Shown here: positions 1 through 44,218 of the stretch, in pieces
Layout of the letters: each line of letters opens with the position of its first letter
Position numbering within the stretch: the first letter of the stretch is position 1
Source: Candidatus Peregrinibacteria bacterium
Lineage (GTDB): Bacteria > Patescibacteriota > Gracilibacteria > UBA1369 > UBA12473
NCBI GenBank assembly: GCA_018659585.1
Contig: JABJMC010000041.1
Span: forward strand, 1 to 44,218
Direction of reading: 5' to 3'
Length of the DNA stretch: 44,218 nucleotides
Position numbers and translations under genes: made by a program
The notes under the pieces: generated by a model
What the model was told of the DNA's origin: nothing
The model's input: only the letters and a program-made list of their open reading frames with translations
Database searches by the model: none

Positions 1-129
1 CAAACTCTTCTCTGTTAAATTAAACCATAAAAGTATCTGCTATTTATTAAGATTAAGATTATTTGGTCAAATCCGTGCATACTCATAACAGGTTTACTAA
101 AAAACTGGGGTCTTTTTAGGGTGTAAGGC

Positions 130-158
130 TTGACAAATCCTTAAAAATAAGTCAAAAT
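130..158 (+). promoter_or_regulatory. Promoter of the GIH-repeat protein
   Basis: TTGACA at 130-135 is followed after 17 nt by CAAAAT at 153-158, a weak -10. The ATG of the next gene lies 26 nt downstream. I see nothing else in the 129 bases before it. Confidence 0.6.
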
Positions 159-184
159 AACCTCCTTTCCTTTACCAAAGCCAT

Positions 185-1228
185 ATGTCCTGTGAACCAG
201 CCTCAAAACGCACTCACGACGATAATGTTCGTTTGGCCACAGCTATTCATCACGCACGTCGCTTAGCTCCAACGATAGTAGGCGAACACGCGCAAGTTGC
301 CGACGCTTATCGCCAGGGTGACACGCATGGACAGATTGTAGAAGATTTTGAATTAGATCAATTAGCCTTAACTAGTGGAGTGGCTCGTTTGGCTCTCCAG
401 TATGCTTTGGAGGATTTAATTCCAGATCATGATGAACGTACCAAATTAGGCAAAGCTCATATGAGAGACGCTAGCCTAAGAAACGTTGCAGCTGGGATAG
501 GGATTAATGGTATGAGTGAAGAAGAACGCCAAGCCGCTGGAGCCAAAGGAGGAGCCAAAGTTGTTGAAGAGGGTCTTGGTATTCACAGCTTAAGCCGTGA
601 AGATTTGCAAGAGGTTGGACGAAAATGCGCAAAATTAGGTTTAGGAATTCATGGGATGAATGACGAGGAACTTAGACCAGGAAGATCAAAAGGAGGCCAA
701 ACTACTAGAGATGAGGGGCTAGGAATTCATGGTTTTTCAGATGAGAGACAGAGTCAAGTAGCTCAACAGGGCGGATTAAAAGCCCACGAATTGGGAGTAG
801 GCGCCCATGCTCTGACTACCGAACAATTAAGCGCCGCCGGGAAGAGATCTCATGAAATGGGAGTTGGGGCACACGGATTTACAGTTGAGCAACGAAAAGA
901 AGTTGGAGATGATACTGTTCGTCGCAAAGTTGGTATTCACGCTCAAACAGACGAGGAGCGTAAGGAAGCCGGCCGACTTAGAGCTCTCAGCATCGGCCGA
1001 ATTCCCTGGGAAGGTTATGTCGTAGAGATCAAAACTGGGCTTGATGAAGGTGATTACTGTATGAAATTAGCTGGTGATCCTGAATTTCATTTTCAAGCTG
1101 GTTCAAGTGCCGGTCGTCCAAATTCTTCAAAGATCGCTCGAGCTTTAAACGAAATATTTAATCAAGATAGAAAGCCAGTTGCAGTCCGCAATTACATTTA
1201 TCGTCGTCGCAAAAAAGAAAGAGCTTAA
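185..1228 (+). CDS. HTH-like protein with seven GIH/KGG-like repeats
   Basis: Residues ~18-85 look like a small helix-turn-helix region. From ~105 to ~275 there are seven tandem repeats of 22-27 residues, each opening with [LV]G[IA]H or GIN, then an acidic helix ('SDEER', 'NDEEL', 'TVEQR') and often a KGG/RKG turn. The last ~75 residues (from 'GRIPWEGY') are basic and helix-rich and end in RRRKKERA, suggesting nucleic-acid binding. The repeats recall the KGG stress-repeat motif, and similar HTH-plus-GIH-repeat proteins are common in CPR genomes; their function is unknown to me. It is monocistronic behind its own promoter and convergent with the helicase gene, 8 nt away. DNA binding is inference. 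Confidence 0.75.
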   Translation: MSCEPASKRTHDDNVRLATAIHHARRLAPTIVGEHAQVADAYRQGDTHGQIVEDFELDQLALTSGVARLALQYALEDLIPDHDERTKLGKAHMRDASLRNVAAGIGINGMSEEERQAAGAKGGAKVVEEGLGIHSLSREDLQEVGRKCAKLGLGIHGMNDEELRPGRSKGGQTTRDEGLGIHGFSDERQSQVAQQGGLKAHELGVGAHALTTEQLSAAGKRSHEMGVGAHGFTVEQRKEVGDDTVRRKVGIHAQTDEERKEAGRLRALSIGRIPWEGYVVEIKTGLDEGDYCMKLAGDPEFHFQAGSSAGRPNSSKIARALNEIFNQDRKPVAVRNYIYRRRKKERA

Positions 1229-1236
1229 TTAATTCC

Positions 1237-2487
1237 TTATCCCAACTCCTCCTCCACCTCTTCCGAGGCTTGGCGCAGTTTTTTGTCTAATTTAATAATC
1301 ATCGGATCCACGGAAAGTGACATCTCGTTAATCCCCAAAAGCTCTATCCCTTTTAATGATTTCACCCTAGAAAGCGCCACGTAACCCATTCCCGGAACAA
1401 ACGAACGACTCAAATCAATTTCTGCAGCATCCAAACTCATGCCCTGACTCTTGTGAACCGTGATAGCCCAGGCCAAACGCAATGGGATTTGAGTGATTTT
1501 TGCCTTAATTTCATCGTCCTCTTCAATCGCCCAAGTAACAGGTTTAGCTTTGATTTTTTTGCCATCGTAAGTCTTCACAATTGGAAAGTTCTCAGCATCA
1601 AATCCGGTAACCTTTCCCAGCGTCCCATTTACATAGCCTTTTTCAAAATTATTCTTTACAAACATCACCATTGCCCCTTTTTTTAGAACCAAATTTTCCG
1701 AAGTTAAACAGTGCTTTTTCAGCGCATCTACCAAAACATCCAATCCGCTCGAATTCATTAAATAATATCGCGGATCATCATCAATTTTATCCAATTCCGC
1801 GTAATTAATTGAGTCCACATCAGCGTTATGAGTGTAAAGTTTAGTTGCCCTTTTTTTAACTGATTGTTGCGTTCGTTCTTCAAGTAATTTTAGACTTTCC
1901 TTCGACACCTCATTTGACCTAATTTCATTTAAAATTTTAAGGAATTTTTTGTCGTGCTGACGATAAGGTTCAGTTAAATAACAGATTTTAATATTCATGT
2001 CTTTCCAAACATCCGAATCGTACGCAAACCTGGGGCTAGCTCCATTTTTAACAACTGGCGGTAGCTGAAAAAAGTCACCAGACAGCACAACTTGCAGCCC
2101 CCCAAACGGAAGATCGCATTTTCTAAATTCGCGACAAATAGTGTCCACGGTATCAAGTTGCTCCGCGCTAAGCATGGAGATTTCATCAATAATAAGAACT
2201 TCGGTATCAATTATTCGCTGACGAAGATAATGTCTTTTGCGCAGTTTTTTAATATCATCATGGCTAAGTTGTTCTCTAATTCCCAGCCCAGACCACGAGT
2301 GAATGGTAATTCCATTTAAATGAGTGGCCGCAATTCCCGTGGAGGCCGTTATTCCAACCATCACCATTTCCTCTTTTAAGTGGTCTATAAAACGATTTAA
2401 CAAATGGGTTTTCCCGGTTCCAGCCGATCCTCCCAGGTAAACGTTGTGCCCAGATTGAAGTATGCGAAAAGCAGTGTTTTGTTTCAT
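1237..2487 (-). CDS. Pif1/RecD-like SF1B DNA helicase
   Basis: ATP-dependent 5'-3' DNA helicase of the Pif1 family. Walker A GGSAGTGKTH is at residues ~20-29, Walker B 'LIIDEIS' near 97, motif III 'LSGDFFQLPP' near 135, and the C-terminal motifs 'TVHKSQGMS' and 'GYVALSRVKSL' complete the SF1 core. At 416 aa it is a minimal Pif1 without accessory domains. The start at 2487 puts the P-loop directly after a short helix, as expected. It lies 14 nt downstream of the 124-aa gene on the same strand, so the two are probably co-transcribed. Likely roles are resolving structured DNA or assisting replication and recombination. Family assignment is firm; the specific role is inferred. Confidence 0.93.
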   Translation of the reverse strand: MKQNTAFRILQSGHNVYLGGSAGTGKTHLLNRFIDHLKEEMVMVGITASTGIAATHLNGITIHSWSGLGIREQLSHDDIKKLRKRHYLRQRIIDTEVLIIDEISMLSAEQLDTVDTICREFRKCDLPFGGLQVVLSGDFFQLPPVVKNGASPRFAYDSDVWKDMNIKICYLTEPYRQHDKKFLKILNEIRSNEVSKESLKLLEERTQQSVKKRATKLYTHNADVDSINYAELDKIDDDPRYYLMNSSGLDVLVDALKKHCLTSENLVLKKGAMVMFVKNNFEKGYVNGTLGKVTGFDAENFPIVKTYDGKKIKAKPVTWAIEEDDEIKAKITQIPLRLAWAITVHKSQGMSLDAAEIDLSRSFVPGMGYVALSRVKSLKGIELLGINEMSLSVDPMIIKLDKKLRQASEEVEEELG

Positions 2488-2501
2488 ATTAGATTTAGAT
2501 T

Positions 2502-2876
2502 CTACATAAAATCATCTAGATCCACAATTTCCCACTCCTCCGTATATTGTGGTTTTCGTCTAAGTTTCATTTCTACCTGCGGCATATCTAGTTCAAGAAT
2601 TTTTGCTTGGTGGCCGTGTCCCTCAACTTTGGCATCTTGGACCTCGCGAGTAATTATAAAATCAAAACTTGCCAGATTAAATTCGACAATTCGTTTCTCT
2701 CCAATGTCATAATTGTCTTCACCCATGGCGCTATACATTGGTTCGTATTCATCTCTTTTGATTTCTGCTCCCGCGTCTTTTACTTTTTGTAAAATTTCTT
2801 CAAAGCGATCGTCTGCCGCTGATTGGCGAGTCTCATCAATTTCTTGATAAGCCCTTTTTTCTCTTCCTGATCCCAT
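2502..2876 (-). CDS. Unknown 124-aa protein upstream of the helicase
   Basis: Not recognised. The sequence is strongly charged and probably cytosolic. The N-terminus (residues 1-45) is a predicted helix rich in E, K and R; the middle ('RIVEFNLASFDFIIT') looks like beta strands; the C-terminus is acidic (EEWEIVDLDDFM). There is no signal peptide or membrane segment. It directly precedes the Pif1-like helicase gene with a 14-nt gap, so it may be a partner or simply share the transcript. No clear Shine-Dalgarno sequence precedes the ATG at 2876. Confidence 0.65.
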   Translation of the reverse strand: MGSGREKRAYQEIDETRQSAADDRFEEILQKVKDAGAEIKRDEYEPMYSAMGEDNYDIGEKRIVEFNLASFDFIITREVQDAKVEGHGHQAKILELDMPQVEMKLRRKPQYTEEWEIVDLDDFM

Positions 2877-2948
2877 AATTAAAGAGGTTAAATTCTTATT
2901 TGAATTAAATCATAGGAAGGGGGAGCCGCACAAGTTAAAGCTTAGGAC

Positions 2949-2976
2949 TTGACTTATATGGAAAAAGCGTTAAAAT
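2949..2976 (+). promoter_or_regulatory. Promoter of the radical SAM gene
   Basis: TTGACT at 2949-2954, 16-nt spacer, TAAAAT at 2971-2976. The ATG at 3002 follows 25 nt later. Confidence 0.65.
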
Positions 2977-3001
2977 CAATTCTTGTGAATTTAAACCAGA
3001 T

Positions 3002-4567
3002 ATGGATTCAAAAAAATCAATTGTACTGGCCAACCCTCCACTTCCCTACAGAGACGGACGCTCGATGGTTCCTTTAGGTTTAGCCTCTTTACATGGGTCA
3101 TTAGTGCAGGCTGGTTATGAAAATGCACACATGATTGATGCGGAAAGGGACGGACTCGATACCATGGAAGCTATGGTTCGAAGAATTAGAGAATTAGTTG
3201 GCGACAAATTAGATTTTATTGGAGTGGGGGTTTTACCAGCCGCATTAGTAGCGGCTAAGGATATGATTGCTACGGTTCGAGATGAATTTGATGACCCCGA
3301 AGTGTGTGTTGGTGGTTATTTGCCAACTTCATTTGGAGCACAAACTTTAGATCATCTTAATGGGGAAAGTCGCCCGGATTACGTGGTTGGCGGAAGAGGA
3401 GAAACTGCTTTGTTGGATATTCTAGAGCACGGGAAAGCACGCCCCATTCCCAACGTTATTACCACTCACGCTAGTGGTGAAATTTTAGATGGTGGACGAG
3501 AACCAGTGGATATTTCGAATTTAGCTTGGGCCACGCGGGAGAATTTAGAAAATGGCGGACATGTAATGATTAACAGATTACTTGGGTGTCCGGGAAGGTG
3601 TACTTTTTGTACGGTTCATAAGTACGCCCGTGATTCTAAGGGAAGAAAAATCAATCAGAGACCACCGGCAGATTTCGTAGGAGAAATCAGTCATTTGTAC
3701 CATGAATATGGGACAACGGGTTTTGATATTGTTGATGATGATGCCTTTGGCGACAACCCTGAGGAGTGGCACGACATAATGGATGAAATGGATCAGCAGG
3801 GATTAAAAGGAAAAATTAATTTTTGGTTACTAACTAGATTAGAAGCCGTTGTTAATAATCCAGAGCTTATTAAAAGGATGGCCGAGTATGGGATGACTTC
3901 CACGTATTGTGGTTTGGAATCTTTAAACGAAAGGCAACTTAAATTGTATGCCAAAATGAGTAGCCGATTATCCACGGTTGATTACCCAACGTTCTTACAA
4001 CAAGCCGCCTCTTCCTTACAAATTTTGAAGGAAAATGGTGTAATCCCTAAATATGGATTTATTCCTTTTGACGCCGAAGTTACTCCAGATGAAGTAAGAG
4101 AAAACATCGCCCTCGCTCGAGAATTAGGACTACTTTATTACGTTTCAGAATTAACTAAGCGGTTATCAATTTATAGGGGAAGTGCCATCCAACGACAATA
4201 TCGTCGCAAGGGTTATTTGACCGAACCAGTCGGAGACAATGACGAAGCCTGGTTAGTGCAAAGATATAGTTATAGATTTCAACATCCAGCTATCGAAAGG
4301 CTTAGATCTTTTTTAAATATTTGGGCTCGAGGAACTTATCGTGCCAGACTATTTACCAAAGGTGTAAACCGCAAACGGTTTAACAATCCAGATGCACCAG
4401 AAAGCAAGGCTGCTTGGGATCTTTACAAAGCCCTCCGTGATATAGAAGCCTCGATGGTTGAGGAAATATTAACCTTAGCTGAAAATGGAGCCTCAAATGA
4501 GGCTATTATGGACAGATTAGGCCATTGGATGGGTCAATATAACGAAATGCCGGGGAGGTTTTATTAA
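3002..4567 (+). CDS. B12-binding domain radical SAM protein
   Basis: The N-terminal ~150 residues form a cobalamin-binding-like Rossmann domain ('[12 protein letters not shown]', 'PLGLASLHG', 'GGYLPTSFG'). The radical SAM core follows, with the 4Fe-4S cluster motif CPGRCTFC at residues 196-203 (C196, C200, C203). A GLES-type motif ('[11 protein letters not shown]', near 300) fits the SAM-binding barrel. The C-terminal ~130 residues are helical and unassigned. The family modifies RNA, lipids or peptides by radical chemistry; the substrate here cannot be told. A classical DxH cobalamin motif is not obvious, so cobalamin may not bind. The stop overlaps the copA stop by 4 nt in convergent orientation. 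Confidence 0.85.
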
Positions 4568-6693
4568 AATCTCTTCAATCGCAGCGCATTCAAAACTACC
4601 GACACCGATGAAAACGCCATAGCTCCAGCCGAGATGGCTGGATTTAACATGCCTAGCGCGGCTAGTGGAATTCCCACGGAATTATAAATAAACGCCCAGA
4701 ACAAGTTTTGTTTAATGTTGCGAAGTGTTGCACGTGATAATTGAATCGCGGTGGCTGCTTTTTGTAAATCACCCTTTACCAAAACCAAGTCTCCGGTTTC
4801 GATTGCTACGTCTGTGCCAGTTCCCATGGCAATTCCTACATCTGCTTTGGCCAGGGCAGGGGAGTCGTTAATACCATCGCCTGCCATAGCCACAAAATAG
4901 CCTTCTTTTTGCAGGGTCTCAATAATTTCTCGTTTACGGTCTGGCGTGACCTCGCTGTGGACCTCATCGATGCCAACTTCGGCTGCGATTTTCTGTGCCA
5001 CTTTGTCGTTGTCGCCGGTGAGCATTACGGTTCGAATCCCGTGTTTTTTAAGTTGAGCGATCGCTTTGCGAGAGCTTTCTTTTACGCCATCTTGAACACC
5101 AAACAACGCCAAAATTTGTTTGCCATCCGTTAGACACAAAACAGTGTAGCCCTGATTTTCCATGGCTTCTATTTGCGACTTGGAGTTTTTCAAAACTTTC
5201 AATTCCTCCATGTAACGGCTATTACCAAAATAATAAGTTTTGCCTCCGACTTTTCCACTAATTCCAAGTCCCGGCAGAGCCTTAAATCCATCCACTTTAA
5301 CAGATTTAGCTTTGGATTTTTGGGCAAACTGAACCACACTTTTTGCCAGTGGATGCTCAGATTGTTCTTCTAGCGAAAGTGCGATTTTAAGAGCCTCTTT
5401 TTTGTCGCTATTTAGCACCGAGAATTCTTGAACTTCGGGATGCCCTTTGGTGATCGTCCCAGTTTTATCAAAAGCAATCGCTGTAATTTTATGTGCTTTT
5501 TCTAGACTCTCTGGTTTTTTAATCAAAATTCCAAGTTCAGCTCCTTTCCCAGAACCAACCACAATCGAAATTGGGGTCGCTAAGCCCAAGGCACACGGAC
5601 AAGCAATAATCAAAACCGCTACGGTCGGAATCAGCGCATTTGCCGCACCTCCCAAATAAGTCCAAATCCCAAAAGTTAAAGCCGCAATCACAATCACTCC
5701 CCACACAAAATACCCAGCCACCACATCTACTAGTTTTTGAATCGGGGCTTTACTCATTTGCGCTTCCTTAACCATCTTAATTATTTGCGACAAAACTGTA
5801 TCTGATCCAACTTTTGTGGCTCTCATTGTAAAAGCAGTGTTGCCATTTATCGTAGCTCCAATCACTCTGTCGCCAACCTGTTTATCCACTGGAATGCTCT
5901 CGCCAGTAACCATGGATTCATCAATCGCGGCGTATCCCTCAGTTATAACGCCATCGGTTGGGATTTTTTCACCAGGCTTAACGCGCAATAAATCATTTAA
6001 CCCCACTTGATCCGCTGGAATATCCTCGGTTTTGCCATTCTTAATAATCCGATGTGCAATTTTTGCAGAAAGTTCTAGCAGTTTTCGAATCGCGCTACTG
6101 GCACGCCCTTTGGCCCGACTTTCCAAATAACGTCCTAACAAAATAAAAGTCGTAATAATAGCCACATCCATAAAATATTCCTCGTGCTTATCAGTAAAAA
6201 ACGCCAAATAGCTGGAGTACAAGAAAGCGGCCCCCACACCAAGTGCCACTAACGAATCCATTGCGGGCCGCCCCTTTACCAAATCCGGGATCCCGCGCAA
6301 GAAGAAGTTCCTACCACTATAAATCAAAATAACCAACGATAAAATCATCATCACTTCCATGCCATATTCAATTTTCCACACAAACCCAAGTGACAAAATA
6401 ATCACACTCAAAATCGCGGCTACCAAAAGCTCCCGCAGTTGATGATTAGTTTTATGTTCATGCTTATGCTGTTCCACGCCATCATCCACTTCAGCGATAT
6501 ACCCAGCCTTTTTTATAGATTCAATTATATCCTTGGCCTCTAATTTATCAGGATCAAAAGTCACGCTTCCTTTCTTAAGAGGTAAATTAACAACCGCCTC
6601 AGTAACTCCATCCAAATCTTTTAAATCATTTTCAATATGCAGCACGCACGAGGCGCAAGTCATCCCCGTAATTTTAAGTTTAATAGTTTCCAT
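4564..6693 (-). CDS. copA: Copper-translocating P1B-type ATPase CopA
   Basis: Exports Cu(I) from the cytosol with ATP. A heavy-metal-associated domain (residues 1-70) carries GMTCASC at 10-16. Then come membrane helices, the actuator TGES at 263-266, the CPC transport motif at 365-367, the phosphorylated Asp of DKTGT at 409, the HP motif of the nucleotide domain at 447-448, and [16 protein letters not shown] near the end. At 709 aa it is a typical one-HMA CopA. A short His stretch (HKHEH, ~76-80) follows the HMA domain and may bind metal. It is the last gene of the csoR operon, 3 nt after the preceding gene, so copper derepression by CsoR is expected. Confidence 0.97.
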
Positions 6694-6696
6694 AAT

Positions 6697-8022
6697 TTAG
6701 TTAGTTACATTAAATTGCCCACCAATCATTCCCATCCAACATGAGAAGGGGATTATACCTTCCTTTTCCGGCGTAAACTCCACCACATTCAAGCCTTGAT
6801 TGATTTTTTGGCGAATATTTAAGGACGGAATTACAATTTCATTGCTGCATCCCGATACATTAATTCCATTAATTTCCCAGCGAACTGGAATGCCTTTTTT
6901 AACTTCAAATTGTGAGGGCTGAAAACTCCAATCCACATCCATTTGAACCACTTGCACCCCGTCTAAAATCTCAGCCGCTGCTGAGTCACCAGCTCGATTC
7001 CAAAAGTCTAACGTATGCTCCGATCCCGCCAAAATCAATCCTGAATTAAACGAATAAACAGAAAAGAAAATAATCAAAACACCGATCACTTGGTAAAAGA
7101 AATTCATCTTTTGTTTATGAGCATATGTAGATCCAATCCCAATCGATAAAAGTACGGGCAGCGTCCCAATCGCGAAAGCTCCCATAATCAACGCCCCATC
7201 CAAAAAACTCTGCGAAGACACGGCCGCCAGTTGCATAGTTTGCGTAAATCCACAGGGCAAGAAAAACGTCAGCGCCCCAATTAAAAGCGGGGCTGCGTGG
7301 TGATCGTTCCCTTCTAAGTCATGGATTCTTCGCGATAAAAACTTAGGCAAATGAAAACCCAATTTCGTAATATTCGGCACAATATTTAAAATTTGGAGAC
7401 CAATATAAAACATCACCACCGCAATCAAAATTGTTAGATATCCAGTAAACGTAAGTGAATAATTTATTTTACTGCCAATCGCTCCTAAAAGTCCTCCCAG
7501 TACAGCAAAACCACCAATCCTTCCGACATGAAAGTAGAGGTGAGGAATGGCCCGGGCCAGCAAATGATGCTTGCGCCCTTCATGAACATGCGCCGTCGCC
7601 CCAAAGCTCATCACAATCCCTCCTGTTAAGGCCAGGCAGGTCGAGAGCGAAGCCACCACCCCCATAAGTAGCGCAATAAATAAGTTAATTTGGCTGCCAA
7701 AGTTCGGCAAAAAGCGCGTGATTTCAATTTGACCCAAAATAATAAATATTAATCCGAGTCCCGCCACGATCCAAGCAATGTCGCTATAATTTGGTTTCGC
7801 TGTTTTCTGGTGTGGTCGTTCTTCAGTCAGGCTGTAGCCGCACTCGTGCACAACTTTTTCTAGCTGTTCTTGAGGGATATTGCCTTTGGAATAGATCTCA
7901 GCGTCACCGGTTTTGTGATTAACTTTACACTTGCGTAGGGTAGGAATTTTTTTGAGCTCTTTCTCGAGCAAAATTTCACAACTCACACAGTGCATACCTT
8001 TTATGTGGAATGTTTTTTTCAT
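6697..8022 (-). CDS. HMA - DsbD/SafE-like membrane - cupredoxin fusion
   Basis: Three parts are visible. Residues 1-66 form an HMA copper-binding domain with CVSC at 12-15. Residues ~85-325 form a polytopic membrane domain of the DsbD_2/urease-accessory-like type, with glycine-rich helices ('GGIVMSFGATAHVHEGRKHH') and a 'LPCGFTQTMQLAA' helix that keeps the typical Pro-Cys. Residues ~350-441 form an exported cupredoxin-like domain ('FQPSQFEVKKGIPVRW', 'GCSNEIVIPSL', 'FSCWMGMIGGQF') whose Cys and Met residues could bind copper. It sits between csoR and copA with 3-nt gaps, so it likely hands copper across the membrane or to a secreted binding site. Exact chemistry is inference. Confidence 0.88.
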   Translation of the reverse strand: MKKTFHIKGMHCVSCEILLEKELKKIPTLRKCKVNHKTGDAEIYSKGNIPQEQLEKVVHECGYSLTEERPHQKTAKPNYSDIAWIVAGLGLIFIILGQIEITRFLPNFGSQINLFIALLMGVVASLSTCLALTGGIVMSFGATAHVHEGRKHHLLARAIPHLYFHVGRIGGFAVLGGLLGAIGSKINYSLTFTGYLTILIAVVMFYIGLQILNIVPNITKLGFHLPKFLSRRIHDLEGNDHHAAPLLIGALTFFLPCGFTQTMQLAAVSSQSFLDGALIMGAFAIGTLPVLLSIGIGSTYAHKQKMNFFYQVIGVLIIFFSVYSFNSGLILAGSEHTLDFWNRAGDSAAAEILDGVQVVQMDVDWSFQPSQFEVKKGIPVRWEINGINVSGCSNEIVIPSLNIRQKINQGLNVVEFTPEKEGIIPFSCWMGMIGGQFNVTN

Positions 8023-8025
8023 AGT

Positions 8026-8301
8026 TTATTTAGTTTGGGCGATTTTGAGAATGTGCATTAATTCATGCATTTTTTCTTCGATATCCTTTTTGCGACCTTT
8101 CTCGCAAGCGTCTTTAATACAGTGATTAACATGACCTTCGAGCAGGCCAGTATTCGCCGAACGAAGAAGACCAATCACTGCCAAGTTTTGTTGAATTACA
8201 TCAACGCAATATTTACCATCCTCGATCATTTTTATAACTTTTTCGAGTGATGTTTTCGCTTTTTTCATAGCGATGAGTGTTTTTTGATTATTGTGAGCCA
8301 T
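8026..8301 (-). CDS. csoR: CsoR-family copper-sensing repressor
   Basis: All-helical DUF156/CsoR repressor of 91 aa. The Cu(I) ligands are spaced as in CsoR: C32 ('KYCVDV'), H57 ('EGHVNH') and C61 ('HCIKDAC'), that is C-x24-H-x3-C. This separates it from the nickel (RcnR) and formaldehyde (FrmR) members. It is first in the operon with the HMA fusion and copA, and a palindromic operator lies just upstream. Copper binding should release the DNA and induce the operon. Family and metal are well supported by motif and context. Confidence 0.95.
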   Translation of the reverse strand: MAHNNQKTLIAMKKAKTSLEKVIKMIEDGKYCVDVIQQNLAVIGLLRSANTGLLEGHVNHCIKDACEKGRKKDIEEKMHELMHILKIAQTK

Positions 8302-8337
8302 GATTTGAATAAGTTAAATTTAGTAAATTAAATGACC

Positions 8338-8373
8338 TACACCTATGGTATAGGTATTCGACAAGAAAGTCAA
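8338..8373 (-). promoter_or_regulatory. csoR operon promoter with CsoR-type operator
   Basis: On the minus strand, TTGACT (plus 8368-8373), a 17-nt spacer and a -10 around TACCAT. The -10 lies inside a near-perfect inverted repeat, ACCTAT-GGT-ATAGGT (8341-8355), flanked by TAC/ATT. This matches the usual arrangement of CsoR operators covering the -10, so autoregulation by CsoR is the simplest reading. Confidence 0.8.
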
Positions 8374-8418
8374 TAAAAAAAGCCGTACAAATAAAAGCCC
8401 GACACTCAACTCTAAACT

Positions 8419-9153
8419 CTACCTATCCAACAACACCCCTGCATCCTTAAAGAATCGAACAGTTTTTTCTCTCGCTCCAGTAACTTTTTCTGCTAAGGCA
8501 TAGTGGTAGAAAATTCCCCGGTTAGTATTATCAAAAACTCCAAATATTAAAGTCTTTATAATTTCCAGTTCATCAGTTATGCGGGAATGTGGATCTAGTT
8601 TATCTAAAACTAACCGCCGAAAGTCTCCCACAAATTCATCAGCAATCTCATCAAATAATTCATCCATTTCTTGCCAAAGAGGATCCTCAGCAGCGTTCGG
8701 ACCAAGCGCATTTTCTTTATAGTGCAAGCCCTCATATGGCGCCACCGCCGAAGTTTGATGCCTAACTACAAATTCATTAAATTCCTCAACCAAATCCTCA
8801 ACATAATTCTCTAAAATATGACGAACAAGCTGTTTAAACGTATCCCGCGCATTTTGAACAATATTTTGAGAAATTTCTTTAGTAATTGTCGCAATTTCAT
8901 CTGGGTTATCGTATAGGTTAAGAAAATCATCGTCAGCAAAATGAGTATCTTTCACTCGTTGTAAACGCTCTTTTTCCTCTGGGCTAGCATTCGAAACATT
9001 AAGCATTACGCTTTTTTCACTGAGTTCCCTAACCCAAGTCGCGACTTGGGCGTCATCAAGGTCTTTTCCTTCTTTTTTAAGGTAAGAAATGTCGGTCGCA
9101 AATTTCGGAATTTGCTTTATATAAGGTTGGTCTAGAACAGGTTTTGCGTTCAT
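8419..9153 (-). CDS. Unknown helical 244-aa cytosolic protein
   Basis: Not recognised. There is no signal peptide or membrane helix. It is rich in acidic residues and predicted helices; a central stretch (residues ~100-130) looks like an amphipathic helix, 'RHILENYVEDLVEEFNEFV'. Gly is scarce and no catalytic motif is evident. The promoter -10 ends only 7 nt before the ATG, so the mRNA is probably leaderless. It stands alone, downstream of the copper operon promoter and in the same orientation. Confidence 0.65.
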   Translation of the reverse strand: MNAKPVLDQPYIKQIPKFATDISYLKKEGKDLDDAQVATWVRELSEKSVMLNVSNASPEEKERLQRVKDTHFADDDFLNLYDNPDEIATITKEISQNIVQNARDTFKQLVRHILENYVEDLVEEFNEFVVRHQTSAVAPYEGLHYKENALGPNAAEDPLWQEMDELFDEIADEFVGDFRRLVLDKLDPHSRITDELEIIKTLIFGVFDNTNRGIFYHYALAEKVTGAREKTVRFFKDAGVLLDR

Positions 9154-9160
9154 GGTTGCA

Positions 9161-9188
9161 ATTTTAACATAAATCCCAAAAACGTCAA
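9161..9188 (-). promoter_or_regulatory. Promoter of a leaderless gene
   Basis: Minus strand TTGACG (plus 9183-9188), 16-nt spacer, TAAAAT (plus 9161-9166). The start codon at 9153 is 7 nt past the -10, so transcription should begin at or next to the ATG. Confidence 0.65.
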
Positions 9189-9212
9189 GAGCAGAGTGTC
9201 GCAGTCAAAGAC

Positions 9213-9590
9213 TTACACAACAAACCCAAAGTATCCAAGTAGAAGGGAAACTGCGATTACAACCACTCCGATCCATTTACTATCTTTGGAAAACCGAGAA
9301 CTCATGGCTAGAAAGGGCTTAGGAATTGCCAAGAAAATAGTTCCTTTAATCAAAAGCGCCCAACCAATAATAGTAACCAATATGGTCCAGTCTTGAACCC
9401 AAAGATTATGATATTGAACCAAAAGGGCCCCAACAATAATCATAAAAAACCCAGAAACAAAAGTAAGTCCTGGTGAGTCTTGAAAGTTCTTGAGCATTTT
9501 TTTTGTGTCCACCTGGCCACTTAAAAAGCTAAGTCCAATGGCCATATAAATAAGCGCCATTGTTTTTGCTACAAATATCGAAAGGTCCAT
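9213..9590 (-). CDS. Small four-helix membrane protein
   Basis: 125 aa with four hydrophobic segments at roughly residues 8-24, 43-60, 69-87 and 106-124. The connecting loops carry 'DTKKMLKNFQDSP' and 'PKPFLAMSSRFSKDSKW'. Short integral membrane proteins of this layout are frequent in CPR genomes and have no assigned role. It is divergent from the flavoprotein gene starting at 9650. Function unknown. Confidence 0.7.
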   Translation of the reverse strand: MDLSIFVAKTMALIYMAIGLSFLSGQVDTKKMLKNFQDSPGLTFVSGFFMIIVGALLVQYHNLWVQDWTILVTIIGWALLIKGTIFLAIPKPFLAMSSRFSKDSKWIGVVVIAVSLLLGYFGFVV

Positions 9591-9649
9591 GTTTAGAGAG
9601 GTTATTTAAATGCTTATCAAAGTATATCATATTAAGGTAAGCTCTTTTT

Positions 9650-10885
9650 ATGAAGAAAATTGTAATTATTGGAGGAGGGGCAGCCGGCATGATGGCCGCA
9701 GCGGGATTAGCCGAGATGGGTCACGGTGAAAAAGTTATTTTGCTCGAAAGTAATGATGTTTTAGGTAGGAAGGTTGCGATTTCGGGAGGAGGACGATGCA
9801 ATGTCACGACTGGGTTATCTGATATAAAAAAAGTACTTTCTAATTATCCGCGTGGCGCCAAGTTTTTGCGTCATGCGATGTATGAATTTTCTCCTAATGC
9901 AATGTGTGAGTGGCTAGAAAATCACGGAATCCCTCTTAAAACCGAAAAGGATAACCGCGTTTTTCCAAAATCAAATAAAGGGGAGGATGTGGTGAAGGTT
10001 TTTGAAAAAACTCTTGTTGAGAGTGGCGTTGAAATTCGTTATCAATCCACCGTTAAAAGTATTCAAAAAGGCTTTGTTGTAAGCTTAGAAGATGGAGAAA
10101 AAATCAAGGCTGAATCTGTAGTTATTACAACCGGTGGTCAGGCGTATCGAGAAACTGGCTCATTAGGGGATGGGTATGGATTTGCGGAATCACTTGGCCA
10201 CACAATCACACCGCTTGCTCCAAGTTTAAGTGCTTTTACAGTCAAGGATGATTGGGTGAAAAAATTAGCTGGCTTATCTTTTTCTGAGGTTCGATTGCGG
10301 CTTTCCGGAGCTAATCGTTATGAATTTTCTGGGCCTATTCTTTTTACACATAAAGGGATCACTGGACCGGCTGTGTTTGCTCTTTCTTCCTTGGCCGCCT
10401 ACGAAATTCTTACGCCAGATAATCCGACTCGACTGGCGATTGATTTTTCCCCGAACGAATCTTATGAAGCTCTTACTCAGAAACTTGTTGAGGCAATGCA
10501 GACTGCTCCTCAAAAACGTCTTTCAAATACGCTTGGTAAGTTTGTTTACAAGTCCATGGGTCCCACATTATGCGCTTTAGCCGATATTTCCGAAAATCGA
10601 ACAAATGCCGAGGTTGGTAAAAAAGGTTTGGCTAGGGTAGTAGAGTGTTTAAAAAACACCACTCTTACTGTGAATGGGCGTTTGCCCGGGGAAGAATTTG
10701 TGACTGCCGGGGGCGTTACGCTTACCGAAGTTAATCCCAAAACCATGGGATCTCTAATTTGCCCCGGGCTTTATTTTGCCGGAGAGATTTTAAATATTGA
10801 CGGTTTTACGGGAGGTTACAATTTACAAGCAGCCTGGTGCACAGGGAGGTTTGTAGGATTGTGCACGTGCACAGATTTTGAGTAA
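9650..10885 (+). CDS. BaiN/HI0933-type NAD(P)/FAD-dependent oxidoreductase
   Basis: Flavoprotein of the HI0933/YhiN/BaiN family, 411 aa. The FAD-binding dinucleotide fold opens the protein (IIGGGAAGMMAAAGLAEMG, residues 5-23). The family signature GRKVAISGGGRCNVT follows at ~44-58, then 'TTGGQAYRETGSLGDGY', and the C-terminal FAD motif 'GLYFAGEILNIDGFTGGYN'. Length fits the family. Physiological substrates are poorly known; members include flavin reductases and a bile-acid enzyme, so no substrate is assigned. The stop is 8 nt from the convergent TrmB-type gene. Confidence 0.92.
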   Translation: MKKIVIIGGGAAGMMAAAGLAEMGHGEKVILLESNDVLGRKVAISGGGRCNVTTGLSDIKKVLSNYPRGAKFLRHAMYEFSPNAMCEWLENHGIPLKTEKDNRVFPKSNKGEDVVKVFEKTLVESGVEIRYQSTVKSIQKGFVVSLEDGEKIKAESVVITTGGQAYRETGSLGDGYGFAESLGHTITPLAPSLSAFTVKDDWVKKLAGLSFSEVRLRLSGANRYEFSGPILFTHKGITGPAVFALSSLAAYEILTPDNPTRLAIDFSPNESYEALTQKLVEAMQTAPQKRLSNTLGKFVYKSMGPTLCALADISENRTNAEVGKKGLARVVECLKNTTLTVNGRLPGEEFVTAGGVTLTEVNPKTMGSLICPGLYFAGEILNIDGFTGGYNLQAAWCTGRFVGLCTCTDFE

Positions 10886-10892
10886 CCAAAGT

Positions 10893-11630
10893 TCAAAACT
10901 TTTCCCACATCATCTCAAAAAACGCTTGTTGGGTTTGGGCTAAAGAACAATTCACGATCTCGGTAGCACAGACTTCTTTATCCCCATATGAAACCATATA
11001 AATGGTATTAGAGCAGATAATAGTATCCGAAGGAAAAGTTACTTTTCTAGGTAAAATTTTGATTTGGTGCTTGGTTGAATTAAACCTTTTCTTATATTCT
11101 TCAGCGGTTTTTGATCCCACGACAAATTCTCGAGCCCAGCCCTTCTTTTCTTGGAGAACTTCTCCAATCTTAAAAATATATTCCGGGATAGCTTCTTTCA
11201 TCAGTTCGGGGTTGAAGGCGGCACAAAATCCGGGATTCTTAAGCACCTCTTCATACATTTTCATGATCGCTTCTTTTCCCTCTAAAAAGCGCACTTGCGG
11301 GGTGATACTTAATTTATTTTCTAGAGCCTCAAGTTCAGGTAGTTTTTCCTCAAGGATTTGAAAAGATTGCTCTAGTTTTCGCTCTTTGGTCTTAAAAAGG
11401 TCAGCAAGGGATCGTGCCGGGATGCATTTCACATAGGTTATTCCTCGGCGCTCAAACTCTTCAGTGAGATTAAGGTTTTTTAGTTTTTCAAGAATGACAT
11501 AAGTCGATGAACGCGGTAATCCAACATGCTTAGCTATCACACTGACGGGTTGTGCTCCCAGCTCAAGCATCTTTAAGAAAACATGCATGTCTTTTTCGTT
11601 GGCTCCAAGATTTTGGAAAAGGTTTTTCAT
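10893..11630 (-). CDS. TrmB-type transcriptional regulator
   Basis: Residues ~1-70 form a winged helix: 'AQPVSVIAKHVGLPRSSTYVILEKLKNL' is the recognition region. It is followed by a coiled coil ('ERKLEQSFQILEEKLPELEALENKL') and a C-terminal sensor-like domain, as in TrmB/IclR-like CPR regulators. An upstream in-frame ATG at 11687 would add 19 residues, but a TATAAT promoter lies inside that stretch, so I take 11630 as the start. The effector is unknown. A TGTCGACA palindrome between promoter and start may be its own operator. Confidence 0.85.
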   Translation of the reverse strand: MKNLFQNLGANEKDMHVFLKMLELGAQPVSVIAKHVGLPRSSTYVILEKLKNLNLTEEFERRGITYVKCIPARSLADLFKTKERKLEQSFQILEEKLPELEALENKLSITPQVRFLEGKEAIMKMYEEVLKNPGFCAAFNPELMKEAIPEYIFKIGEVLQEKKGWAREFVVGSKTAEEYKKRFNSTKHQIKILPRKVTFPSDTIICSNTIYMVSYGDKEVCATEIVNCSLAQTQQAFFEMMWEKF

Positions 11631-11643
11631 ATTGTTGTCATAA

Positions 11644-11687
11644 TATGTCGACACATAATTATAGCACTTTTTAAGATTAAAATACAA
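11644..11687 (-). promoter_or_regulatory. Promoter and possible operator of the TrmB-type gene
   Basis: Minus strand TTGTAT (plus 11682-11687), 18-nt spacer, TATAAT (plus 11658-11663). Immediately downstream is the palindrome TGTCGACA (11646-11653), at the likely transcription start and well placed for autorepression. Confidence 0.6.
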
Positions 11688-11715
11688 TATTAAATTAGTA
11701 TTTAGTCGTAGAATC

Positions 11716-11744
11716 TTGACAAATATGAGGTTTTAACATATATT
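11716..11744 (+). promoter_or_regulatory. Strong sigma-70-like promoter
   Basis: TTGACA (11716-11721), 17-nt spacer, TATATT (11739-11744), 26 nt before the ATG at 11771. It is divergent from the TrmB-type gene's promoter, so that regulator could act on both. Confidence 0.75.
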
Positions 11745-11770
11745 CATCTCTTAGTTTTAATTTTTTAATT

Positions 11771-12148
11771 ATGGATACTCTAAAAGTCGACGACAACCCA
11801 GTAGATAAACCACAACAACAAAGATCATGGGTGGAAACCCAGTTAGTCCCTCGCATAGAAGCGGCAGGGTGTCTCCAAGGAACAGTAACCGCGCCCTATG
11901 TTAGTGATGATTGGCGTCCTTTCGTTGAGTTTTCATTGACAGTGGAAATGGTAGGCGAGGACCTCGTTATCAAAGGGGAAAATAGGATCAAAGGTGTCTT
12001 CATGGGAGCAAAAGACGATACAGAGTCATTTGAGGTAACGATCTCTCCCAGTGGCTACGTTAGCTATGGTCTTAGTAATACTGGCGAAAGAAACATGTTT
12101 GATGAACGTATTTACGCGGTTTTGTTTGCGGCCAATGAAGTTAGATAA
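11771..12148 (+). CDS. Unknown 125-aa soluble protein
   Basis: Not recognised. It has no signal peptide or membrane helix. A polar N-terminus ('DDNPVDKPQQQRSW') precedes a mostly beta region ('FVEFSLTVEMVGEDLVIKGE', 'SFEVTISPSGYVSYGL') and a short C-terminal helix. The composition suggests a small beta-barrel or lipocalin-like fold, but that is a guess. It has a strong promoter of its own and is divergent from the TrmB-type regulator, which could control it. Confidence 0.65.
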   Translation: MDTLKVDDNPVDKPQQQRSWVETQLVPRIEAAGCLQGTVTAPYVSDDWRPFVEFSLTVEMVGEDLVIKGENRIKGVFMGAKDDTESFEVTISPSGYVSYGLSNTGERNMFDERIYAVLFAANEVR

Positions 12149-12157
12149 GGGGAGGGG

Positions 12158-12185
12158 TTGACTTTTTACCTTAAAGTACTATAAT
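12158..12185 (+). promoter_or_regulatory. Promoter of the 391-aa gene
   Basis: TTGACT (12158-12163), 16-nt spacer, TATAAT (12180-12185), 32 nt before the ATG at 12218. Confidence 0.7.
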
Positions 12186-12217
12186 CAAGCCTTGTCAATT
12201 TCACAGATAAAGCCACA

Positions 12218-13393
12218 ATGGACTTAAAGCGCGCTGTTATTAATACAGTTAAATATGCTCCCTTATGGATTCCCGGGTGCCTAACTGGCGTAACTGGTGC
12301 TGGAGTCACTGGATTTGGAGCCTTTGCTGAACGACATGCAGCTGAATTTGCCGAGACACGATGCATTTGTGACGAAACTCGTGATCGCATGAGTTTTATT
12401 TTAGATTCGGAAACAGCTGAAGAAAGTTCATTAGATCAATATCGGGCAGAATTGAAAGGTGCGCGCCATATGGCTAAGGATCGTTATAAGTATGACCGAC
12501 ATCAATATTCATATTTTTACGAAGCATTCCATCTTTTAATGTCAGATGCCATGCCCGATCGGGAGACATCTTTATCCAAAGAAGCAGAGCAGAGATCTCG
12601 CCAAGTAAATCGCTATTTAACTCTTTATAATGATGTTTTGGAAAGAGTTCCCCATTTAGAAAATGAAGATGATTTTGAAGATGTAACAAATCGAATTAAA
12701 GATGATTTTGAGGATGAAAGAAAACAGGTATTAGATTTATTAGAATCTCAAGGAAGGCCAGATTTAATTGAAGCAGTGGAGTTATTTGAAAGTGAAGGTC
12801 AGGTCTTAAAAAATGTGACTGATGGGTGGGAAGAGAATATAGATGATTTATCGTTAGAGTTTGTAATTGAGCAAAAAGAATTAGCAGATATTAGTTATGA
12901 ACATTTTGTAACTTTGTTTGTATTAGGAGAAAATCCATTAGTTGATGAGTCTGTCCCCAGAGCGTCTTCTTATGGTGATTTACAACGCAAATATCATAAA
13001 TACATTGACCCTCCTGAAAGTCCTAGCCGGGTTGAAAGAGGTCTTTTGGTGATGCATTATTTAACAATGTTAGCTCAAGGTTGGGACGATTATTATGGTC
13101 AGCATGCCGATCAACGCTTTGGGATTTTAAACTTGCCGACCTACCGGCAGGCTCAGGGCTTTTCTCAAGATAAGATTTATCAAGAAACTGTTAATTGGGC
13201 TGATTATTATGGGTGTAGTGCTTTGTCCTTAAAAGCCAGCCCTCGCTTGTTTATGATTATGGGATTAGGGATAGAAAAAGGCTTTCCAATAATGCTCGAT
13301 AGATATCGAAAGGGATCAACTAAAATGCAAGACCAACCTACTCATTGGATGCGAGTTCAGATGGCTGAAAAAGGTTATTTTGATGCAGAGTAA
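12218..13393 (+). CDS. Unknown membrane-anchored 391-aa protein
   Basis: Not recognised. Residues ~15-37 ('PLWIPGCLTGVTGAGVTGFGAF') form one hydrophobic glycine-rich segment that could be an anchor. The rest is a long, charged, mostly helical domain with coiled-coil-like stretches (residues ~80-215) and many Tyr/His residues ('DRYKYDRHQYSYFYEAF'). Near 275-345 a more compact region ('MHYLTMLAQGWDDYYGQHADQRFG') may be a folded domain. No catalytic motif is identifiable. It is monocistronic with its own promoter and terminator hairpin. Confidence 0.7.
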   Translation: MDLKRAVINTVKYAPLWIPGCLTGVTGAGVTGFGAFAERHAAEFAETRCICDETRDRMSFILDSETAEESSLDQYRAELKGARHMAKDRYKYDRHQYSYFYEAFHLLMSDAMPDRETSLSKEAEQRSRQVNRYLTLYNDVLERVPHLENEDDFEDVTNRIKDDFEDERKQVLDLLESQGRPDLIEAVELFESEGQVLKNVTDGWEENIDDLSLEFVIEQKELADISYEHFVTLFVLGENPLVDESVPRASSYGDLQRKYHKYIDPPESPSRVERGLLVMHYLTMLAQGWDDYYGQHADQRFGILNLPTYRQAQGFSQDKIYQETVNWADYYGCSALSLKASPRLFMIMGLGIEKGFPIMLDRYRKGSTKMQDQPTHWMRVQMAEKGYFDAE

Positions 13394-13405
13394 GTAATTT
13401 GAAAA

Positions 13406-13431
13406 GCAAAATAGGACTTTGTCCTCTTTGC
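13406..13431 (+). terminator. Terminator-like hairpin after the 391-aa gene
   Basis: GCAAA-AT-AGGAC, loop TTT, GTCCT-C-TTTGC. It lies 13 nt after the stop. A long T-run is missing, so termination efficiency is uncertain. Confidence 0.5.
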
Positions 13432-13434
13432 GTG

Positions 13435-13607
13435 TGGAGCGGGTGGTGGGAATATCCATTTGCTTCGCAAATGTTTTACGGCGGGCGTCACTCAAACATG
13501 GTCAAACAAGTTTGCCCGCATTTCTCGTTCCTACGCCGCATCGAACCTCCGGTTCTCTTCCCAATCACAATTAAAAAATGCTGGCCACGAGGGCCATCAT
13601 TTTTCAA
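13435..13607 (-). repeat. tRNA-3'-end-mimic element no. 1 (173 nt)
   Basis: Read on the minus strand, this begins right after the CCA of tRNA-Gly(UCC). It contains the tRNA terminator (hairpin around plus 13579-13602 with an A-run at 13573-13578), a GAACC-GGA-GGTTC hairpin, a GCGGGC/GCCCGC stem and the hairpin CATTTGC-GAA-GCAAATG (plus 13457-13473). It ends in ATTCCCACCACCCGCTCCA (plus 13435-13453), a copy with one mismatch of the 3' end of this same tRNA. An equivalent element of 174 nt follows tRNA-Gly(GCC) at 38382. The layout resembles an integration scar or small mobile element using the tRNA 3' end as target. Confidence 0.7.
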
Positions 13608-13682
13608 TGGAGCGGGTGATGGGAATCGAACCCACCTCTTCAGGTTGGAAGCCTGACATAATAGCCACTATACGACACCCGC
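13608..13682 (-). tRNA. tRNA-Gly(UCC)
   Basis: Full cloverleaf on the minus strand. Acceptor GCGGGTG/CACCCGC, anticodon stem TCAGG/CCTGA with loop CTTCCAA (anticodon TCC), T loop TTCGATT, discriminator T and encoded CCA. It reads GGA/GGG codons. It is divergent from thyA and has its own promoter. Confidence 0.95.
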
Positions 13683-13701
13683 TTAATCTGATTGTGTGCA
13701 T

Positions 13702-13729
13702 ATTATAATGGGGATTACGTGAAATACAA
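13702..13729 (-). promoter_or_regulatory. tRNA-Gly(UCC) promoter
   Basis: Minus strand TTGTAT (plus 13724-13729), 16-nt spacer, TATAAT (plus 13702-13707), about 20 nt upstream of the mature tRNA 5' end. Confidence 0.7.
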
Positions 13730-13741
13730 CATTATTTACAC

Positions 13742-13770
13742 TTGGCGGAGAGGCGGCTTTCTAATATGAT
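13742..13770 (+). promoter_or_regulatory. Promoter of the thyA operon
   Basis: TTGGCG (13742-13747), 17-nt spacer, TATGAT (13765-13770). The thyA ATG follows at 13797 without an obvious Shine-Dalgarno sequence. Confidence 0.6.
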
Positions 13771-13796
13771 GGGAACCGGCCCCTAACCCTCTAAAA

Positions 13797-14609
13797 ATGA
13801 AGCAATACTTAAGTCTTGTTAAAGAGATTCTAGAGAACGGTGAAAAAAAAGAAGATCGCACTGGTGTGGGAACTATTTCGATTTTTGGGGCGCAACGAAA
13901 ATATGACCTCCGCGAAGGGTTTCCGCTTCTTACTACTAAAAAGGTTCTTTTCCCGGCGGTATTGCGGGAACTTTTATGGTTTTTAGATGGCTCCACCAAT
14001 ATCAACAACAATTTAGCCGAGCACACTCCAATTTGGAATGCTTGGGCTGATGAGGACGGTGAGCTTGGCCCGGTTTATGGATACCAATGGCGCAAGTGGG
14101 AAAGTTTTACCAAAAATGAAGAAGGGGAGTGCGAAAAATCACACCTTGATCAAATTCAAGAGGTCATCGATACCATCAAAACCAATCCAGATTCACGTCG
14201 GATTTTGGTGAGCGCCTGGAATGTGGCTGACGTTCCACGTATGAAATTGCCACCTTGTCACTTGTTATTTCAGTTTTATGTGGTGAATGGAAGGCTGGAT
14301 TGCCAACTTTATCAACGTAGTGCGGATGTGGCGCTGGGTGTGCCATTTAACATCGCTAGTTATGCGACCTTAATGCACATGATGGCGCACGAATGCGACC
14401 TTGAACCTGGGATTTTCACTCACACCACCGGCGATACTCATATTTATCTCAATCACGTGGAGGGAATGAAAAAACAACTAACTCGCACTCCCGGGGAGCT
14501 CCCAACCTTAAAAATGGCTAAAAAACCATTCTGGGAACTTAAGTTCGAAGACTTTGAAATTGAAAATTACAAACACGACAAATTTATTAAATTTCCCATC
14601 GCAGTATGA
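13797..14609 (+). CDS. thyA: Thymidylate synthase ThyA
   Basis: Converts dUMP to dTMP with methylene-tetrahydrofolate. R21 in 'DRTGVG' binds phosphate, 'GVYGYQWR'-type residues appear as [11 protein letters not shown] (91-101), the catalytic Cys is C154 in [11 protein letters not shown], and '[19 protein letters not shown]' contributes the dUMP site. 270 aa is normal for the family. First gene of a four-gene operon; its TGA stop overlaps the folA ATG (ATGA), which couples the synthase to the reductase that recycles its dihydrofolate product. Confidence 0.98.
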
Positions 14610-15133
14610 CCAAATTTTACTTAATCGTAGCTATGGATGAGAACCGCGGCATTGGCAAAGATGGTGATCTGGCGTGGCATTTGTCCGAAGACCTCAAATA
14701 TTTTGCTCGGGTTACCAAAAAAACCAAAGACCCCAACAAGCAAAATGCCGTGATTATGGGCCGCAAAACCTGGGAATCTATTCCTGATAAATACCGCCCT
14801 TTAAAAGATCGTCTTAATATTGTGCTTTCTCGAAATGCCGATTATATGGTGGTGCCAGACATCAAATTAGCCCGTACTTTTGAAGATGCACTCGAAGTGG
14901 CAGAAGAGAACAAAGTTGAAACAGTTTTTGTAATTGGTGGGGCTTATGTTTTTGAGCAAGCCTTAAACCGCCCAGAGTGCCAAGGCGTGTATTTGACCGA
15001 AATCCTGAAAGGCTTTGATTGTGATGCCCATTTAGCGCCTATTGATAAAAAAAGCTTTGAAAGAGTAGAAGAATCCGAAATCCACGAAGAAAAAGGCATT
15101 AAATTTCGTTTTGTAGTTTATCGCACCAAGTAA
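14606..15133 (+). CDS. folA: Dihydrofolate reductase FolA
   Basis: NADPH-dependent reduction of dihydrofolate. The conserved N-terminus '[20 protein letters not shown]' carries the Met20-loop region, followed by the acidic active-site residue in 'SEDLKYF' (Asp ~29), '[12 protein letters not shown]', 'LNIVLSRN' and the NADPH motif '[13 protein letters not shown]'. At 175 aa it is a standard single-domain DHFR. The Leu-Ala-Trp in place of Leu-Pro-Trp before the active-site helix is a mild variation. Translation is coupled to thyA by a 4-nt overlap; the LCP gene follows after 5 nt. Confidence 0.97.
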
Positions 15134-15138
15134 ATCTC

Positions 15139-16146
15139 ATGAAAAAAGCATTCCACATCATTGTTATGAGTTGCCTTGCTGTCGGATTTTTAGTCCTCCA
15201 TGCCAGTGGGTTAATTTTGTACGAACCCCAAATTGACCCCGAAACCGGTGAAAAAGTAATTTCCATGGCCACACCAGCTCCAAAAGCCAATCTTTTAGCC
15301 AGCTTATTGGATTTAACTTCTAGTGATGAACCCACCGAAGACTTTAATATTTTGGTAGCTGGTAAACACGGCGCCAATGTCGACACTATTATTTTTGCCA
15401 ATGTAGATTTAGACGAAGAAACAGTTCATCTAATCAGCATCCCGCGCGACCTTCATCACAAAAATCGCAAAATTAACAGTGTTTACGCGGATTATGGCAT
15501 GGAAGAAATGACCAAGCGCATCTCTGAAATCAGCGGTCAAACAATCGACCAGTACATCCTGGTTGATATGTATGTGTTCAAAGATTTAGTGGATTTAATT
15601 AATGGGATCGATATTACTTTAGAAGAAGATTTAATTGACCCTTCTTACAAAATTATTGATGAAAACGGCGAAGAAACCACTCTTAATTATCCAGCCGGAG
15701 ATTATCATTTAAACGGAACTGAGGCTCTTCGAATTGCTCGTTCCCGCCATACAACTTCGGATTATTCTCGGGCGGCTCGACAACACATTATTCTCGAAGG
15801 AATTCGCTCCAAAGCCGCCACTTTGGGCTTAGGTGATGCGGTGACTGTTTTACAAATTATGCAGACTGTTCTTGCTAATACCGAGACTAATATTGGCCTT
15901 AACAAGGCTTTTAGTTATTACCTTAAATACAGTGGATTTGAGTTAGATTATGGTTATGTTTTAAGTACTGGGAATGCCTTAGATATGGTGCTTCTTCCGG
16001 TTGATTACGAAACTTCTATGCAAGTTGAGGTGTGTGAAGAAGTTGAGGGTGAGGAGGTTTGTGAAATGAAATACGCGATTTACACGCTCCAACCACGTGA
16101 GGATAATTGGGATTACATTAAATGGTATTTTCAGGGTATAATCTAG
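15139..16146 (+). CDS. LytR-CpsA-Psr (LCP) family cell-wall ligase
   Basis: Membrane-anchored phosphotransferase that attaches polymers to peptidoglycan. One N-terminal anchor helix (residues ~7-28) precedes an extracytoplasmic LCP domain. Its signatures are 'DTIIFANVDLDEETVHLISIP' with the RDL motif (~88-110), 'INSVYADYG', and 'ALRIARSRHTTSDYSRAARQ' (~197-216), which holds the conserved Arg and Asp residues for pyrophosphate binding. A short acidic Cys pair (CEEVEGEEVC) lies near the C-terminus. It sits between folA (5 nt) and rnhA (3 nt) in one operon, an unusual mix of nucleotide and envelope functions. Confidence 0.92.
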   Translation: MKKAFHIIVMSCLAVGFLVLHASGLILYEPQIDPETGEKVISMATPAPKANLLASLLDLTSSDEPTEDFNILVAGKHGANVDTIIFANVDLDEETVHLISIPRDLHHKNRKINSVYADYGMEEMTKRISEISGQTIDQYILVDMYVFKDLVDLINGIDITLEEDLIDPSYKIIDENGEETTLNYPAGDYHLNGTEALRIARSRHTTSDYSRAARQHIILEGIRSKAATLGLGDAVTVLQIMQTVLANTETNIGLNKAFSYYLKYSGFELDYGYVLSTGNALDMVLLPVDYETSMQVEVCEEVEGEEVCEMKYAIYTLQPREDNWDYIKWYFQGII

Positions 16147-16149
16147 CGC

Positions 16150-16929
16150 GTGAAACCTCTTATTATTTACACTGACGGCAGTTGTTTAGGAAATCCCGGG
16201 GCCGGAGGATGGGCCGCGATTATTCAAGATGATCATGCGGAGGTGATTTTGTCTGGAAATGAAACTAAGACCACCAATAATCGAATGGAAATGATGGCCA
16301 TTATTCAAGCTTTAAAGTGGGTCCGCGAGCACTATCAAACAGATCGAAAAACCAAACTTTATTCAGATTCTAGTTTAATTATTAATACGTTGAATGACGG
16401 TTGGAAAAGAAAAGCTAATACCGATCTCTGGGCTGATTTAGACACGACAAATGATGGTCTAAACGTTGAGTGGAACTGGGTTAAAGGGCACGCTAATAAC
16501 CCGTTAAATGAGCGTTGTGATCAATTAGCCGTTAAAGAATCCGAAAAAGCACAAAAAGCCACTTCTGATTCCGATGATTCCGAAGTTTCGAGTAAATCAA
16601 TGCGCGTGGCTTCTCATTCCGAGGGGCAGTTTTTATGTGCTGCTTGTGGGACTTCTTCCCCTGGATTACTAGGTTATATGGAAGAATCTGACATGATTCG
16701 TGTGGATTGTCCGCATTGTGGACGCTATATTAAATTTGCTTCTCCTACTCCGGAGAATTTGGAAAGAGCCAAAAAAAGACCTTTAATCAGTAAAGAACAG
16801 ATTGCCGCCCTGCAAGCCAAAGCCGAAGCAGATGGCAAAACAATTTCTGATCGCGAGCTCAAACAACTCAAAAAAATGACTCAAGCCGAGGCTGAAGTAA
16901 GAATCGAAGCTGAACAAACACTGTTTTAA
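16150..16929 (+). CDS. rnhA: Ribonuclease HI with C-terminal zinc-ribbon extension
   Basis: Degrades RNA in RNA-DNA hybrids. The catalytic residues are D9 (YTDGSC), E47 (NNRMEMM), D73 (LYSDSS) and D124 (ERCDQLA), with H114 in 'VKGHANN'. The RNase H domain ends near residue 130. A Ser-rich linker follows, then a four-Cys knuckle, C163-x2-C166 and C187-x2-C190, which probably binds zinc, and a charged helical tail. The start is GTG at 16150, 3 nt after the LCP stop; no better start exists. The extra zinc domain is not part of standard RnhA and may target nucleic acid. Confidence 0.93.
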   Translation: MKPLIIYTDGSCLGNPGAGGWAAIIQDDHAEVILSGNETKTTNNRMEMMAIIQALKWVREHYQTDRKTKLYSDSSLIINTLNDGWKRKANTDLWADLDTTNDGLNVEWNWVKGHANNPLNERCDQLAVKESEKAQKATSDSDDSEVSSKSMRVASHSEGQFLCAACGTSSPGLLGYMEESDMIRVDCPHCGRYIKFASPTPENLERAKKRPLISKEQIAALQAKAEADGKTISDRELKQLKKMTQAEAEVRIEAEQTLF

Positions 16930-16954
16930 GGAGCCGCTTTAGGACGCCAACCAA

Positions 16955-17275
16955 CTAAACAAGGGCGTCGAGCTTTTTAGCAAGCTCTTCTTTGGGTACA
17001 AAACCAACTGCTTGGTCTACCACTTCCCCTCCTTTTACAAAAATAATAGTTGGAATACTCATTACACCGTATTTACCAGCGGTCGCGCCAGCTTCATCCA
17101 CGTTAACTTTTCCAATTTTTACTTTTCCTTCGTATTCGCCGGCTAATTCTTCGAGAACTGGAGCTAACATCTTACAAGGCCCACACCAATCCGCATAAAA
17201 ATCTACTAAAACCGGGATATCTGATTTAAGGACCTCTTCTTCAAAATTGTCATCTGTAAAGTGGGCAGCTGCCAT
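16955..17275 (-). CDS. trxA: Thioredoxin
   Basis: Small disulfide reductase of 106 aa. The active site WCGPCK has C31 and C34; the cis-Pro is in 'SIPTIIF', and the fold-typical Asp is in 'VLVDFYADW'. No signal peptide, so cytosolic. A minus-strand TATAAT at plus 17308-17313 lies about 33 nt upstream of the ATG; its -35 (CTTTCT) is weak. It is convergent with the thyA operon, with a 25-nt gap. Confidence 0.97.
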   Translation of the reverse strand: MAAAHFTDDNFEEEVLKSDIPVLVDFYADWCGPCKMLAPVLEELAGEYEGKVKIGKVNVDEAGATAGKYGVMSIPTIIFVKGGEVVDQAVGFVPKEELAKKLDALV

Positions 17276-17357
17276 AATAAATTTGGGTTAAAAATAAGCA
17301 TAATTATTATAGTGAAAGGCCCGCGAAAAGAAAGAGAAATTTTCCAGGGGGTAGCTA

Positions 17358-17386
17358 TTGCATGATAAGATTAAATATGTTATAAT
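17358..17386 (+). promoter_or_regulatory. Promoter of the 538-aa surface protein
   Basis: TTGCAT (17358-17363), 17-nt spacer, TATAAT (17381-17386), 37 nt before the ATG at 17424. Confidence 0.7.
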
Positions 17387-17423
17387 TTAATAATGGTTTT
17401 TTAATATCTAAACAAAAATAAAC

Positions 17424-19040
17424 ATGGAAAACCAGCCAAAACATAAACGTTTAAAGGTGTTGCTAGCAGTTCTCGGAATATCACTAGTCGCCTTAGGCAC
17501 ATCTCTTGCTTCCAGTGGAAGCCTTTTTCAGGGGACATTGAGTGTTGGTGATGATCCTGGTTATATCACAGTTGAACCAGCTGATCGTGTGTTAGATGAT
17601 ATTTCAATAATTGCTGGTTTAGATTCAGATACGGACCCTCTTTTGGTAGGGAATTTTAAGGTCTACGCTAATGAGGAATCTTTCGTTATTGACGAAATAG
17701 CCCTTAATTTTGATGGTACGGATACCAATTCTATTGATTCAGTGATTTTAAAATATCCAACTGATTTCTCTAGTCACGCGTTTGACGGTGAGTCAGAAAG
17801 CATAATTATAGATGATAAAGTCGGATTCGCAAATTTAGATATTGCTATCCCAGCATCAATTGACAGTGAAAGGAGTAGGATTATTTTGATTTATGCGGTA
17901 ACCAATGAGGTGGGCTCTGGTGCCGATTCAGGCGATGTTGTTCAATTTAGCTTTGATTATGATTACGGATTTAAGGCGATTGGACAAGATTCTGGCCAAA
18001 CAATTACTCCAGACAATAGCGTTACAGATTATGGTGTAACAGCTGATATTTTGGGGCCGGAAATTACTTTATATGAGGCCGGAAAAATTACAATTATTGA
18101 ACCAGATAGAGCTTTAGAGGGTAGAGATGTAACATCTTTAGATGATGAAATATTGGTGGGACGCTTTAATATTGCGGCTGCCAGAGAAGATTTTGTTATA
18201 GAAGAAATGCAATTTGTTTATTCCGAAGAAGGAGAAGATCTTAATATTGACGTGGCTGATATGATTTTAAGATATCCAACTTCATTTGATGATCCAACTT
18301 TAGATGGGGAAAGCACTGTAACGTTTGATGGTCGTGCTAATTTTGATAGCTTAAATATCGCTGTTCCAAAGACTCAACGTGGAGTGCTCGTAGAGCTTTA
18401 CATAGATATTCAAAGTGCTCCAGGAGAAGGAGATATTGTTTTTGAATATGATTATGATGATGGGTTTAGTGCTGTTGGTCAGGAAAGTGGAACTACAGTA
18501 ACTGATGGCTCTTCAGCTGATCTTTACGGGACTACCGCTAATATCTCTGGCCCCACAATTCATGTTATGGAAGGCGCTATGGTGTTATCTACAAACACAA
18601 AAAACACTAATTGTCCTACAGAGCTTCTAGCAGCTGGAACAGAAGTAGCAGTTTACTGTTTTAAGGCACAAGTTTATGGGCATGGTAGCCTTTATGCTTT
18701 TAAGCTTGATGTAGATCCTTCTTATCTCGAAGATGGAACTAATATTAACGAATTAGGAGAAACTGATGGTTGGGTAATTTATGATGGAACCGATTTAGGA
18801 ACCCCGCTTGGTTACGGTACATATGCTAGCAATGAAGTTGAAATAACCCTTGATTCAAATATAGGACTAGAAGATGAGTGGAAAGTATTTGTAGTAAAAG
18901 CCCCAGTTAATTTCGATTCTATGCGAAGTGTTGCCGCCACCTTATCTACACGTTTAGCAGAAGTTAAAATTGATAATACTTGGAATGATTCTAATGATCT
19001 AGATTCACTCCCAACTGATTACTTAGAGCTTGCTGAATAA
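17424..19040 (+). CDS. Exported repeat protein, probably cell surface
   Basis: Residues ~10-30 form a signal peptide or anchor ('LLAVLGISLVALGTSLASS'). The rest is acidic and beta-rich. Two tandem domains of ~165 residues share blocks: 'EPADRVL'/'EPDRALE', 'LLVGNFKVYA'/'ILVGRFNIAA', 'FVIDEIALNF'/'FVIEEMQFVY', 'LKYPTDF'/'LRYPTSF', 'DYGFKAIGQ'/'DDGFSAVGQ' and 'VTADILGP'/'TTANISGP'. A shorter third part (from ~385) has two Cys. There is no sorting tail. It lacks enzymatic motifs and is likely a structural or S-layer-like surface protein. It has its own promoter and a strong terminator. Confidence 0.8.
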   Translation: MENQPKHKRLKVLLAVLGISLVALGTSLASSGSLFQGTLSVGDDPGYITVEPADRVLDDISIIAGLDSDTDPLLVGNFKVYANEESFVIDEIALNFDGTDTNSIDSVILKYPTDFSSHAFDGESESIIIDDKVGFANLDIAIPASIDSERSRIILIYAVTNEVGSGADSGDVVQFSFDYDYGFKAIGQDSGQTITPDNSVTDYGVTADILGPEITLYEAGKITIIEPDRALEGRDVTSLDDEILVGRFNIAAAREDFVIEEMQFVYSEEGEDLNIDVADMILRYPTSFDDPTLDGESTVTFDGRANFDSLNIAVPKTQRGVLVELYIDIQSAPGEGDIVFEYDYDDGFSAVGQESGTTVTDGSSADLYGTTANISGPTIHVMEGAMVLSTNTKNTNCPTELLAAGTEVAVYCFKAQVYGHGSLYAFKLDVDPSYLEDGTNINELGETDGWVIYDGTDLGTPLGYGTYASNEVEITLDSNIGLEDEWKVFVVKAPVNFDSMRSVAATLSTRLAEVKIDNTWNDSNDLDSLPTDYLELAE

Positions 19041-19060
19041 TTAGGTGAAACTTTGACCAA

Positions 19061-19089
19061 AGCGCCCCCAAATTTTGGGGGCGCTTTTT
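19061..19089 (+). terminator. Rho-independent terminator
   Basis: Hairpin AGCGCCCCCA...TGGGGGCGCT with a perfect GC-rich stem followed by TTTTT. It lies 20 nt after the surface-protein stop. Confidence 0.95.
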
Positions 19090-19090
19090 G

Positions 19091-19119
19091 TTGTATAAAA
19101 GAGTAAAAACGAGTATAAT
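19091..19119 (+). promoter_or_regulatory. Promoter of the amidase-SpoIID gene
   Basis: TTGTAT (19091-19096), 17-nt spacer, TATAAT (19114-19119), starting 1 nt after the upstream terminator's T-run. Confidence 0.75.
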
Positions 19120-19143
19120 ATATAGATTTTAAAAAGCTTTTTT

Positions 19144-22100
19144 ATGCGAAGAACTTTGGCCCGGATTGTATTAGTTGCTGTGTTAATTGGAATGATTTCT
19201 TCCGTGGAGATGGATTTTGCGCAAATGAAAGCACCCGAATTTGCGGGGGGAGGGGTGCGCGCGGACTCGATCTTTGTGCCTGACACCATCGAACTTCCCG
19301 CGCGCCTCAATGTCAACGCCTTTGATTTTACCCCTGCTTACGAAAACGAAACGCAATTTTTATCTCCTATCTTAACTCCAGACTTTGCTTTTGATGCCGT
19401 CGGTGTTTCGTGGGAAGAGGTCCGACCAACCAGTACCAACATCAATTTTCAGGTCAGATTTCAACACCAAAACAATCAAAAATGGGGTGATTGGAACATT
19501 CTACACCCTGATCCTGACGATAACCCCGACAGTCTAACTGCCAGCACCATCGACGAAATAGTCAGCACAGTTCGTTCCCGCGCCATTCAATACAAAGTAA
19601 TCCTCGAAAGCGTCTCTTCAGACGTAACTCCCCAGGTTAAAAATGTAAATTTTCACTACATCGACGGCGCCTACAACGACACTCAAGATGACGCCCAAGG
19701 CACTCAAAAGCTCGGCCAATCCCCAGATGCTGAATTAAAAAAACTCCTCTTTGCTGATGGCTCGTTCAATATTATTTCACGTTCCGAATGGGGCGCAGAT
19801 GAATCTTGGCGAACTAATGACTTTTTTGGTTACGAGCCAGATGAAAGTATCGAAGAAGTGGAAACCGAAACCGAAGACATGAGCCCTGATAAAGAACCCA
19901 CTGTCCAAGAGCTTTACCCCGAGGAATTCGAACTTCTCGACACTATTACTCAAGACAAAGATGACAATGATCTGTATTGGCCTCAAGAATACGCCAAAAA
20001 TGTCGACAAAATTATAATTCACCACACCGCCGGAATTAATGGTGCTGAAAATGCCGATGCCTCGATTCGAGGTATTTATTATTATCATTCTGTTCGTAAA
20101 GGATGGGGCGATATTGGGTATAACTACATAATTGATACCAATGGAAATATCTATGAAGGCCGCGCCGGTGGAGAACGTGTGGTTGCTGGTCACGCGCGCG
20201 GTAACAACACTGGTTCCATCGGTATTGCAGTCATGGGAAATTACGAGGAAGAAAGCCTTTCCTACGAAGCTTTAGAATCTCTGGCCTACCTCGTTCAAGA
20301 CAAAGCCGAACTCTACAACATCAATGTTGATGGATTTAGCAAGTTTCGTGGCGAATCTACGCCTAATGTTGGGGGACATCGTGATTTTGGCTCCACTTTA
20401 TGTCCGGGAAAGAACCTTTATTCCATGCTTCCAACAATAAGAGACATTATCGATTCTAACCTGTTAGACTACGAAACACAGCTTATTTTAGAAGGTTCAG
20501 ACGATCCTTATGCTTTTGCAAATACTAACAACTACGAAGCCTTAGTAATGGATCCCGAAGATTCATCTACTTTTACCCTAGAGCTTAAAAATATTGGCAC
20601 TGAAACTTGGGATTCCGAAACTTATTTAGTCGCGAACCGCAACACCAATGCCGAAACTCTAATCCATCTCGTAAAATCAGATTCTAATAGTAAAAGTATT
20701 GCTTTTTTGAACGAAACCATCGTTTCCCCAGGAGAAACTGGGACTTTTACCATTCAAGCCGAGGCCATGATGCGCGGGGGATTTGAATCTTTTTCAATCA
20801 CTCCAATCTTTAATGGTACGAAAAAAACCAGCCATTACTTAACTTTGCCGGTTTACGTAGCGGCCCCACTTCTGACTTATGATGTTTCGGCCCTTACCCA
20901 AGACAAAGATCGCGTCGAAGCCAACGAAATAATTACTGGAAAAATCACGCTTAAAAACACCGGAAATGTCGATTGGATGCAAGACGGCCTATTCCCCATG
21001 ACTTTATCTGGGATGACCCTCTCTGAAGAAGTAATTGAACCTGGGCAGTACGCCACTTTTAACTATTCTTTTGAAGCTCCAGAAACTCCAGGTACACACA
21101 CTGAATACTTTACCCCCGTAATCGAAGGTGGTGATTCTTTTGAAGGCAACTCAATCGCGGTCAGTATCCTAGTTTACGACAAGAGCATTCAAGCTCAATT
21201 CATAGACGTCAGCTCTGACGACCAATTTGAACCTGGTGAACAAAAATCTGCTTGGATTGACTTAGAAAATGTAGGTTATTTAACCTGGGAAAACAGCGGT
21301 GATGACTCATTTAATATGGGAGTAATTCACCATCCAGACATTCGTGTAACCACTCCAACTTTACGTTCCACCAGCGTCGAACCTGGCGCAACCGGCCGCA
21401 TTCAGTTCACGATCACTGCCCCCGAAACACCTGGTAATTACATAATTTATCTACGTCCTCGCCTTGGTAAACAGAATTTAGTTCAGAGACCTTTCTATTT
21501 TGAATTCACAGTCGCGGATACCACGATTACCACTAACGAATCCGTCACCGAATCCACCGACACCGACATCGTTACCACGACCGCTTCTTCCGACCTTGAT
21601 CAGGAAGAAATTCGCATAAAATTAAGTTATGATACAACCACTTTTGGCGATCCAATTATCACGGCAAATGGAGGTTTTGATGTTTACCGCGGAGATACTT
21701 TATTTCTAGACTTAGACGCTGGTGATGAGGTTGAAGTTCGCGTCAAACCAGAAAATTATCAGATTGTTTACGATGCTTATGCTTGGGTTGTCGATGAAGA
21801 GCCTCGCTTTGTCCCACGCGACGAAGACACAGTCTTAGAAATCACTAATTACGAAAACCGCCCAAGTTGGAATACAGCTTTAAATGATAATCAGTTTCGT
21901 GGCACGCTCGAAGTTCGCAACATCGACGACGAACTCACCGTAATCAACGAACTCCCGCTCGAAATGTACTTACGTGGCATTGCCGAAGCCACTAACTCCG
22001 AGCCAACTGAAAAGATTCGTACTATGACAATTTTGGCCCGCACTTATGCTCGCTGGTACATGGAATCTGAAGAAAAGTTTCCAGGTATGCCCTACAACCT

Positions 22101-22464
22101 CGATGATGACCCTGATGTTTCTCAAAAATATTTAGGTTACGGCTATGAAATGCGCGCTCCCAACCTAGTCCAGGCTGTCGAAGACACCGCCGGCCTAGTC
22201 GTCACTTACGAGGACGAAATCATCAAAACTCCATACTTTAGCTCTACTGACGGCACCACTACCCGCAGCGCCGAAGAAGTTTGGGGATGGACTTTTACGC
22301 CTTATTTGCAAAGCGTTTCCGATGAATTATGCACAGTCGGATACTTTAGTGGACACGGGGTTGGACTCTCGGGCTGTGGCGCTACTGCCGCCGCTGAACA
22401 GGGGAGTACTTACGAAGAAATCATCAAATATTATTATCAGGGGGTGGAAATACAGGTTCGCTAA
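19144..22464 (+). CDS. PGRP amidase - Ig-like - SpoIID fusion, exported
   Basis: 1106-aa exported cell-wall enzyme. A signal peptide or anchor covers residues ~1-30. A PGRP/Amidase_2 domain (~205-440) shows 'SRSEWGADESWR', the zinc ligand region 'IIHHTAG' (~292), 'GWGDIGYNYIID', 'YEGRAGG' and 'GHRDFGSTLCPG'. Two or three Ig-like/NBR1-like domains follow (~455-790; 'LELKNIGTETWDS', 'ITLKNTGNVDWMQD', 'IDLENVGYLTWEN'). The SpoIID domain is C-terminal (~845-1106): 'LPLEMYLRGIAEATNSEP' with the catalytic Glu near 947, 'ILARTYARWY' and 'GHGVGLSGCGATAAAEQG'. One polypeptide would thus remove stem peptides and cleave the denuded glycan, jobs that SpoIIP and SpoIID share in sporulating bacteria. Confidence 0.92.
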   Translation: MRRTLARIVLVAVLIGMISSVEMDFAQMKAPEFAGGGVRADSIFVPDTIELPARLNVNAFDFTPAYENETQFLSPILTPDFAFDAVGVSWEEVRPTSTNINFQVRFQHQNNQKWGDWNILHPDPDDNPDSLTASTIDEIVSTVRSRAIQYKVILESVSSDVTPQVKNVNFHYIDGAYNDTQDDAQGTQKLGQSPDAELKKLLFADGSFNIISRSEWGADESWRTNDFFGYEPDESIEEVETETEDMSPDKEPTVQELYPEEFELLDTITQDKDDNDLYWPQEYAKNVDKIIIHHTAGINGAENADASIRGIYYYHSVRKGWGDIGYNYIIDTNGNIYEGRAGGERVVAGHARGNNTGSIGIAVMGNYEEESLSYEALESLAYLVQDKAELYNINVDGFSKFRGESTPNVGGHRDFGSTLCPGKNLYSMLPTIRDIIDSNLLDYETQLILEGSDDPYAFANTNNYEALVMDPEDSSTFTLELKNIGTETWDSETYLVANRNTNAETLIHLVKSDSNSKSIAFLNETIVSPGETGTFTIQAEAMMRGGFESFSITPIFNGTKKTSHYLTLPVYVAAPLLTYDVSALTQDKDRVEANEIITGKITLKNTGNVDWMQDGLFPMTLSGMTLSEEVIEPGQYATFNYSFEAPETPGTHTEYFTPVIEGGDSFEGNSIAVSILVYDKSIQAQFIDVSSDDQFEPGEQKSAWIDLENVGYLTWENSGDDSFNMGVIHHPDIRVTTPTLRSTSVEPGATGRIQFTITAPETPGNYIIYLRPRLGKQNLVQRPFYFEFTVADTTITTNESVTESTDTDIVTTTASSDLDQEEIRIKLSYDTTTFGDPIITANGGFDVYRGDTLFLDLDAGDEVEVRVKPENYQIVYDAYAWVVDEEPRFVPRDEDTVLEITNYENRPSWNTALNDNQFRGTLEVRNIDDELTVINELPLEMYLRGIAEATNSEPTEKIRTMTILARTYARWYMESEEKFPGMPYNLDDDPDVSQKYLGYGYEMRAPNLVQAVEDTAGLVVTYEDEIIKTPYFSSTDGTTTRSAEEVWGWTFTPYLQSVSDELCTVGYFSGHGVGLSGCGATAAAEQGSTYEEIIKYYYQGVEIQVR

Positions 22465-22468
22465 AACA

Positions 22469-22527
22469 GTTCATTTTCTTTTAATCTTTTGTTTAAATTT
22501 TCGTAATGTCTTTTTGCTAACGTGAAA
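22469..22527 (+). repeat. Leader repeat, copy 1
   Basis: About 59 nt. It shares TTCATTTTC, TTTAATCTTTTGTTTAA, TTTTCGTAAT and GCTAACGTGAAA with copies at 24669 and 26939. It begins 5 nt after the SpoIID stop and ends exactly where the paired stem of the tRNA-like RNA begins. It contains no normal -35/-10 pair. Confidence 0.85.
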
Positions 22528-22617
22528 TTGTTCAGTCTGGGGATGGCAAGGCTGCACTGGTAGACTTGACATCTAGCCGGTAGGGGTTCGATTCCCCTCA
22601 TCTCCACCACTGAACAA
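22528..22617 (+). ncRNA. tRNA-like RNA without D arm (tmRNA-TLD-like)
   Basis: A 71-nt body at 22539-22609. Acceptor GGGGATG/CATCTCC with G3:U70, discriminator A and CCA; T arm AGGGG-TTCGATT-CCCCT (22582-22598); an extended nine-pair arm (22556-22564 with 22572-22575 and 22577-22581, one bulged G) closed by the 7-nt loop CTTGACA. Ten nt (GCAAGGCTGC) replace the D arm. Flanks TTGTTCAG (22528-22535) and CTGAACAA (22610-22617) add an outer stem. G3:U70 plus A73 is the alanine identity set, as in tmRNA. There is no tag ORF. It is not a normal tRNA; it could be a working mimic or a decayed gene. Confidence 0.7.
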
Positions 22618-22619
22618 CT

Positions 22620-22650
22620 GAAAGAGTCCCTTCTTAAGAGGGGCTCTTTC
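22620..22650 (+). terminator. Hairpin closing the tRNA-like RNA unit
   Basis: GAAAGAGTCCC / GGGGCTCTTTC, 11 pairs with one G:U, 9-nt loop. No T-run follows, so it may be a processing hairpin rather than a terminator. Confidence 0.5.
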
Positions 22651-22714
22651 GAATGACAGGCATCGGCAGACTTGACAATATTATGTTATCATATTTTTGC
22701 TCTAAAATCCATTT

Positions 22715-23299
22715 ATGTCTCTAATCCTTGCCATTAACACCGCCTCCAAAAAAAGCGCGCTTGCCCTCATTAAGGACAGCACGGTTTTGGCGGAGCATAG
22801 CTGGGAAAGCAATGCCAACGAATCCCAAAATCTCCTTCCTGGAGTTTTAAAGATGTTCGAAAAAATGCAAAAAAAGTGGGAAGATTTAGACGAAGTTTTT
22901 GTAGTGAAAGGGCCTGGTGCTTATACCAGCCTAAGAGTTGGAATTGTGATTGCCAACGCCATTGCCTGGCAGCTCAAAATTCCTATGCGCACCGCAAATG
23001 TGTTTGAAATTTGGGAGCAAAGAATCCCCAAAAAAGGAATAATTGCCATTCAAGCCGGCCGTGATAAATACTTAATAAAAGGCTCCAAAATCCCGCAATC
23101 TGTGGAAGAATTAGAGAAATTAGGTGAACTAATTTATGGCGAAATCCCGTTCGAAAGCCAGCCTCAACAGGTTGAAATTACCTTCGGAAAAGCAGTTGCA
23201 AAATTAGACTTTAATAAAATTAAAACTCAGTCCTTAGTTGAGCCTTTCTACGTGCGGGCCCCAAATATTACGACCCCTAAAAAAAGTGTCAACAAATAA
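22715..23299 (+). CDS. tsaB: tRNA t6A biosynthesis protein TsaB
   Basis: Partner of TsaD in making N6-threonylcarbamoyladenosine-37 of ANN-decoding tRNAs. The ASKHA-like N-terminus 'ILAINTASKKSALALI' is followed by 'NESQNLLPGVLKMF' and the family motif 'VVKGPGAYTSLRVGI' (~63-77), then 'NAIAWQLKIPM'. At 194 aa it is short but within the range of minimal TsaB. It has no cysteine-rich insert or membrane part. TTGACA lies at 22672 without a good -10. It is flanked by the tRNA-like RNA and cassette A. Confidence 0.92.
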   Translation: MSLILAINTASKKSALALIKDSTVLAEHSWESNANESQNLLPGVLKMFEKMQKKWEDLDEVFVVKGPGAYTSLRVGIVIANAIAWQLKIPMRTANVFEIWEQRIPKKGIIAIQAGRDKYLIKGSKIPQSVEELEKLGELIYGEIPFESQPQQVEITFGKAVAKLDFNKIKTQSLVEPFYVRAPNITTPKKSVNK

Positions 23300-23301
23300 T
23301 G

Positions 23302-23330
23302 TTGACAAATTCTAGATATCATGTAATATT
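23302..23330 (+). promoter_or_regulatory. Promoter for the cassette A leader RNA
   Basis: TTGACA (23302-23307), then TAATAT at 23324-23329 (16-nt spacer) or the extended form TGTAATATT (17). It begins right after the tsaB stop and points into the structured leader. Confidence 0.75.
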
Positions 23331-23336
23331 ATTTGC

Positions 23337-23444
23337 CTTACTTCGTTTTCTAAACGAGTAAGTGTGCATTCCCTCTCATTTGTTACTACAAAACGGTTTT
23401 CAGATGGCGAAGGAATGCCAATGCTCATTGAAAACCTGCACGAA
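23337..23444 (+). ncRNA. Structured leader RNA of cassette A, possible pseudoknot
   Basis: A hairpin CTTACTTCGTTT/AAACGAGTAAG at 23337-23362. Then two interleaved stems: GCATTCC (23366-23372) with GGAATGC (23412-23418), and GGTTTTCA (23395-23402) with TGAAAACC (23429-23436). The second 3' strand is also the left arm of the cassette A inverted repeat, so it can pair either upstream (local) or with the right arm 970 nt downstream. This is the geometry of a switch. Pairings are read by eye. Confidence 0.6.
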
Positions 23445-23450
23445 AATATT

Positions 23451-23517
23451 CTTACTAGCTAGCAGTAAGGGATGAAGCTCAGGGAGGGGGTTTCATCTCT
23501 TATTCCTAGCTGGTAAG
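23451..23517 (+). other. Long two-part hairpin inside cassette A
   Basis: Outer stem CTTACTAGCTAG/CTAGCTGGTAAG (12 pairs, one wobble), inner stem AAGGGATGAA/TTCATCTCTT (10 pairs, one wobble), internal loop CAGT/ATTC, and a purine-rich apical loop GCTCAGGGAGGGGGT. It follows the left arm by 6 nt, where cassette B also has a hairpin. Confidence 0.8.
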
Positions 23518-23637
23518 TTCGAATTATCAACAAACCGGTTTTTGCCGGCCTTTCCGCGTGTTTGCGGCGAGGTCGGTTTCGACAGAAGCGCAACTTAGGC
23601 CCCTTCGGGTTTGGGTTCACCGAGAGGAGATTCTCAC

Positions 23638-24288
23638 ATGCGCTGTACCACACTGGCCTACCTGGTGCTGGCCACACCTCTGATCTCCAGCCTGACCGGC
23701 TGTGAGTGCCTCCGCAACTGCCAGATACCGACCACGGAGTGTGACGACACCTGCGATGACCCCACCGTGGACCTGGATGGCATGGAGCTGTACGACTGCA
23801 CCGAGGTCGAGAAGGCGGGCTACGCCTACGACCCGGAGAGCGGCCACTACATCTTCGACGTCCTCATCAACACCTCCGAGTGCTTCGTGAAGGACGGTAT
23901 GAAGGTTGCCCTGTGGGGCATGTCGAACTCCGCCGTCTACGACTACGAGGTGACCCAGGACAACGCCTGGGTGTACGCCAACGGTGGAACCACCTACGTC
24001 GTGGCCGGTATCAACTTCCGCTCGGAGTGGTACTACGCCCCGGCCTGGGGCTTCGACGCCGCCACCATCGCGCCCTACATCGCCCAGCTCAACCAGGTGA
24101 ATGGCTTCCACGACTTCGCCCTGTGGTGCCCGGACTCCGACGCCCTGTCCTGCGCCGTCACCGTCTGCACCAAGTCGGCCTACACCGGCTACGAGTGCCT
24201 CCGCGAGTGCGTGTACATGGACGGCTACCGCGTCTGCAGCGACGAGGAAGGCTACGAGGAGGCGCTCGAGGAACTGGGTATCGAGTAG
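23638..24288 (+). CDS. GC-rich secreted lipoprotein of cassette A
   Basis: 216 aa. A signal peptide (residues 1-20) ends in the lipobox SLTGC, so the mature protein starts at C21 and is lipid-anchored. About ten cysteines in the mature part ('CECLRNC', 'CDDTC', 'DCTEV', 'WCPD', 'LSCAVTVC', 'ECLREC') suggest disulfides. The middle is beta-rich with many Tyr/Trp. I chose ATG 23638 because GAGGAGA sits 6 nt upstream; a TTG start 27 nt earlier has no signal. It aligns with the cassette B protein over ~130 residues (DCT[EQ]V, NG-T, W..P, I-PY, GFHDF/GIHEF, SC). Codon choice (GCC, CTG, GTC) is unlike every neighbour. Function unknown. Confidence 0.8.
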   Translation: MRCTTLAYLVLATPLISSLTGCECLRNCQIPTTECDDTCDDPTVDLDGMELYDCTEVEKAGYAYDPESGHYIFDVLINTSECFVKDGMKVALWGMSNSAVYDYEVTQDNAWVYANGGTTYVVAGINFRSEWYYAPAWGFDAATIAPYIAQLNQVNGFHDFALWCPDSDALSCAVTVCTKSAYTGYECLRECVYMDGYRVCSDEEGYEEALEELGIE

Positions 24289-24414
24289 GCGGTCTGGTCA
24301 ACCGTCTGCCACGCGCCGTCCATTGGGGAACCCCTGGGGCGGCCTGGTCAGCTGTCCTTTGGGGTCCCCCTGGGGACAGTGTTTGTTGTCATTTACAACT
24401 TCGTGCAGGTTTTC

Positions 24415-24668
24415 ACCGACACTTCTAAGAGAGCCACCACAAAAGGTGGTATTTTTGTGGTCTAATTTTCAGGTTGCAATTCACTCTTAAGAGTGAATCT
24501 TTCTCTGTAAAATCGTCAAAAATGCACCATAGTTGTCAAGACATTGCATTATTATTAAATCAAGTTGTACGTGACCGTATGCGGTGAATTTGCAGGTTAA
24601 AAAATGGCAAAACCGCCCTTTCAACACATCCTTTCAACAAACCCCATTCCCCGTTCACAAAAATTTAA
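24415..24668. other. Inter-cassette noncoding region with hairpins
   Basis: No gene is visible. It holds the hairpin ACCACAAAA/TTTTGTGGT (24436-24461), which competes with CCACC/GGTGG; a perfect 20-nt palindrome centred on CTTAAG (24479-24498); and CCGTATGCGGTGAA (24575-24588), resembling part of group II intron domain V, with a GCGGT/ACCGC pairing (24581-24585 with 24612-24616). AT-rich like the host. Confidence 0.6.
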
Positions 24669-24723
24669 TTTTCATTTCATCTTTTTGTTAAGTTTTCGTA
24701 ATGGGTGAACTGCTAACGTGAAA
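24669..24723 (+). repeat. Leader repeat, copy 2
   Basis: Shares TTTTCATTT, TTTTTGTTAAG, TTTTCGTAAT and GCTAACGTGAAA with copies 1 and 3. The distance from TTTTCGTAAT to the first paired base downstream is 21 nt (20 nt in copy 1). Confidence 0.8.
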
Positions 24724-24814
24724 GCAGGTTTTTTTATGTACGCCAGTTTTCATGGTAGCGAAATATCATCCATCCCATGGCGGACTTGGCGTCAAATGAT
24801 CTTTGAAAGTCTGC
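24724..24814 (+). ncRNA. Structured leader RNA of cassette B
   Basis: A nested fold: outer GCAGGTTTTT (24724-24733) with GAAAGTCTGC (24805-24814, three wobbles), then ACGCCA/TGGCGT (24740-24745 with 24787-24792), then CATGG/CCATG (24751-24755 with 24775-24779). The outer 3' strand is the left arm of the cassette B inverted repeat, so as in cassette A it can pair locally or with the distant right arm. Confidence 0.65.
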
Positions 24815-24823
24815 ACGAATAAC

Positions 24824-24849
24824 CGTGAGGGGGAGGAGTCCCCCTCACG
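24824..24849 (+). other. Perfect 11-bp hairpin with GGAG loop
   Basis: CGTGAGGGGGA - GGAG - TCCCCCTCACG. The loop is Shine-Dalgarno-like. CTCCCCC at 24853-24859 can instead pair with GGGGGAG (24829-24835), giving an alternative fold. It sits 5 nt inside the left arm, matching the hairpin of cassette A. Confidence 0.85.
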
Positions 24850-25016
24850 AGCTCCCCCACAAGGTTTTCACGAAAATAAGTTTCGCAGAACTTCGCTTTT
24901 TCACATTTGGGGCCCACAAGACCCAAACGTTCAAAAGCTCGTCGTGTGCTTAACTTTTTTCGTGAAGTCTTAATAGTAGGTAGAACCGGCCAACCTCACA
25001 ACAAAGGAGAACTAAC

Positions 25017-25523
25017 ATGGCCAACTTGCGCGCGCGCGTTTTCTTCCTCAGCTTGCTGCTTGGCAGCATCTTCGGGAACCTGGGCTGTACCGAGTACGGA
25101 CTCCAGGCTCTCTACGGCATGCCCGAGGGCATGCACCTCGACTCCTACCGGGATTGCACCCAGGTCATTGGCTCGCGGTACGGGTACGTGGATCACACTT
25201 TCAGCGTGGTCATGATGTACTCGGGCTGCCTGGCCGACAACTACCAGGCCTATCTCCTCATCGAACACGAGTTCGAGGAGATGGACATGCAGTGGACCAC
25301 CGCGGATTACGTCACCACCAATGGCGACACGATCACCGTGGACGCGGTCTACTACAGCCTGGATTTCTGGTACAACCCCGTGGACATCGAGATGCAGGTG
25401 ATCCCGTACGTCGGGAACACCGCCTACGGCATCCACGAGTTCTGGACTGACTGCTCCGACGACGACGCCGGCAGCTGTCCGGTGGAGTACAACGGAGCCG
25501 TGGGTCCCGGAGATCTGCTCTAG
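25017..25523 (+). CDS. GC-rich secreted lipoprotein of cassette B
   Basis: 168 aa. The signal peptide (residues ~1-23) ends in the lipobox GNLGC, so lipidation at C24 is expected. The mature part has 'DCTQV', 'YSGCLAD', 'DCSDDDAGSC' and a beta-rich centre. AAAGGAG ends 8 nt before the ATG, a much stronger ribosome site than most genes here. It is a divergent paralogue of the cassette A protein: same order of DCT, NG-T, W..P, I-PY, G-H-F and C-D-DA-SC blocks, but ~50 residues shorter and without the C-terminal Cys-rich tail. GC content and codons contrast with the host. Role unknown; a surface or secreted binding protein is possible. Confidence 0.8.
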   Translation: MANLRARVFFLSLLLGSIFGNLGCTEYGLQALYGMPEGMHLDSYRDCTQVIGSRYGYVDHTFSVVMMYSGCLADNYQAYLLIEHEFEEMDMQWTTADYVTTNGDTITVDAVYYSLDFWYNPVDIEMQVIPYVGNTAYGIHEFWTDCSDDDAGSCPVEYNGAVGPGDLL

Positions 25524-25648
25524 CAGCAGGTGAGGAACGGCCGATCAGGGGAGTGGTGCGGGGTAAGGGCGCCTTTGTGTGTCCGCCCCCGCCGCTCGTC
25601 CCGTTTATCTCGTGCAGACTTTCTTGAGGTGAATTTAACTCTAATAAT

Positions 25649-25685
25649 GTAGTGACAATGTATTTACAAAGTAATGACAACTATG
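25649..25685 (+). promoter_or_regulatory. Direct-repeat operator and promoter of a TA pair
   Basis: GTAGTGACAATG (25649) and GTAATGACAACTATG (25671) are direct repeats 22 nt apart, two helical turns. TTTACA (25663-25668) and TATCAT (25687-25692) form a possible promoter across them. Autoregulation by the antitoxin is inferred. Confidence 0.5.
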
Positions 25686-25723
25686 GTATCATGGGAGTAA
25701 CAAAATCTTTTAAATCCCATCTC

Positions 25724-26008
25724 ATGGCTACCATTCAAATTCGTATCGACGAAGAAACCAAAAAATCAGTCCAAGTAGTTCTCAAAGAGCTAGGCTTAGA
25801 CATGTCCGCAGCCATCAAACTATTTCTTAAACAAGTTGTCATTCGCAACGGCCTTCCTTTCAAAGTCATCACTGAAAACGGACTTACACTCGAACAAGAA
25901 GCAGAGCTTTTAAAGGCTTCCGCCGATGCAAAGAAGGGGATTGGTGTTAGTGGGCCTTTTGAAACCATGGAAGAATTTATTAATTATTTGGAATTAGATG
26001 AAGATTAA
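25724..26008 (+). CDS. RelB/DinJ-family antitoxin
   Basis: 94 aa. The N-terminal ribbon-helix-helix 'TIQIRIDEETKKSVQVVLKELGLDMSAAIKLFLKQVV' is the DinJ/RelB signature: it binds the operator as a dimer, while the C-terminal half neutralises the toxin. An in-frame ATG 72 nt upstream lies within the operator region and lacks homology, so the ATG at 25724 is preferred. It overlaps the toxin start by 11 nt, as usual for such pairs. It follows the right arm of cassette B by 100 nt. Confidence 0.9.
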   Translation: MATIQIRIDEETKKSVQVVLKELGLDMSAAIKLFLKQVVIRNGLPFKVITENGLTLEQEAELLKASADAKKGIGVSGPFETMEEFINYLELDED

Positions 26009-26261
26009 ATCTAGAAAAAAGTTTAATAAGCATTTCCGAAAATTGCCTCGAAAGTTGCAAGTTTTAGTAAGCAAAAAGTTACTTTTATTTAAAAAAGACC
26101 CTTTTCATCCTAGCCTCAAAAACCACGCTCTACACGGCCAAATGCAACACCTTCGCGCCATTTCTATCACACGTAATATAAGAATAATTTTTGAAGAATA
26201 CGATAATTACGCTATCGTTCTAATGTTAGATATTGGTAGCCATAATCGCCTTTACGAATAA
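25998..26261 (+). CDS. YafQ/RelE-family mRNA interferase toxin
   Basis: 87 aa, basic, single RelE-fold domain. 'KSRKKFNKHFRKLPRK', 'KDPFHPSLKNHALHG', 'RNIRIIFEE' and the C-terminal 'LDIGSHNRLYE' match YafQ-type ribosome-dependent endonucleases, including the conserved terminal His/Tyr region. It cleaves translated mRNA when freed from its antitoxin. It overlaps the antitoxin by 11 nt, and its stop overlaps the rsmI start (TAATG), so the toxin is translationally coupled to a housekeeping gene. Confidence 0.9.
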   Translation: MKIKSRKKFNKHFRKLPRKLQVLVSKKLLLFKKDPFHPSLKNHALHGQMQHLRAISITRNIRIIFEEYDNYAIVLMLDIGSHNRLYE

Positions 26262-26935
26262 TGCTCTCCATCGTTTCAACTCCCATCGGCAATCTCGAGG
26301 ATATGACCTTGCGTGCCATCCGAACCTTAAAAGAGGTAGATTTAATTGCTTCTGAGGATACGCGGCACACTGGTCGTCTTCTTAAGCATTTTGAGATCAC
26401 AACGCCCCAAATTAGCTTTCACGCTCATAGTGGTCAGGCTAAGTTAGACAAAATCATAGCCGCGCTTCATGATAATCAGCACGTGGCCTTGGTTTCTGAT
26501 GCTGGAACTCCGGGGATTTCCGATCCTGGATATTTGCTAATTCGTCGTGCCATTGAGGAGGGGATTAAGGTTGAGCCAATTCCTGGGCCCAGCGCCCTTT
26601 TGGCCGCGTTGGTCACGTCTGGTTTACCTATGGATAAGTTTGTTTATTTAGGATTTCTGCCAACAAAAAAGGGCCGAAAAACGCTTCTAGAAGGCTTAAA
26701 AGACGAAAGCCGAACAATTATTTTGTACGAGTCTCCGCATCGCCTTCAAAAAACTCTAAAAAATCTTATGGAGTATGGATTTCAAGATCACCAATTAGTA
26801 ATCGCGCGTGAACTTACCAAACTTCACGAAACTATTTATCGTGGCTTAGTTTCTGAACTCGCCCAAACATTAGAAAATCAGAAGCTTAAAGGAGAAATGG
26901 TCCTAGTTTTGCACAAAAACACCAAAAGTTCATAA
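26261..26935 (+). CDS. rsmI: 16S rRNA 2'-O-methyltransferase RsmI
   Basis: Methylates the ribose of C1402 in 16S rRNA with S-adenosylmethionine. Family blocks: 'VSTPIGNLEDMTLRAIRTL' at the start, 'IASEDTRHTGRLL', 'LVSDAGTPGISDPGY', 'PIPGPSALLAALVTSGLP' and 'GFLPTKKGRK', then 'ILYESPHRLQKTL'. At 224 aa it lacks most of the C-terminal extension of longer RsmI proteins (~280 aa). The ATG shares a base with the toxin's TAA stop, so expression probably depends on the toxin-antitoxin transcript. Confidence 0.96.
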   Translation: MLSIVSTPIGNLEDMTLRAIRTLKEVDLIASEDTRHTGRLLKHFEITTPQISFHAHSGQAKLDKIIAALHDNQHVALVSDAGTPGISDPGYLLIRRAIEEGIKVEPIPGPSALLAALVTSGLPMDKFVYLGFLPTKKGRKTLLEGLKDESRTIILYESPHRLQKTLKNLMEYGFQDHQLVIARELTKLHETIYRGLVSELAQTLENQKLKGEMVLVLHKNTKSS

Positions 26936-26938
26936 AAA

Positions 26939-27006
26939 GTTCATTTTCATTTAATCTTTTGTTTAAGTTTTCGTAATCTCCTTTTGCTACGCTAGTAACG
27001 TCTAAG
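26939..27006 (+). repeat. Leader repeat, copy 3
   Basis: GTTCATTTTCATTTAATC, TTTTGTTTAAGTTTTCG and TAATCTCCTTTTGCTA match copy 1 almost base for base. A 7-nt insertion (CGCTAGT) splits the 3' part, so the following RNA starts 29 nt after TTTTCGTAAT. It begins 3 nt after the rsmI stop. Confidence 0.85.
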
Positions 27007-27110
27007 TAGGAAGGAGTTTTTTATAAAGGAGGTTCGGTTTATAAGAAATGACTAAACAAGGCCCAAACATTATGGCCTTATTCTAAAGCCGGCAAAAAAG
27101 CTCCTTCCTA
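27007..27110 (+). ncRNA. Small structured RNA with 16-bp terminal stem
   Basis: TAGGAAGGAG-TTTTTT (27007-27022) pairs with AAAAAA-G-CTCCTTCCTA (27094-27110, one bulge). Inside: GTTTA/TAAAC (27037-27041 with 27053-27057) and AAGGCC/GGCCTT (27058-27063 with 27074-27079), with GGTT/AAGCC closing the junction. No ORF is plausible. It has the leader repeat upstream and a TA promoter downstream. The class is unknown to me. Confidence 0.7.
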
Positions 27111-27117
27111 CATCCTC

Positions 27118-27153
27118 TTGATTTCAAGGTTAGATGTACGCTATAATGTACAT
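27118..27153 (+). promoter_or_regulatory. Promoter and palindromic operator of the Phd-type TA pair
   Basis: TTGATT (27118-27123), 18-nt spacer, TATAAT (27142-27147). The -10 is enclosed by ATGTAC (27134-27139) and GTACAT (27148-27153), a perfect inverted repeat suited to antitoxin autorepression. Confidence 0.8.
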
Positions 27154-27172
27154 ACTTTCTAACTACTAAATC

Positions 27173-27442
27173 ATGAAGAAATTCCTATCCGCCACCGAGG
27201 CTCGTAAACAACTTTTTCAATTGATAAAAGCTCTAGAACAACCAGATTCCGAAGTGGTCATCACTGTTGATAGTAAACCCAAAATAGTGATGATTTCGTA
27301 TGATGAATATGAAGGGCTGCTCGAAACTTTAGATATTTTGTCCGATCCTAAGGCTATGAAGGGCATAGAAGAAGGAGAGGCTGATATTAAAGCCGGACGA
27401 GTTGTTCCGTGGGAAGATGTCAAAAAGGAGCTTAATCTATAA
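27173..27442 (+). CDS. Phd/YefM-family antitoxin
   Basis: 89 aa. The Phd/YefM DNA-binding N-terminus reads 'FLSATEARKQLFQLIKALE', then 'DSEVVITVDSKPKIVMISYDEYEGLLETLDIL', the usual dimerisation core, and an acidic C-terminal helix that covers the toxin. The palindrome at the promoter fits autoregulation. The toxin gene follows after 7 nt. Confidence 0.92.
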   Translation: MKKFLSATEARKQLFQLIKALEQPDSEVVITVDSKPKIVMISYDEYEGLLETLDILSDPKAMKGIEEGEADIKAGRVVPWEDVKKELNL

Positions 27443-27449
27443 ATGTAAA

Positions 27450-27701
27450 ATGTTTAAAGTAATTATTTCAAAAAGAGTTTATCGACAACTAAAGAAATTT
27501 CCCCAAAAAACAAAATCCCGAGCATCCTTAGTGATCAATAAATTAGCTGAAAATCCTTTCCAGGGGAAAAAGCTAGGGGGGCAACGCAAAGAATCCTATT
27601 CAGTACGAATGTGGCCTTATCGAATTATTTATAGAATTCACAAAAAGGAAGTTTTAGTATACATCATTGATATTGGACATCGTCGAGATGTTTACAGCTA
27701 A
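27450..27701 (+). CDS. RelE-family toxin
   Basis: 83 aa RelE/ParE-fold toxin: 'FKVIISKRVYRQLKKFPQK', 'INKLAENPFQGKKLGGQ', 'SVRMWPYRIIYRIHKKEVLVYIIDIGHRRDVYS'. The conserved basic and Tyr residues at the end fit mRNA cleavage on the ribosome. A longer reading from 27402 would overlap the antitoxin by 41 nt; the ATG at 27450 matches the family start. Its last 4 nt overlap the convergent leuS stop. Confidence 0.9.
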   Translation: MFKVIISKRVYRQLKKFPQKTKSRASLVINKLAENPFQGKKLGGQRKESYSVRMWPYRIIYRIHKKEVLVYIIDIGHRRDVYS

Positions 27702-30139
27702 CCTTTCACTACAAAACTAACTAGTTTCCCCGGCACAAAAATCTCTTTCACAACTTTTTTATCTTCTAGAAATCGCTGCACGTTTTCTTGCATGTAGGCG
27801 AGCTTAAGCGCGTCTTCTTTGGAAACGTCACTCGCGGCTTCCACTGTCCCACGAACTTTTCCATTTACTTGCACCACTAATTGAATCGTTTCTTGAGCTG
27901 TAAATTTTTCATTAAATTTAGGCCATTTAGCATCAAAAACAGATGTCCATGTCCGAGCAGAAGGCTTCAACCCATTCAATTCTGACCATAATTGTTCAGC
28001 TAAATGTGGAGCCATTGGCGCAATCAACTGCACTACAATTTTTTTGCTTTTTTCATCTAAACCTTCTTTAGATGCGGCATTCATGAATTCCATCAAAGCT
28101 GCCAAAGCAGTGTTAAATTGCATGGCCTCAATATCCCCGGTTACTTTTTTAATAGTGCGATGCACAAGTCCTCGCGTATCAGGAGAGATTCGACTCAAAC
28201 TAGGTCCAGTCACAACTTTCCAAAACTTTTGCACAAAACGGGCCACCCCAGTAATTCCCTTGTCATTCCAATCTCCACCTTGCGTGAATGGTCCCATAAA
28301 CATCAAATACATGCGGAAAACATCACTACCATACTTTTCCACAAAAGAATCCGGACTAACCACATTTCCTTTGGATTTAGACATTTTTGCCCCATCTTTG
28401 GTCACCATTCCCTGGTGAATTAGACGTTTAAAAGGTTCCTTATGCGCAATCAAATCAGCGTCAAACAAAACTTTGTTCACAAACCGAGCGTAAAGCAAAT
28501 GCATACAAGCATGTTCCGGCCCACCAATATACATATCAACCGGGCTCCAAGCTTTTAAAGCCTCTTTATCAAAGGGTTTGCTCTTTAAATGAGCACACGG
28601 ATAGCGCAAGAAATACCAACTTGAACACACAAAAGTATCCATTGTATCAGGTTCACGCGTGGCTCGACCCTTACATTTAGGACAAGTAGTTTTCATAAAA
28701 GCCGCACTTGTGGCTAATGGCGCTTTGCCCTTTGGTTTGTAGTCTTTAATTCGCGGTAAAACCACTGGTAAATCTTTTTCTGGAACTGGGACTTCGCCAC
28801 ATTTTTCACAATTAATCACTGGAATTGGTGCACCCCAGTATCGTTGGCGTGAAATCAACCAATCACGTAAGCGAAAATTCACTGTCTTTTTACCCATTCC
28901 CTTTTTCTCCAAGAAATCAGCCATTTTAGGTAGAGCCTTGCGATTGTTCATTCCATTAAATTTCTCGGAATCAAACAAAATTCCGTCCGCTACATGAGCT
29001 TCATTCGCATCTTTTGGATCATGTGGTTTGCCATCCTCTGAAATCACAAATTTAAGTGGAATTTTGTACTTTCGTGCAAATTCAAAATCACGCTGATCAT
29101 GCGCATCTGCCATAACCACACCAGTCCCGTACATTAAAGCAAAATTAGCAATATAAACTGGGATTTTTTCGCCATTTACCGGGTTAATCGCGTATTTCCC
29201 AAGGAAAGCTCCTAATTTATCTTTTCCGCCTTCGGAAGTACGTTCAATATCAGTTTGTTTACGAATTTTGGACGCAACTTCTTTTACATTTTCGGCATAT
29301 TTAGTCCCTTTAATAAATTTCTTTACCAAAGGATGTTCTGGCGCCATCACAATAAAAGTCACACTATAAATTGTATCCGGACGAGTTGTATAACAGGTTA
29401 AAACTCCTTCTTCGTCAGCCAAAGGGAAATCAATATTTACTCCTTCACTTCGACCAATCCAGTTTTTTTGCATGGTAATGGTCTTTTCAGGCCAATCTAA
29501 TCCTTCGTAATCCAATAATTTATCTGCATAATCGGTAATTTTCCAAAACCACTGGGCTAGATCTTTTTTGGAAACTTCTCTTTTACACCGTTCACAAACT
29601 CCTTCATGAACCTGTTCGTTAGCCAAAACAGTCTTACAACCTGGGCACCAATTTACCGGCGATTTCTTTTTATACGCTAAACCTCGTTTATACATTTGCA
29701 AAAACAACCATTGAGTCCACTTGTAGTATTCAGGCGCGCTGGTATTTACCGTTTGCGACCAATCATACATCGCGCCCAGCGCCTTCAACTGCTTAACCAT
29801 GTATTCTACGTTTTTAGCCGTACTAGCAGCCGGTGGAATGCCAGTTTTAATCGCGTAATTCTCCGCTGGTAGCCCAAAAGCATCAAATCCCATCGGTTCA
29901 AACACATTATGTCCCTGCATGCGCATAAATCGTCCCCACGAATCTGCTGGCCCAAAATTATACCAGTGCCCAATATGGAGCTTATCCCCAGAAGGATAAG
30001 GGAACATCACCAGGTTATAATAAGGCTTTTTCTTGTTTTTAAGATTGATGTCGTAGAGTTTTTTGTCTTCCCAGAGTTTTTGCCACTTTTTTTCGTGTTT
30101 TGGAGCGTTATAAGGAGTGGAATCTGATTTTGAATTCAT
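27698..30139 (-). CDS. leuS: Leucyl-tRNA synthetase
   Basis: Charges tRNA-Leu. Class I synthetase of 813 aa with the HIGH motif in 'PYPSGDKLHIGHWYN' (~48-62), a zinc-type four-Cys knuckle 'CPGCKTVL...CERCKRE', the CP1 editing domain ('TRPDTIYSVTF', 'YGTGVVMADAHDQRD'), a second CxxC pair ('CEKCGE', 'CPKCKG'), 'DTFVCSSWYFLRYP' and KMSKSKGN. The C-terminal anticodon-binding domain is complete ('WPKFNEKF', 'VQVNGKVRG'). The editing motif reads 'VMADAHDQRD' rather than the common 'VPAHDERD', a mild change. It is convergent with the RelE-type toxin. Confidence 0.98.
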   Translation of the reverse strand: MNSKSDSTPYNAPKHEKKWQKLWEDKKLYDINLKNKKKPYYNLVMFPYPSGDKLHIGHWYNFGPADSWGRFMRMQGHNVFEPMGFDAFGLPAENYAIKTGIPPAASTAKNVEYMVKQLKALGAMYDWSQTVNTSAPEYYKWTQWLFLQMYKRGLAYKKKSPVNWCPGCKTVLANEQVHEGVCERCKREVSKKDLAQWFWKITDYADKLLDYEGLDWPEKTITMQKNWIGRSEGVNIDFPLADEEGVLTCYTTRPDTIYSVTFIVMAPEHPLVKKFIKGTKYAENVKEVASKIRKQTDIERTSEGGKDKLGAFLGKYAINPVNGEKIPVYIANFALMYGTGVVMADAHDQRDFEFARKYKIPLKFVISEDGKPHDPKDANEAHVADGILFDSEKFNGMNNRKALPKMADFLEKKGMGKKTVNFRLRDWLISRQRYWGAPIPVINCEKCGEVPVPEKDLPVVLPRIKDYKPKGKAPLATSAAFMKTTCPKCKGRATREPDTMDTFVCSSWYFLRYPCAHLKSKPFDKEALKAWSPVDMYIGGPEHACMHLLYARFVNKVLFDADLIAHKEPFKRLIHQGMVTKDGAKMSKSKGNVVSPDSFVEKYGSDVFRMYLMFMGPFTQGGDWNDKGITGVARFVQKFWKVVTGPSLSRISPDTRGLVHRTIKKVTGDIEAMQFNTALAALMEFMNAASKEGLDEKSKKIVVQLIAPMAPHLAEQLWSELNGLKPSARTWTSVFDAKWPKFNEKFTAQETIQLVVQVNGKVRGTVEAASDVSKEDALKLAYMQENVQRFLEDKKVVKEIFVPGKLVSFVVKG

Positions 30140-30204
30140 GAAAATAGGTTAAAACAGCGTGCAAAGTATACCTGTTGGCAGGAGTAGAGGCAAGAAATAA
30201 AGGT

Positions 30205-30327
30205 GCAGAGAAAAGAATTTCGGTGTTTTTTCGAAAACGTCCCCGAAGGAGAGGGGTTCTTTTTGAATCATGTATCCAAAAAGGTTCCCTCCAGTTAAGA
30301 GAAAATAGCCGGGATTCTTTTCTCTGC
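30205..30327. ncRNA. Inverted-repeat element with 14-bp terminal stem
   Basis: GCAGAGAAAAGAAT (30205-30218) and ATTCTTTTCTCTGC (30314-30327) match perfectly. Between them are CTTTTTG/CAAAAAG, CCCC/GGGG and a GGAGGG/CCCTCTCC region that make a long imperfect fold. It has the same plan as the small RNA at 27007 (terminal stem closing ~100 nt), but the sequence differs and no leader repeat is present. Strand is undecided; minus would put it in the leader of leuS. Confidence 0.55.
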
Positions 30328-30335
30328 CATCCTCC

Positions 30336-30446
30336 CTAATCCTCCCACATATCTGAATCTTTCTCAATTCTTTCATCCTGCGGTAATTCGGCCTCGTCAT
30401 GAGAACCTGCTAAAGCGTGCCATACATAATCTAAAATTGCTTCCAT
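30336..30446 (-). CDS. 36-aa acidic microprotein
   Basis: MEAILDYVWHALAGSHDEAE and then a polar, acidic tail ending MWED. It starts 3 nt after the stop of the 60-aa membrane protein gene (TAATAGATG), so the two are probably translated together. The N-terminal 13 residues could form an amphipathic helix. Unknown function. The reading frame is short, but spacing and the shared strong promoter support it. Confidence 0.5.
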   Translation of the reverse strand: MEAILDYVWHALAGSHDEAELPQDERIEKDSDMWED

Positions 30447-30449
30447 CTA

Positions 30450-30632
30450 TTAGTGAGTTATATGAACCGCTTCTGAACTGTGTTTAAGAACATCCGCGCT
30501 CAAAGCATCTTGAGGGGTCCCATCTGTTCCAAAAACCAATAAACCAAGCGACAAACTAATTAAAAAGATAGACAACGCAATTATTACAAGCTTTGCCTTA
30601 GGGCTTAACGTGAAGTTAAACGGGTTTGTCAT
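30450..30632 (-). CDS. 60-aa single-helix membrane protein
   Basis: One hydrophobic helix (residues ~16-33, 'LVIIALSIFLISLSLGLLVF') between a short basic N-terminus (FTLSPKAK) and a polar, exported C-terminus ('GTDGTPQDALSADVLKHSSE'). The promoter is strong and well spaced 30 nt upstream. It is followed at once by the 36-aa ORF. Not recognised. A small membrane regulator or complex subunit is possible, but nothing in the sequence decides this. Confidence 0.55.
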   Translation of the reverse strand: MTNPFNFTLSPKAKLVIIALSIFLISLSLGLLVFGTDGTPQDALSADVLKHSSEAVHITH

Positions 30633-30661
30633 TTATATTTATTTTAGGGACCTTACATATA

Positions 30662-30690
30662 ATAATAAAACAAAAACAACATAAAGTCAA
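30662..30690 (-). promoter_or_regulatory. Promoter of the small membrane-protein operon
   Basis: Minus strand TTGACT (plus 30685-30690), 17-nt spacer, TATTAT (plus 30662-30667). On the other strand TATAAT at 30723-30728 serves the divergent cNMP-binding protein. Confidence 0.75.
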
Positions 30691-30753
30691 GGTAAATAAG
30701 GCTTTCTAAGCCTAAAAATCCGTATAATAAAGCCAAATTTCACCACAAAACTT

Positions 30754-31173
30754 ATGGAAAACACCACAATCCTACCAATTCTCAAGAAAATCCCCCTTTT
30801 TGCTGAGTTAACAGAAGAAGATCACGCTGAAATTATCAAAAACATTACTTTGAATTATTTCCCAGTTGATTACACTCTTTTTGAGGAGGGCGCTCCTGGA
30901 GATAAGCTTTATATTATTAAAACAGGAATGGTAAAGATTTTTCATCCGTCAAACCCTGATGAGGCAGTTGCCATGCTCAGCCCCAATGAATTTTTTGGTG
31001 AAATGGCTCTTTTTGAAGATACGCCTCGTACGGCCAGTGCTATGACTACCGAAGAATCCGAAGTTTTCCTCCTTGAAAAGTCTGATTTTTATAAATTAGT
31101 TCTCAAGAATAAGAGCATTGCCGGAAAACTCAGCGAAGAGTTTTTAAACCGCATTCAAAGCAACAAAGAGTAA
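30754..31173 (+). CDS. Stand-alone cyclic-nucleotide-binding domain protein
   Basis: 139 aa, a single CRP-type beta-roll. It starts 'ILKKIPLFAELTEEDHAEI', continues 'LFEEGAPGDKLYIIKTGMVKIF' and carries the phosphate-binding cassette 'FFGEMALFEDTPRTASAM' (~88-105; Gly-Glu and Arg-Thr/Ala-Ser conserved), then a C-terminal helix. No HTH or other output domain is present, so it acts by binding a partner rather than DNA. The ligand (cAMP, c-di-GMP or another nucleotide) cannot be told. It is convergent with the next membrane protein, 2 nt apart. Confidence 0.88.
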   Translation: MENTTILPILKKIPLFAELTEEDHAEIIKNITLNYFPVDYTLFEEGAPGDKLYIIKTGMVKIFHPSNPDEAVAMLSPNEFFGEMALFEDTPRTASAMTTEESEVFLLEKSDFYKLVLKNKSIAGKLSEEFLNRIQSNKE

Positions 31174-31175
31174 GA

Positions 31176-32168
31176 TTATTCAACATCAACATTTACTTCT
31201 TCGTCTTGTCCCGCAACCCAGCGGGGGCCTTTATCGCCAACTTCACGGGCACTAGTTTCACCCTGAGCAGTTAATTCAAGGAATGTAAAAACCCAAACTG
31301 AACTAGAGAAAACTTCTAAAATCGCTCCCAAATAAGCTGCAAAATACATAGCAATAATTCCCAAAACAACACCTACTACGAAACCTATTTTAGCCATGGC
31401 TACGGCTGTTAATAGGGCCGTAGAAACAATAATCAAAGAAGGAATCAAAAGAACCAAAATAATATTCAAGAAAATTCGCAGTGTAATTAGTAACATCAAA
31501 ATAAACATCAGCAAGGTGTGTTGCCAGTGTCGAATAACCAGCCGTGCACTCGCTCCCATAGATTTCATCATCCCTTTTCCATCTATAATAATGTAGTACT
31601 CAGAATAGGTAAATAACAGGAGTAATAAGAGCCCAATAAAAAACACCAAAATAAAGGGGAGTACCAAAATTTCAAAGGCTCCAGCTCCTAAATTTCGAAT
31701 CACAAAAGACGCTTCAGTTAAAACCCCAATCAAGCTAAAACTTCTAAGCAATAGTCGGTATTCAAACAAAGGTAAAAAATGTAAAAACCCATAAGAAACA
31801 CCATCCACTGCTTTAACAGATTGTCCGTTTCTCATTCGCGCAATCAGTTGCACCAGTGAGGCTTTACAAAAAATAGGCAAGAAAAAGTAAAAAAGAATTG
31901 TAATGGCCGCAATTACAACCAAAACAATGGCCCACGAGGGAAAGTCAGACCAAAAATTTCCCACAAACAAAAAAGCATCGTGCATAAAAGAAGAACCTTC
32001 ATACTCGTGAAAAACCGGAGATTTATAAAAAGACATAAACTGGTACCCCAAATAAAGCATCCCAACCACTAGCCCAATTAACTCTGGAATAAAGGCGTAC
32101 CACCACATTAAAGGTTTATTCTCTTGCGTTAGATGCCAGGCATCTTTAATAACGGCCTTGTAATTCAT
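31176..32168 (-). CDS. Polytopic membrane protein, unknown
   Basis: 330 aa with about six long hydrophobic segments ('LIGLVVGMLYLGYQF', 'WAIVLVVIAAITILFYFFLP', 'LVLPFILVFFIGLLLLLLF', 'LLMFILMLLITLRIFLNIILVLLI', 'TALLTAVAMAKIGFVVGVVLGIIAMYFAAYLGAI'). The N-terminus 'IKDAWHLTQENKPLMWWYAFIPEL' and the mid motif 'YSEYYIIIDGKGMMKSMGASARLV' recall glycerophosphodiesterase-type membrane or DUF-like proteins common in CPR. No catalytic residues are evident. Ends in an acidic cytosolic tail. Function unknown. Confidence 0.75.
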   Translation of the reverse strand: MNYKAVIKDAWHLTQENKPLMWWYAFIPELIGLVVGMLYLGYQFMSFYKSPVFHEYEGSSFMHDAFLFVGNFWSDFPSWAIVLVVIAAITILFYFFLPIFCKASLVQLIARMRNGQSVKAVDGVSYGFLHFLPLFEYRLLLRSFSLIGVLTEASFVIRNLGAGAFEILVLPFILVFFIGLLLLLLFTYSEYYIIIDGKGMMKSMGASARLVIRHWQHTLLMFILMLLITLRIFLNIILVLLIPSLIIVSTALLTAVAMAKIGFVVGVVLGIIAMYFAAYLGAILEVFSSSVWVFTFLELTAQGETSAREVGDKGPRWVAGQDEEVNVDVE

Positions 32169-32252
32169 GCGCCAATTATACGCGTGGCTTATAAGGAGCG
32201 CAAATTCGAAAAAAAATTTCTTTGAAACGCCCCTTTAATGTATATTTACACC

Positions 32253-33170
32253 ATGAATAAAACTACTCAAGTCAAGCACGGCAAAATTACTTGGATAGAT
32301 ATTACCAATCCAACCGAGAAAGACACGGCAAAACTAGAGAAAAAGTATAAATTCCATGAGTTAGATTTAGAAGATTGTCTTTCCGAGAATCAACGTTCAA
32401 AAATCGATGAATACGATGATTATTTGTTTATTGTAATGCATTTTCCGTACTACGATAAAAGGCGCAAAAGGATTGTGACCGAAGAAATTGACTGTTTTAT
32501 TGGCCAGGATTATTTGATTACTCTTCATGATGGTCGGCTCAAAACCATGGGTCGCTTGCTTGAACAGTGCCAAAAAAAGAGCTATTCCAAAGAATATATG
32601 GACCAGGGGACTGGTTATTTTTTATATATTATGATTAGGGAATTGTTTGATGATTGTTTCCCGTTAGTAGATGATATGGAGCGGTCTGTAACCGTGATTG
32701 AGCGCGATTTGTTTGAAGAAGACACAGAGCACGATATGGTTCGCGATATTTTATGGCTGAAAAAAGATGTGATTAATTTTAGAAGAATTATTTCTCCACA
32801 ACGTGCGGTTATTGCTCAGCTTGAACATAAGAATAAAAAGTTTTTGCCCGAAGATTTGGAAGTTTATTTTGATGACGTTGTAGATAAAATCGAGAAAATT
32901 TGGAGTAATTTAGAGAACCTCAAAGAGCTTACCGAAACTTTGCAAGACACAAATGAAGTTTTGATTTCTCATCAAACCAATAAAATTATTAAAATTTTGA
33001 CAGTGTTTTCGGTAGTATTACTGCCACTTACTTTGATTACTGGGTTTTTTGGAATGAATGTGAGCTTACCTTATGCGGATCATGGATTAGCCTCGTTTTG
33101 GATTACGATTTTGATGTTTGCGATTGTTTTGATTATGTTGGTTTTCTTTAAGTGGAGGCGATGGTTGTAA
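32253..33170 (+). CDS. corA: CorA-family magnesium transporter
   Basis: Pentameric divalent-cation channel. A large charged cytosolic domain of helices precedes two C-terminal membrane segments, and the selectivity motif GMN follows the first one ('LITGFFGMNVSLPYADHG'). 305 aa is a normal CorA length. I take ATG 32253, because TATATT at 32241-32246 lies 7 nt upstream and would give a leaderless mRNA, the same geometry as the gene at 9153; an ATG at 32238 would lie upstream of that -10. The -35 is poor. Confidence 0.93.
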   Translation: MNKTTQVKHGKITWIDITNPTEKDTAKLEKKYKFHELDLEDCLSENQRSKIDEYDDYLFIVMHFPYYDKRRKRIVTEEIDCFIGQDYLITLHDGRLKTMGRLLEQCQKKSYSKEYMDQGTGYFLYIMIRELFDDCFPLVDDMERSVTVIERDLFEEDTEHDMVRDILWLKKDVINFRRIISPQRAVIAQLEHKNKKFLPEDLEVYFDDVVDKIEKIWSNLENLKELTETLQDTNEVLISHQTNKIIKILTVFSVVLLPLTLITGFFGMNVSLPYADHGLASFWITILMFAIVLIMLVFFKWRRWL

Positions 33171-33189
33171 CGATTTCTCGAAATAAAAC

Positions 33190-33218
33190 TTGCAAAAAAC
33201 CGTGTTTTTCAGTAAAAT
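33190..33218 (+). promoter_or_regulatory. rpsO promoter
   Basis: TTGCAA (33190-33195), 17-nt spacer, TAAAAT (33213-33218), 37 nt before the rpsO ATG. Confidence 0.7.
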
Positions 33219-33255
33219 TTCTCTTGTAAATTTTTAATCATTAATTTTTTCCTAA

Positions 33256-33525
33256 ATGAAGCGTGCGCAAAAAAAGAAAGTTATTAAAAAGCACTCAACT
33301 CACGATAGTGATACTGGGTCTCCACAAGTTCAAATTGCGATTCTAACAGAGAAGATTAAGGAACTCACCGAGCATCTTAAGACTCACAAGAAAGATAATA
33401 GTTCACGTCGTGGTTTGCTTGGAATGGTTGGACAACGTCGTAAATTGCTCAATTATCTTAAGAGTCGCGACCCAGAAAGTTACGACCAGCTCGTTTCTAA
33501 GTTGAAAATTCGTACTTCTAAATAG
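33256..33525 (+). CDS. rpsO: Ribosomal protein S15
   Basis: 89 aa, the usual S15 length. '[53 protein letters not shown]' is the diagnostic block; it binds 16S rRNA helices 20-22 and h23 in the small subunit. The rpsO-pnp order is conserved across many bacteria and holds here, with a structured 209-nt gap between them. Confidence 0.98.
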
Positions 33526-33734
33526 CCGATAGGAAGCGAAGCGATCCCATCGGCCCGCCGTGGTAGGCGGATTATTGATATTTTATAAGTTTGTCCCGCA
33601 GCGTTGCGGGACTAAAAAGCCCTTTTAGACCCAGAATTAGCGCCAAGTCACAGGCTATCTCTCCTCCAAGAGATCAACCTGAAACTTGTCACTAAGATCG
33701 GGTAAAGGGGGCAAACCCTTTAACCCTTTATTTT
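33526..33734 (+). promoter_or_regulatory. Structured rpsO-pnp intergenic leader
   Basis: Three RNA hairpins: CCGAT(A)GG/CC(C)ATCGG at 33526-33553; GTCCCGCA/TGCGGGAC at 33593-33612; and a nested hairpin at 33644-33688 with ATCTCT/AGAGAT inside AGG/CCT and CAAGT/ACTTG. AAAGGG/CCCTTT lies just before the pnp start. In Enterobacteria PNPase represses its own mRNA through a leader hairpin cut by RNase III; a similar role here is inference. Confidence 0.6.
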
Positions 33735-36035
33735 ATGTCTAACGCAAAACGCGTGGAATGCGACCTGGGTGGTCGCAAGCTAGTCTTTGAGACTGGCGTG
33801 CTTGCTAATCAAGCACATGGTTCAGTTACAGTACAACTTGGTGATTCAATGGTTTTGGCTACCGCCACCATGAATTTAAAACCAAAAGACTTTGTCGCTT
33901 GGTTCCCTTTAACCGTAGATTTCGAAGAGAAGTTCTACGCGGCTGGGAAAATCAAAGGTAGCCGTTTTATTAAACGTGAAGGTCGCCCATCCGATAACGC
34001 GATCTTAGTTTCTCGTATGATTGATCGTCCAATGCGTCCTCTTTTTCCAAAAGGGATGACCAATGACGTTCAGTTAATAGTATCTTCTTTGTCCGCCGAT
34101 ATGGTGACTCCACCAGATGCAATTGGTATTACAGCGTCTTCAACCGCTTTGATGCTTTCTGGGATTCCTTTTGAGGGACCAGTATCCGGTGTTCGAATTG
34201 GTTATGTCGCTCTAGAAGAAGGTGGCGAGGAGCAATTAGTAATAAATCCAACTTACGAACAAATTGAAAAAGGTCGTCTTAACTTGATGGTTGCCGGTAA
34301 AAAAGATGCCATTACTATGGTAGAAGCTGGTTGTAATGAAGTTACAGAGGAGGTGTTGCTTCAGGCTCTCGAAATGGCGCACGTTGAAATTAAAAAACTT
34401 TGTGAACTTCAGGAGAAATTTGCGGCCGAAGTTGGCGTAACTCCAAAAGAGCCAAGTTTCATGAAGAAAAACGAGGCCGCTGAGACTGCGGTTGACGCCA
34501 TTATCACCCGCGAAATGCTCGACGGGATTAAAGGTGTTGGCAAAAAAGAGATCAAAGTTAAATTCGATGAGCTCGAAGAAAAGTTATTTACTACTTATGC
34601 TGAGCAACTTGAGGCTGAAGAGTACTCAAAAGGTGATTTAGCCGAGATTTTGAACGATCGATTCGAAGTTGTAATGCGTGACAATATTTTAAATAAAGAA
34701 GAACGCATTGATGGCCGAAAACTTGATGAGATTCGTCCAATTGAAATTCAATTAGATCTGTTGCCACGACCTCATGGCTCCGCTCTATTCCAACGTGGAG
34801 AGACTCAATCATTAACAATTACAACTCTTGGAGCTCCTGGTGCTGCTCAAATTATTGATACCATGGATACTGATATTGTTAAGCGTTACCTTCATCACTA
34901 TAACTTCCCGCCTTACTCAGTCGGAGAGTGTAAGTTTTTGCGTGGCCCATCTCGCCGCGATATTGGACACGGTGATTTAGGAGAACGATCTTTGGTTCCA
35001 ATGCTTCCTTCTAAGGAAGATTTCCCTTATACAATTATGTGTGTTTCCGAAATTGTAACCTGTAATGGTTCTAGTTCGATGGCCGCAGTTTGTGGTTCTA
35101 CTTTGTCGCTAATGGCGGCTGGTGTGCCAATCAAAAAACCAGTGGCTGGTATTGCCATGGGATTGATTGTAAAGGACAAGGCCAATGCTTCCGCTGGATA
35201 CAAAATTCTGACTGATATCCAAGGGATGGAGGATTTTGCCGGTGATATGGACTTTAAAGTAACTGGTACTCGTGATGGTATTAATGCTCTGCAAATGGAT
35301 ATTAAGGCCAAGGGGCTTTCTATCGACATCATGCGTGAAGCTCTTCAAAAAGCTCAGGAAGCTCGCTTCTTCTTACTTGATGAAATGGCTAAAGTTATTC
35401 CAGCGCCACGCACTGAATTGTCCCAGTACGCACCACTTATTATTACCATTCAAATTCATCCTGATCAGATTAGAGAAGTGATTGGTAAGGGTGGCGAAAC
35501 TATCCAAAAAATTACTGGTGAATGTGGAGTAGAAATGGATATTGAAGATAGCGGATTAGTAATGATTACTGCTCCAGACCAAGAAAGTGGTCAAAGAGCT
35601 TACGAATGGGTAAATAAAATTACTTACATTCCAAAAGCTGGCGAAGAGTTTGATGGAGAAGTTGTAAAAATCATGGATTTTGGAGCTTTTGTTCAATTCT
35701 TACCTGGTAAGGATGGACTGGTTCATATTTCTGAACTAGAACATCACCGTGTCGAAAAAGTAGAAGATGTAGTTAAGCTTGGCGACAAAGTAAAAGTTAA
35801 GTTAATGGAAGTTGATGGCCAAGGTCGTTATAACTTATCTCGAAAAGCTTTATTGCCTCGACCAGAACGTTCTGCCGGTCCACCAAAAGGTGATCGTCCG
35901 GGCGGTCCACGTCCAGGAGGACCAAAACCAGGAGGACCACGTCCACCAGCTGGTCCACCACCGGCCGCACCTCCTCCGTCTCCAGCAGCTCCAGCGCACG
36001 ATCCATCTGATCCGGCTGGTCCGCCATTGGCGTAA
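33735..36035 (+). CDS. pnp: Polynucleotide phosphorylase
   Basis: 3'-5' phosphorolytic exoribonuclease; forms a trimer. Two RNase PH domains flank a helical linker: the first at ~1-210, the second ~305-520 with 'GERSLVPMLP' and 'DIQGMEDFAGDMDFKV'. The KH domain holds 'IREVIGKGGETIQKITGE' (~577-594), and the S1 domain 'GEVVKIMDFGAFVQFLPGKDGLVHISEL' follows (~637-664). The tail after ~705 is a Pro/Gly/Arg-rich repeat ('RPGGPRPGGPKPGGPRPP') that is not part of standard PNPase and may bind RNA or partners. No clear Shine-Dalgarno sequence lies before the ATG. Confidence 0.98.
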   Translation: MSNAKRVECDLGGRKLVFETGVLANQAHGSVTVQLGDSMVLATATMNLKPKDFVAWFPLTVDFEEKFYAAGKIKGSRFIKREGRPSDNAILVSRMIDRPMRPLFPKGMTNDVQLIVSSLSADMVTPPDAIGITASSTALMLSGIPFEGPVSGVRIGYVALEEGGEEQLVINPTYEQIEKGRLNLMVAGKKDAITMVEAGCNEVTEEVLLQALEMAHVEIKKLCELQEKFAAEVGVTPKEPSFMKKNEAAETAVDAIITREMLDGIKGVGKKEIKVKFDELEEKLFTTYAEQLEAEEYSKGDLAEILNDRFEVVMRDNILNKEERIDGRKLDEIRPIEIQLDLLPRPHGSALFQRGETQSLTITTLGAPGAAQIIDTMDTDIVKRYLHHYNFPPYSVGECKFLRGPSRRDIGHGDLGERSLVPMLPSKEDFPYTIMCVSEIVTCNGSSSMAAVCGSTLSLMAAGVPIKKPVAGIAMGLIVKDKANASAGYKILTDIQGMEDFAGDMDFKVTGTRDGINALQMDIKAKGLSIDIMREALQKAQEARFFLLDEMAKVIPAPRTELSQYAPLIITIQIHPDQIREVIGKGGETIQKITGECGVEMDIEDSGLVMITAPDQESGQRAYEWVNKITYIPKAGEEFDGEVVKIMDFGAFVQFLPGKDGLVHISELEHHRVEKVEDVVKLGDKVKVKLMEVDGQGRYNLSRKALLPRPERSAGPPKGDRPGGPRPGGPKPGGPRPPAGPPPAAPPPSPAAPAHDPSDPAGPPLA

Positions 36036-36059
36036 GTTTCTGTGAAAAATTTGTACATA

Positions 36060-36086
36060 AAAAGGCCTGCTCAATGCGGGCCTTTT
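36060..36086 (+). terminator. pnp terminator
   Basis: AAAAGGCC, 11-nt loop, GGCCTTTT, 25 nt after the pnp stop. Confidence 0.85.
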
Positions 36087-36091
36087 GAGTA

Positions 36092-36119
36092 TTGACAAAA
36101 ATCAAAATCAATTTAAAAT
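36092..36119 (+). promoter_or_regulatory. Promoter of the 346-aa gene
   Basis: TTGACA (36092-36097), 16-nt spacer, TAAAAT (36114-36119), immediately after the pnp terminator. Confidence 0.75.
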
Positions 36120-36140
36120 AAAAAAGTCTAAAGCACTAAT

Positions 36141-37181
36141 ATGTCTGTCGAAAAAGCCACTCATATACCGTCAATTTTAGATTCTGAACTTTATCAAAAG
36201 CCTCAGGATTTTTTGGAACAGAGTATAAGTGCTTTGCGCTTGCCAGCGGCTATTAAAGCTAAGTGGGATGAATATGTGGCTCCGTTTTTAAGTAGCGAAC
36301 AAAACAATCCTCAAGATCCAGGACATCAAAAGAGGATGAAAATAATTTTAGATGACCTTATAGAAAAGGGGATGAAGGAAGAAGCTGGGTTGGTTTTGAA
36401 TATGCACCGCGCTTTCACTAAATTTAAAGGTTACGACCCTAATTATGAAACTAGCGAAGATGTCGGCGCCTGTTTTAACGATGAAATGCCAATTCCCTCA
36501 AAAGGAATGATTGTGGTGGATCATTTTGTGACACGTAATTTGGCCGCTATTGTAAAATATTGTAAGCCGCGTGGGCTTTTGGATCGCATTTTAGTGCGAG
36601 TTCCAAAAGGAGTTTGGGCTGTTCAAATTATGGGGCTTTCCGGGGCTAAGAAAACTGAGTTTGAAGAGGCTTGTGCCGAGCTTAGGGAAGATCAGTTTTT
36701 AATCGAAGATGTTAATCATGTTCAAGATATTAAGTTAAAGAAAAAAACAGCGGTGTTGTTTTCACCTCGGACCGGCTCTATTTATCCTAAACTTCACGCT
36801 AATTCCGAACGTAAAACTATCAAAAATTACCGTCGTTGGATTAAGCAAAGAATTAGTAATCTTGTTCCTGGTGGGCGAATGTTTGCCAACCTAGCTAAAG
36901 TAGAAGATTTTGTGCCACCACAAGCCGAGGTAAATGAAAAAGAGCTAACAAAATTAACTTCTAGTATTTCTGATAAAGTAGCTCAAGCAATTTTAAGACA
37001 AACCAATCGCAAGGGAGCAACAATTCTCAAAAATGGAGAATTTACCTTGCCCGAAGATTACGATCATTCGAAAAAAATCATAAACTATCACGTGCAAAAA
37101 CCAGAATCTGTAAGAGATAGGATTCGCAATCGATGGAAATTTTGGAGGCGCAAAAAAGATCAAGAACCAGATACCGAATAA
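36141..37181 (+). CDS. Unknown 346-aa cytosolic protein
   Basis: Not recognised. There is no signal peptide or membrane helix. An alpha-helical N-terminal third is followed by an alpha/beta stretch ('GMIVVDHFVTRNLAAIVKYC', 'LLDRILVRVPKGVWAVQIMGLSG') reminiscent of a Rossmann-like core, then a basic C-terminal tail ('RDRIRNRWKFWRRKK') typical of nucleic-acid or membrane-surface contact. The stop lies 22 nt inside the 3' end of the convergent beta-propeller gene. It has a strong own promoter. Confidence 0.7.
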   Translation: MSVEKATHIPSILDSELYQKPQDFLEQSISALRLPAAIKAKWDEYVAPFLSSEQNNPQDPGHQKRMKIILDDLIEKGMKEEAGLVLNMHRAFTKFKGYDPNYETSEDVGACFNDEMPIPSKGMIVVDHFVTRNLAAIVKYCKPRGLLDRILVRVPKGVWAVQIMGLSGAKKTEFEEACAELREDQFLIEDVNHVQDIKLKKKTAVLFSPRTGSIYPKLHANSERKTIKNYRRWIKQRISNLVPGGRMFANLAKVEDFVPPQAEVNEKELTKLTSSISDKVAQAILRQTNRKGATILKNGEFTLPEDYDHSKKIINYHVQKPESVRDRIRNRWKFWRRKKDQEPDTE

Positions 37182-38167
37182 ACAGCAATATCTCGCGAGG
37201 GTTTTCCAGGACTAGCAAAGTTAGAGTAGAGCAAGAGTTTGCCTTCTTTGGTAACAATGGCGTCTAAATCTCCTAGGCCATGTTCATCAATAGAGAGGGG
37301 AGTTTCATCAGCCTCCTTAAAAGAAATTGATTCCATCGGGGACCAATTAATTCCATCGCTAGACGTGGCTACCCCCTGACTCTCCTTTAAGTAGGTCGCG
37401 TAAATTAAATATTGACCCTCATAGTAGACCACAGCTGGATCATGCCAATCTGCAAAAACTACTTTAGATTCACTCCAGTTAAGGCCATCTTTTGAAGTCG
37501 TCACCATAATATCGCTGGGGCCATTATCATCTACAAAATTAGCCGTAATAATCCCTATATAAAGCCCCTCGTCATTTATAAAAAACTTAGCGTGCCCAAT
37601 TAATTGGAATTCGGAATTTGGTTCATGCGGTTGAATTTCCATTACTACATCTTCTTCGCGCTCAAAAACGGTGCCATCTTCTGAAATGGCACTTCTAATG
37701 TGATAGTCCGGCTGACCTTCGTATTCGTCCTGACTAGTTCGGTAATACATACGGTATCGTCCGTCTGGTAATTGAATTACGCTGGCGCCACCAATTACAA
37801 ATTCGCGATCACTCGGATCCGTGGCCCCAGCAAGAGACGTTCCTAAATCTTCCCAGGTAATAGCATCTTCAGAATCCGCGTACCGAATTTCTGTAAAGTT
37901 TGGTGAATTCACCGTGTAATACATGCGGTAAGTATCATCATTTAACTCCACAACATTAGCCATAATAATGCTGCGGCCTTTTAAATCCATACCTGTTTGC
38001 TCACCAAGACCAAGGGTTTCCAAGGTAAACTCAGTGGGAGCAGCTAGGGTGGATTCAATTTCAAGAAGATTTTCTTGGGGGATGTCTTGAGATTCAGAGC
38101 CCAAAAGTAGATAACCAGCAATGAGCCCCGCCAAAATTAAAGGGGGGAGTAAGATTTTTTTACGCAT
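37160..38167 (-). CDS. Exported beta-propeller protein, glycoside-hydrolase-like
   Basis: 335 aa. A signal anchor covers residues ~3-22 ('LLPPLILAGLIAGYLLLG'). The rest shows repeated blade motifs: 'DDTYRMYYTV', 'DGRYRMYYRTS', 'EGLYIGIITANF', 'EGQYLIYATYL', 'EGKLLLYSNF', each followed by 'SEDxxxWx' turns ('SEDAITWEDLG', 'SKDGLNWSES', 'SSDGINWSPM'). This is the five-bladed propeller layout of GH32/43/62/68-type or BNR/sialidase-like proteins. Candidate acids are present ('DWHDPAVVYYEG'), but the substrate is unknown, and it could be non-catalytic. The 3' end overlaps the previous gene by 22 nt. Confidence 0.82.
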   Translation of the reverse strand: MRKKILLPPLILAGLIAGYLLLGSESQDIPQENLLEIESTLAAPTEFTLETLGLGEQTGMDLKGRSIIMANVVELNDDTYRMYYTVNSPNFTEIRYADSEDAITWEDLGTSLAGATDPSDREFVIGGASVIQLPDGRYRMYYRTSQDEYEGQPDYHIRSAISEDGTVFEREEDVVMEIQPHEPNSEFQLIGHAKFFINDEGLYIGIITANFVDDNGPSDIMVTTSKDGLNWSESKVVFADWHDPAVVYYEGQYLIYATYLKESQGVATSSDGINWSPMESISFKEADETPLSIDEHGLGDLDAIVTKEGKLLLYSNFASPGKPSRDIAVYSVSGS

Positions 38168-38306
38168 AACAAAAGATTAATTTTAAAAAAAGTATAGCAC
38201 AAGCCCGCGTGCCCGGGCACAGATTCCCAAAAATCATTTGAAATCCGTCTCTCTCTCAGCTATATTTACTGTCGCGCCACACCTGGCGCCTGAACATTTT
38301 CAATTC

Positions 38307-38381
38307 GCGGGTATCGTATAGTGGCTATTATATTGCCTTGCCATGGCAGAGACACGGGTTCGACTCCCGTTACCCGCTCCA
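38307..38381 (+). tRNA. tRNA-Gly(GCC)
   Basis: Acceptor GCGGGTA/TACCCGC, anticodon stem TTGCC/GGCAG with loop TTGCCAT (anticodon GCC), T arm ACGGG-TTCGACT-CCCGT, discriminator T and encoded CCA. Reads GGC/GGT. Its body is very similar to tRNA-Gly(UCC) at 13608. Confidence 0.95.
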
Positions 38382-38555
38382 AAATAAAAAGCGCCCAATA
38401 AGGGCGGTTTTTTATTTTGTGGTAAAAGGGAGCGAAACCCAAAGGGGTTCGTAATGTCGAGCGAGCGAGGAATCGACCAAGTTTACTTGGGCAGTTTTGA
38501 GAGAGTGATGGCATCAATATTTGTGAAACAAATATTACTCCCGTTACCCGCTCCA
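38382..38555 (+). repeat. tRNA-3'-end-mimic element no. 2 (174 nt)
   Basis: Starts right after the tRNA CCA. It has the tRNA terminator GCGCCC-AATAA-GGGCGG with T-run (38391-38413), a GAAACCC-AAAG-GGGTTCG hairpin, GTCGA/TCGAC, CCAAGT-TT-ACTTGG, and a perfect hairpin AATATTTGT-GAA-ACAAATATT (38516-38536). It ends in ACTCCCGTTACCCGCTCCA (38537-38555), an exact copy of this tRNA's 3' end. Same length, order and hairpin loop (GAA) as the element after tRNA-Gly(UCC). Confidence 0.75.
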
Positions 38556-38630
38556 TCAAAAAGATTTACCCCCCCCCCTCAAAACATGGTATTCTCAATA
38601 AGTCACTCATATTAGCTTTAACCCCCTCCC

Positions 38631-39614
38631 ATGAACAAATTAAAGAAATTCACAGCTTGGTCCATTCTGACCTCTCTTTTAACGTTATCTATTGTAGCGT
38701 TACCAATATTTGCGCAAACCGCTTTTGCAGCGGCTATTGAGAGTGTCTCCTACACCCCTTCAGGCGATCAGTTTGATAATAACACCTATGTTGAAGTTGA
38801 ATTTGATCAAGCCGTAACTAGCCAGGGACATAATGTTGCTAATTGCGGGGAGTATGGGGGCGCGGACTATTGTTATGATGTGAGTGATATTACTTTTAGT
38901 GGAAATGGATGGGATGGCGACCCTACTGTGGCTTTTGCTTATGAAGGAGAGTTCGGCATACTAATTATTTTTGATGCAGCTAATGCGATAGATGATTTAA
39001 CCGATGTAACTATCTCGGCTTCGGTAATAGCTGGGGCAGGAAGCTGGTCTACAACACAATCAGATTGGGTTATTGATGCAGATAGAGAATTGCCTAATGC
39101 CGTTATGGATATAGATAATGATGGTGATAATGATACTACGCTTTTATTAACTTTATATAATGGAGGTGATGGCATGACTAGTGCCGATTCAATTACCTGT
39201 CCAGGTTCAGGTCAGCCCATTGACTTACAAACCGATCCAATAGTAACCCTAGACTATTGTTATGATCCTGCTGACATAACATTTACCATCATAGATGGCA
39301 GTACATCTTTAGGGACGCCTGACGCGCTTGCATATTTTTATAATGGAGGGAGTCAAACTCATGATTTGTTTGCTGTTTGGGATAGCTTAAACCCAGTTCC
39401 TGCAGCTCAAGATGAGGATGCCTGGGAGGCGGAAGTGACAGGTTTTGGTGGAATAGTCTCTCCTGGTTTTACTTATGATATGGAGTATGTTGAACCTGAA
39501 GGCGGCGGTGGAGGAGCCGCCCCCGAAATGGGTACCTGGGCTTTAATTCTCACTGTCCCAATGTTAATGTTTGTCGTTTATTCAGTTGCACCTAAGGGAG
39601 TTCAAACTGCTTAG
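38631..39614 (+). CDS. Secreted protein with PEP-CTERM-like sorting tail
   Basis: 327 aa. A signal peptide covers residues ~1-34 ('LLTLSIVALPIFAQTAFAA'). The mature part is acidic, beta-rich and has three short Cys-containing loops ('NCGEYGGADYCYDVSDI', 'CPGSGQ', 'DYCYDPADI') that repeat, pointing to two related domains. After a glycine-rich linker (EGGGGGAA) the end carries 'PEMGTWALILTVPMLMFVVYSV' plus a short tail. This is the motif-helix-basic-tail layout of exosortase-type sorting signals; the basic residue is a single Lys. No sortase is in this window. Likely a surface protein. Confidence 0.8.
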   Translation: MNKLKKFTAWSILTSLLTLSIVALPIFAQTAFAAAIESVSYTPSGDQFDNNTYVEVEFDQAVTSQGHNVANCGEYGGADYCYDVSDITFSGNGWDGDPTVAFAYEGEFGILIIFDAANAIDDLTDVTISASVIAGAGSWSTTQSDWVIDADRELPNAVMDIDNDGDNDTTLLLTLYNGGDGMTSADSITCPGSGQPIDLQTDPIVTLDYCYDPADITFTIIDGSTSLGTPDALAYFYNGGSQTHDLFAVWDSLNPVPAAQDEDAWEAEVTGFGGIVSPGFTYDMEYVEPEGGGGGAAPEMGTWALILTVPMLMFVVYSVAPKGVQTA

Positions 39615-39707
39615 ATTAATCCATTCTCCCCCCTTGCATTTTCAAATTCATCAATTATGATGTGGTTAATTGTTTCGCCCCAATTTTCATTCTTTATGAG
39701 TTAGAAA

Positions 39708-39878
39708 TTGGCCAAACAAGACTTAGTAAAACGCATATTTGGACTTGTGGACGAAATTAGAGAATCTAAAAACGCCATAAAAAAAGCAAATTTAAGACAT
39801 AGTGTATTATCTAGAAAACAACGAGATTTTGATAAACTAAAAATCAAAATCATTAAGAAAAAATTACAAATTCATTAA
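39708..39878 (+). CDS. Possible 56-aa basic helical protein
   Basis: A TTG-started frame, directly after a TAG stop, encodes a lysine-rich helix: 'KQDLVKRIFGLVDEIRESK', then many K/R with heptad-like spacing, ending 'KKKLQIH'. No clear Shine-Dalgarno sequence. It fills the otherwise empty 280-nt gap before the aminotransferase gene. It could be chance. Confidence 0.35.
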   Translation: MAKQDLVKRIFGLVDEIRESKNAIKKANLRHSVLSRKQRDFDKLKIKIIKKKLQIH

Positions 39879-39892
39879 ACCTTCCTTATCTT

Positions 39893-42040
39893 ATGAATAA
39901 ATCAGTCCCCGCAACCACTACTCACGGCTTAGAAGCCACTCCAGAATCAGAAGTTACTTTGCAAGAAGCCCACCGTGCTTTAATGGGAGTATTAATCGGA
40001 GCTGATGCCCTAAATCCAGCTGGAAGTGTTGATCCACAACGTGCTCGTGAAATAGCGCAACAATTATGCGGAGATCTTGGAGAAGTAGGTGATGAATCAT
40101 GGGCTAAGGCCGCGGAACTTTTAAAAGCTCTTCCTTCTGCTGACATCTTTTCTTTAGGAATATTATTAGAGACGGAACTTTCCCGGCTGGCTGATAAAAA
40201 AACCAGGACCAGTGAGTATTTGCGTTTAGAACAACGTCGTCGCGCTGTGTTTACCACTTTGTTAGAAAATTTAGGTTGTGATTTCAGCATCCCATACGCC
40301 TCATCATTTTTGGCTCATTACTGTATTCAAGAATATTTTGAAGAAGGGGAGGTAGTTGATTATGACCAGTTACGGCAAAGAGTAGAGCGTTCTTTGGACG
40401 CTTTGGTTGATACTTCTCAAGCCAATTTCCTCGATAAATTAAAAGCTGCCATTGCCAATTATTTAGAGAGCAAAGAGCTTAAACCAGCCGAGCGAGCACT
40501 GGCTGCTGAATATGCAGTTCGTGATATTGAAATGATTGCTTTGGTCGGAGATTGGGTAAACATTCGGGCCGCCATGACAAAGGTTGTAGAAGCTCAGGCA
40601 AATGATACTTTTACCACCGCCGACATCCCAGCTTTAATTCCAGCCTTACGGGAGGCTGCCCAAGCAGTCTCAACGCAAAAACTAGACTTAGAGGCCACTA
40701 ACTTCAAACAAGATTTAACAGAGTTAGAGGAGCTTTTTGCAGCGCATTTAGCTCAAGGACCAATGTCCAAAGAAGAAGCAGCTACAATCATAAATGACGG
40801 GCAGTTTTATATGTATGAATTAAATATTGGAAATCCTGGGCTCTACGGACAATATCCTTCTGAGGCTATGTTCCAGGCAGTCGTGGCTGATATCACAAAA
40901 TGCAGTGGTTATGAGCATCACGCCGGGGCCGAAAGAGTCAAAGAATTAGCCGCGGAATTCTATAATTTATATTTCCAAAATCAGAACGCCAATATGCCAG
41001 AAAGGGCCATAACTCCTCGTGAAATTGTGGTCGGAAACGGGGCCAGTGAAGTGATTCAAATTTTCCTAGAAGCATTAGTTGAAAACGGTGAAAATGCCAT
41101 TGGGACTTCGCCGATTTATCCTTTGTATTCTTCTATTATGGGGAAAATGGGGGAGGAATTAAAGACCATAACCTTGGACGTAACAGAGGAAGGCGGTGTA
41201 AAAAAATGGAAGTTTGATGTTGAGGGATTAGCTGCTCTTATTGATTTTAATACCAAAGTGCTTTGCATAAATTCACCCAATAATCCGACGGGAGCTATTT
41301 TTAGCCGCGAATCTCTGGAAGCAATTTTGGATTTAGCCGAAGAATATGGATTGTTTGTTATTTCCGATGAAATTTATTGTGAAGATTTGTATGACGAACA
41401 AGCCCAGTCCGAATTTTGTTCAATGGGGAGCTTAGCCTACGAAAGAGGGGTTCCAACTGTAGTAATTAGTGGGATTTCTAAAGGTTTAGGAAAAGCCGCT
41501 GGTTGGCGTTGTGGATGGGGAGTATTTATTGACCGCGATCATAAAGCGGACAAAGTTTTTGATGCTGCTAATACCGTGGCCACGGCTCGCCTTTGTCCTA
41601 ACACTCTTGGACAACGAGGGGCGATCCCAGTTTTGAAGGACTTAGTTGATTATGAACAAAGAATAGCCGGCAATCTAGAGGCTGGTTCCGCGGAGCCAAT
41701 TGACCGCAGTGATTTAGACACTTTGGCTCATTTAGACCACTTAAAAGAACTAACTGGTCAACAAAAAGATGCCATGTACGAGGCTTTTAACCAGGGTCCT
41801 TTGTCCATGCCTAAACCAGATGGTGCTTATTATGGATTTTTCCAAGTTGAAGGAATTGATAATTTTGAAGATGAAAAAAGATTTGCCCGTGAATTGCTTA
41901 TTCAAAAAAGAGTTCATCTTGTGCCCGGGCAGGGATTTGAATTTCCTCGACCTGGTTGGTTTAGAGTGGTTTTCTTGGATACTGCCGAACGAATCAAAGA
42001 GTCTGGCCAAATTGTTAAGGAGTTTGCGGAAGGCTTTTAG
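39893..42040 (+). CDS. Class I PLP aminotransferase with 300-residue N-terminal extension
   Basis: The C-terminal ~410 residues form a fold-type I aminotransferase: 'ELNIGNPGLYGQYP' (~309), 'VVGNGASEVIQIF', 'CINSPNNPTGA' (~463, substrate/PLP Asn), 'VISDEIYCEDLY' (~491, PLP Asp) and 'ISGISKGLGKAAGWRCGW' with the PLP-binding Lys (~530) and the GxR motif. This resembles the alanine/aspartate aminotransferase group. Residues 1-300 are a mostly helical, Ala/Glu-rich region without recognised motif; standard enzymes start near the 'NIGNPG' motif. The substrate is not determined. It may be a scaffold or oligomerisation module. Confidence 0.85.
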   Translation: MNKSVPATTTHGLEATPESEVTLQEAHRALMGVLIGADALNPAGSVDPQRAREIAQQLCGDLGEVGDESWAKAAELLKALPSADIFSLGILLETELSRLADKKTRTSEYLRLEQRRRAVFTTLLENLGCDFSIPYASSFLAHYCIQEYFEEGEVVDYDQLRQRVERSLDALVDTSQANFLDKLKAAIANYLESKELKPAERALAAEYAVRDIEMIALVGDWVNIRAAMTKVVEAQANDTFTTADIPALIPALREAAQAVSTQKLDLEATNFKQDLTELEELFAAHLAQGPMSKEEAATIINDGQFYMYELNIGNPGLYGQYPSEAMFQAVVADITKCSGYEHHAGAERVKELAAEFYNLYFQNQNANMPERAITPREIVVGNGASEVIQIFLEALVENGENAIGTSPIYPLYSSIMGKMGEELKTITLDVTEEGGVKKWKFDVEGLAALIDFNTKVLCINSPNNPTGAIFSRESLEAILDLAEEYGLFVISDEIYCEDLYDEQAQSEFCSMGSLAYERGVPTVVISGISKGLGKAAGWRCGWGVFIDRDHKADKVFDAANTVATARLCPNTLGQRGAIPVLKDLVDYEQRIAGNLEAGSAEPIDRSDLDTLAHLDHLKELTGQQKDAMYEAFNQGPLSMPKPDGAYYGFFQVEGIDNFEDEKRFARELLIQKRVHLVPGQGFEFPRPGWFRVVFLDTAERIKESGQIVKEFAEGF

Positions 42041-42053
42041 ACCAGTCGCGCAA

Positions 42054-42082
42054 TTGACAATTACGAAGGTATATTGTATATT
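42054..42082 (+). promoter_or_regulatory. Promoter of the M15 peptidase gene
   Basis: TTGACA (42054-42059), 17-nt spacer, TATATT (42077-42082), 23 nt before the ATG. Confidence 0.8.
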
Positions 42083-42105
42083 ATTCGCCAAAAGTAAATT
42101 TAATT

Positions 42106-43029
42106 ATGGGAATAAGTTTTTTACGTGGACAAAATAGTCCTCAACATCAATCAGAAAAAGTTAGAACTTCAATGCCACGCGGGATTGTAACTGCGCAAAG
42201 AATCGCGATGCTCAGCATGATGATGTTGGCTTTGTTAGCGGTAAAAAAAACAGATGCCGAAATGTTGGCCACAGATCCAAATTACGTACCTCATCAGGGT
42301 TTGAAATGTTTAGTCGCTGCTTATCCAGATCAATTGCAAGGAGCAGAGGGCAATACTCTTATCTGGAAAGACGGCACCCGCATGCAGTATGATGATGGTC
42401 GTTTTAAGGTTCACGAAGAGCGTTTAACTGACGCGGATTTAGAGGATCAGATGTTCCAAAGGTATATTCCAGGGCCCAACTATTCACCTTTACCAGAAGA
42501 TTTTGACCCGGGGCGGGCGCGGGATGAGGAGTTTTTTCGAAAAATGTACGGGGATAGTGAAGCTGAGGCAAAAGCAAATTTAGTTCCGGTTAGATGGTTT
42601 GGGACAACTGTAAAAATGACCAATATCAACGGAGTAGCCGATCAATTGCAAAAAGTAGCCGATGAATTAGAAGTTTTATGTACAACTAACCCAGACTTAA
42701 GACCTTTTTTAGAAGCGAGTGGGGGGACTTTTAATTGGCGCCTAATTGCTGGGACCGAAAGAGCTAGCACTCATAGTTTTGGGATTGCCATAGATATTAA
42801 TGTTGCTAATGGCAATTATTGGCGTTGGGCTGAGGGTGACAATCCTGAGCCATACGTAAATCGGGTGCCAATGGAAATTGCGGAGGTTTTTGAAAAACAC
42901 GGGTTTATTTGGGGTGGAAAATGGTATCACTACGACACTATGCATTTTGAATATCGACCAGAACTTTTACAGGAGGGATGTACTGCAACGCGTGATGATT
43001 TAAGTGAGGGCCCAGGAGGTTGGAGATAA
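42106..43029 (+). CDS. Membrane-anchored M15-family D-Ala-D-Ala-type peptidase
   Basis: 307 aa. A single N-terminal signal anchor (residues ~29-46, 'AQRIAMLSMMMLALLAV') positions the enzyme outside. The zinc-peptidase M15/VanY signatures are 'ASTHSFGIAIDIN' (~222-234; SxHxxGxAxD) and 'WYHYDTMHFEYRPELL' (~276-291; the second zinc His with the following Glu). Members trim the terminal D-Ala of peptidoglycan stem peptides or cut cross-links. The extracytoplasmic region before the domain has no homology I recognise. Substrate unproven. Confidence 0.9.
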   Translation: MGISFLRGQNSPQHQSEKVRTSMPRGIVTAQRIAMLSMMMLALLAVKKTDAEMLATDPNYVPHQGLKCLVAAYPDQLQGAEGNTLIWKDGTRMQYDDGRFKVHEERLTDADLEDQMFQRYIPGPNYSPLPEDFDPGRARDEEFFRKMYGDSEAEAKANLVPVRWFGTTVKMTNINGVADQLQKVADELEVLCTTNPDLRPFLEASGGTFNWRLIAGTERASTHSFGIAIDINVANGNYWRWAEGDNPEPYVNRVPMEIAEVFEKHGFIWGGKWYHYDTMHFEYRPELLQEGCTATRDDLSEGPGGWR

Positions 43030-43076
43030 TCCAACAGTGCCATCCAACAAAGCTTCCCTAAAAAGGTATTTTCAGG

Positions 43077-43082
43077 TATAAT
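43077..43082 (+). promoter_or_regulatory. -10 element of the transglutaminase-like gene
   Basis: TATAAT, 32 nt before the ATG at 43115. The matching -35 (TTCCCT at 43054-43059) is weak. Confidence 0.5.
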
Positions 43083-43114
43083 AATAAGATTTAACAAACA
43101 AAAATTCAAATAAA

Positions 43115-44065
43115 ATGAATAGATTTTCTTTACCAGAATGTTCAGATAATGACGATAGTTGTGAAATAATTAACAATCAAATTGAGCACCGTCTCGAACA
43201 ATTAAGTGTACGCATTATTAATCCGGAAGGTCGTGAAAAGCCGCCTCATTACGCTTATCGGCTAGAGGAAGTTCCACTTACTTTTGAAGCCGTGGCTACT
43301 CGAGCGTGGGGGATAGGTGATAAAAATTTAAATTGGAAAGAGGGGATTGAAGATGAATTAGGAGATTTAACAATTAAAGTTAATGTTGAGCATGTAGAAG
43401 AGGATTTAGAAGCCACGGGAATTTATAGAAATAGAGACAATTTTTTGGCGGTAAATATTACTGAAGGGGAACGTTTAAGTTACGCTCGATTTCCAAATTT
43501 AACCGCTTATATTAACGGGGAAGATGAAACTGTACAGAAATTAGCAACGGTCCTTACTCAAAGGTGTGATTCCAATGAAGAAAAAGCCGCAGTTTTGTTG
43601 GCTTTTGTGCAATCTTTAAAATATCACCCAGACGATGATAAAAGAGCTAATTTTCTTCAGCCTCCATCTTTTACTTTAGCGTATGGAGGAGGGGCGTGTG
43701 ATGATTTAACAATTTTGTATGCTTCGTTACTAGAATCAGTTGATATTAATTATAGAGTTATTATTTCTAATATGCCTTCAACAGAGGAAGGCGGTGGGAC
43801 TGTCAGGCATGCCACGGTTGCCGTGCAAGGTGATTTTGAAGGGTTTTATAGAAAAAAACAGGCTGATTCCTGGGGACCATTCCCAGATCGTCCCGATAAA
43901 ACAGTTATTGATGGAGTTACTTATTTTTACGCGGAACCAGCTGCTAAAAATAATTTAATTGGCCAAAAAATAGAAGGGCAAAGACCTTGGTTTGTTTTGA
44001 ACGGAGATGAACCAACTACGCAAGAATTAGAAGACAGATATAGGAAAAAAATGAGAGAATCATAG
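43115..44065 (+). CDS. Transglutaminase-like superfamily protein
   Basis: 316 aa without signal peptide or membrane helix. The transglutaminase/protease-like core spans ~140-260: 'KAAVLLAFVQSLKYHPDD', then 'YGGGACDDLTILYASLLES' with the catalytic Cys (~197), and 'VRHATVAVQGDF' with the His (~231); a later acidic residue completes the triad in the family. The region before it is a beta-rich domain of unknown type. It may act as a cysteine protease, or be a non-enzymatic binding module. It follows the M15 peptidase gene by 85 nt with its own -10. Confidence 0.8.
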   Translation: MNRFSLPECSDNDDSCEIINNQIEHRLEQLSVRIINPEGREKPPHYAYRLEEVPLTFEAVATRAWGIGDKNLNWKEGIEDELGDLTIKVNVEHVEEDLEATGIYRNRDNFLAVNITEGERLSYARFPNLTAYINGEDETVQKLATVLTQRCDSNEEKAAVLLAFVQSLKYHPDDDKRANFLQPPSFTLAYGGGACDDLTILYASLLESVDINYRVIISNMPSTEEGGGTVRHATVAVQGDFEGFYRKKQADSWGPFPDRPDKTVIDGVTYFYAEPAAKNNLIGQKIEGQRPWFVLNGDEPTTQELEDRYRKKMRES

Positions 44066-44087
44066 ATTAGAACCTATTTTTGTTGAC

Positions 44088-44112
44088 GCAAAAGGGGTTT
44101 TATGGCTTTTGC
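44088..44112 (+). terminator. Hairpin after the last gene
   Basis: GCAAAAG / CTTTTGC with an 11-nt loop, 23 nt past the stop. There is no T-run; termination is possible but weak. The last 106 bases hold TTGACT at 44114 and GGTA/TACC pairing but no gene I can support. Confidence 0.4.
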
Positions 44113-44218
44113 ATTGACTTTTATCAGGAGGAAAGGTAGTTTTTTTACCTAAAAAAAATTAGTAGAAAACAGCCGCCCCACGTGCCTGTTTACGTTTTGA
44201 TTTTAAAACAACACGCAC

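Follow-up and report, generated by a model that had tools for sequence, protein, structure and literature searches.

Two adjacent GC-rich lipoprotein genes of a Candidatus Peregrinibacteria bacterium, here called units A and B, are each enclosed by an inverted repeat, and the question that this locus raises is whether the repeats are the ends of a mobile DNA or the two strands of an RNA helix. A preliminary description, made from the sequence alone, had offered both readings: a cassette that carries a passenger gene and is moved in trans, or an RNA stem that loops out the whole open reading frame (ORF). We analyzed the contig that carries both units (JABJMC010000041.1 of assembly GCA_018659585.1, positions 1 to 44,218 of the forward strand), and this whole stretch of 44,218 nucleotides is referred to as the window. 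Coordinates given for units A and B are window positions on the (+) strand, and gene starts and promoters were assigned by eye or by consensus. Loci elsewhere are designated by L numbers.

RESULTS

Two lipoprotein genes between perfect inverted repeats

The inverted repeats around the two GC-rich genes are real and are perfect over 16 nt in unit A and 14 nt in unit B. The arms of A (23429 to 23444 and 24400 to 24415) are complementary at 16 of 16 positions with a spacing of 955 nt, and those of B (24805 to 24818 and 25610 to 25623) at 14 of 14 positions with a spacing of 791 nt. The AC/GT difference between the arms of A and B does have its counterpart change on the opposite arm, as had been pointed out. 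Perfect inverted repeats of at least 13 nt and 0.4- to 1.8-kb spacing occur 16 times in ~426 kb of the genome; the one in A exceeds all others in length, and an arm sequence is shared only between A and B. The exact arm motif GAAANNCTGCACGA was found only at the four arm sites of A and B in the 1.41-Mb genome.

Unit A begins with a putative sigma70-type promoter, TTGACA-N16/17-TAATAT (23302 to 23330), which is a consensus match only (10 of 12 positions in a scan), followed by a weak boxA-like site, TGCTCATTGAAA (23422 to 23433), located by homology alignment to the boxA of B. The left arm begins at boxA offset +7 and would form the 5' side of a leader-trailer helix; just inside this arm, RNA folding predicts a long stem-loop of about 29 bp (23451 to 23517). 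The gene for lipoprotein A (216 aa, 23638 to 24288) has the Shine-Dalgarno sequence GAGAGGAG upstream, and the right arm, the putative trailer strand by complementarity and folding, lies just ahead of an intrinsic terminator (24433 to 24462). Unit B has a D1-family interspersed intergenic element (24659 to 24723) that may hold its promoter region; a boxA, TGATCTTTGAAA (24797 to 24808), the first 10 bases of which equal the genome's rRNA boxA TGATCTTTGACA; a left arm starting at boxA offset +8 as the putative 5' helix strand; an 11-bp stem-loop just inside that arm (24824 to 24849); the gene for lipoprotein B (168 aa, 25017 to 25523); and a right arm likewise assigned to the trailer strand by complementarity and folding.

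The preliminary description had also recorded a strong hairpin near each left arm, a strong Shine-Dalgarno sequence for each ORF, ORFs of ~63% GC, and divergent paralogy of the two proteins, and these observations held. The distance from the arm to the hairpin is 7 nt in A (hairpin start at 23451) and 6 nt in B (24824), the Shine-Dalgarno sequences are GAGGAG (A) and AAAGGAG (B), the ORFs measure 63.6% (A) and 60.4% (B) GC, and the proteins are 27% identical across 135 aa (E value of 1e-5). GC3 is 0.92 in A and 0.88 in B versus a mean of 0.35 (standard deviation of 0.09) across a sample of 338 ORFs of this genome. Neither lipoprotein matched a Pfam family, and no relative of either protein was found among genome contigs, viral contigs, plasmids (for A), phages (for B), and ~380 genomes of the phylum; AlphaFold with a two-sequence input gave a pLDDT of 34 for lipoprotein A, and this model was set aside.

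Two other repeats were observed around these units. The D1 element has about 11 clear copies genome-wide, with window copies at 22464 to 22519, 24659 to 24723, and 26934 to 26989, and those at 22464 and 26934 start exactly at a gene's stop codon. A 21-nt inverted repeat (86%) flanks unit B at 24526 to 24546 and 25667 to 25687 and is possibly a RelB operator before relBE.

boxA sites and the pre-16S register

The genome's own rRNA leader has the boxA TGATCTTTGACAGC, unit B has TGATCTTTGAAAGTC at 24797, and the site of unit A, TGCTCATTGAAAACC at 23422, is weaker; the sites of A and B are aligned with each other in a 25-nt leader repeat that is identical at 21 of 25 positions. Using a position weight matrix (PWM) trained solely on the rRNA boxA of other genomes, we ranked 184 leaders. 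The boxA of B, which matches the core at 10 of 10 positions, scored 11.7 and ranked 3rd, and those of L095b, L086, and L096 ranked 6th, 10th, and 11th, respectively. The site of A scored low, at 3.6. Judged by sequence, both units are candidate boxA antitermination leaders, with a strong site in B and a weak one in A.

The pre-16S leader-trailer helix was measured in relatives because the genome's own 16S trailer is absent from the assembly. In seven rRNA operons of the order, this helix comprises 24 to 30 contiguous base pairs (G-U allowed), starts inside or just after boxA at offset +3 to +13, and has its partner strand behind the 16S gene. The arm starts of A (+7) and B (+8) fall within this register. 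The counts of G-U versus A-C were 8 versus 12 in the units and 35 versus 10 in rRNA, an asymmetry that is clear in rRNA but not in the units. We also observed that at the rRNA loci of relatives (L099 and L103-L108) the pre-16S trailer complements boxA itself or its 3' half.

Other GC-rich genes of the genome

The stretches of the genome that we read, about 572 kb in all, contained seven protein genes with a GC3 of at least 0.70 (A, B, L086, L095a, L095b, L096, and L097). Six of these seven have a boxA-like leader site, most of them behind a sigma70-type promoter; L097, which has none, lies closely behind another gene. An eighth GC-rich gene, L146, surfaced through a boxA pattern search that was blind to GC content. 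In RNA folds, the 3' untranslated regions (3'UTRs) of L095a, L095b, L096, and L146 pair with boxA itself; this pairing begins at the stop codon or immediately behind it and lies directly ahead of a terminator. The six GC-rich units besides A and B lie on other contigs, and five of them have a boxA-like leader site; a 400-kb sample from ten other families of the order yielded no GC3-outlier genes. The GC-rich ORFs are more folded than their synonymous shuffles (z of -0.9 to -4.8, with a mean of -0.19 and a standard deviation of 1.19 for ordinary genes), but this excess of structure was rejected as a hallmark of the units since L097, without boxA, is over-structured as well.

Several GC-rich loci have features of their own. 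A leader hairpin, CATTGCAGAGAG ... CTCTCTGTGATGC, stands behind boxA at L086 (14450 to 14680) and L244 (5600 to 5800); it is common to two genera, precedes dissimilar GC-rich membrane-protein genes, and has one stem pair that apparently changed from C-G to U-A. Adjacent GC-rich genes at L095 (8690 to 8785 and 9600 to 9700) have a common conserved structured leader, GGCTGCTATCAGCC ... GGATGGGCG ... TTGTTCCTTTACA. At L131 of the sister genus (14619 to 17600), a GC-rich gene for a MopE-repeat lipoprotein, its reading frame interrupted, follows a structured leader of ~700 nt behind a tRNA gene, with no clear boxA. L097 (2437 to 4509) encodes, without boxA, a GC-rich M23 peptidase/MopE/beta-helix protein that we judge to be Myxococcota-like.

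Leaders are predicted to pair with their own 3'UTRs

When the whole transcripts of A and B were folded freely by partition function, the left arm paired with the right arm with a P of ~1.0 in both units, and when the trailer was omitted, the left arms paired partly with upstream leader sequence. In unconstrained folds of full transcripts, the boxA region paired with the unit's own 3'UTR in six of seven units (A, B, L095a, L095b, L096, and L146), with the stop codon itself inside the pairing in L095a and L096; the exception was L086, in which boxA is present and a convincing trailer helix is absent. When 3'UTRs were swapped among units, the true assignment, with 121 paired positions versus 22 expected, was the best of 5040 permutations. 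Shuffled 3'UTRs did as well in 0 of 25 trials for A, B, L095a, and L096 and 0 of 12 for L095b, in 2 of 25 for L146, and in 8 of 25 for L086. Pairing of a leader with its 3'UTR is by itself not unique to these units, because in 4 of 25 ordinary genes the best leader window had at least 16 of its 28 positions paired with the 3'UTR. The telling point is the link of the pairing with boxA and with the gene's own 3'UTR. The arms of A and B make most sense as RNA, not as transposon ends: of the two options originally offered, the RNA stem stood, given the pairing of the arms, the recurrence of the plan with other arms matched to their own 3'UTRs, and the boxA and pre-16S register. This reading does not require the RNA to be spliced or circularized.

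A native surface-protein gene and a large noncoding RNA

A combined PWM-plus-helix scan of whole stretches showed no enrichment over column-shuffled PWMs and was therefore rejected as a stand-alone detector, so that single hits need other support. The scan did lead to position 1768 of L124 (L124a), where the boxA CCCTTTGACAATATGCCC is followed at an offset of about +8 by a helix of 13 bp (21 bp with a bulge) that encloses an AT-rich secreted or surface-protein gene (GC3 of 0.16), upstream of a WxLIP-domain gene; the transcription unit runs on into downstream genes. Its ortholog in the sister genus, L241, has a 56% identical ORF and the same downstream WxLIP gene, and the leader core, which contains the boxA core, and the trailer GGGCATATTGT are kept while the rest of the 3'UTR is dissimilar. 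Since the core pairs are invariant, this is conservation and not covariation. The boxA pattern was derived in part from the same units that were later counted with it; the PWM from other genomes, L146, and the conservation between L124a and L241 are supports independent of that derivation.

A structured RNA of ~650 nt was observed downstream of a tRNA-Arg gene on another contig of the same genome (L081, contig C37, 8481 to 9145). It has a boxA at its head and a closing 10-bp helix, GACAGTGCGA/TCGCACTGTC, at offset +8. No gene is evident inside it, it has no Rfam match, and it was not found in 58 relatives. From its sequence, we regard it as a putative large noncoding RNA with the same plan of boxA and helix.

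DISCUSSION

We consider it probable that the mRNAs of A and B are carried in a frame of the rRNA type, in which NusB/S10-boxA transcription is combined with a leader-trailer helix that closes behind the gene. Units A and B would then be single-gene transcription units built like pre-16S rRNA. The leader boxA, strong in B and weak in A, would bring NusB-S10 to the RNA polymerase; during transcription of the gene, the boxA-proximal left arm would stay close to the enzyme; and the trailer, on emerging past the stop codon, is predicted to pair with the left arm, leaving the mRNA looped out. In unit A, this helix would close just before the intrinsic terminator. The helix might then mark the ends for mRNA processing or protection or terminate the boxA-modified state, and the trailer could release the boxA complex. 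The genome encodes NusB (PF01029, 102 bits, E value of 3.5e-29), and the Rho RNA-binding domain PF07497 had no match in this 96.7%-complete genome, which makes the classical Rho-blocking role of boxA unlikely. Rho antagonism was for this reason rejected as the purpose of the frame, and processive transcription of structured GC-rich RNA, or the definition of RNA ends, fits better.

The best explanation of the plan seen elsewhere is that the frame also surrounds a native surface-protein gene, a large noncoding RNA, and at least four GC-rich genes besides A and B; these GC-rich genes were probably acquired horizontally. Tentatively, and stopping short of calling it probable, we propose that this lineage of small bacteria uses NusB-boxA and the helix as a general device for selected mRNAs and large noncoding RNA, new GC-rich genes included, with the trailer acting as an anti-boxA that would end the modified state without Rho.

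Two other accounts also place the helix in RNA. The trailer may act as a switch, a variant of the rRNA-type frame in which it pairs with boxA or its adjacent 3' side, displaces NusB-S10, and restores termination and processing. The 3'UTRs of L095a, L095b, L096, and L146, which are predicted to pair with boxA itself directly ahead of a terminator, are consistent with such a switch, as are the rRNA trailers of the order that complement boxA too and the terminator of A directly beyond its trailer; in A and B, however, boxA is covered by the perfect helix only at its 3' end, a clear terminator is lacking in B, and L124a continues into downstream genes, and we regard the switch as possible and rather doubtful. 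That the helices simply close mRNA ends, for stability, RNase III processing, or translational control, with the resemblance to boxA incidental, appears unlikely. The boxes of B, L095b, L086, and L096 rank high among the 184 leaders, the register repeats that of pre-16S, and the boxA core is conserved between L124a and L241, which weighs against coincidence, whereas the strong leader hairpins and terminators, the poor PWM score of the site in A, and the leader-3'UTR pairing in some ordinary genes speak for this account.

Explanations at the level of DNA fare worse. If the arms bounded an invertible segment, or were the terminal inverted repeats of a passenger-gene cassette mobilized in trans, the foreign composition, the paralogy of A and B, and the perfect repeats at the edges would be expected, and the suggested comparison with an insert-free locus did produce one: L044 of the sister genus has tsaB and rsmI with neither unit between them. 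Against this, comparison of the flanks by eye revealed no target-site duplication, the promoter and the boxA core lie outside the arms, the arms of other units are unrelated in sequence, with no ends common to units beyond A and B and no further copies of the arm motif, and no recombinase was seen among the window's ORFs of at least 120 aa. The arm pairs that the preliminary description proposed to look for in relatives did not appear either: in 99 genomes, nearly all matches were scattered singletons, and none were paired at cassette spacing. We therefore judge this option, whose cassette form was the part of the original two-way reading that fell, to be very improbable. An assembly artefact, in which GC-rich fragments of another organism were joined into the contig, is scarcely credible: the composition does change abruptly and the genome is a 49-contig assembly, but the arms of each unit match across its two borders, six more GC-rich units lie on other contigs (five with boxA-like leader sites), and the frame recurs around L124a, a gene of native composition, where it is conserved in a second genome. 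A group I or II intron, a riboswitch, or another known structured RNA was rejected for lack of an Rfam match to the units; an Rfam scan of the window returned only tRNAs at the gathering score, the best weak match reaching 23.7 bits against a cutoff of 49.9. No rRNA match was found in the window, and the helices enclose lipoprotein ORFs instead.

boxA antitermination and leader-trailer helices belong to the textbook picture of rRNA. If the rRNA-type frame is real, some mRNAs would have an rRNA-like life, with processive transcription, looping out, and defined ends. The frame points to a way in which foreign, heavily structured GC-rich genes could be expressed by an AT-rich genome that apparently lacks Rho, it gives NusB-boxA a testable role other than the blocking of Rho, and it predicts a genome-wide signature, namely, a boxA and its complement behind the gene.

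Comparison with known systems

Phage morons are single-gene units with their own promoter and terminator, a deviating composition, and often a surface or lipoprotein gene. Units A and B resemble them as stand-alone single genes of deviating composition, but their neighbors in the window are chromosomal and not phage genes, and morons are not defined by a boxA and a closing helix. MITEs and passenger-gene cassettes have terminal inverted repeats and share with A and B the inverted repeats around a foreign gene; A and B differ in having no target duplication or copy family and in having the promoter and boxA core outside the repeats.

A boxA in the leader of an mRNA has been described for suhB and for CKO_00699 of Citrobacter koseri (PMC5725501). 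As in the units described here, that boxA lies in the 5'UTR of protein genes and implies action of NusB/S10 on mRNA; the part of the source consulted does not mention a trailer helix, and it describes for suhB a boxA that leads to translational repression, followed by Rho-dependent termination, whereas no Rho RNA-binding domain was found here. The preliminary description knew of no described element with this plan. This holds for mRNA, for which the literature searched (preprints and most subscription literature being outside its scope) contained no example with both a boxA and a leader-trailer helix, but not for pre-rRNA, which has the plan. In the published model for pre-16S rRNA, the trailer pairs with boxC on emerging, with the rRNA looped out (PMC10250234). 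The pre-16S leaders of E. coli and others (PMC10250234) have in common with A and B that boxA precedes the 5' strand of a long helix and that the RNA enclosed by the two strands is, or in A and B would be, looped out. In E. coli, boxC lies 18 to 19 nt beyond boxA, whereas the pre-16S trailers of this order are complementary to boxA, either to the site itself or to its 3' half, and the helix overlaps boxA as it does in A and B. The units differ from pre-16S in that they enclose protein-coding mRNA and in that the helices found here are shorter (10 to 22 bp), with an arm sequence that varies from gene to gene. Units A and B would work like an rRNA leader frame, yet they are not an rRNA operon.
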